Below, in pieces: positions 1-33,659 of a stretch of DNA of 33,659 bases. Made by a program: the position numbers and the translations under genes. Under the pieces are notes generated by a model. The model ran no database searches, was not told where the DNA came from, and saw nothing but the letters and a program-made list of their open reading frames with translations. Position 1 is the first letter of the stretch. Each line of letters starts with the position of its first letter. Source of the DNA: Phycisphaerae bacterium (GTDB taxonomy: Bacteria > Planctomycetota > Phycisphaerae > Phycisphaerales > SM1A02); the NCBI GenBank assembly GCA_002709295.1, contig PAQL01000017.1, positions 117,252 to 150,910 on the forward strand. Direction: 5' to 3'.

Positions 1-749
1 GACACCCCCTCCTCGTCGGTGAGGATCCGTCGGCAGAACGCCTCACCCGCCCCGGAGATGACCAGGCTCTGCCCGCCGGCGATGTCGGGATCCGCCTCCA
101 TCCGAACCGTGCCTTCTCGATCCAGTGCGGCGGCCAGAAGGGTCCGCGAGAAGCCTCGGGGCTGACGCTCCTCCTCTCGAAGTCGCGCCCGGATCGCCAT
201 GGCCCGGGTCTCATCACCCTCCACGCGAAGAAGCATCGCCCGGTCGAGGTCGCTGGCGGCGAGCAGCGAATCGAGCATCGCGGCGAACACCTCCTCCTCG
301 CCGGTCCAACCCGCGGTTCGCCGGACCGCCTCGACCAGCCCGTCGAAACGGGCCTGCAGGCGGGGGTTGGCGATCGCATCCTCGATGCGTCCGACCTCGC
401 CCGTCTCGTTGAGCAGCACGCCGGTGGAGCGAGGTCCGTCATCGAGGACGAGCATGCTCCACGGATTGATCTCGATCAGATCGCCGGGGACCACCGAGGC
501 CATCTCGCCGGGGTCGAGCCTTCTTCCGTTGACCCGCGTGCCACGCGTCGAGTGGAGATCCTCGATGAACCACTCCCCGATGTCGCCGGGAACGAGTTTG
601 GCATGACGCCTGGACACTCCGGGATCGAGCAGCAGGACATCGGCGTCGCGACTCCTGCCCAGCACCGCGGGGCTCGTGAACTCCCGGATCTGCTCCTCGA
701 GATCCGTGGTCTCGGCGTTCCTCAATCGAATCTTCAGGGGGTTGGCCAC
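1..749 (-). CDS. FHA-domain protein with a following GAF-like region (C-terminus outside window)
   Basis: About 249 residues are visible before the gene runs off the left edge. Residues 28-102 form an FHA phosphothreonine-binding domain: GRS at 31-33, SRRHA at 46-50 and STRGTRVNG at 67-75 are the usual conserved blocks. The following 140 residues (helix, then DLDRAMLLRVEGDE and onward) look like the start of a GAF-type sensor domain, which often follows FHA in bacterial signalling proteins; this part is inference. The effector domain (phosphatase, cyclase or sigma-54 type) would be off the window. The GTG at 747-749 is the first plausible start and lies 12 bp after the asnB stop, so the gene is probably the third of a mazG-asnB-FHA operon. 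No clear Shine-Dalgarno sequence is seen. Confidence 0.8.
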   Translation of the reverse strand, partial: MANPLKIRLRNAETTDLEEQIREFTSPAVLGRSRDADVLLLDPGVSRRHAKLVPGDIGEWFIEDLHSTRGTRVNGRRLDPGEMASVVPGDLIEINPWSMLVLDDGPRSTGVLLNETGEVGRIEDAIANPRLQARFDGLVEAVRRTAGWTGEEEVFAAMLDSLLAASDLDRAMLLRVEGDETRAMAIRARLREEERQPRGFSRTLLAAALDREGTVRMEADPDIAGGQSLVISGAGEAFCRRILTDEEGV

Positions 750-761
750 GACGGAATGGTA

Positions 762-2594
762 TCAGGGCCGCAGGCCGACTCCGGTCGAGACCGACCAGAG
801 CCCGAGATTCGCCAGCGGCCATGCGAGCATCGGGTCGACCGGCTCCCCGGCGCTCAGAGTCGAGGAGATGGCCTCCCACACCGGTTCCGCCAGCAACGGG
901 CGCAGGGCGACGAGCACGTCCTCCCGACCGAGCTGTTCCGACGCCCATGGTGCGAAAGGCATCGGGAAGCTCGCCTTCGGGCGGGAGACGACGGCCTCGG
1001 GAAGTCGGTGCCGGAAGGCCCGCCGCAGGGCGATCTTGGTGTCGGAGGCCCCGACGTCGCTTCCGGTGACGTTGAAGAGGTCCTCGGTCCGGATCCTCGA
1101 CACCACCTCCGCGACCCGTCGGTCGGCGAAGGGCGGCCGGGCCTCGACCGAAGCCAGCATGCACGCATGATTCAAGCGTCCCAGCAGGCCGGAGAGATTG
1201 ACGGTTTGAAGCCACCGCAGATACGACCGAGGTTCATCGGCGGGTCCGCCGGACTCGATCGCCGCGGCGGTCTCCCGGATCAATGCCTCCTGCGGGCCGA
1301 GCGCCTCGACCCATGACGACGAGAGGATCGCCTCCTGTCGGGTGGGCGACATCCATGCGATCGACTCCAGAAGCATCGCCGCAGCGGCCTCCGGAGACGG
1401 CGCGGTGGCCGCCACTCCGCTCACGATCCGCAGCACCGGCTCGTATCCCCCGAGCAGTTCATCCGCGCCCTCTCCGCTGATCGCGACCTTGACCCCGGCA
1501 TCGCGCACCGCCTCCGCAAGGGCGTTGATCGCGATCTCGTTGGGCGTGCCCAGAGGCACCCCGAGGCTGGCCACCATCCGGTTCCACCGGTTCAGCGGCG
1601 ACTCCACCGCGTCGACCACGGAGACCTCGGTGGTTTCGCGACCCAGGTGCTCGGTGAGGATCCGGGCGGCGGCGCGGTCGGGATCCTCGCTGCCGTTCCC
1701 TCCGATGGCGGTGAAGGTCCGCCAGCGGGAATGCCGGTCGATCGCCAGCGTGGTGAGGACCGCGCTGTCCAGACCGCCGGAGAGAAGGGAACAGACCTCG
1801 ACATCGCTCTGGAGATGGGCGGCCAGGGAATCCTCGATCGCCTCCGCCATCGCACGGTCCGCGTCCGCACCGGAAAGCTCGCCGGTCGGCGACGGCGCCG
1901 TCCACCAGGCCCTCGACTCCCATTGCGGCCGGTCTGCGGAGAGGTCGAACTCGACCACATGCCCGGGCCGGACCTGACGCACCCCCTCGACCAGCGTCCG
2001 GTCCCCGAGCGTGAGTCGGATGGTCGACAGATACGCCCCGATCGTGGCGATGTCGGGTCCCGCGGCGGGGCCGAGATGGTCGATCATCGCCCTCATCTCG
2101 CTGCTGAAGACGACCCGACCGTCCCGGTCGACTCCATGCAGCAGAGGCACCACCCCGAAGGCATCCCGGGCGATCCAGAGCCGGCGTCTCGCAGGCCGGT
2201 ACCAGGCAAGGGCGAACATCCCGCGGAAGGAGTCGAGCGCCTCGGGGCCCCGGAAGGCCACCGCGACCGCCGCGGTCTCCGCGTCGCACGATGATCTGAA
2301 GACGCCGCCTTCCGCCTCGAGATCGGCACGAAGCGATCGGTGCTCGAGCAGTTCGCCATTGAACACCACGATGCAGGGATCGCCCCCGCCGTCGTCGATC
2401 ACGAACGGCTCGTGGCCACCCGACGGATCCATGATCGAAAGTCGCCGGTGCCCGATCCAGGCCGAGCCGTCCGACCATTCACCCGCGTCGTCCGGCCCCC
2501 GGTGGGCCATGCGATCACGAAGCCGTCGACCGGTGATCCCGTCGATCGCCGGGTTCGATCCGCCCGAGGCGATGATTCCAAGAAGACCGCACAT
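762..2594 (-). CDS. asnB: Asparagine synthase (glutamine-hydrolysing)
   Basis: Makes asparagine from aspartate, ATP and glutamine in the cytosol. The protein begins MCGLLGI, so Cys2 is exposed as the N-terminal nucleophile of a class II glutaminase domain (about residues 2-200; HRGPDD at 31-36, FNGEL at 78-82). The synthetase domain carries the PP-loop SGGLDSA at 272-278, and further on SGEGADELLGGY, typical of the Asn_synthase family. Length (610 residues) is normal. Some glutaminase positions vary: the usual NGEIYNH is NGELLEH, and the DTE motif near 104 reads DAE. This occurs in AsnB-like proteins of secondary pathways, so a role in modifying a peptide or glycan rather than bulk asparagine synthesis cannot be excluded. 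It lies 16 bp downstream of the MazG-like gene and 12 bp upstream of the FHA gene. Confidence 0.93.
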   Translation of the reverse strand: MCGLLGIIASGGSNPAIDGITGRRLRDRMAHRGPDDAGEWSDGSAWIGHRRLSIMDPSGGHEPFVIDDGGGDPCIVVFNGELLEHRSLRADLEAEGGVFRSSCDAETAAVAVAFRGPEALDSFRGMFALAWYRPARRRLWIARDAFGVVPLLHGVDRDGRVVFSSEMRAMIDHLGPAAGPDIATIGAYLSTIRLTLGDRTLVEGVRQVRPGHVVEFDLSADRPQWESRAWWTAPSPTGELSGADADRAMAEAIEDSLAAHLQSDVEVCSLLSGGLDSAVLTTLAIDRHSRWRTFTAIGGNGSEDPDRAAARILTEHLGRETTEVSVVDAVESPLNRWNRMVASLGVPLGTPNEIAINALAEAVRDAGVKVAISGEGADELLGGYEPVLRIVSGVAATAPSPEAAAAMLLESIAWMSPTRQEAILSSSWVEALGPQEALIRETAAAIESGGPADEPRSYLRWLQTVNLSGLLGRLNHACMLASVEARPPFADRRVAEVVSRIRTEDLFNVTGSDVGASDTKIALRRAFRHRLPEAVVSRPKASFPMPFAPWASEQLGREDVLVALRPLLAEPVWEAISSTLSAGEPVDPMLAWPLANLGLWSVSTGVGLRP

Positions 2595-2610
2595 GAATGA
2601 TCACCCCGGA

Positions 2611-2895
2611 TCACTTGGTTCCGGCCGGTCCGCCGTTCTCCAGATACTTCAGACGGATCGCCTCTTCGAGATCCACCTCGCAGATGTTGGCCAGGGTGGC
2701 CAGCCACGCGAACACGTCGGCGAACTCCTCCTGAAGATTGGCCTGATCGCCATCGCCTCGTTCCCGGTGGCCGAGGGCCTCGGCGAGCTCGCCGATCTCC
2801 TCGCTGAACCAAAGGTACGTCCCCGGCACGCCCCGGGCGGCATCGGTCTCGTGGTACCGATCGCGGATGTGCCGTTGAAACTCCGCGATTCTCAT
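2611..2895 (-). CDS. MazG-like nucleotide pyrophosphohydrolase
   Basis: A 94-residue all-helical protein of the MazG/RS21-C6 superfamily, which hydrolyses (d)NTPs to monophosphate and pyrophosphate. The metal-binding EExxE is at 32-36 (SEEIGELAEAL) and the second acidic motif at 57-60 (EEFADVFAWLATLAN), with the expected spacing. The ATG at 2895 was chosen because it starts the conserved MRIAEFQRHI helix and has a purine-rich AGGCGGGG upstream; a longer reading from 2970 adds only unconserved arginine-rich residues. The gene leads an apparent operon with asnB and the FHA gene. The exact substrate cannot be told from sequence; house-cleaning of non-canonical nucleotides is the usual assignment. 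Confidence 0.82.
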   Translation of the reverse strand: MRIAEFQRHIRDRYHETDAARGVPGTYLWFSEEIGELAEALGHRERGDGDQANLQEEFADVFAWLATLANICEVDLEEAIRLKYLENGGPAGTK

Positions 2896-3114
2896 GCGAT
2901 CCCCGCCTTTCCGGCCCGAGAGCCTCGACTGTGGATGAACCGGCGGTTCCGTACGGTCCAGACCCGCCATCCCTAGTCTCCCTCAAGGGTGGGACGGCTG
3001 CCTCGAACCGGGAAGTCCCGACTGCTCATCCCCAGAGCGTCCGCCGACCGACTCCGGCCCGACCTGCCGCCGCACTCCGGTTTCCCAGCCCCACCCTCGC
3101 CGGCCGCCTCCTCC

Positions 3115-4203
3115 ATGAACGATCCGACCACACCGAACGATCCGGCCGGCGAGTCGAACCCTGAGCATGACGATGCTCTCTCCGGGCACGTCGATCCGGA
3201 GACCCCGTCGCTCTTCGAGGAGTTCGATGACCCCGAGTCGCCGGCCAGTCCCCCGCAAGTCGACGTCGATCCGCCCGACTTGTCCTCCCGGGAGGAACCC
3301 CAACCAGGCTCTGCATCGACATCCTCGACCAACGACGGTCTCGAATCGCTGGTGACCAGGCTTCCGAAGGATCACCCACCCAGATGGGCGATGAACTGGC
3401 GACCGACCGGGCAGGAGGAGAACGAGGCCATCCCGGGTGAACATCACCCGGCCAGGCACCCGGAACCCAGAGAACCCGGGACCGAGGCAGTTCGAACCGA
3501 TCCTCCCCGCACCGACGAACCGGTGGCCGAAGAGGCGATCATCGAAGCCTCCTCCACCAGCGATCCGGAGAACATGCCGGCGGACATCCCGATGCCCACG
3601 GCTCGGCCGATGGATTTCGTGACCCCCGAACCTGAAGCGTCCGAACTTCCAACGGCCGAACCCGAAACCCCGGAACTCGCACCCCCCGAACCCGATGAGG
3701 CCTCGACCGCGATCGCCACGGAGCGAGAGAAGGTCGGAGAGGAGCCCGGTTCCACCGACCCGAGCCCTCGCACCGGCGACGGGCGACTCGGGTGGTTCGC
3801 CGCGGCGTTCGTCGCCCTCGCCTGGATCGGGGCGGAGCTCGCCACCGATCGCTCCGAATCCGCGGCCGTGGAGGCCGAGGCTTCGGCCGAGCCCGCCACC
3901 AGACCCGCCCTCGCCCGCCCCGCCCCCGATCCGAACCGCATGCTTCTGACCGAGCAGATCGCCGTGCTCGAGGCCGAGGTCGGGGTTCTTCGCGGCGAAC
4001 TCGCCGCGGCCATGCTCCTCCGAGACGACCACGAGCAAATGACCATCGAGATCGGTCGACTGGAACGCCGCTGGGACGTCGCCCTGGACCAGTTCCAGTT
4101 CCTCGAGGCCTCCCTGGAGATGGAACGGCAGGAGAGAACCGATCTGGCCATCGAACTCGACCGAGCCCAGCGATTCCTCGACGAGGCCCGGGGCACCGAT
4201 TAG
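3115..4203 (+). CDS. Acidic, proline-rich single-span membrane protein with C-terminal coiled coil
   Basis: I do not recognise a family. From the ATG at 3115 the protein has 362 residues. The first ~220 are low-complexity, rich in Pro, Glu, Asp, Ser and Thr, with many EP/PE dipeptides. One hydrophobic segment follows at about 225-244 (GWFAAAFVALAWIGAELA). The last ~80 residues (from LLTEQIAVLEAEVGVLRGEL to the end) have heptad-like Leu/Ile spacing typical of a coiled coil. It is probably an inner-membrane protein with a disordered N-terminal arm and a helical C-terminal tail. A GTG at 2989 would add 42 basic residues unlike the acidic arm, so I prefer the ATG. It lies divergent from the mazG operon and ends 53 bp before a tRNA gene. 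A long reverse-strand reading frame over this region is rejected. Confidence 0.65.
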   Translation: MNDPTTPNDPAGESNPEHDDALSGHVDPETPSLFEEFDDPESPASPPQVDVDPPDLSSREEPQPGSASTSSTNDGLESLVTRLPKDHPPRWAMNWRPTGQEENEAIPGEHHPARHPEPREPGTEAVRTDPPRTDEPVAEEAIIEASSTSDPENMPADIPMPTARPMDFVTPEPEASELPTAEPETPELAPPEPDEASTAIATEREKVGEEPGSTDPSPRTGDGRLGWFAAAFVALAWIGAELATDRSESAAVEAEASAEPATRPALARPAPDPNRMLLTEQIAVLEAEVGVLRGELAAAMLLRDDHEQMTIEIGRLERRWDVALDQFQFLEASLEMERQERTDLAIELDRAQRFLDEARGTD

Positions 4204-4256
4204 AATCCTCGATCGCGAGCGGGGGATCGACCGCCCTCCCCTCGCGATGGACCCCG

Positions 4257-4330
4257 GTCCATGTAGCTCAATTGGATAGAGCACTGCCCTCCGAAGGCAG
4301 GGGTTGGAGGTTCGAGTCCTCCCATGGACG
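4257..4330 (+). tRNA. tRNA-Arg, anticodon CCG (reads CGG)
   Basis: A complete 74-nt cloverleaf. The acceptor stem GTCCATG (4257-4263) pairs perfectly with CATGGAC (4323-4329), and the discriminator is G4330. The D stem is GCTC/GAGC, the anticodon stem CTGCC/GGCAG with loop CTCCGAA, the variable loop GGGTT, and the T stem GGAGG/CCTCC with loop TTCGAGT. Position 34-36 of the loop reads CCG, giving arginine. No 3' CCA is encoded. CGG is a frequent arginine codon in a genome this GC-rich. A strong hairpin follows 6 nt later. Confidence 0.96.
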
Positions 4331-4336
4331 CTGAAG

Positions 4337-4369
4337 AGGCGGCCCATCCCGACAAGGGATGGGCCGCCT
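4337..4369 (+). terminator. Strong hairpin terminator after tRNA-Arg
   Basis: AGGCGGCCCATCCC (4337-4350) is the exact reverse complement of GGGATGGGCCGCCT (4356-4369), with a 5-nt loop GACAA. This gives a 14-bp perfect GC-rich stem. It is followed by a pyrimidine run (GTCCTTTCCTTTCCCC) rather than a pure T tract. Its place right behind the tRNA and before the MFS gene fits intrinsic termination. The hairpin also argues against starting the MFS gene at 4359, which would lie inside it. Confidence 0.85.
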
Positions 4370-4436
4370 GTCCTTTCCTTCCCCGTTGCCCGGACGGGGC
4401 TCGACGCCGGTCGGCTCCGGCTGCCATCATGTCGTC

Positions 4437-5603
4437 GTGAAGAGCTCCCGCGCCGCCCCCCTGATGCCGATCCTCGCCCTGTCGTTTCTCGCGACCTTCG
4501 GCACCGCGGTCCTGTGGAACGGCCTGGCCTTCATCGCCAAGGAGGCGTACGGTTTCGACGAGGCCTGGAACCTGGGACTCGCGATCTGGAATGGAACCGT
4601 CTACGCGGTCGCGGCCTTCGGTTCCGGCCGCATGCTTCGGGCGATGTCGGGACGGATCCGTCCGCGCACCGTGGTCGCCCTGGCCTTCCTGCTTCAGGTG
4701 CTCATCTGTCCCCTCGTCCTTCTCGGTGATTCGACGATCCTGCTCTTCATGGTCGCGGGATCGATGTCCGGACTGGCCGCCTTCTTCTGGCCGGTGATCG
4801 AGGCCTACGTCGCGGCGGGGCGCGATCCGCACCGGATGCGAAGCGCCATCGGTGTGTGGAACGCGACCTGGATGACGGCGCTGGGCCTCGCCCTCGTCGC
4901 GATCGCCCCGTTTCTCGCCGCCGGACACGCGATCTGGGCCATCGGCGCCCTCGGTCCCATCAACCTCGCCTGCCTCGCGATCCTGCTGATCGGCGTGCCT
5001 CCCGAACCAGCTCCTCACGATGACGTTCACGCCGATCATCAGGCTCCCTCGCACTATCGGGAACTGCTCGCCTCGCACCGGGCGATGCTGCCTCTGGCCT
5101 ACGCCCTGATCGGGGCTCTCAGTCCCCTGATGCCCTATCTCCTCAGCGATCTGGAGGCTCCTCTGGCCTGGCAGACTCCGCTCACCGCGACGTGGATGTT
5201 CGCCCGGGTGGCCGGCATCACGCTGCTTCGATTCATCCCCTGGTGGCACGGCCGCTGGTCGACCGCCCTGCTCGGTGCGGTGCTGCTGGCGGGCGGCTTC
5301 TGCGCGGTCCTGATCGCACCATCGGTGCCGCTGATCGTGGCCGCCCTCGTGGTGTTCGGTCTCGGGCAGGCGGTCGTCTACTACACGGCGCTCTACTACG
5401 TGATGCGGGTCGATCGGGCCGACGTCGATGCCGCCAGCACGCACGAGGGGCTGATCGGCGTGGGATATGCGGCGGGACCGGCGGCCGCCGCCGCGGGTGT
5501 CATGCTCGGAGGTGGTGGACTGGTCGTGGCATCAAGCCTCGCCCTTCCGGCGATCGCGACCTTGCCGGCCCTGCGCCCGTGGCTTCGCAGTCGGCGACGC
5601 TGA
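4437..5603 (+). CDS. MFS-type permease, substrate unknown
   Basis: A 388-residue integral membrane protein with about 12 hydrophobic helices separated by short loops, including a middle loop rich in Pro/His (PPEPAPHDDVHADHQ). The N-terminal helix (LMPILALSFLATFGTAVLWNGLAFI) and the paired Gly-rich helices fit a Major Facilitator. A conserved sugar- or drug-transporter signature is not obvious, so I give no substrate. GTG at 4437 starts VKSSRAAPLMPIL; the upstream reading from 4359 begins inside the terminator hairpin. An ATG at 4464 is the alternative. It ends 5 bp before the stop of the convergent SDR gene. Confidence 0.78.
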   Translation: MKSSRAAPLMPILALSFLATFGTAVLWNGLAFIAKEAYGFDEAWNLGLAIWNGTVYAVAAFGSGRMLRAMSGRIRPRTVVALAFLLQVLICPLVLLGDSTILLFMVAGSMSGLAAFFWPVIEAYVAAGRDPHRMRSAIGVWNATWMTALGLALVAIAPFLAAGHAIWAIGALGPINLACLAILLIGVPPEPAPHDDVHADHQAPSHYRELLASHRAMLPLAYALIGALSPLMPYLLSDLEAPLAWQTPLTATWMFARVAGITLLRFIPWWHGRWSTALLGAVLLAGGFCAVLIAPSVPLIVAALVVFGLGQAVVYYTALYYVMRVDRADVDAASTHEGLIGVGYAAGPAAAAAGVMLGGGGLVVASSLALPAIATLPALRPWLRSRRR

Positions 5604-5608
5604 TCCGA

Positions 5609-7039
5609 TCAGACGGCCGGTGGCGGCGTTCCGTTCAGCAGCATCTCGAGGCAGTCCTCGAGCACCGGGGCCTCGAATCGGAAGCCGCGTTCGATCAGGG
5701 TCGAGGGCATCGCCCTCACCCCCTCCAGCAGCAGTGGTTCGGCCATGCGCCCGAAGACCGCCTTCGCGGCGAACGCGGGCAGGGGCATGAACGATGGACG
5801 ATGCAGGACGCGGGCGAGGGTCCCGGCGAATTCCATCTGCGAGACGGGATTCGGCGCGGTCGCGTTGAAGGCACCCTCCATGCCCTCGTCGACGATTCCC
5901 TTGAGAAGCGAGCCCAGCAGATCGTCGAGACCGATCCAGCTCATCCCCTGGCGACCGTCGCCCACCCGACCGCCGGCCCCCATGCGGAACGGGGGCAGCA
6001 TCTTGGCCAGGGCGCCTCCCCGGGGTGTGAGCACGATGCCGATCCGTGGATGAACCACCCTGATCCCTGCGGCCCGAGCGGGATCCGCGGCCCTCTCCCA
6101 GTCCACCGACACCTCCGACAGCCAGCCTTCACCCGGAGGCGAGGTGTCGTCGACGGTCTCCTCGCGATGCCCGTAGTAGCCCGGAGCACTGGCGGAGAGC
6201 AGGACCGACGGACGGGATTCGAGTTCGGCGAGACTCTCCGCCAGCAGCCTGGTGCTTCGAATCCTCGAGTCGCGGATCAACTTCATGCGGTCGTCCGTCC
6301 AGCGCTGGTCCGCGATCCCCGCACCCGCCAGATGAACCACCGTGTCGACGCCCTCGAAGACCGATGCATCGATCGATCCGGCGTCGGGATTCCATCGAAA
6401 CTCGCCCTGCTCGCGATCGGGATCCCGTCGCACCAGGGTGCGCACCTCGTGGCCTCCGGTGCGAAGGAAGGCGACGAGTTGTCGGCCGATGAGGCCGCTC
6501 GATCCGGTCACGACCACCCGACGCCTCGACGTGGAGTCGAGCTCCCGGTGCCGACGCAGATCCATGCCGGTGCGCCAGTGTCGCCATCGGAACAAGCGGT
6601 CCAGATCCCGGGCGGCCAGCGCTGCCCCGAGATCGCCCAGCGGCGCCAGCGGCATGCGGTAACGAACCTCGTCCACGAGTCGGCTCGACGGTTCGGTGAC
6701 CCCCGGGACCGGCTCGAAGCGGTGCTCGTGTCTCCAGGCGCCGAAGGGACCCGAAAGCTGGACATCGACGAATCGCTCACCCGGCACCGCCTCCTCGATC
6801 CTCGCCTTCCAGAGCCGCCGAATCGGACCGATGGGAACCGACAGTTCGGTCTCCGCACCGACCCGCATCGGACCCGCATCCCGCACCACCCGGACATCCT
6901 GCCAGGGAGGGAGCAGCCGATCGAGGGCTCCGGGGCGGAAATGCCACTCCGAGAGCGTCTCGGCCGAGACCGGAAACTCGCTCTCCGCCCGGAAGGACCG
7001 GTCGGATCCCCGACGATCGTGACTCAGGCTGACGGACAT
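5609..7039 (-). CDS. SRPBCC domain fused to TIGR01777-type SDR epimerase-like protein
   Basis: 476 residues in two parts. Residues 15-165 form a START/SRPBCC-like domain (FRPGALDRLLPPWQDVRV, then ISQ-less VDVQLSGPFGAWRHEHRFEP). Residues 172-476 are a short-chain dehydrogenase/epimerase-like domain with the NAD(P) motif VTGSSGLIG at 177-185, VVHLAGAGIADQRW, SASAPGYYG and a C-terminal FNATAPNPVSQMEFA. This is the known TIGR01777 (YfcH/SDR39U1) architecture, sometimes found with the N-terminal SRPBCC half. Its reaction is not established. The ATG at 7039 faces gmhA across a 146-bp divergent promoter region. Confidence 0.88.
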   Translation of the reverse strand: MSVSLSHDRRGSDRSFRAESEFPVSAETLSEWHFRPGALDRLLPPWQDVRVVRDAGPMRVGAETELSVPIGPIRRLWKARIEEAVPGERFVDVQLSGPFGAWRHEHRFEPVPGVTEPSSRLVDEVRYRMPLAPLGDLGAALAARDLDRLFRWRHWRTGMDLRRHRELDSTSRRRVVVTGSSGLIGRQLVAFLRTGGHEVRTLVRRDPDREQGEFRWNPDAGSIDASVFEGVDTVVHLAGAGIADQRWTDDRMKLIRDSRIRSTRLLAESLAELESRPSVLLSASAPGYYGHREETVDDTSPPGEGWLSEVSVDWERAADPARAAGIRVVHPRIGIVLTPRGGALAKMLPPFRMGAGGRVGDGRQGMSWIGLDDLLGSLLKGIVDEGMEGAFNATAPNPVSQMEFAGTLARVLHRPSFMPLPAFAAKAVFGRMAEPLLLEGVRAMPSTLIERGFRFEAPVLEDCLEMLLNGTPPPAV

Positions 7040-7102
7040 GGGGTGGCGGTCTCCGAATCAACGAACTGGAACGGCGGTCGAACCGGCCTGTGGTTCGCAG
7101 AA

Positions 7103-7129
7103 CCGGGACACCAGACGCAGTGTCCCCGG
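7103..7129. promoter_or_regulatory. Imperfect inverted repeat between divergent genes (possible operator)
   Basis: GGGACAC (7105-7111) and GTGTCCC (7120-7126) are perfect arms separated by 8 nt. Flanking CC and GG extend the stem if one C is bulged. It lies in the 146-bp spacer between the SDR gene (start 7039) and gmhA (start 7186), about 57 bp before the gmhA ATG. It could be an operator or a leader hairpin. I see no convincing -35/-10 pair near it, so the role is inferred only from position. Confidence 0.35.
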
Positions 7130-7185
7130 AATTCCATCCGGCTGCAGGGACCCCATCCAGGCTCCGAACCCCCTACCATCCACGG

Positions 7186-7809
7186 ATGTCAGTTCCTGCT
7201 CCAGACCGGTCCCCCTTGGACATCAGAACCGACCTCGAGGCCATGATCGCCGATCGGCGGGCCAGACTCGACCAGGCCATGGCGGGTCTCGACGAGCGGA
7301 ATCCCGACCTCGTCGCCGTGGTGGAGGCGGTCGGAGACATCGTCCGCCGCGGCGGCAGGATCGTCACCTGCGGCAACGGGGGCAGCGCCGCGGAAGCCCT
7401 GCACCTCTCGGAGGAGCTGGTCGGCCGATACCGGACCGACCGCCCCTCGATCGCCTCGATCTGCCTCAATGCGGATCCCACCGCCATCACCTGCATCGCC
7501 AACGACTTCGGCTTCGAAGCCGTGTTCAGTCGTCAATGCGAGTCGCTGCTCGCTCCGGATGACGGACTGGTCGTCTTCAGCACCTCCGGGCGGAGTCCGA
7601 ATCTGCTTGCCGCCCTCGAGGCCGCGGGAGATCGGGGCGCCACCCGGATCGGATTCCTCGGCGGAGACGGCGGCCCCGCCGAAGCGCTCTGCGACGTCTC
7701 GATCGTCATCCCGGGCCCGGACTCCGCGGCCATCCAGGAAGCCCATCAGTTCATCATGCACGCCTGCTGCGAACAGTTCGAGCCCGCACCGGAGCCTGAT
7801 CGACGATGA
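7186..7809 (+). CDS. gmhA: GmhA-like phosphoheptose isomerase / SIS-domain protein
   Basis: A 207-residue cytosolic SIS-fold protein resembling sedoheptulose-7-phosphate isomerase, the first step to ADP-heptose. Sugar-phosphate motifs are CGNGGSAAEA at 62-71 and FSTSGRSPN at 131-139. The GmhA-type active-site blocks are HLSEELVGRYR at 73-83 and the C-terminal IQEAHQFIMHACC, supplying the Gln/His residues used in the family. The ATG at 7186 begins the helix that packs in the family; an earlier GTG-type start at 7090 would translate the spacer. No other heptose genes are in view, so a related SIS isomerase role is possible. Its stop overlaps the next start by 4 bp (ATGA), so it is translationally coupled to the thioredoxin-like gene. 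Confidence 0.85.
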   Translation: MSVPAPDRSPLDIRTDLEAMIADRRARLDQAMAGLDERNPDLVAVVEAVGDIVRRGGRIVTCGNGGSAAEALHLSEELVGRYRTDRPSIASICLNADPTAITCIANDFGFEAVFSRQCESLLAPDDGLVVFSTSGRSPNLLAALEAAGDRGATRIGFLGGDGGPAEALCDVSIVIPGPDSAAIQEAHQFIMHACCEQFEPAPEPDRR

Positions 7810-8885
7810 CGGACTCCGCCGGATCAAGCTCTCCCGTCACGTCGCCGAAGCAGGGTGGAACCCCGGGAACCATCCTCGTCCGGGTGATCGTGCCGCTGTG
7901 GGTCCTGGCCGGAGCGAGCGTCAAGCTCTGGACCTTCAACCCCGCCCTGCTTCCGGAACCGATCCTCGACCTGGTCAAGGACACCGCCGGCCTCTTCGGA
8001 GTCTCCGACCTCGGGTGGTGGCTGGAGATGTGGCTGAGGTTCTTCATCGGCGCCGAGTTCGCGGCGGTTCTGATCATGTTCGCCTCGCCACGACTGGCGA
8101 GGATGGTCGCCAGCTTCCTGCTCGCGGTCTTCCTCGCGGTGCTGGTCGCGACCATGGCGAAGTCGGCCGAGCGTGACGGCATCTCGGCGATCTGGAGCGG
8201 AAGCTGCGGCTGCTTCGGCTCGGCCAGCCCCCCGCCGATCGGAATGTTCCTGATCGACGGCGCCATGCTGCTCGGCGTGATCCTCCTGCGGCCCCGCACC
8301 GGTGGAGGTCCGCGTCCGATCCTGGCGGGCCTCTCGATCCTCGTGGGTTTCGGCATCGCCTTCGGCAGACCGACCCCGATGATCACCCTCGAGCCGATCC
8401 CCGTGCCGATCGAACCCACGCCCGTCGAGCCCGCCACCATCGGAACCGACGACGGCTGGGGAGAGGCGCCGAGCACCCTCGAGCCGTTCTACTTCACCGA
8501 GTTCGGTGAGTGGGTCGACACCCCCCTCTCATCGCAGCCCCTGGCCCGGCTGATCTCCAGACCGCTTCCCGACTGGATCGACCGGGACCGATTCCATCTG
8601 ATCTTCCATCGGGCCGACTGCGAACACTGCCACGCCCTTCTGGACGACTTCTTCAGCGGCCCCCTCGCCACACCGGCGATCGCGGTGGAGATTCCGGACG
8701 GGGATTCGTCCGCGGCCCTGGGCATGCCCTGCGAGGAGTGCCTGCTCCACCGACTGCCCGAGGGGACCCAGTACGTGGTGACCACCCCCGTGCTGCTGAC
8801 GATCCAGGACGGGATGGTGATCGCGGTCTGCGAGAACACCGACGACCTGTCGCTGGTGGCGGACACCATCGCCGCGAGCCGATGA
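7806..8885 (+). CDS. MauE/DoxX-like membrane protein fused to a thioredoxin-like domain
   Basis: 359 residues. Residues 22-190 contain about five transmembrane helices with SGSCGCFG at 132-138, the paired-Cys motif of MauE-like proteins. These assist disulfide formation in methylamine dehydrogenase maturation. Residues 225-359 are a periplasmic thioredoxin-like domain with CEHC at 272-275 in FHRADCEHCH, a second pair CEEC at 309-312, and the cis-Pro loop VVTTPV around 324-329. A Pro-rich linker (LEPIPVPIEPTPVEP) joins the two. The segment PFYFTEFGEWVDTPLSSQ just before the thioredoxin fold recurs in the next gene. It likely moves electrons or disulfides across the membrane to an unknown client. 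The ATGA overlap with gmhA indicates one operon. Confidence 0.8.
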   Translation: MTDSAGSSSPVTSPKQGGTPGTILVRVIVPLWVLAGASVKLWTFNPALLPEPILDLVKDTAGLFGVSDLGWWLEMWLRFFIGAEFAAVLIMFASPRLARMVASFLLAVFLAVLVATMAKSAERDGISAIWSGSCGCFGSASPPPIGMFLIDGAMLLGVILLRPRTGGGPRPILAGLSILVGFGIAFGRPTPMITLEPIPVPIEPTPVEPATIGTDDGWGEAPSTLEPFYFTEFGEWVDTPLSSQPLARLISRPLPDWIDRDRFHLIFHRADCEHCHALLDDFFSGPLATPAIAVEIPDGDSSAALGMPCEECLLHRLPEGTQYVVTTPVLLTIQDGMVIAVCENTDDLSLVADTIAASR

Positions 8886-8965
8886 AACGTCGCGGACGGC
8901 CGATGTGGCCGGCCCCGGACACCCGACCTCATGTTCGTACGCATGCCCGACATGGAAACGATCCG

Positions 8966-9568
8966 ATGACCAAGACCCCCCTCCGGCAGATGACCCTTCT
9001 CGCGCCGCTCGCCCTGATCCTCGGTGGTTTCCCCACCGGCTGCGATCGCACGCCGGATGCCGGCGACACCGGATCCGGCGACACCGGGTCGGCCGAGACC
9101 ACCGCCGCCCCGGGCCGGGACGCCGCCGTCGATCCCTGGGGGCCGATGCCGACCACGGTCAACCCGTTCTACTTCACGGAGTTCGAGGAGTGGGTCGGCA
9201 AGCCGATCGCCTCCCAGGAGATCGCCCGCCTCATCAACCGACCGATCCCCTCCGAGCTTGACGAGGGTCGGTCCTTCCTGATGTTCTACCGCTCGGACTG
9301 CGAACACTGCCATCACATGCTCGAGCAGTGGTTCACCGAATCGGTGCCCGCGACCACGATCGCGGTGCAGGTGCCCGACACCGACCCTGCGGATGCCATG
9401 CCGTTCCCCAGCACGCTGGTGAAGCGGCACAGCCTTCCCGGCGGACCGGACTACGTGATCTCGACTCCCGCCCTCTTCGCGATCAAGGACGGGATCGTGA
9501 CCGGTTTCGCCAGCGATCCCGACGAACCCGGAACCGTCGAAGCCTGCATCTCCTCCAACGCCGGATGA
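8966..9568 (+). CDS. Thioredoxin-like lipoprotein, paralogue of its two neighbours
   Basis: A 200-residue protein with a lipoprotein-type signal: MTKTPLRQ, a hydrophobic core and FPTGC with Cys26 as likely lipidation site. A Gly/Thr/Asp-rich linker (30-50) follows. The thioredoxin-like domain has PFYFTEFEEWV at 67-77, CEHCHH at 112-117, AVQVP and the cis-Pro loop VISTPA at 164-169. It aligns closely with the C-terminal half of the preceding protein but lacks the second CxxC: where that has MPCEEC, this has MPFPST. I chose the ATG at 8966 because it opens the signal peptide. An ATG at 8882 overlaps the upstream stop by 4 bp and stays in frame, adding 28 basic residues; it cannot be ruled out. 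Confidence 0.78.
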   Translation: MTKTPLRQMTLLAPLALILGGFPTGCDRTPDAGDTGSGDTGSAETTAAPGRDAAVDPWGPMPTTVNPFYFTEFEEWVGKPIASQEIARLINRPIPSELDEGRSFLMFYRSDCEHCHHMLEQWFTESVPATTIAVQVPDTDPADAMPFPSTLVKRHSLPGGPDYVISTPALFAIKDGIVTGFASDPDEPGTVEACISSNAG

Positions 9569-9578
9569 GCCGACCCTC

Positions 9579-10559
9579 ATGACCTCTCTCGCCCGTCTTC
9601 TTCTGGCGGCATGCCTCGTGGCCGCCTCGATCGCCATCGCGACGACCGGTGGCGATGCGATCCCGATCTGGGTGGTCGGCATCAGCGCCAGACTCGACGT
9701 CTCTCCCGAGATCGGAGCCCGCATCACCGCCGGAGCCTGCGCCGCGCTGGCCGGGATCGTGGTGCTGCTCGGACGGCGTGGAAGGACTCCGGCAAGGCTC
9801 GTCGCCGCCGCCCTCGCCCTGAGCGGGCTGGCCGACGGCTCCGCGATCTACGCCCTCGGCGACGAAGCCACCGTCGGCTTTCTTCGTCCCCTCCTGCAGC
9901 TGGCCGTCGGACTCCTGACGCTCTGGGGCCTGAGCACCGGACGAAAGGAATCGAAGAAGAGCCCGATGCGACATCCCGGACTCGCCGGCGCCGGGGTGAT
10001 CGCCTCCCTGGCGGTCGGTGCCGCGATCGCCGCGAACATCGACGTCCCCATGCCGGAAAGCTTCCGAAACGCATCCGGGTCGAATGCCCGCGGCGCCGAC
10101 GGACGGTTCATCGTCAACGATCTGCAGGCCGACGAGTGGGCCGGAATGACCCTCGAGGAGACTGGACTGCTCGAGCATCTCCCCGCCATCGCGCCGCTCA
10201 GCCAGAGTCAGCCGACCCTGATCAGCTTCTACCGATCGAACTGCGGACTCTGCCACGACCTCTTCGACAAGCACTTCGGAGGGCGGCTGCCGGTCCGCCT
10301 GATCGCGATCCAGGTTCCTCCCGCCGAGGGGGTCGAGCTCGTCGAGAACGACCTTCCCGAGGACGTGGTGTGTCCCGACTGCGTGCGACTCAAGCTTCCC
10401 GAGGGACCGGTGTGGCTGGTGACCACCCCGGTCGTGGTCGAGATCGTCGACGGGCGGATCGCCTGCGTCTCGCAGGACGACTTCGAGCGTTGCATCGACG
10501 ATGCGATCACCCGCCAGGATGCGATGACCACCGACGTCCGGGACCCCCCCACCGGATGA
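9579..10559 (+). CDS. Membrane protein with DoxX-like N-terminus and thioredoxin-like C-terminus (third paralogue)
   Basis: 326 residues. The first 155 hold about five hydrophobic segments; ARLDVSPEIGARITAGACAA around 37-56 recalls DoxX/MauE proteins, but the CGC motif of the first paralogue is absent. The C-terminal domain has CGLC at 222-225 in FYRSNCGLCHDLF, a second pair CPDC at 265-268 and the loop VTTPVV at 281-286. The second pair sits just before LKLPEG, exactly as CEEC sits before HRLPEG in the first paralogue. It starts 10 bp after the lipoprotein stop, so the three form one transcription unit. It ends 3 bp from the stop of the convergent receiver-like gene. Confidence 0.77.
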   Translation: MTSLARLLLAACLVAASIAIATTGGDAIPIWVVGISARLDVSPEIGARITAGACAALAGIVVLLGRRGRTPARLVAAALALSGLADGSAIYALGDEATVGFLRPLLQLAVGLLTLWGLSTGRKESKKSPMRHPGLAGAGVIASLAVGAAIAANIDVPMPESFRNASGSNARGADGRFIVNDLQADEWAGMTLEETGLLEHLPAIAPLSQSQPTLISFYRSNCGLCHDLFDKHFGGRLPVRLIAIQVPPAEGVELVENDLPEDVVCPDCVRLKLPEGPVWLVTTPVVVEIVDGRIACVSQDDFERCIDDAITRQDAMTTDVRDPPTG

Positions 10560-10562
10560 TCG

Positions 10563-10982
10563 TCAGGCCGGCCCCCGGGTGACCGCGGCTTCCACGGCCT
10601 CTCGCAGGGCGTTCGAGGTCGACTCGCCGTGCAGGTCCGACTTGCCGAAACCCGGGAGGGCTCCCGCGGCCTCCGCGGCGGCAGCCGCATCGGGAAGGTT
10701 GGTCACCAGCATCGAGACGTGCCGGCCATCGCGTCGTCGCTCGATCAGTTCGATGCCGTCGACGGCGTCGAAGTCACCATCGAGCTTGCGATTGACCAGA
10801 AGCACGACGGGACGATCGGCAGCTCGGCCGAGCCGCTCATCCAGTCCGGCTTCTCCGGTGATGTCCTCGACCACGGCCTCGGGGATGACCCGCTGGATCG
10901 CGGTCCGCAGCATCCAGCCGTCCGGACCGCAGTGCCCGACGGCGAGGAAGAGTGGTGTCGTGGTGTGATCGGTGTCGTTCAT
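10563..10982 (-). CDS. Degenerate response-regulator receiver-like protein
   Basis: 139 residues with the length and strand/helix rhythm of a CheY-like receiver: LFLAVGHCGPDGWML, then VVLLVNRKLDGDFDAVDGIELI, then VSMLVTNLPDAAAAAEAAGALPGFGKSDL. The phosphoacceptor Asp position appears as Asn64, while the Thr94 and Lys114 equivalents are kept, so normal phosphorylation is unlikely. This is structural resemblance read by eye, not a firm family match. The ATG at 10982 overlaps the tilS stop by 4 bp (ATGA), making it the last gene of the sigma-factor operon. A longer reading from 11030 lies inside tilS. Confidence 0.6.
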   Translation of the reverse strand: MNDTDHTTTPLFLAVGHCGPDGWMLRTAIQRVIPEAVVEDITGEAGLDERLGRAADRPVVLLVNRKLDGDFDAVDGIELIERRRDGRHVSMLVTNLPDAAAAAEAAGALPGFGKSDLHGESTSNALREAVEAAVTRGPA

Positions 10983-12058
10983 GAGGGAAGCGTAGGCGAT
11001 TCGTCCGATCGACCGGGCTCCGATCGCCATCGGATCCAGCGTGCCTCGACCCGGATCGCACCGAGGCCGGACAGCTCGAACTCCCGTGGCCGCTCCTCCT
11101 CATCCAGCACCGCCCGGGCCACCGCCGACCAGGCGGCCCTGGGAACCGCCTCCACCGCCCCGCTCCTGATCCCGGGAAGCGATCGGATCGACTCCCGGAT
11201 CGATCCCGAGACCGTGATTTCGTCGAGCCCGGCAAGAACCTCCCGCGACCATCGAATCGAATCCGGCACCGGCACGCGAGGGTTCTCCAAGCCGTCCCGA
11301 ATCAGCGAACCCGCCTCCTCCGCAGTCGCCGCGATGCGGCCGGTGGCGCCGGGGTGGAGGTGTTCGAGCCGGGGAAGGACCTCGTGCCGGACCATGCCGC
11401 GGGCCGAATCGCGTCGTTCATTCGTGGGATCGGTCGCCACGGACACCCCGGCCGCCTCGATCAGCTCGAGCAGCTGCCCGCGGCGTGCCTGCAGCAGCGG
11501 GCGGACGATCCTGACCTCGTCATCGAGCCGCCTCATCTCGGGAATCCCGGCGAGGCCCGTCAGTCCCGTCCCCCTCGCCAGACGAAGAAGGACCGTCTCG
11601 GCCTGATCATCGGCGTGATGACCGCAGAGGATCGTCCCCGCCCCATGACGGGTCGCGATCCCATGCAGGGCCGACCAGCGAGCCTCCCTTGCCCGGCCGC
11701 TGGAGACCGGCGACTCGTCGGGCCACACCAGACGCTCCATCGCGAACTCCAGTCCCAGACCCTCGGCCAGACCACGCACCTGGTCTGCCTCCTGCTCCCC
11801 CTCCGGTCGCAATCCGTGATCGACGTGCCCGACCACCAGCCGCTCGAGGAGCGAGGGTGTGCGCCGGGACATCAGGGCCGTTGCGAGGAGCAGCAGCGCC
11901 GTCGAATCGGGGCCGCCGCTGACCGCGACGAGAGCGACGCCGGGCGTCGGTACCGAACGGTCGATCGCTCGCTCGCACGTCAGCGCGAGCGGCGAACGCG
12001 AGGCGACGAGCATCGCCCGGGCCGGATCGAACGTGTCGACGAGCGGGTTCTCACTCAT
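10979..12058 (-). CDS. tilS: tRNA(Ile)-lysidine synthase
   Basis: Converts C34 of the tRNA-Ile2 CAU anticodon to lysidine, changing it from Met to Ile identity; an essential cytosolic enzyme. The N-type ATP pyrophosphatase motif SGGPDST is at 47-53, followed by VGHVDHGLRPE and CGHHADDQAETVLLRLARG, both diagnostic for TilS. The 359-residue length is on the short side because the C-terminal domain is small. The ATG at 12058 overlaps the upstream stop by 4 bp; a reading from 12184 adds arginine-rich residues from inside the neighbour. Its place in the middle of a sigma-factor operon is unusual. Confidence 0.92.
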   Translation of the reverse strand: MSENPLVDTFDPARAMLVASRSPLALTCERAIDRSVPTPGVALVAVSGGPDSTALLLLATALMSRRTPSLLERLVVGHVDHGLRPEGEQEADQVRGLAEGLGLEFAMERLVWPDESPVSSGRAREARWSALHGIATRHGAGTILCGHHADDQAETVLLRLARGTGLTGLAGIPEMRRLDDEVRIVRPLLQARRGQLLELIEAAGVSVATDPTNERRDSARGMVRHEVLPRLEHLHPGATGRIAATAEEAGSLIRDGLENPRVPVPDSIRWSREVLAGLDEITVSGSIRESIRSLPGIRSGAVEAVPRAAWSAVARAVLDEEERPREFELSGLGAIRVEARWIRWRSEPGRSDESPTLPS

Positions 12059-13695
12059 GGCGACTCCATCGGCGCGGCCGCATCGGTCGCGGCGGGAGGT
12101 TCGGGATCGGTCTCCGACATCGGAGCGCGACGGACATCGATGCGTGCCCGCACCCGTTCGCCGTCCTGCACTCCCGAGACCCACTCGATCCGCTCGAATC
12201 CCGAGAGCATCTCCGCCAGTCTATGGAGCAGGCTCGCATCCTCGTCGGCCGAATCATCCCCACCGATGCTCCGGAGTCGGGCGAGGTCCACCACCTGCTC
12301 GGCGATGCGGGCCGGCACCGCGACCGCATGCATCGCGATCTCGCGATCCGAGGTCTCGACACGCCCCGGTCCGGGAGGCTCGGCATCCAGTCGGTCGGCG
12401 ACGCGTCTGACCAGACCGATCGAGGACCCCAGCACCAGCCATCCCCGGGACGCCGGGACATCCAGCCTGGAGACCCATGCCAGCCGACCGATCAACGCCA
12501 TCGGATGCCCCGCGGTCGCCTCGAGGAACCCCGATCCCAGAGAGAGGTGACGGATCCCTCCCTGACGGGTGATGGCGATCTCGTCATCATGGTCGGGATC
12601 CCAGCTTCGACAGATCTCGCCGGCACCCCTCCGAACCCAGTCGTCGATCGAGAACACGATGTTCGCCGGGTCCACGAGCGGCTCGTCACCCTCGCGCACC
12701 CGGCGCAACGGGACCGCGACCGCGATCACCGGCACCTCGACCAGCCCGGCTTCCGGCACTTCGACGGTCTCGGCATCGAGCACCACCAGGCGATTCGGAG
12801 CGAATGCCCTGCGCAGCTCGGGGGGAGGAACCGCAAGCGGGAAGCGTGCCGCGAACTCGACCAGTCGGGGATCGAGCAGTCCGACGCCGGACTCCCTCGC
12901 CACGAGGGCGAACCGTCCGGCCAGCGAATCCACCGCATGCCCCTCCATCACGGATGCGGGACGGATCGGCAACGGACTGGCGGCATAGTCGCCATCGAGA
13001 TCGATCCCGGCCTGACGCACCCCTTCGGGTCGGACCTGCATGCGAGTGACGCCCGAGATCGGTGAGGCATGCCGGAGCAGCAGACTGATGCCCCCCTCCG
13101 CATCCTCGCCCCGAAGCCCGGACAGCTCCGGCCGCGTCGCCAGACGGGCGTGAGCGGACTCGATCCACGACGATCCGGGGGGACCGAGCACCAGCCAGTC
13201 CTCGCGCACCACGACGTCGATCCCCGCGGCCGGAAGTCGAAAGCGACCCCGACCCATCGCCCGGGTTCCAAGTCTCTGCAGACCACGTTCGATCGCGATC
13301 GGATCCCGCCAGTGCACGATCTGGATCCAGCGATCACCGTCGGCATCGCAGGCGTGGAGTCGAGCCCCCCGTTCCGGAACCAGCTGATCGGTGATCCGGC
13401 AGGCGTTTCGCCAGGCGGATGCCACCGGAACCACGGTTCCATCGACGGTGGCCAGGATGAAGTCCGTCCATGAGTCAAGAGCAACGACCCCGGGCTCCCT
13501 GCCGACCGTCTCCCCACCCCCGTGCCAGGCGACTCCGAAGACCGCTTCCGAGGGCACCCCCACGGCGATGATCTCCTCCAACGGAGGCGTCGCGGAGACC
13601 ACGCCGGTCAGAATCGCCGCCAGGCCCCCGGCCACCGACCACAACCGGCCGGATCGCGACGGCGACGTGAGCTGGCGATCAGGGAAGGTGGTCAT
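12055..13695 (-). CDS. Exported protein of unknown function, 546 residues
   Basis: I do not recognise a family. The N-terminus has a short basic region and a hydrophobic segment (WSVAGGLAAILTGVVSAT, about 19-36) that could be a signal peptide or anchor. The remainder is a long soluble region with repeated beta-like blocks, for example VVREDWLVLGPPGSSWIESAH and later SRGWLVLGSSIGLVRRVADRL. This pair suggests a duplicated domain of the kind seen in exported DUF3352-like proteins; that is a guess. The C-terminal tail is Pro/Ala-rich. GGAG lies about 6 nt before the ATG at 13695. The gene is 41 bp downstream of the small membrane protein and overlaps tilS by 4 bp. Confidence 0.7.
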   Translation of the reverse strand: MTTFPDRQLTSPSRSGRLWSVAGGLAAILTGVVSATPPLEEIIAVGVPSEAVFGVAWHGGGETVGREPGVVALDSWTDFILATVDGTVVPVASAWRNACRITDQLVPERGARLHACDADGDRWIQIVHWRDPIAIERGLQRLGTRAMGRGRFRLPAAGIDVVVREDWLVLGPPGSSWIESAHARLATRPELSGLRGEDAEGGISLLLRHASPISGVTRMQVRPEGVRQAGIDLDGDYAASPLPIRPASVMEGHAVDSLAGRFALVARESGVGLLDPRLVEFAARFPLAVPPPELRRAFAPNRLVVLDAETVEVPEAGLVEVPVIAVAVPLRRVREGDEPLVDPANIVFSIDDWVRRGAGEICRSWDPDHDDEIAITRQGGIRHLSLGSGFLEATAGHPMALIGRLAWVSRLDVPASRGWLVLGSSIGLVRRVADRLDAEPPGPGRVETSDREIAMHAVAVPARIAEQVVDLARLRSIGGDDSADEDASLLHRLAEMLSGFERIEWVSGVQDGERVRARIDVRRAPMSETDPEPPAATDAAAPMESP

Positions 13696-13736
13696 CGGTC
13701 ACTCCGGCCCCGGAGTGGACGGCATGGACGAGGTCA

Positions 13737-14099
13737 TCAGGTCCGACAGCCCGGCGCCGTCGCATCGATGGCCTCGTACCGCCCGGGGGTCGTCGGGGTT
13801 TCCCTTGATTCGGAAGGTTCTGCAGGCGAGACCTCGGCGGGAACCCGGATCCGATCGACCGCCTCGAGAACCGTGTCCGGACTCACCAGCGGAAGTCCCA
13901 CCGCCCGATCCCCATCGGCGTTGCCGGTTGATGCATCCATCAGGGCCCGGATCGAGACCATGGCACCAAGGACCAGCACGATCACCCCGAAGGCGACCAG
14001 CCCGTGTCGGCCGTCACGATCGATTCGAGGACGTTCCTCGACCCCATCCAGACGATCGAGGATGCCCTTGGTGAAACGGTCGGATGCATCGTGACTCAT
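13737..14099 (-). CDS. Small single-span membrane protein, candidate anti-sigma factor
   Basis: 120 residues: an N-terminal cytosolic stretch (about 1-32), one transmembrane helix (GLVAFGVIVLVLGAMVSIRA, about 33-52) and a C-terminal region rich in Pro, Glu and Thr. Its ATG overlaps the sigma-factor stop by 4 bp, the usual arrangement for an ECF sigma and its membrane anti-sigma. There is no HxxxCxxC zinc motif and the cytosolic part is short, so the anti-sigma role rests on position and topology alone. The start at 14099 was chosen over a longer reading that lies entirely in the sigma gene. Confidence 0.66.
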   Translation of the reverse strand: MSHDASDRFTKGILDRLDGVEERPRIDRDGRHGLVAFGVIVLVLGAMVSIRALMDASTGNADGDRAVGLPLVSPDTVLEAVDRIRVPAEVSPAEPSESRETPTTPGRYEAIDATAPGCRT

Positions 14100-14743
14100 C
14101 GCGACACCTCCACCCGTTCCGCCCCGGAGGAATCCGAGGCCATCGCCGCCCCGCCGTTCCAGGCCAGCTCGAGATCGATCGCCAGCTCGGGGAAGGACTT
14201 CTCGGCCGACAGATGCTCGCACATGCGGGCCCGACCTCGGAACAGATGACTCTTCACCGTGCCCAGCGGCAGCTCCAGTCTCCAGGCGATCTCCTGGATC
14301 GGAAGACTGCGCCCGTAGAACAGCTCGACGACCTCACGCTGCCGGGGGTTGAGGGATGAGATCGCCCGGGAGACCGCCGCCTCCGCCAGGACGCGATCCT
14401 CACGATGCTCGGCATCCGCAGGCGATCCGTCCCCGGCGGCCCGGCCGCCCACGACGTCGGAGTCGGGGATCGGCTTGAACTTCTGGATGTGATTGATCCA
14501 GATCCGCCTGGCGATCGTGAAGAGCCAGGTGCTGAAGCGGAACCGCTCGTCGAAACGATCGAGGTGCCTGAGGACCCGCACGAAGGCGTCCTGCGCGACA
14601 TCCTCGGCGAGCTGCTCGCACCGGGTGAGTCGGAGGAGGAAGTGATGCAGCCTGCCTCGATGCCCCTCGATCAGGGCCTCGATCGCGGCACGATCGCCTC
14701 GCTTGGCCTTCCTGATCAGTCGAAGTTCCTCGAGACGGTCCAT
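14096..14743 (-). CDS. ECF-type RNA polymerase sigma factor
   Basis: 215 residues. Region 2 covers about 10-85: LAEDVAQDAFVRVLRHLDRF followed by FSTWLFTIARRIWINH, the classic sigma2 recognition helix block. Region 4 covers about 125-180: LNPRQREVVELFYGRSLPIQEIAWRL and then LGTVKSHLFRGRARM as the -35-binding helix-turn-helix. No regions 1, 3 or extra sensor domains are present, as expected for an ECF sigma. About 30 residues follow region 4. It heads a five-gene operon with small membrane protein, exported unknown, tilS and receiver-like protein, linked by three 4-bp overlaps and one 41-bp gap. Confidence 0.92.
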   Translation of the reverse strand: MDRLEELRLIRKAKRGDRAAIEALIEGHRGRLHHFLLRLTRCEQLAEDVAQDAFVRVLRHLDRFDERFRFSTWLFTIARRIWINHIQKFKPIPDSDVVGGRAAGDGSPADAEHREDRVLAEAAVSRAISSLNPRQREVVELFYGRSLPIQEIAWRLELPLGTVKSHLFRGRARMCEHLSAEKSFPELAIDLELAWNGGAAMASDSSGAERVEVSR

Positions 14744-14812
14744 GGCTCGATTCTACGTCAGGCACCCATGTGGAAACCACCCCCCGCAGGAGACCTGCAG
14801 GGAGTGGGATGC

Positions 14813-14835
14813 CGTCCTCCGGGGCGAGGAGGACG
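14813..14835 (-). terminator. Hairpin downstream of the B12-binding-like gene
   Basis: CGTCCTCC (14813-14820) pairs with GGAGGACG (14828-14835) across a 7-nt loop. It begins 32 bp past the stop of the minus-strand gene ending at 14867 and lies about 70 bp before the sigma-factor ATG. No T tract follows, so it may be a weak terminator or a leader structure for the sigma operon. Confidence 0.4.
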
Positions 14836-14866
14836 CTCGGCGGTTCATCATGATCGACCGTCGAAC

Positions 14867-15580
14867 TCAGGCCGCTCTGGCCGAGGTCCTGCGGTTGCGA
14901 CCCACGGTTCGCTGTTCGGGGATCGCTCGCTGCGCATGCTCCTCGACGATCGCCTGACGAAGCATCGCGGGCTCATCGGTCCACAGATCGGCGCCGATCT
15001 CCTCCGCAAGACCGGGAGCCCGGTCGAAGACTCCGCCGCCGATCACGATCTGCATGTCCGGTCGGGCGCCGATGTCGCGAATGGTGTCGATCACCTCGCG
15101 AATCGCGGGTGCATCCGCCGCCGCGGATGCGAACAGCAGCAGCACGTCGGGATCGCAACGGCCGACGTCGGAGAGGATCTCGTCGGCCGGAACACCGCCA
15201 CCGGCGAAAAGGACCCGGTGACCGTCGCATTCGAGGACTGCGGTCATGATCTCGCCCTGGAGCTGTTCGGAGTCACCGGACCCGCTGTAGACCAGGATGT
15301 TCAACGCCGGCTCGCCGCCTCCGACCTCGGCCGAGAGCCGGGTCAGCAGCGAGCCGACCACGATGCGAAGCGACTGGAGCATCACGTTGAGGGCGGACAC
15401 CGTGGCCCGGTCCTCGCGAGCGATCAGCTCGGCCTTCGCGATCGCCGGCAGGATCACTCCGACCAGCAGTTCGTCGGCCGGATGACCGGCCAGACACATG
15501 TCCACGTAGGATCGGACTTCACGGCGATCGCCACGAAGACAGATCTCCATCAGTTGTTCGACGTCCTTGTCGATGCTCAT
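14867..15580 (-). CDS. B12-binding-fold protein lacking the usual cobalt-ligand His
   Basis: 237 residues with the layout of cobalamin-binding regulators: an N-terminal helical bundle (about 5-85, VGVILPAIAKAELI and following) and a Rossmann-like domain (about 93-215). The family motif DxHxxG, whose His binds cobalt, reads D103-S-E-Q-L-Q-G, with Glu at the His place. Later blocks fit the fold: LECDGHRVLFAGGGVPADEIL, DPDVLLLFASAA and IVIGGGVFDR. It has no DNA-binding domain and is no methyltransferase, so it may be a sensor or adaptor that no longer binds B12, or binds it base-off without His. The ATG at 15580 has GGAGG 5 nt upstream, which decides the start; longer readings reach into ubiE. 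Confidence 0.75.
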   Translation of the reverse strand: MSIDKDVEQLMEICLRGDRREVRSYVDMCLAGHPADELLVGVILPAIAKAELIAREDRATVSALNVMLQSLRIVVGSLLTRLSAEVGGGEPALNILVYSGSGDSEQLQGEIMTAVLECDGHRVLFAGGGVPADEILSDVGRCDPDVLLLFASAAADAPAIREVIDTIRDIGARPDMQIVIGGGVFDRAPGLAEEIGADLWTDEPAMLRQAIVEEHAQRAIPEQRTVGRNRRTSARAA

Positions 15581-15585
15581 GGGAG

Positions 15586-15590
15586 CCTCC
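15586..15590 (-). promoter_or_regulatory. Ribosome binding site that sets the B12-binding-like start
   Basis: On the minus strand GGAGG is followed by CTCCC and then ATG at 15580, a spacing of 5 nt. It fixes the start inside a frame that stays open to 16021. Confidence 0.75.
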
Positions 15591-15744
15591 AGTGAGGAGA
15601 CGGTTCGGGCGATTCCCTCGCCTGTTCCGCGATAGGGTTGTGACCGACGGATCCTCCGTCGCGGGGGGGCACAAGGAGAACCAACAACCGCGAAAAACCG
15701 TTCAGATCGGAGGAGGTCGACGGGTTTACGGGGCGTAGACCCCT

Positions 15745-15778
15745 GCGCACGATCCGCACCAGGGCGCATGATCCGCAC
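15745..15778. repeat. Pair of 15-bp direct repeats between ubiE and the B12-binding-like gene
   Basis: GCGCACGATCCGCAC (15745-15759) and GCGCATGATCCGCAC (15764-15778) differ at one base and start 19 bp apart. They lie 20-54 bp past the ubiE stop, in the 218-bp spacer upstream of the B12-binding-like gene. A 19-bp period puts the two sites on nearly the same face over two helical turns, which could suit a regulator. The rest of the spacer shows no clear promoter or riboswitch. Confidence 0.5.
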
Positions 15779-15798
15779 AGACCGACCGCCCGCCGGGA

Positions 15799-16584
15799 TC
15801 AGGCGTCCCGCACGGCGAGGGTCGCCACGCAGACGCCGAGGGTCATGTGGACCTGTCTCACGACCCGGAGCCCCGCCTGTTCCACCAGGGATGCGAGCTC
15901 GGAGGCGCTCAGGAAGGTCTCGATCGATCGAGGAAGATACTGATAGGCACCGGACCCGTCGCGAGCGACCAGCGATGCCGTCCACGGCATGATCCGCGAG
16001 CAGTACAGCCGGTTCGCCCACCGCACCGGCGCGAACCGGGGCTCGGCGAACTCGAGGATCACCAGACGCCCCCCCGGCTTGAGCACTCTGGCGAACTCCG
16101 CCAGGGCCGTGGAGGGCTCGGTGACGTTCCGAATGCCGAAGGCGATGCTCACCACATCGAAGCGTTCATCGGGTTGATCCAGGGCCATCGCGTCGGCATG
16201 GACGTAGCTCGGGCGTCGGTCCTCGGGAAGACGCACCGCCTTCTCCCGAGCCCGGTCGAGCATCTCCGGCGTGAAATCGCCGCCCACGACCTCGTCGGCA
16301 CCAGCCCGGACGAAGGCTTCGGTGAGATCCCCCGTGCCGCAGGCGACATCCAGAACCGCATCCCCGGGCCGGATGTCCGCCAGACGGACCGCCCGCCGCC
16401 GCCAGGCCTGATCCCGGCCGAAGGAGTGGAGACGATTGTTGAGGTCGTAGCTGCCTGCGATCGAGGCGAACATCGCCCGTACCTTGCCCGCCTTCTCGGC
16501 CGACTGATGCGGGTTTCGAGCCAGTTCCTGGGGGCTCCAGGCCCTGGAGGCCGTCTCAGGGCCTTCTGGCGGGGCTTCTGACAT
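15799..16584 (-). CDS. ubiE: Demethylmenaquinone / ubiquinone C-methyltransferase
   Basis: 261 residues; SAM-dependent methylation of demethylmenaquinone, the last step of menaquinone synthesis (the name menG is also used). UbiE motifs are clear: MFASIAGSYDLNNRLHSFG (39-57), the SAM loop VLDVACGTGDLT (77-88), GGDFTPEML, FDVVSIAFGIRNV and GGRLVILEFAEP. A short Pro/Glu-rich N-terminal extension precedes the conserved part. In a planctomycete menaquinone is the expected substrate; that is inference. It is transcribed away from the amidohydrolase-like gene across a 139-bp spacer. Confidence 0.94.
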   Translation of the reverse strand: MSEAPPEGPETASRAWSPQELARNPHQSAEKAGKVRAMFASIAGSYDLNNRLHSFGRDQAWRRRAVRLADIRPGDAVLDVACGTGDLTEAFVRAGADEVVGGDFTPEMLDRAREKAVRLPEDRRPSYVHADAMALDQPDERFDVVSIAFGIRNVTEPSTALAEFARVLKPGGRLVILEFAEPRFAPVRWANRLYCSRIMPWTASLVARDGSGAYQYLPRSIETFLSASELASLVEQAGLRVVRQVHMTLGVCVATLAVRDA

Positions 16585-16723
16585 GGCTCGAGTATAGGAC
16601 CCCCCGCCATCGCCCGGATGGAACAGAATTCGATAGTGGAACGGGTCTTCGGTACGATGAACGGAACATCCCCGTGGCTCGCCTGGTCGCGACCCGGAGG
16701 ATCAACGATGTGAGCCCCGTTCC

Positions 16724-17638
16724 ATGATCATTGACGCTCAGACCCGGATCTGGCCATCCGTCGATCGCCTCGGACGAGAGTCCGCGGACATCGCACGGCG
16801 GCAGCAGGCCTCCCGATGGATCCGGGAATCGGCCGAACCCGGCCAACTCGAAGTCGATCTGGATCCGATCGATGCCGCGCTGGTCTTCGGGTATCGATGC
16901 GAGCGACAGGACGCCTCCATCGCCAACGAGTGGGTCGCCGACGTGGTCGCCCGTAGCCGCGGCCGTCTCATGGGGGTCGCCGGCATCGATCCGATGTCCA
17001 CCGACGCCCTCGACGAGCTCGCTCGTGCCGTCGACATGGGATTCGTGGCCGTGACCGTCTGCCCGTCCGATCAGGGCTTCCATCCGACCAATTCGACGGC
17101 CATGCGACTCTGGGAACGATGCCAGCACCTGGGTCTTCCCGTCTTCGTGAGCCGACCCGGCCCGCCCTGCCCCGGCGCGATCCTCGAGTTCGACCGTCCC
17201 CTGAACTGGGACGAGGTCGCCAGATCGATTCCCGAACTCTCCGTGGTCCTCAGCGGGATCGGATCGCCCTGGGTCGAGGAGACCCTCCTCCTCCTCCAGA
17301 AGCACCCGAGGATCTTCGCCGACACCGCCGGCCTGGTGAAGCGCCCCTGGCAGCTCTTCCAGGCCCTGCTGGGCGCCTCCTCGATGGGCATCACCGAGAA
17401 GCTGCTCTTCGCCAGCGGCTGGCCGGCCGAGACCCCGGCCAAGGCGATCGAGACCATCTACTCGGTCAACGGCTTCAGCCACGGCACCCAGCTGCCGTCG
17501 ATCCCCCGACCCCAGCTCCGCTCCATCGTCGAGCGAGACCTGCCGACGGTGCTCGGCATGCCGATCGCGCCGACCGCCTCTTCGGAGAAGGCCGCCGAGT
17601 CGACCTCCGAAGCCACGCCCCTGCAGGACGAGGCCTGA
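16724..17638 (+). CDS. Amidohydrolase-2-like protein lacking metal ligands (probable pseudoenzyme)
   Basis: 304 residues with the TIM-barrel pattern of the Amidohydrolase_2 family (PF04909): MIIDAQTRIW at the start, GRLMGVAGIDP, LGLPVFVSRPG, LSVVLSGIGSPWVEE, PRIFADTAGL and KLLFASGWPAETP. The metal sites are replaced: the usual IDxHxH reads IDAQTR, the His of the LxHxG block reads LSGIG, and the Asp of GSDxP reads SGWP. So the scaffold is kept without the catalytic centre. The last 30 residues are an Ala/Ser/Thr/Glu-rich tail. It is followed after 7 bp by a lipoprotein gene, likely the same transcript. Function unknown. Confidence 0.8.
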   Translation: MIIDAQTRIWPSVDRLGRESADIARRQQASRWIRESAEPGQLEVDLDPIDAALVFGYRCERQDASIANEWVADVVARSRGRLMGVAGIDPMSTDALDELARAVDMGFVAVTVCPSDQGFHPTNSTAMRLWERCQHLGLPVFVSRPGPPCPGAILEFDRPLNWDEVARSIPELSVVLSGIGSPWVEETLLLLQKHPRIFADTAGLVKRPWQLFQALLGASSMGITEKLLFASGWPAETPAKAIETIYSVNGFSHGTQLPSIPRPQLRSIVERDLPTVLGMPIAPTASSEKAAESTSEATPLQDEA

Positions 17639-17645
17639 TTCCAAG

Positions 17646-18287
17646 ATGAAGCGAGCGATCGCCCGGGCGACCCTCCGAACCCTCCTTCCGGTGATGATCC
17701 TGATGGCGTTCGGCGTCTCGTGCGCCCCCACCTCGCCCGAAGGCTCCCTCGCCCTCACCTCCCGGACCGCCCGCCCCGTGAGACTGGATGCGGGCTTCAG
17801 TCACGGTGCCTACGCCGTCGACCCCGCAGGGGTCTCGATCATCATGTCCACCGTGCCCCTGGAGGACCTCCAGAGCGGCGACTTTCAGGATGCCCAGCTC
17901 GTCGACATCCAGGTGATGTGGGAACCAAGGGCGGGACGCACCCCGGTCAGCAGGGATTCCACCAACCTCATCATTCGATACGTGGTGCTGGTCGGCGATC
18001 AGGTCGGCATCTACGGGGGCGGCGGATTCGGCTGGCCGACCGGCACCCCCGGCAAGACCGGTTTCGGACTCGACATCACCGGCAGCAGTCTCGCCCTCGT
18101 CGACTCGACCGACCAGTTCCGAGACCTGCTCAGCCCGGCCACGCTTCTGGGCACGGTCGGGGGCCCGCTGGATGCAGCCCTCACCGTGAAGATGCGGGAC
18201 ACCCTGAGCCAGATCGTGACCGACCGCCTGGGGCGACCCCGGTGGGTGCTCGATGCTCCCTTCCCGCTCTCCCCCGACCGCAGCTGA
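17646..18287 (+). CDS. Predicted lipoprotein of unknown function
   Basis: 213 residues with an N-terminal signal: basic start MKRAIARATLR, hydrophobic TLLPVMILMAFG and GVSC with Cys26 as likely lipid site. The mature part has a beta-rich look (SIIMSTVPLEDL, NLIIRYVVLVGDQVGIYGGGGFG, SSLALVDSTDQFRDLL) and no family I recognise. It lies 7 bp behind the amidohydrolase-like gene and ends 6 bp from the convergent NUDIX stop. Confidence 0.72.
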   Translation: MKRAIARATLRTLLPVMILMAFGVSCAPTSPEGSLALTSRTARPVRLDAGFSHGAYAVDPAGVSIIMSTVPLEDLQSGDFQDAQLVDIQVMWEPRAGRTPVSRDSTNLIIRYVVLVGDQVGIYGGGGFGWPTGTPGKTGFGLDITGSSLALVDSTDQFRDLLSPATLLGTVGGPLDAALTVKMRDTLSQIVTDRLGRPRWVLDAPFPLSPDRS

Positions 18288-18293
18288 AGTTCG

Positions 18294-18944
18294 TCACCCG
18301 GTGCCGGAGGCGAGCACCTGCCGCGCCAGCGGCCGGAGATCGGTGGCGGCATCGCTGGCGGGCATCGGCAGATCACCGGGGCCCACCAGTCGCAGCTCGT
18401 CGTGTTCCCAGCCCGGTGGCTCGGACGGAGTCCCGCCCTCGATCTCCATCCGGAACACGACCTCCCAGGTGCCCACCACCCGGTCCTCGAGGACGGCGAG
18501 GGCGACCGGATCGATTCGAGCCTCGCATCCGGTCTCCTCGTGCAGCTCCCGCCGCACGACCTCGACCAGATCCACGCGGCCGTCCGGGTCGGGCTCGACG
18601 CCTCCCCCCGGAAGGTATTCCCAGCATCCCGGGTAGGACGCGCTGGCGGCACTGCGTCGACCCGCGAGCAGCCTCGGACCCTGAGCCGCATCGTCGACCA
18701 CCGCGAGGCCCTTGATGCCGAGGGGGCGGACGCCGGTGTCGAAACCCAGACGTCGCACCGCATGAAACCGGTAGCTGGTCGGCGCCAGATGGATGGTGGC
18801 GCCGGCGTGCCCGTTCCGAACCACGCCCAGAACATGGAGCAGATCCCCGTCGTGGTATCGAGGATTCGACTCGCACAGGGTCCGCCACAATGCGTCGACC
18901 TCCCCCAGGTCCACGTCGGCGGGCACCCAGCGATCGGAAAGCAC
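18294..18944 (-). CDS. NUDIX hydrolase (start uncertain)
   Basis: The Nudix box is visible as GGGVEPDPDG followed by VVRRELHEETG. The core REUxEExG is intact, but there is a small shift before it, so the upstream acidic position of the consensus is not in its usual place. Around it are WEYLPGGG, VALAVLEDRVVGTWEVVFRMEIEGG and a C-terminal WEHDELRLV, fitting a NUDIX fold hydrolysing a nucleoside diphosphate linked to another group. The N-terminal ~100 residues are not the standard fold and may add a small domain. The frame is open to 19190, but that overlaps the POT gene. GTG at 18944 is a guess; GTG at 19088 is an alternative and no site has a good Shine-Dalgarno. Confidence 0.78.
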   Translation of the reverse strand: MLSDRWVPADVDLGEVDALWRTLCESNPRYHDGDLLHVLGVVRNGHAGATIHLAPTSYRFHAVRRLGFDTGVRPLGIKGLAVVDDAAQGPRLLAGRRSAASASYPGCWEYLPGGGVEPDPDGRVDLVEVVRRELHEETGCEARIDPVALAVLEDRVVGTWEVVFRMEIEGGTPSEPPGWEHDELRLVGPGDLPMPASDAATDLRPLARQVLASGTG

Positions 18945-19002
18945 GTTCAGGACCGGAGGCCGACGAAGCCTGATCAGTCGACCGTGCTCAGGTGACGAGC
19001 GA

Positions 19003-20850
19003 TCAACGATCGTCGGTCTCCCCCACGACCACTTCGGCCCGCTGCGTGTCGCCGAGCTCCTCCAGGTCGTCTCCCTGGATGTAGTCACGTGGCTTGTAGA
19101 ACTTCGCCACCCCGACGAAGACGATCGCAGCTCCCAGCATGATCCAGGTGAAGAACCAGTAGTAGCTTGCGCCCGGAAGCGTGGAACCACCTCCGATCAC
19201 GAGGGACGACTCGAAGGGGGCCGCCATCCCGAGCCTGGCGTTCTCCTCGAGCACCTCCCGGCTCGGCCTCTCGGCACCCGGGACGTTCTTCTCCCGCCAG
19301 GTGAGCGGGCGAGCGAGTTCCGCGTCGATCTCATCCGGCGACATCGCCCTCGGTGGAGCCACCGATCGGTGATGAACGTCGTCGTCGGTGTAGTACTCGC
19401 CGTCCTCGCCCTCGGTGGTGACCTGGAAGGTCGAACCATCGATGATCGTGTACCTGATGCCCGATCCCACCCCATCGACCAGCTCCTGGCCCTGGGTCAG
19501 GTTCGGCAGCAACCGATCCTCGCCCGATTCACGCCATTGGCGCTCGATCTCCTTCGCGGCGGCCCGGAGTCGGGATTCGACCTCGGGGGAGACGACCGCG
19601 TCGGCCTGCTCGGGGATCTGGATGATGCTGTTCACCTGTCCGGTGAACACGTTCCCCAGAGCGACGGTGAGCAGAAAGAGGCTCATGACGAAGGACTTCA
19701 TCTGCGGGGGAGCCTGCCGGTAGCTGAACTCCAGCCCGGTGATCGACACCATGACCTCGGCGGCGGTGATGATCACGTAGGCCAGGAGCTGCCATCCGAC
19801 GTTGGGGGTCAGCCCGTTGTCGATCCAGCTCTCGATCAGCCCCGACAGACCGAAGGCCGCGACCGTGACGAAGAAGCCGATCGAGATCTTTCGAATCGGC
19901 GTCAACGGGAAGAACCTGCTGATCAGCGGATAGGCGACGTAGGTCGAGATCGGAATGAACAGGAGGATCAACAGGGGGTTGATCGCCTGAATCTGACTCG
20001 GCAGAAGTTCGTATCCGAAGATGCTTCGATCCATCTTCGTGGCCTGGAGGACCCATGCTCCGCCGGTCTGGTCGTAGAGGGACCAGAAGACGGCGATGAA
20101 CAGATACACCGGCACCAGCTTGAGGATGACCCGAAGCCCCTCTCCGGTGAAGGTCTCCTTGAAGAAGGAGAGCCCACGAGGCTGGATGTGGACGAACTTG
20201 CCGCGTCCGGTCCAGAACACCACGGTTGCGATGAACATCAGGACGCCGGGCACCCCGAAGGCCCATCCCGGGCCGTACTTCGACAACAGGACCGGAGTGA
20301 GGGCGGTCGCGAGAAGCGAACCGAAGTTGATCGAGAAGTAGAACCAGCCGAAGACGCGATTGAGGAGCTGCTGATTTCCCCGCCCGAACTGGTCCCCGAC
20401 ATGGGCGGACACGCACGGCTTGATGCCGCCCGAACCGATGGCGACCAGGGCAAGGCCTGCGAAGAGCCACCCCCTCGGCTCCATCGTGGCCTCGAGCATC
20501 GCCGAAGGCATGTCCATCAGGGCCAGGAAGGCGTGCCCGATCACGTAGACCGAGGACAGGATCATGATGGTCAGGTACTTGCCGAGGAAGGCGTCGGCGA
20601 TGATCGCCCCGATCAGCGGGCAGACGTAGGCGGCGGCCGTGAAGTAGGCCATCAGCCCGCGGGCCTCGGGCTCGTTGAGGAAGTCCGTCTGGCCGGCGGA
20701 GTTGAGCAGGTACGTCGTCGCGAAGATCACGAGGATCGACTTCATGCCGTAGAAGCTGAAACGCTCCGCGGCCTCGTTGCCCACGATGTAGGGGACACCA
20801 CCCGGCATGGTGGTGCGGTCCTGCTCTGGCATGGTCAGGTACTTGGACAT
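19003..20850 (-). CDS. POT/PTR2-family proton-coupled peptide transporter with a large extra loop
   Basis: 615 residues. The proton-coupling ExxER motif is at 26-30 ([11 protein letters not shown]) and the PTR2 signature at about 169-182 ([12 protein letters not shown]). About 12-14 helices follow the POT layout, with [17 protein letters not shown] at 384-400 as the penultimate core helix. Between that helix and the last one ([20 protein letters not shown], 563-582) lies an insert of about 150 residues, probably periplasmic. It contains a helical part ([18 protein letters not shown]), an acidic stretch ([14 protein letters not shown]) and [17 protein letters not shown]. Family members take up di- and tripeptides. 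The gene is divergent from purU. Confidence 0.9.
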
Positions 20851-20922
20851 GTCTTCGGTTGCTCCGGGGTGTCTTCCGGGTGATCATATAGGGGCCTGCC
20901 TCTCACCGCCCCGGAAGCCCCC

Positions 20923-21768
20923 ATGACCTCCACTGCACGCCTGCTCGTCCAGTGTCCCGATGGCCGGGGGATCACCGCCGCGGTGACCGCCTTCATCTCG
21001 GAACGAGGCGGAAACCTCCTTGACCTCGAACAGCACACCGACCCCGATCACGGCGAGTTCATGCTGCGAACGGTGCTGGAATCGACCGAGCCCGCGTCGG
21101 ATCTCGGTGCCGCCTTCTCAGCGGTCGCCGAGCGGTATGACATGCGTTGGCGACTGGTGGATGCCGACCGCCCCCAGCGCATCGCGGTGCTGGCCGGTCG
21201 AAACCTTCACTGCCTGGTCGACATCCTCTACCGGGCCTCGACCGGAGATCTTCCGGGCGAGGTCGTCTCGGTGATATCGAACCACCCCGACGCCTCCGAC
21301 TCCGCCGGACATCACGACGTTCCCTTCCATCACCTCCCGGTCGATGCCGAGGATCCAGATCGACAACCGAGGATGCTCGGGGAACTCCTGGATCGCCTCG
21401 ACCCCGACCTGGTGGTGCTGGCCCGCTACATGCGGATCCTGCCCCCCGACCTGGCCTCACGCTGGTCCGAACGGATGATCAACGTCCATCACTCTTTCCT
21501 GCCCGCCTTTCCGGGTGCCGATCCCTACCGACAGGCGTACCACCGGGGAGTCAAGCTGGTCGGAGCGACCGCGCACTACGTGACTCCGGAACTGGACGAG
21601 GGACCGATCGTCGCCCAGGCCGCCGCACCGGTGGATCACCACCAGTCGGTCACCGACCTTCGCCGGGTCGGCGCCGATCTCGAACGGATGGTGCTCGCCG
21701 ATGCGGTCCGCGCCCATCTCCAGGACCGCATCCTGGTCAAGGACGGACGGACCATCGTCTTCCGTTGA
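20923..21768 (+). CDS. purU: Formyltetrahydrofolate deformylase
   Basis: 281 residues; hydrolyses 10-formyl-THF to formate and THF, balancing one-carbon units and feeding formate to purine synthesis. The N-terminal ACT domain covers about 5-82 (CPDGRGITAAVTAFI). The formyltransferase domain starts near 85 (RIAVLAGRNLHCLVDIL) and holds the Asn-His-Asp set: SNHPD at 119-123, NVHHSFLPAF at 187-196 and Asp225 in ELDEGPIV. GGAAG lies 5 nt before the ATG. Length is normal. It shares a 72-bp divergent spacer with the POT gene and ends 9 bp from the stop of the convergent abgT-like gene. Confidence 0.95.
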   Translation: MTSTARLLVQCPDGRGITAAVTAFISERGGNLLDLEQHTDPDHGEFMLRTVLESTEPASDLGAAFSAVAERYDMRWRLVDADRPQRIAVLAGRNLHCLVDILYRASTGDLPGEVVSVISNHPDASDSAGHHDVPFHHLPVDAEDPDRQPRMLGELLDRLDPDLVVLARYMRILPPDLASRWSERMINVHHSFLPAFPGADPYRQAYHRGVKLVGATAHYVTPELDEGPIVAQAAAPVDHHQSVTDLRRVGADLERMVLADAVRAHLQDRILVKDGRTIVFR

Positions 21769-21777
21769 GATCCCCGG

Positions 21778-23331
21778 TCACCCGGTGACCATGGGCTCCA
21801 TGAACAAGGGACCGTTGTCGGGGCCGAGCGGAATGCCGAGCGACGTCCAGACCAGAAGCAGCACCGGCCAGACCATGAGCAGGGCGATGGTGTAGGGCAG
21901 CATCAGCGAGAGCACCGATCCGATCCCCGCCCCGGGGACGTATCGACGCATGAAGACGATGATGATGACCAGATAGGGATTGAGCGGGGCGATGATGTTG
22001 GTGGTCGAATCACCGACCCGGTACGCGGCCTGGGTGAGTTCGGGCGACACTCCCAGCCCCAGGAAGAGGGGCACGAACACCGGGGCGAGCAGGAACCACT
22101 TCGCGCTCGCCGAACCGATGAAGAGGTTGAGGCCCGCGGTCAACAGGATCACCGCGACCACGAGGAGCTCCCGGGGCAGATTCCAGCTGGAGAGCACCTC
22201 GATCCCGCGGATCGCAAGAATGGTCCCCAGTCCACTCTCCGAGAACCACGCGACGAACTGACCGCAGAAGAACGCGAGAACGATGTAGCCGCCCATCGAG
22301 GCCATCGACTTGGTCAGCATGCCGGCGGCGTCACGGTCCCCCTTGATCGTCCCGTTGGCGATGCCGAACACCACGCCGGGCACCAGGAAGAGCACGAACA
22401 GCATCGGCACCATGGCCTCCGCCCAGACCGGCATCTCCACGCCGGGACGGAGTTCGATGGTTCCGGACAGCGGGGCTCCCGGCACAAGGACCAGCAGCAG
22501 CAGCCCCACGCCGACGAGGAGGGTCGCGAAGCCCGCCGCGACCAGCGGTCGGCCCTCGGGCCGATCGACGTCCTCGTCCTCGCTCGCCGCCGCCCTGCCC
22601 GCCGCGATCTGACGTTCGACCTCCGCCTTGTCGAAGCGGGGCTCGACCACGAACGCGGTGACCAGCCATCCGACGATCGTCACGAGGAACGTCGAGGCGA
22701 TCATGAAGTAGTAGTTGGCGGTCACTGGGACCACTGCATTCTCGTCCAGGAGCTGCGCCGCCTGCTGGGTGGCCCCGCCCAGCAGCGGATCGATCGCGGT
22801 GATCGCGAGATTCGCACTGAACCCCCCGCCCACACCGACGAACACCGCGGCGATCCCGACCAGGGGCGATCGCCCCATGCTCGCGAAGATCGCGGCCGCC
22901 AGCGGGGGCAGCACCACGTAGCCCGCATCGGTCGCCATCGAACTCATGACCCCCGCGAAGACGAGGCCCGGAACCACCAGCATCCGGGGAGTGACCCGGA
23001 TGAGGATCTTCAGGATCGCCGCGATCAGTCCGGTCCGCTCCGCGACCCCGATGCCCAGCATCGCCACCAGCACCACTCCGAGGGGGGCGAAGCCGGTGAA
23101 GTTCTCGACCATCGAGGTCCAGACCCATTCCAGCCCCTCTCCCGAGAGGAGCGGCTTCACCACCACCACCGCGTCGTTGGTCGGATTGACCGCGGACCAT
23201 TCCAGCATCGCTCCCAACTGGGAGAGCGCCAGCACCAGAAGCGCTCCAAGAAGGAAGAGCGTGACCGGATCGGGGAGTCGATTGCCGATCCGCTCGATGG
23301 CGCCCAGCAGTCCGCGTGATTGAGTGCTCAT
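21778..23331 (-). CDS. abgT: AbgT-family transporter
   Basis: 517 residues with 11-13 hydrophobic segments and AbgT landmarks: NRLPDPVTLFLLGALLVL near the start, LGIGVAERTGLIAAIL, SSMATDAGYVVLPPLAA, FIGSASAKWFLLAPVFVPL and RVGDSTTNIIAPLNPYL near the end. AbgT of E. coli imports p-aminobenzoyl-glutamate; other members export sulfonamides or carry unknown substrates, so the symbol marks the family rather than a proven substrate. Its ATG overlaps the asparaginase stop by 4 bp, so it is the last gene of a DUF255-asparaginase-transporter operon. Confidence 0.88.
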   Translation of the reverse strand: MSTQSRGLLGAIERIGNRLPDPVTLFLLGALLVLALSQLGAMLEWSAVNPTNDAVVVVKPLLSGEGLEWVWTSMVENFTGFAPLGVVLVAMLGIGVAERTGLIAAILKILIRVTPRMLVVPGLVFAGVMSSMATDAGYVVLPPLAAAIFASMGRSPLVGIAAVFVGVGGGFSANLAITAIDPLLGGATQQAAQLLDENAVVPVTANYYFMIASTFLVTIVGWLVTAFVVEPRFDKAEVERQIAAGRAAASEDEDVDRPEGRPLVAAGFATLLVGVGLLLLVLVPGAPLSGTIELRPGVEMPVWAEAMVPMLFVLFLVPGVVFGIANGTIKGDRDAAGMLTKSMASMGGYIVLAFFCGQFVAWFSESGLGTILAIRGIEVLSSWNLPRELLVVAVILLTAGLNLFIGSASAKWFLLAPVFVPLFLGLGVSPELTQAAYRVGDSTTNIIAPLNPYLVIIIVFMRRYVPGAGIGSVLSLMLPYTIALLMVWPVLLLVWTSLGIPLGPDNGPLFMEPMVTG

Positions 23332-23870
23332 GAAGCCTCCGGTGTCTCGTGGAGTTCCGATTCCATCGCGAAAGTCATTCTCGCCCGATCCTTGACCACT
23401 CCGGGGAATCGCAGGGCGCGATCATGCATCACGCACCACACGCCCGGCGCGAGGAACTGCACCGCGAGCAGGGCCTCGGTCAGGTTCTGCGTGGCGTCGG
23501 TGTGACGAAGTTCGTAGGGACGCATCGCCCCGGTCATCACAACCGGGACGTCGAGACCCTCCAGACGGCCATGGAGGAGACGCCCGGTCTCGGCCAGTCG
23601 GTCGGTTCCATGGACCACGACGACCCCGTCGTGATCCCGCACCCGCTGCGCGACGGTCGCCACGATCAGCTCGAGATCCTCGGAGGTGAGATCGAGACTG
23701 TCCTTGTTCATCAGGGCGACGCGGGAGAGCTCGACCCCACCGAGTTCCAGCCCCGCGAGCATCACGTCGAGGTTGCTCACCCGGTTGCTGAGGACTCCGC
23801 CCAGTTCGTCGTAGGTCTTCTCGATCGTGCCGCCGGTGGTCACCAGGGCGATTCGCTTCCGGCTGCTCAC
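23328..23870 (-). CDS. Single-domain asparaginase-like protein
   Basis: 180 residues equal to the N-terminal catalytic domain of L-asparaginase (COG0252). Present are [12 protein letters not shown] at 11-22 with the nucleophilic Thr15, [10 protein letters not shown] at 87-96 and [11 protein letters not shown] at 110-120. Full-length enzymes have about 330 residues and a C-terminal domain, missing here without any sign of a frameshift; short stand-alone versions are known in other bacteria. It could hydrolyse asparagine, glutamine or a small amide, perhaps one handled by the coupled AbgT-like transporter. The GTG at 23870 overlaps the upstream stop (GTGA), and its own stop overlaps the transporter start (ATGA). 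Confidence 0.85.
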
Positions 23871-26206
23871 GGCGCGTCCTCCGGAGCGACCGCGAACTCG
23901 GCCTGCCGGGGCATGAGACAGACCCGGTCGTTGCATGCCTGCCATCCGAAGACCAGCACCACCGTGGCATCGGGGGATTCACGACGGATGGTGATCGGAA
24001 TCGAGAGCTCCCCCTCGTGCACCAGCACCCCCTCCTTCCAGGGTTCACCGATCGGCCAGTCGACCTCGACCGTGCCTCCCGAGACCGCCTCCAGCGTGAT
24101 GCCCACCAGCCCTTCGGCGGCCTCGGCGTCACCGGGATCATGGGCGTTGACGTGCCAGCCGTCCGCGGCCCTCATCAGGAGCAGATGACCGCCGGGACGG
24201 TCGGGGTCGGGCACGATCGCGGCGAGCACGCCGCCGTCGTCGTCGGGATCGGCCTCCCCGTCCCCCTCGCCGGGACCGGACGTCGAACCGAGCGTCTCCA
24301 GTCGACCGGCCCGCTCGGGATCGAGTCGGGCGAGTCGACGAAGGGCCATCACCGAACGGATCGGCCCCACCGGATTGGTCGCGATCGACACGCTCGACGC
24401 GGCGAGGAACGCCTCCAGATCCTCGAGGTACGCGACGTTCCCGGTGAGCTCCGCCAGCTCGGCGAGCACGAGCATCATGGTGCCGGCCCCGCTGGGCATC
24501 GCACCGTCGTTGAGATTGCTCGCCCTCACCAGCAGGTCCGCCTGATCGGGTCGGGTGTCGAACCAGATGCCGGACTCCGGATCGCGGAAGTGCCGACGGG
24601 CCGCCGCGACCAGGGCCTCGGCCTGCTCGAGTCGTTCCGCCTCGCCGGAGACCCGGTGCAGGGCGATGAGCCCATGAGCGAGCAGGGCGTGATCGTCGAG
24701 ATACGCCGGCCCCCCGAGGACGTCTCCGCGAGCGTTCCGTCTCAGATCGTCCACGCCACCGAGACGGGCCAGCACCCCGTCGGCGGCGCGGGAGGAGGCC
24801 TCGACGTAGGCGGGCTCCTTCAATGCCGCACCGGCCTCGGCGAGGCCGCCGATCATGAGCCCGTTCCAGGAGGCGAGCACCTTGTCGTCGAGGCCGGGCT
24901 GGGGGCGTCGATCCCTCGCCTCCAGCAGCGCCCGGTCGATCATCATGAGCCGACGCTCGAACTCTTCGGGCTCGATTCCCACCGCGGCGGCGAGTCGTTC
25001 CGGACGGTCCGAAAGCCGCAGCACGTTGGAGGGCGGGTCGTCGGGGTGATGCGGGTCCCGGAAGTTCGGCCCCCGGTCCAGCCCGTAGACCTCGAGGGCG
25101 AACGCCGATTCCCCGGCGAGATCCGCACCGGCGAGAGCCTCGGTGATCTCCTCCGGTCGCCAGACATGAGTGGCGCCCTCACGGGCATCGACCTCGGCGT
25201 CCTGGGCGGATCGGAAGGCCCCGTCGTCCTCGGTCATCTCGCGGAGCACGTAGTCCGCGAGATCCCGGAGCACCCGGGCGTGATAGGCGTCCCCGGACCC
25301 GGCCACGCTTCGGGCGTACAGCGACGCGAGCTGGCCGTTGTCGTAGAGCATCTTCTCGAAGTGCGGCACCGTCCAGGTTCCATCCACCGCGTAGCGATGG
25401 AATCCCCCGGCGACCTGGTCGTGGATCCCCCCGACCGCCATGCGATCGAGGGTGTGACGAACCGCCTCGACCGCCTCGGGCCGATCCGCGGCGGCGTCCA
25501 TCAGCACCTCGAGATACACCGGCTGCGGGAACTTCGGAGCTCCTCCGAAGCCGCCCTCGCTCGCGTCGTGATAACGAAGCAGGGCCGTGACCACCGCATC
25601 ATCGAGCGACGCGGAGAGATCCTTCCGACCGGTGGGCGAGGCGAGTTCGCCACGAACCACCTCGGCGATCCGCGCCCCCTGGGCCTCGACCTCCTCCCGC
25701 TGATCGCGCCAGGCCCTCGAGATCGTCCCCAGCAGTTCGGTGAACGAGGGTCGCCCGGGCATCGGCTCGGGCGGGGAGTAGGTGCCGACCACGAAGGGGG
25801 CCAGCGTGTCGGGATCGAGGAACGCGTTGAGCGGCCAGCCGCCGGACGCCCTGCCCTCGGTCATCCGGGTGAACACCTGGCAGGCGGTCATGTAGATGTC
25901 GTCGACGTCGGGACGCTGCTCCCGATCGACCTTGATCGGCAGGAAGTCCCGGTTCAGGATCGCGGCGATCGAGGGATCCTCGAAGCTCTCCCGCTCCATG
26001 ACGTGGCACCAGTAGCAGGTCGAGTAGCCGATCGAGAGGAAGATCGGCACATCACGACGCCGCGCCTCCTCCAGGGCCTCGGGCGACCACGGCCACCAGT
26101 CAACCGGGTTGAAGGCGTGTTGCAGGAGATAGGGACTCGACTCCAGACGAAGTCGGTTGCCCTCTTCCTGGTTCGCCCCCTCGCGAGGCGGTTCCGAGGA
26201 GGACAT
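23867..26206 (-). CDS. YyaL/DUF255-type thioredoxin-domain protein with DsbD-alpha-like tail
   Basis: 779 residues from the ATG at 26206. The N-terminal thioredoxin-like domain has [28 protein letters not shown] (CYWC at 64-67) and [15 protein letters not shown], diagnostic for the DUF255 (YyaL/SSP411) family. A long alpha/alpha-barrel-like region follows ([31 protein letters not shown]). The last ~110 residues are extra: [11 protein letters not shown], then [14 protein letters not shown] with Cys758 and Cys763, resembling the N-terminal periplasmic domain of DsbD. AAGGAG 5 nt before 26206 supports this start. An in-frame ATG at 26269 would add a signal-like stretch ([14 protein letters not shown]) and is a real alternative, since the tail suggests an envelope role. 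It overlaps the asparaginase start. Confidence 0.85.
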
Positions 26207-26211
26207 CGTTG

Positions 26212-26217
26212 CTCCTT
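26212..26217 (-). promoter_or_regulatory. Ribosome binding site favouring the shorter DUF255 start
   Basis: On the minus strand AAGGAG is followed by CAACG and ATG at 26206. The six-base match and 5-nt spacing are ideal. The upstream ATG at 26269 has no comparable sequence. Choosing this start gives a cytosolic protein; choosing the other gives a likely exported one. Confidence 0.65.
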
Positions 26218-26310
26218 GAATGATCGAGGAGAGGGCCAGACAGCTCAGCACCGCGCACATGGATCGCATGGCGTCAGTCTACGACCGGAATCGCATCCGG
26301 ATCCGGGGCC

Positions 26311-27015
26311 TCATTCGTCGTCGTGTTCCACGGCCACCTGGCTGCCGCCCCCACCACGCTGCTGGTAGACGAATCCCACCACCGCGGCGGTCAGGACGAG
26401 CAGGGGGAAGACCCCGGGGTGGATGAGCATCTGCTCACGGACCACCGAGGAGACCGAGGGGACGTGAAGCAGCAGGGCGACGGATCCCATGATGAACATC
26501 GCCCCTCCGCCGACGCTGGTGAAGACGATCACCACCACGCGGAAGAACATGAAGCTGAGGAGGGCGAGGGCGATGAAGCCCATGCCGCCGCCGGCCCAGG
26601 CCAGCGATGCCTGATCGGGGTTGAGGAACGTCCAGAGGGTGGCACCGATGCCGGCCCCCGCGATGCCCGCGAAGAGAGCCACCGTGTAGCGAAGGAGAGG
26701 CGACGCGATCGCGGCCAGGAGGATGCCGAGGGCCACGGCCACCACCATCGACTTGCCGACCTCCGCGCTGACCAGCCGTCCGACGCCGAAGCCGAGCATC
26801 AGCGACAGGACGACCACGATCGCCTTGTGCCAGCGATAGCCCTGCATCACGCAGGCCGCACCGACCGCGGTCACGATCGCCGCTCCGATGACGGGGACCG
26901 TGGAGAGCATCTGAAGGATCGCCTCCGGACGCCTGGCAAGGTCGAGGGAGGCGATGAGCTCCTCCCAGGTCTGTGCAAAGCTGGGAACGTCCGCGGCGAG
27001 AAGGATGGCTGACAT
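26311..27015 (-). CDS. Glycine-rich multi-pass membrane protein (TMEM198/DUF4203-like)
   Basis: 234 residues with about seven hydrophobic helices, short loops and many Gly/Ala/Val residues. The block YRWHKAIVVVLSLMLGFGVGRLV and following AVALGILLAAIASPLLRYTVALFAGIAGAGIGATLW recall DUF4203/TMEM198-type proteins, but this is resemblance only. The C-terminus is a short Gly/Gln/Glu tail (QQRGGGGSQVAVEHDDE). The ATG at 27015 was chosen since the longer reading from 27162 adds basic, unconserved residues across a hairpin. The gene lies 41-104 bp upstream of the DUF255 gene, depending on that start, and downstream of the VCBS/dockerin-like gene; a membrane protein of similar style flanks the latter on its other side. 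Confidence 0.72.
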   Translation of the reverse strand: MSAILLAADVPSFAQTWEELIASLDLARRPEAILQMLSTVPVIGAAIVTAVGAACVMQGYRWHKAIVVVLSLMLGFGVGRLVSAEVGKSMVVAVALGILLAAIASPLLRYTVALFAGIAGAGIGATLWTFLNPDQASLAWAGGGMGFIALALLSFMFFRVVVIVFTSVGGGAMFIMGSVALLLHVPSVSSVVREQMLIHPGVFPLLVLTAAVVGFVYQQRGGGGSQVAVEHDDE

Positions 27016-27041
27016 GGAGCTGGCTCCGACGATGTGACCGC

Positions 27042-27063
27042 CATCCCGGCCTCTGCCGGGATG
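27042..27063 (-). terminator. Perfect 9-bp hairpin between the secreted-protein and membrane-protein genes
   Basis: CATCCCGGC (27042-27050) and GCCGGGATG (27055-27063) pair perfectly around CTCT. It lies about 150 bp after the stop of the secreted protein and 27 bp before the next ATG on the same strand. No T tract follows, so it may be an attenuating leader hairpin rather than a terminator. Confidence 0.5.
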
Positions 27064-27209
27064 CGCGTCTCCTGTATCGGTCGGATTCCGTTCTGGAGAC
27101 CAATTCCATCCCCTCACCATCCGCCAGGGGCGGAAAGAGGGCCGGAACGAGGGTTTGAACATCCCGGGGGGCGATCGGATCCCCCCCCTTGGTCATCGAA
27201 GGAGGTGCC

Positions 27210-29294
27210 TCAGCAGGGGCCCCACAAGGAGAAGATCAGGGCCAGATCCTCGCCGTCGACGACGCCGTCCCCGTTGAGATCGGCGGCACAGTCCCGGCAT
27301 CGCCCCCACGCACCGAAGAGCAGCCCCATGTCTCCCGCGCCGACCCGGCCATCCCCGTCGAGATCCGCCTGGGTGCAGCCAGGCACGCTCGTCATGTCCA
27401 CCCTGAAGGTCATGGCGACGGAGGAGGACGCCGTCTGGAAACCACCGATCAACCGCGGCGCGAAGTCATCGGCGATCTCGAGATGCCGGACCTCTCCGGA
27501 CTCGGGATCGAACCGAAGCTCCTCCTCGAGGAAGAGTCGGAAGGCCAGCCTCTCTCCGTTCTCGAAGCGATAGATCCTGACCCTCCCGTCCTCGAATCCG
27601 ATCGTGACGAACGGAACGGCGTTCGCCGAGGAGAGCTCGCCGATCGCGATCGACATCGCACCTTCCGGAAGTGAGACCGCGAACCCGGTCTGAATCCACG
27701 GCTCGAGAGGGTTCAGGAGGACCAGGGCGTCGTTCTCGGTGATCACCAGGGTCTCCATCGAGCCATCCCAGTCCAGGTCGGCCGAAGCGAAGTCCACCGC
27801 GGCACCCGGCAGGTCGAGGGTGTTGATCAGCTGAAGACCGTTGCCGGGCGCATCGAAGGGCCGGAGGACGTAGAACTTCGCGCCTCCCACAAGGCCCTCC
27901 TCCGTCCCGCCGACACCGATCGGAGCATCAGGATCCTTCTTGTTCTCGTCGTCGATGGGATCCGAAGGTCCGGGGTCGTCTCCGACCTCGACCTCGCCGT
28001 TCTCGGAAGCGCCGCTGTCGGTGGTCTCGACGGCACGGGTCACTCCCCGCGAGCCCCCCTCCTTCGAGGTCACGGCGACTCCACGACGTGCGGCGAGCAT
28101 GCCCTCCCCGAAACCGATCGGCACGATCGACACCGGCTCGCCGGAGATCGTGAGGGTCGGACCGATCGACCAGTCGCGGTCGTCCGCTCCACCGGCATTG
28201 AAGAAGAGACGAAGCGTTCCGAAGTCCTTGCCGTCGGCGGTGATCACGGCGATGTCGCTCGTCCCGTCGCCGTTGAAGTCCCCCGCGGTGCCGTCGACGA
28301 TGTTGTTCCCCGCGAAGAAGCTGATCGCCGGCGTGAACTCGCCCCCCGGCACGCGAAGCAGGACGTCGACCATGCCGTCCGCCCTGAAGAAGACGAAGTC
28401 GCTTCCTCCACTGCCGTCGAAGTCCGAGACGTCGATCTCGACGATCCGCGAGCTGTACGGCTCCGACACCTGGACCTCCTCGGCCTCGAGCAGCATCGAC
28501 GCCGGTTCGATGGTGGCGGTGGCTCTCGCATCGAACGGCCCGAAGGTGTCCAGTTCGACCTCGAAATCGACGTCCACCGCGAAGGGCGCCTCGATCAGTC
28601 CGAATCGCGGCATCAGGACCATGCCTCCCCCCGAGGTTCCGATGATCTCCAGCTGGGTCCCGATCGGCGGGAAGGAACCGTTGAAGCCCGAAAGACGAAG
28701 GCCGCCGATCATCTCCGCCGGATCCTCCGCCGTGAGGAAGGGCTTGGAGAACTCGCGGTCGGCGTCCATCAGGATCCGCAGGCACGCCATGGGGTCGATC
28801 GTCATCTCGTCGACGGACACCTCCGTGCCTCCGGCGAGCTCGAGCGAATTGATCCCGGAGGCTCCCGCATCGGGCCTGTCGACCAGGATGCGGTTGATGT
28901 TCGACAACTGGCAGTCGGCATCGGTGATGCGGAAGCGGCCGGGGGCCCCGAAGCCGTCTCCCTCGATGCGAACGGTGCCGAAGATGTCGATTCCAAGGCC
29001 CGGCGGATCGCACCCCGGCGCGATGATCTCCGTGCTGCTGCCGCGCACGAGCAGGTCGAAGGCGGTCGCGCCGGTGGTCACCACCTGGAGCGGACCCGCG
29101 AGCAGGAATTCGACGTCGTCTCCGGGACCGGGGACGACGCCCTCGGACCAGTTCGACGGGTCGTTCCAACTGCCTCCTGCCGGATTGATCCACTCGTAGG
29201 TCGGCGTCTGACCCATCGCCCGGTCCACGCCCGTCCCCAGGAGGACGAACATCGCACAGGCAAGGAACAGGATGTGTCGACATGATCGAGACAT
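27210..29294 (-). CDS. Secreted VCBS/FG-GAP-repeat protein with C-terminal dockerin-like modules
   Basis: 694 residues. A signal peptide (SRSCRHILFLACAMFVLLGTG...AMG) is followed by a beta-rich region starting WINPAGGSWNDPSNWSEGVVPGPG, a motif of bacterial surface proteins. The middle holds FG-GAP/VCBS-type calcium-binding repeats: DVSDFDGSGGSDFVFF, AGDFNGDGTSDIAVI and SADLDWDGSMETLVI. A low-complexity acidic linker (VEVGDDPGPSDPIDDENKKDPDAP) splits the propeller-like part. The last ~55 residues are two dockerin-like EF-hand modules ending GAWGRC and LWGPC. No enzyme domain is visible, so a structural or adhesive role at the cell surface is likely. The ATG at 29294 starts the signal peptide. 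Confidence 0.83.
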   Translation of the reverse strand: MSRSCRHILFLACAMFVLLGTGVDRAMGQTPTYEWINPAGGSWNDPSNWSEGVVPGPGDDVEFLLAGPLQVVTTGATAFDLLVRGSSTEIIAPGCDPPGLGIDIFGTVRIEGDGFGAPGRFRITDADCQLSNINRILVDRPDAGASGINSLELAGGTEVSVDEMTIDPMACLRILMDADREFSKPFLTAEDPAEMIGGLRLSGFNGSFPPIGTQLEIIGTSGGGMVLMPRFGLIEAPFAVDVDFEVELDTFGPFDARATATIEPASMLLEAEEVQVSEPYSSRIVEIDVSDFDGSGGSDFVFFRADGMVDVLLRVPGGEFTPAISFFAGNNIVDGTAGDFNGDGTSDIAVITADGKDFGTLRLFFNAGGADDRDWSIGPTLTISGEPVSIVPIGFGEGMLAARRGVAVTSKEGGSRGVTRAVETTDSGASENGEVEVGDDPGPSDPIDDENKKDPDAPIGVGGTEEGLVGGAKFYVLRPFDAPGNGLQLINTLDLPGAAVDFASADLDWDGSMETLVITENDALVLLNPLEPWIQTGFAVSLPEGAMSIAIGELSSANAVPFVTIGFEDGRVRIYRFENGERLAFRLFLEEELRFDPESGEVRHLEIADDFAPRLIGGFQTASSSVAMTFRVDMTSVPGCTQADLDGDGRVGAGDMGLLFGAWGRCRDCAADLNGDGVVDGEDLALIFSLWGPC

Positions 29295-29444
29295 GATGAG
29301 GCGCTCCCAGTTTCGGAGAAGGCGAGGATGCCGGAATCCAGCGTAGTGGAGGCCCCCTCCCGACCTCCAGAACAAAAGGACGCCCCACCGGAGGAAAGTC
29401 CCTTCGGATGCTTGAAACCGGGGTTGTCATGCGGGGCAGTCCGA

Positions 29445-30425
29445 TCAGCGGCGGAGTCGGCGTCGTCCCACGACCGACACCTTCGGCCGGGTTCGAGCCT
29501 GGAAGATGATGCCTCCGACGGCGAGGACCGCCACCCCGATGATCGAGGGCACGATCGGCGGTGGAGCGCCGTCGCCGAAACGGGCCCAGGCCCCGGTCGC
29601 GGCGGCGGCCATCAGCCAGGCGCCCGCGATGGCGGTTCCCGCGATCGCCACCCGCTGGGGCAGCAGCAGCCCGAGCAGCAGCGCGCAGATGCCGCACACC
29701 GTGGCGAGGGCCATGACCAGGTCGATCGTGCCGGGAGGCACCGTGGCGGTCATGTCGCGCCACCACCGCTGGAACCCTTCGGGAATCCCGGGGTCGAGAT
29801 CGGGCAGGTCCCCCACCAGTCCTTCCGCCATCTCGCCGAGTCGATCCCGCATCGTCTCACCGACCTGATCGGCGACCTGATCGGTGACCTGGTCCGTCAT
29901 CTGGTCCGACCATCCGGGCGGCGCTTCCTGCGAAGTCCGCCATGTCAAGGACACCGTCGATCCTGCTCCCGGGGAGTCGACCCCGCCTCCCCCGGCCACC
30001 GCCAGGCCCAGCACCAGGACCAAGGTGGCCACTGCGATCCCGAGGAGCACCGCAAGGGCGAGCCTCACCAGCACCGCCGCGATCAAACCTCCGAGCAGTG
30101 GAAGCAAGATGACCCAGACCACCGGCGGAATGCCGAGCCCCTGGATGATCGCGGGGAGCAGCTCGGCCCGGCTGGCCGCGGCCAGCCGAAGTCCGACCAG
30201 CGCCCCCAGCGACGCCGCCCCCAGCACCACGGCGGGACGCAGGATCCTCCCGCCGAACAAGAGCAGCAGGACCCCCGTAGCAGCCACCGCGGCCAGGATC
30301 AGGGGATCGATCGCCCCCCAGTCACCGACCAGGCCCCCCCCGAACGACCCGGGGTCCGCAGACCCCCCCGAAGCCGCCTCGGCGTCCTCGTACGGGGTTC
30401 GATCTGGAGTGTGGATCAGGGTCAT
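29445..30425 (-). CDS. Multi-pass membrane protein with a DQV-repeat loop
   Basis: 326 residues. About four helices cluster at 30-150 (IDPLILAAVAATGVLLLLFGG, ILRPAVVLGAASLGALVGL, VVWVILLPLLGGLIAAVLV, ALAVLLGIAVATLVLVLGLAV). A polar loop of ~85 residues follows, containing the tetrad repeat DQMTDQVTDQVADQVGE. Three more helices end at a basic tail (KVSVVGRRRLRR). The first half resembles the 26311 protein in helix spacing and Gly content. No family is recognised with confidence. The ATG at 30425 sits 115 bp from the divergent pheA start, with an inverted repeat between them. Confidence 0.7.
   Translation of the reverse strand: MTLIHTPDRTPYEDAEAASGGSADPGSFGGGLVGDWGAIDPLILAAVAATGVLLLLFGGRILRPAVVLGAASLGALVGLRLAAASRAELLPAIIQGLGIPPVVWVILLPLLGGLIAAVLVRLALAVLLGIAVATLVLVLGLAVAGGGGVDSPGAGSTVSLTWRTSQEAPPGWSDQMTDQVTDQVADQVGETMRDRLGEMAEGLVGDLPDLDPGIPEGFQRWWRDMTATVPPGTIDLVMALATVCGICALLLGLLLPQRVAIAGTAIAGAWLMAAAATGAWARFGDGAPPPIVPSIIGVAVLAVGGIIFQARTRPKVSVVGRRRLRR
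29859..29906. repeat. Four 12-bp tandem repeats inside the membrane-protein gene
   Basis: Four copies of a 12-mer on the plus strand: ACCGACCTGATC, GGCGACCTGATC, GGTGACCTGGTC and CGTCATCTGGTC. On the coding strand they give the four-residue units DQMT, DQVT, DQVA and DQVG. The copies have drifted, so the array is not freshly expanded, but it may vary in length between strains. Confidence 0.75.
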
Positions 30426-30459
30426 GAGAGGGTCGGCAGCCTTGGCTGGGTCCCGGGAT

Positions 30460-30476
30460 CGGTCCAGTCTGGACCG
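30460..30476. promoter_or_regulatory. 17-bp perfect palindrome in the divergent pheA spacer (possible operator)
   Basis: CGGTCCAG (30460-30467), one central T, then CTGGACCG (30469-30476) as exact reverse complement. It lies 35 bp from the membrane-protein ATG and about 65 bp from the pheA ATG, a common place for an operator serving divergent genes. The symmetric form with a single central base suits a dimeric regulator better than an RNA hairpin. Confidence 0.45.
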
Positions 30477-30526
30477 GGGCGGGCCCAAAGGACGATATCG
30501 GTGCCATCGCCCGTCAGGATCGAATC

Positions 30527-30532
30527 AAGGAG
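30527..30532 (+). promoter_or_regulatory. Ribosome binding site of pheA
   Basis: AAGGAG followed by CTCCCGAG (8 nt) and ATG at 30541. It fixes the start inside a frame that remains open to 29884. Confidence 0.8.
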
Positions 30533-30540
30533 CTCCCGAG

Positions 30541-31638
30541 ATGTCCGAAGATTCCACGCCGCCTCCGGCCCCGCTCTCCGAACTGAGGGAGCGGATCGAC
30601 ACCCTGGACCGCAGGCTCGTCGAACTCCTGAACGAACGAGCCGAGGTGGTGGTGCAGGTCGGCCGGACCAAGCAGCACGACGGCACGCCGATCTACGCTC
30701 CGGACCGGGAGTCCTCGGTGCTGGGACGGGTCCTCGAGTCCAACGAGGGGCCGCTGCCGGACCGCACCCTCGAAGGCATCTGGAGGGAACTGATGTCGGG
30801 CTCGTTCCGACTCGAGCGGCCGCTGCGTATCGGCTTCCTGGGGCCGGCGGGTTCCTTCAGTCACCTCGCCGCCCTGAGGCACTTCGGCTCGAGCACCGAG
30901 TTCGTGCCGGTGCCGGCGATCGAGTCGGTGGTCGAGGACGTGGTGACCGGCCGCTCCGACTACGGCCTCGTCCCCTATGAGAACTCCATCGGCGGATCGA
31001 TCACCGAGACTCTCGACGCCCTCGCCGAACTCGACGCTCCGGTCTGCGCCGAGACCCTGGTCGCGATCGACCAGGCGCTGATGGCCAACTGCGCTCCCGA
31101 CGAGATCAAGGCGGTCGCCAGCAAGCCGGAAGCCCTCGCACAGTGCCGGAAGTTCCTGAGGACGAATCTCCCGACCGTGGAGATCATCGAGACGACCAGC
31201 ACCTCGGCCGCCGTGCAGCGCGCCGCGGCGGCTCCGCGCACCGCGGCGATCGGCTGCCGACTCGGCGGACGGATCCACAAGGTGAAGGTGCTCTTCGACC
31301 GCATCCAGGACCGCACCGAGAACATCACCCGCTTCCTGGTCATCGGACGACAGGAACCCGGGCCGACCGGCAACGACCGGACCACCGTCCAGTTCCAGAC
31401 CGATCACCGTCCCGGAGCCCTGGTCGACGTCCTCGCGGAGTTTCGCGACGCCGGCGTGAACCTCGCCCACATCGACAAACGCCCCTCCGGCCTGGACAAC
31501 TGGAGCTACACGTTCTTCATCGACCTCGAGGGCCACCGCGAGGATGCCGCCGTGGCCGCCGCGATCGAATCGGCTCGCGCCCACTGCGTCAGCCTGAACG
31601 TGAGGGGATCGTTCCCCCGCGCCAAACGCGTGCTCTGA
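30541..31638 (+). CDS. pheA: Chorismate mutase / prephenate dehydratase (P-protein)
   Basis: 366 residues; converts chorismate to prephenate and then phenylpyruvate for phenylalanine. Residues 11-90 are the AroQ-type chorismate mutase (LSELRERIDTLDRRLVELLNERAEVVVQVGR region). Residues 96-270 are prephenate dehydratase, with FLGPAGSFSH, VPYENSIGGSI, the catalytic TTSTSAAV around 218-225 and the DRTENITRFLVIG block. Residues 280-365 are a regulatory ACT domain with the PGALVDVL motif at 291-298 and IDKRPS at 311-316, in place of the usual ESRP. Feedback inhibition by phenylalanine is expected for the family. An AAGGAG site supports the start. Confidence 0.95.
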   Translation: MSEDSTPPPAPLSELRERIDTLDRRLVELLNERAEVVVQVGRTKQHDGTPIYAPDRESSVLGRVLESNEGPLPDRTLEGIWRELMSGSFRLERPLRIGFLGPAGSFSHLAALRHFGSSTEFVPVPAIESVVEDVVTGRSDYGLVPYENSIGGSITETLDALAELDAPVCAETLVAIDQALMANCAPDEIKAVASKPEALAQCRKFLRTNLPTVEIIETTSTSAAVQRAAAAPRTAAIGCRLGGRIHKVKVLFDRIQDRTENITRFLVIGRQEPGPTGNDRTTVQFQTDHRPGALVDVLAEFRDAGVNLAHIDKRPSGLDNWSYTFFIDLEGHREDAAVAAAIESARAHCVSLNVRGSFPRAKRVL

Positions 31639-31813
31639 CCCGCGGGACCGATCGACTTCGAATCCGGTTTCGGACCCTCCAGACCCGATTTCGAACCCCC
31701 GGCCCCCTCCCCCACGAAAACTCGGGATGTTCTGACCGGGTTCCCGGGAGCCCGCCACCCTGGGGGCCGATGCTGATCGGTGAGGCTTGTTGCCACCGCC
31801 CCGGAGAATCGCC

Positions 31814-33076
31814 ATGCCCGCCACCACGAAGACGGCGAACCTGTTCCTCGCCACCATTCTTGGTCTCGTCGCCGCGACCACCGGCAGCCCCCCCGTCGAC
31901 CGGCCGACCGGTGATGCGGAGGAGACGGCCATCCCACAGGGCACCTGGGAACTGACCCGCCCGCGGTCCTCCTCATGGAAGCCGCGGCGGTTCGAGGTCC
32001 GGACCACCACCATGCTTCGTGATTGCGGCGGCACGCCCGTCGGGGACACCCTGCACGGGCGCATCTCGATGGTGTGCGACGCCTCGGGTGCGAAGCTTCT
32101 GGTCGAACGCTGGGGCGGCAACGGGGGGTACGTCCGGTGCGTCTTCGACGGCGAGACCGTCACCTGGTTCGTCCCCTCCATGCAGTCGTTCGAACGATCG
32201 CTTCCCACCCCCACGGGAGGCATCGAGACCGAGACCGGAACGAAGCCATGGTCCTGGTTGCGATCACCGCGATCCGTCGACCGCTTCGGCCCCGCCACCT
32301 CGCATCTCTTCGAGGTCCTGCACTTCGACGGCTTCGCCGACTTCGAGGTGACCGGAGGGCCGACACCGGTGGATCTCGGTCCGGTCCGGGGCATCGGCTT
32401 CGCCGGCCGACCTGCGGATCTCGACCATCCGAACACCGAACCGGATGCCGTGCATGTCGCGCTTTCCGATCACCCGCTCGGGTTCCCGCTCGCGATCGCC
32501 ACCCGACTGCCCGACGGGCGGACGCTCGAGTTCGAGTATCACGACTGGGCGATCGAGACCGACGAGGGAACGACCGGCTCGTTCAGGTACGCCGACCCCT
32601 CCCGTTTCGACCCGACCCCGCCCGCGGACTGGACGGAGGTGATGACGATCAGGCTTCCGGGGACCGATGAAGCGGTCCGCCACATCACGGGTGCCGGATT
32701 CGCCGGTCGTTCAGCCGCTCCGGTCATCGTCGGTGCGGACCGGGAAACACCGTTCGATGCCTTCGAGAACGACGGCCCGGTCGCGGTGCTCTTCCACGAC
32801 ATGCATGACGAGATGTCGATGGAGAACCTGATCGAGGCCACCACCGGTTTCGACCTGACGATCCGTGGCGTGCAGGTCGGTGGCGAGCGCCGTTCCGGCA
32901 CCCACCGGGTCGCCCCCGACCACCTGGAGCGGATCTGGGGATTCGATCGGCTGCCGGCCCTGGTCATCCTCGACGGCGACCGCACGGTGCTCGAGGCACG
33001 ATCACCGTGGTACGGCCCCAACGGTCTTCCCGCCACCGACATGCCGGTCGCCACCGCGACCGGAACCGAGGACTGA
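31814..33076 (+). CDS. Exported protein with a thioredoxin-like C-terminus lacking CxxC
   Basis: 420 residues. The N-terminal signal peptide is TKTANLFLATILGLVAATTG. The middle (about 40-290) is a beta-rich outer-membrane-lipoprotein-like region (DTLHGRISMVCDASGAKLLVERW, then VTWFVPSMQSFERSLP). The end (from DAFENDGPVAVLFHDMHDEM to LPALVILDGDRTVLEARSPWYG) has the beta-alpha-beta and cis-Pro-like LPALVILDGD pattern of a thioredoxin fold, but no CxxC. This is a reading by eye. GGAG lies 7 nt before the ATG at 31814. A 175-bp spacer without clear features separates it from pheA. Confidence 0.68.
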   Translation: MPATTKTANLFLATILGLVAATTGSPPVDRPTGDAEETAIPQGTWELTRPRSSSWKPRRFEVRTTTMLRDCGGTPVGDTLHGRISMVCDASGAKLLVERWGGNGGYVRCVFDGETVTWFVPSMQSFERSLPTPTGGIETETGTKPWSWLRSPRSVDRFGPATSHLFEVLHFDGFADFEVTGGPTPVDLGPVRGIGFAGRPADLDHPNTEPDAVHVALSDHPLGFPLAIATRLPDGRTLEFEYHDWAIETDEGTTGSFRYADPSRFDPTPPADWTEVMTIRLPGTDEAVRHITGAGFAGRSAAPVIVGADRETPFDAFENDGPVAVLFHDMHDEMSMENLIEATTGFDLTIRGVQVGGERRSGTHRVAPDHLERIWGFDRLPALVILDGDRTVLEARSPWYGPNGLPATDMPVATATGTED

Positions 33077-33086
33077 ATCACCGCCC

Positions 33087-33104
33087 CGGAGGATTCATCC
33101 TCCG
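33087..33104. terminator. Hairpin between convergent genes
   Basis: CGGAGGA (33087-33093) pairs with TCCTCCG (33098-33104) around TTCA. It lies between the stops of the exported protein (33076) and pgpA (33120) and could end transcription from both sides. No long T tract follows on either strand. Confidence 0.6.
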
Positions 33105-33119
33105 TCCGAGCCGGATTCC

Positions 33120-33650
33120 CTAGAAGATGATTCGCACCGCGACCTGAAGAATGGCGAGCGCCATCGCGCCGGCGATGAGATCGTCGACCAGGATGCCCAG
33201 CCCTCCGCCCAGCCGCTGCAGGCCGTTGGCCGGAGGCGGCTTGAGGATGTCGAGGATCCGGAAGAGCAGGAAGCCTGCGGCGACCATCGCCAGGTTGAAC
33301 ACCAGCGGCGAGCAGTCGGCCGGCGGCACCACCGTCCCGCTCCAGCTTGCGACCCCGGCCCAGGGGAGGGCCAGCAGCGCGATCGACTGACCGGCGACCT
33401 CGTCGGCGACCACCTGGCCGGGATCCTTGCGACCGAAGGTCCTCTCCGAATCCACCCCGAAGCGGATGCAGGCGATGCAACCGATGCCGAGGGTCAGCAG
33501 CAGACAGACGTCGATGATCCAACCCGGCTGACCGGCCAGCAGCAGAATCCCCGCAAGGATCGCCGGGGGCAGCGATCCCCAGGTGCCGGATGCCGGACGA
33601 AGAAAGCCCAGGCCCATCGAGGTCACCGCGAGCATCGGGACGACGCCCAT
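33120..33650 (-). CDS. pgpA: Phosphatidylglycerophosphatase A
   Basis: 176 residues; removes phosphate from phosphatidylglycerophosphate to give phosphatidylglycerol in the inner membrane. PgpA motifs are clear: MGLGFLRPASGTWGSLPP at 12-29, KDPGQVVADEVAGQ, FRILDILKPPP and GGLGILVDDLIAG near the end, with four hydrophobic helices. The ATG at 33650 gives an N-terminus of normal length, but the frame stays open to the window edge, so a start just outside is possible. Confidence 0.92.
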   Translation of the reverse strand: MGVVPMLAVTSMGLGFLRPASGTWGSLPPAILAGILLLAGQPGWIIDVCLLLTLGIGCIACIRFGVDSERTFGRKDPGQVVADEVAGQSIALLALPWAGVASWSGTVVPPADCSPLVFNLAMVAAGFLLFRILDILKPPPANGLQRLGGGLGILVDDLIAGAMALAILQVAVRIIF

Positions 33651-33659
33651 GCTTCGTGC

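Follow-up and report, generated by a model that had tools for sequence, protein, structure and literature searches.

A window of 33,659 nucleotides from a Phycisphaerae bacterium, the whole stretch of DNA that was analysed, holds four consecutive genes on the + strand: a GmhA-like isomerase gene followed by three genes for thioredoxin-like (Trx) proteins. These are the four open reading frames that a sequence-only reading had described. The isomerase gene (7186..7809) encodes a SIS-domain protein (PF13580, E 3.6e-19), and its stop codon overlaps the start of the next gene in the sequence ATGA, as that reading had also noted. This second gene, TRX1 (7806..8885), encodes a MauE-like membrane domain with five predicted long helices, fused to a Trx domain (AlphaFold2 mean pLDDT 90.5). 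A CGCFG motif (residues 134-138; 8205..8219) lies in a predicted extracytoplasmic loop of the membrane domain, while the Trx domain carries a CEHC active site (residues 272-275; 8619..8630) and a second CxxC, CEEC (residues 312-315; 8739..8750), the latter kept in 33 of 36 TRX1 domains. After 80 bp comes TRX2 (8966..9568), a thioredoxin-like lipoprotein with CEHC, whose lipobox-like cysteine recurs at the matching place in L070-L074 and L004. TRX3 (9579..10559) begins after a further 10 bp and consists of a decayed MauE-like half without CGCxG, fused to a Trx domain that carries three pairs of cysteines (mean pLDDT 88.7). The second CxxC, which had gone unnoticed in the first reading, is present in TRX1 and TRX3 and absent from TRX2.

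The proposed paralogy of the three Trx domains is borne out by similarities far above chance. TRX1 and TRX2 are 43% identical over 143 residues (E 4e-43), TRX1 and TRX3 35% over 93 residues (E 5e-14), and TRX2 and TRX3 26% over 205 residues (E 2e-14), the last an aligned stretch that exceeds the Trx domain. The shared motifs that had been claimed are there, with small deviations: the cis-Pro loop of TRX2 reads ISTPA, and the strand reads AIAVEIP, TIAVQVP or LIAIQVP. Both cysteines of the CEHC site are invariant across 60 Trx domains (alignment A2). A heme c reading of CxxCH can be ruled out, as relatives have Q, E, F or Y in place of the H, with Q directly after CxxC in 19 of 36 TRX1 domains. 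No thioredoxin, redoxin or AhpC-TSA Pfam model was matched by the window proteins or appeared among the listed families of the relatives; the sole thioredoxin-family match in the window proteins was a weak one to TraF in TRX2 (E 0.06). The fold assignment relies on AlphaFold2 models and their VIA-align matches, with Z of about 9-10, to chains of the CcmG/ResA/DsbE type. TRX1 matched CcmG (3kh9; VIA Z 10.0, 127 residues, rmsd 3.5), with many thioredoxin-fold chains tied, and TRX3 gave Z up to 9.2. The modelled Trx folds thus appear to resemble, among others, the extracytoplasmic CcmG, ResA, DsbE and SdbA. Foldseek alone returned nothing at E 0.001 or better.

Three different membrane anchors had been claimed for the three proteins. 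The membrane halves of TRX1 and TRX3 are related and TRX2 is a lipoprotein, so that the kinds of anchor are two and not three. Against the MauE model PF07291, TRX1 of the window scores 20.5 bits, under the Pfam gathering cut-off of 27, and its membrane half is for this reason termed MauE-like; 56 of 62 TRX1-type rows match the model at E 0.01 or better (best E 2.7e-11). C134, G135, C136 and G138 are invariant in the 62 rows. C134 and C136 form the only invariant cysteine pair of the membrane half, and the other face has none. The CGCxG loop holds 0.47 K/R per sequence versus 1.84 and 3.02 in two opposite loops, and from these counts we infer that the loop lies on the Trx side, probably extracytoplasmic. 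A CGCxG-type motif in an extracytoplasmic loop is a trait of MauE, and TRX1 would share it. The structure alignments covered 61 TRX1-type and 23 TRX3-type named loci; alignment A6 comprises 21 of 24 TRX3 rows and A7 21 of 62 TRX1 rows.

In the family of uncultured Planctomycetota to which the window belongs, a MauE-Trx gene was found in 112 of 121 genomes. The order isomerase, MauE-Trx, optional Trx and final Trx recurs among relatives, and for the redox genes it is conserved in several genera, the outcome that the first reading had asked for. MauE-Trx-Trx fusions, in which TRX1 and a second Trx domain share one reading frame, make up 17 of the 80 named loci. These loci are the best 80 of 105 and were retrieved with the pattern C[DE]HC, so that counts of active-site residues among them are biased. 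The first set of relatives also has four fusions, L036, L043, L048 and L056, three of which apparently duplicate L078, L088 and L092. The second Trx domain adjoins TRX1 in several lineages, either as the free lipoprotein TRX2 or within the same chain, and in G029 a TRX3-type gene is retained though it lies on a different contig from the fusion. An AU test (p 1e-4) rejected one shared origin of every second Trx domain, whether free as TRX2 or fused, but conversion between adjacent genes might leave a pattern that looks like separate gains. In L078 and L092 the two Trx domains of the fusion group together in the tree. TRX2 is dispensable, since 13 of the 36 multi-copy loci have TRX1 and TRX3 only. 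A further 43 loci appear to hold a single MauE-Trx gene; two of these (L075 and L080) are cut off and group in the tree with TRX1, and another five have less than 400 bp of downstream sequence. With so many relatives seemingly relying on one gene, the basic function does not require all three parts. The cassette survey also included two loci, L119 and L147, without a MauE match.

The distribution of cysteines suggests how the parts came to differ. CGCxG is found in all 79 MauE matches, by which the TRX1 and single-copy genes were themselves defined, and no CxCxG precedes the Trx domain in any of 34 TRX3 genes. A C-terminal cysteine pair is present in 42 of 43 single-copy, 11 of 36 TRX1 and 34 of 34 TRX3 domains. 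Judging from these sequences, single-copy proteins hold both features, of which TRX1 keeps the first and TRX3 the second, a pattern that reads as complementary losses. All 34 TRX3 domains share a single origin in the tree (100/99), six cysteines are invariant in 24 TRX3 rows, and the active-site dipeptide differs from that of the TRX1 and single-copy type. The sequences show TRX3 to be an old duplicate in which the Trx cysteines survive while the membrane dithiol has gone.

Taken together, paralogy, the conserved cassette, the MauE-Trx-Trx fusions, the single origin of TRX3 and the complementary cysteines favour a relay. TRX1, TRX2 and TRX3 probably, though far from assuredly, form an extracytoplasmic thiol-disulfide relay that is quinone-linked and oxidising. 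The CGCxG dithiol of TRX1 would be oxidised by a membrane quinone and would then oxidise the CEHC of its own Trx domain, which may hand the disulfide on to TRX2 and TRX3; these, as extra shuttles, would oxidise or proof-read secreted clients. The logic would be that of VKOR and DsbB, by analogy with which the membrane dithiol of TRX1 may give its electrons to quinone. An electron or disulfide relay had already been put forward from the sequence, and as a relay it remains plausible; its direction, its use of quinone and its client are ours by inference.

The direction may be otherwise, for CcmG and ResA, both of them reductants, are among the fold matches. CcmG, ResA and TlpA keep thiols reduced for cytochrome c and copper proteins. 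It is conceivable, if rather unlikely, that TRX1 sends electrons outward through its membrane half and that TRX2 and TRX3 keep the thiols of certain exported proteins reduced. Among the fold matches of the Trx domains, CcmG, ResA and DsbE chains do rank first, a place they share with many other chains of thioredoxin fold. However, the face opposite the CGCxG loop has no invariant cysteine, which leaves no obvious route from a cytoplasmic donor. CcdA and DsbD are transmembrane reductant carriers, and the TRX1 half, with its one invariant pair and none on the opposite face, is unlike them. Nor does the active site fit this direction well: a DH or EH dipeptide, seen in 43 of 43 single-copy and 29 of 36 TRX1 domains, puts a histidine just ahead of the second cysteine, like the CPHC of DsbA. 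The search pattern C[DE]HC biases these counts.

A system specific to the pathway of the GmhA-like isomerase, that is, to sugar or envelope polysaccharide synthesis, appears improbable. The protein itself is GmhA-like: its best solved relative is the phosphoheptose isomerase 1tk9 (E 4.6e-41), with which its HxxxE and IQExHxxxxH align, the His and Glu being presumably the GmhA catalytic positions, and it scores 154.4 bits against the GmhA equivalog TIGR00441, below the cut-off of 209.45. The ATGA overlap speaks for such a link, as do some single-copy loci that adjoin exosortase or polysaccharide genes. On the same strand, an isomerase gene lies at most six genes away in 39 of 80 loci and directly upstream in 27 (80 of 81 loci, those where the cassette was called). 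Among 110 genomes with a MauE-Trx place (the 112 with a match minus G348 and G383, for which no usable place was listed), it lies within 350 bp in 48 and within 3.5 kb in 12 more; for G011, which has two such places, the weaker one shown by the first search was used and not the best. On the other hand, the isomerase is far off or on a different contig in 16 of the 110 genomes, and 34 have no strong match, 22 of them at least 90% complete; only strong matches were counted (E 7e-37 or better, 76 of 85 match-bearing genomes). In genera g6, g18, g26 and g53 none of the genomes that have a MauE-Trx place shows a strong match. Two of the 34, G365 and G407, do carry part of a probable orthologue close to the cassette. 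At the eight Acidobacteriota loci, some with no more than 2-3 kb of upstream sequence, no isomerase was detected. The suggested link to a sugar-phosphate pathway thus finds no support, and the GmhA-like gene is a frequent neighbour rather than a needed part.

We give least credence to a tandem duplication of little functional meaning, with redundant copies of one disulfide oxidoreductase: the single-copy form does serve many relatives, and the fused Trx pairs of L078 and L092 co-cluster as recent duplication or gene conversion would have them do, but TRX3 forms a single old lineage, its six cysteines are invariant and its active-site dipeptide is a different one, and its loss of CGCxG complements the frequent loss of the C-terminal pair in TRX1.

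The neighbourhood survey of the loci showed no client gene travelling with the cassette, which tells against the relay. This survey also included 12 extra loci, at least two of them doubling named ones, which a later recount left out. PEP-CTERM-like genes, so labelled by eye, stand at position -1 in 12 loci and were rejected as clients, their proteins holding just 0-3 cysteines. The next gene on the same strand is an M20 peptidase in 21 loci, with ABC transporter, NAD kinase and seryl-tRNA synthetase genes beyond it, an arrangement that looks like inherited gene order. At the Acidobacteriota loci, neighbours named by eye were formiminotransferase-like and GDP-mannose dehydratase-like, and gave no client lead. 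The methylamine dehydrogenase light chain (PF02975), a further candidate client, was found in 0 of 61 genomes, but control genomes were equally silent. VKOR, present in 26 of 61 genomes, was not found in that of the window, which does have a DsbB-like match. That genome may thus have an oxidant besides the relay, and the argument that the genome has no other disulfide oxidase was dropped.

Membrane oxidoreductase-thioredoxin fusions are already known as a kind. In methylamine utilisation clusters a MauE-like membrane domain likewise works with a Trx-like partner, MauD, whereas here both are fused in one chain and multiplied; according to one paper, MauE has been speculated to help in forming disulfides in methylamine dehydrogenase (PMC7794033). 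VKOR-thioredoxin fusions and the DsbB/DsbA pair also join a membrane dithiol domain to, or pair it with, an extracytoplasmic Trx domain, and PMC4555120 describes homologues of VKOR that end in a Trx-like domain. In contrast to these, neither TRX1 nor TRX3 matched PF07884 (VKOR) or PF02600 (DsbB) in Pfam at E up to 10, and the TRX1-type membrane half has one conserved cysteine pair and not the two of VKOR and DsbB. Of the 62 TRX1-type rows, 24 match the BT_3928 family (NF045576) with an E-value no higher than 0.01, and none of the window proteins does. In members looked at singly the match sits in the MauE half and covers about a third of the profile, with at most 21.1 bits in six relatives so scanned versus a cut-off of 250. 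Two membrane-associated Trx proteins in one cluster, FetE and FetF, are encoded by fetABCDEF of Campylobacter jejuni (PMC10783030), and FetE (8t4c, Z 9.0) also turned up as a fold match for TRX1. This cluster, unlike the cassette, serves iron acquisition with an ABC transporter, and the paper mentions no MauE protein, the one text match to that name being an author (PMC10783030). In open PMC papers no description of the present layout was found, nor any paper on MauE with DoxX, CGCFG with thioredoxin, or BT_3928; most subscription papers lay outside this search.

The recurrence of the set suggests a route, so far undescribed, by which disulfide bonds are made or handed on outside the cytoplasm. 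A bolder and tentative idea is that bacteria form disulfides by a third type of pathway, in addition to DsbA/DsbB and VKOR/DsbA. In it, a quinone oxidase of the MauE type, joined in one chain with a thioredoxin of its own, would have grown, in one Planctomycetota family, into a relay of three stations, with membrane oxidation at TRX1, hand-over at TRX2 and a six-cysteine terminal station at TRX3, the second station having been gained repeatedly by fusion or as a lipoprotein. To our knowledge, the question of which enzymes make extracytoplasmic disulfides in Planctomycetota is unsettled. With MauE-Trx in 112 of 121 genomes and natural fusions that name the partners, the guess that MauE acts in disulfide formation can be put to a direct test, and the way in which cysteine losses complement each other suggests how a single redox protein came to be divided into specialised parts.

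The GmhA-like isomerase gene (7186-7809), TRX1 (7806-8885), TRX2 (8966-9568) and TRX3 (9579-10559) are tightly packed on the same strand (7186-10559) of a draft genome of 3.68 Mb in 43 contigs. Judged by TRX1, its nearest named relatives among the matches listed are MAGs assigned to Phycisphaerales or Phycisphaera, including ANT-54, MED708 and TMED9. The sequence-only reading had three genes ending in one shared domain, and TRX1, TRX2 and TRX3 do have their C-terminal domain in common (pairwise E 4e-43, 5e-14 and 2e-14); the three-paralogue arrangement is real and more coherent than that reading could show. The thioredoxin-like (Trx) halves found no confident match in Pfam, and Foldseek by itself returned nothing at E 0.001. 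With VIA-align they matched CcmG (3kh9; Z 10.0, 127 residues, rmsd 3.5) and DsbE (3gl3; Z 10.0, 114 residues, rmsd 3.1), each tied with many chains, and the top score for TRX3 was Z 9.2 over 113 residues. These comparisons, many of them tied, would place the Trx halves with the extracytoplasmic thiol-disulfide oxidoreductases.

The three genes had also been credited with three different membrane anchors. There are really two kinds, a MauE-like one, which TRX1 has intact and TRX3 in decayed form, and a lipid one (TRX2), because HHalign relates the membrane halves of TRX1 and TRX3 (probability 96.1, E 3e-9, 93 columns ending before the CGCxG position) and CxCxG ahead of the Trx domain is absent in all 34 TRX3 genes. 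In the AlphaFold2 model of TRX1 (359 aa; mean pLDDT 90.5, pTM 0.83), five long helices form the membrane half and the Trx half follows; the helix order of TRX3 (326 aa; mean pLDDT 88.7, pTM 0.71) resembles it, with helices 2 and 3 merged by DSSP into a single run (residues 43-93). The Pfam match of TRX1 to MauE is weak; MauE is matched by 56 of the 62 TRX1-type rows and the NCBIfam BT_3928 model by 24, the latter, in members examined singly, covering part of the membrane half only and falling far under the cut-off. TRX2 begins with a signal peptide closing on one cysteine (PTGC), an imperfect lipobox; better ones stand at the matching place in L070-L074 and the same-genus locus L004 (LISGC, LILGC, LTLGC, LILGC, LILGC and LLSAC).

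A single-query TRX1 search matched 34 of 61 genomes, all from the window's family (34/37, versus 0/24 from the order's other families). With a profile, MauE-Trx was found in 112 of 121 genomes of the family (80/82 among those of good quality) and in 54 of 294 sampled across the phylum, many of them by a weak or partial match; eight of the named relatives bear labels such as Acidobacteriota or Thermoanaerobaculia. Locus types were counted in the best 80 of 105 named loci plus the window. One MauE-Trx gene with no Trx gene downstream was seen in 43, including two that end at a contig edge and group with TRX1 in the tree (L075, L080) and five more with <400 bp downstream. TRX1 and TRX3 occur together in 13 loci, all three genes in 6 (window counted), and a MauE-Trx-Trx fusion with TRX3 in 15, while the MauE half went undetected in 2. 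Two further fusions, making 17 among the 80 named loci, have no downstream Trx gene: the contig of L098 stops 522 bp further on, and the genome of L092 (G029; L056, taken by its length as the same contig) has a TRX3-type gene on a separate contig (L067), both genes being kept. In L065 (8857-10085) the MauE-like and Trx halves appear as separate overlapping reading frames, either a genuine split or a frameshift. The fusion cassette, otherwise found in Planctomycetota, also turns up on a 4 kb contig assigned to a Limnohabitans-labelled MAG (L105:83-2912), probably a binning error. Genome G355 has two MauE-Trx genes, on contigs C1 and C2, each adjoined by an isomerase gene, which is either a duplicated cassette or a mixed bin.

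In single-copy proteins the membrane half carries CGCxG, and 42 of 43 keep at least two C-terminal cysteines, counted beyond the first CxxC and, where present, the second. In multi-gene loci this C-terminal pair is found in 11/36 TRX1 domains, 34/34 TRX3 domains and 15/17 fused second domains. The second CxxC occurs in 30/43 single-copy proteins, 33/36 TRX1, 34/34 TRX3, 15/17 fused second domains and 0/6 TRX2. All 79 MauE matches that served to define the TRX1 and single-copy classes contain CGCxG. The MauE profile picks up the membrane half of 15 downstream genes (that of the window's own TRX3 is unrecognised), and all 15 lack the motif. By these counts the cysteine losses of TRX1 and TRX3 after duplication are complementary, which is the main reason for reading the TRX set as one system.

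A tree of 136 Trx domains, from a short alignment of 137 columns and with a tool warning of long branches, placed all 34 TRX3 domains on a single branch (support 100/99) and gave the six TRX2 domains a branch of their own (100/100). Four changes are needed to account for the 17 fused second domains. A single clade of all second Trx domains was rejected (p 1e-4). Conversion between neighbouring genes could possibly affect second-domain history. The simplest story would be one old duplication giving TRX3, then several separate gains of a second Trx domain beside TRX1.

Lysine and arginine average 0.47 per sequence in the CGCxG loop versus 1.84 and 3.02 in the two opposite-side loops, with 2.35 in the 22 residues of an additional Trx-side loop; by these counts the CGCxG loop and the Trx domain face the same side of the membrane. 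The opposite face has no invariant cysteine in the aligned TRX1-type rows. Both observations fit an outward-facing membrane dithiol whose CGCxG a quinone, the presumed oxidant, could recharge as in DsbB and VKOR. VKOR was not found in the window genome and is present in 26 of the 61 genomes searched. A DsbB-like match occurs in the window genome and in nine of the 61 overall, eight of them within the 16 with a TRX3-type gene found and one (G002) among the 21 remaining family members searched; this overlap may be mere kinship.

The proposed link to a sugar-phosphate pathway found no support. The isomerase gene, a good GmhA relative under the equivalog cut-off, is the commonest neighbour of MauE-Trx genes, immediately upstream in 27/80 loci. 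Among the 110 genomes of the family in which a MauE-Trx gene could be located, a strong same-strand match lies no more than 350 bp upstream in 48 and within 3.5 kb in 12 more, but farther off in 16 (9 elsewhere on the contig, 7 on another), and 34 have none; 22 of the 34 are at least 90% complete, and two (G365, G407) have a likely-orthologue fragment close to the cassette. Members of the order outside this family carry the gene as well. The isomerase is clearly separable from the TRX cassette.

Several single-copy MauE-Trx genes, in L050, L057, L060, L064 and similar loci, have exosortase (PF09721), DUF3485, sugar-transferase or other polysaccharide-synthesis genes close by. In 12 loci the gene immediately upstream of MauE-Trx encodes a secreted protein whose tail is PEP-CTERM-like, a label given by eye (the single protein scanned had no Pfam match).

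The direction of electron flow, contact among TRX1, TRX2 and TRX3, and a client are putative. The TRX set is best classed as a novel form of membrane oxidoreductase-thioredoxin system.
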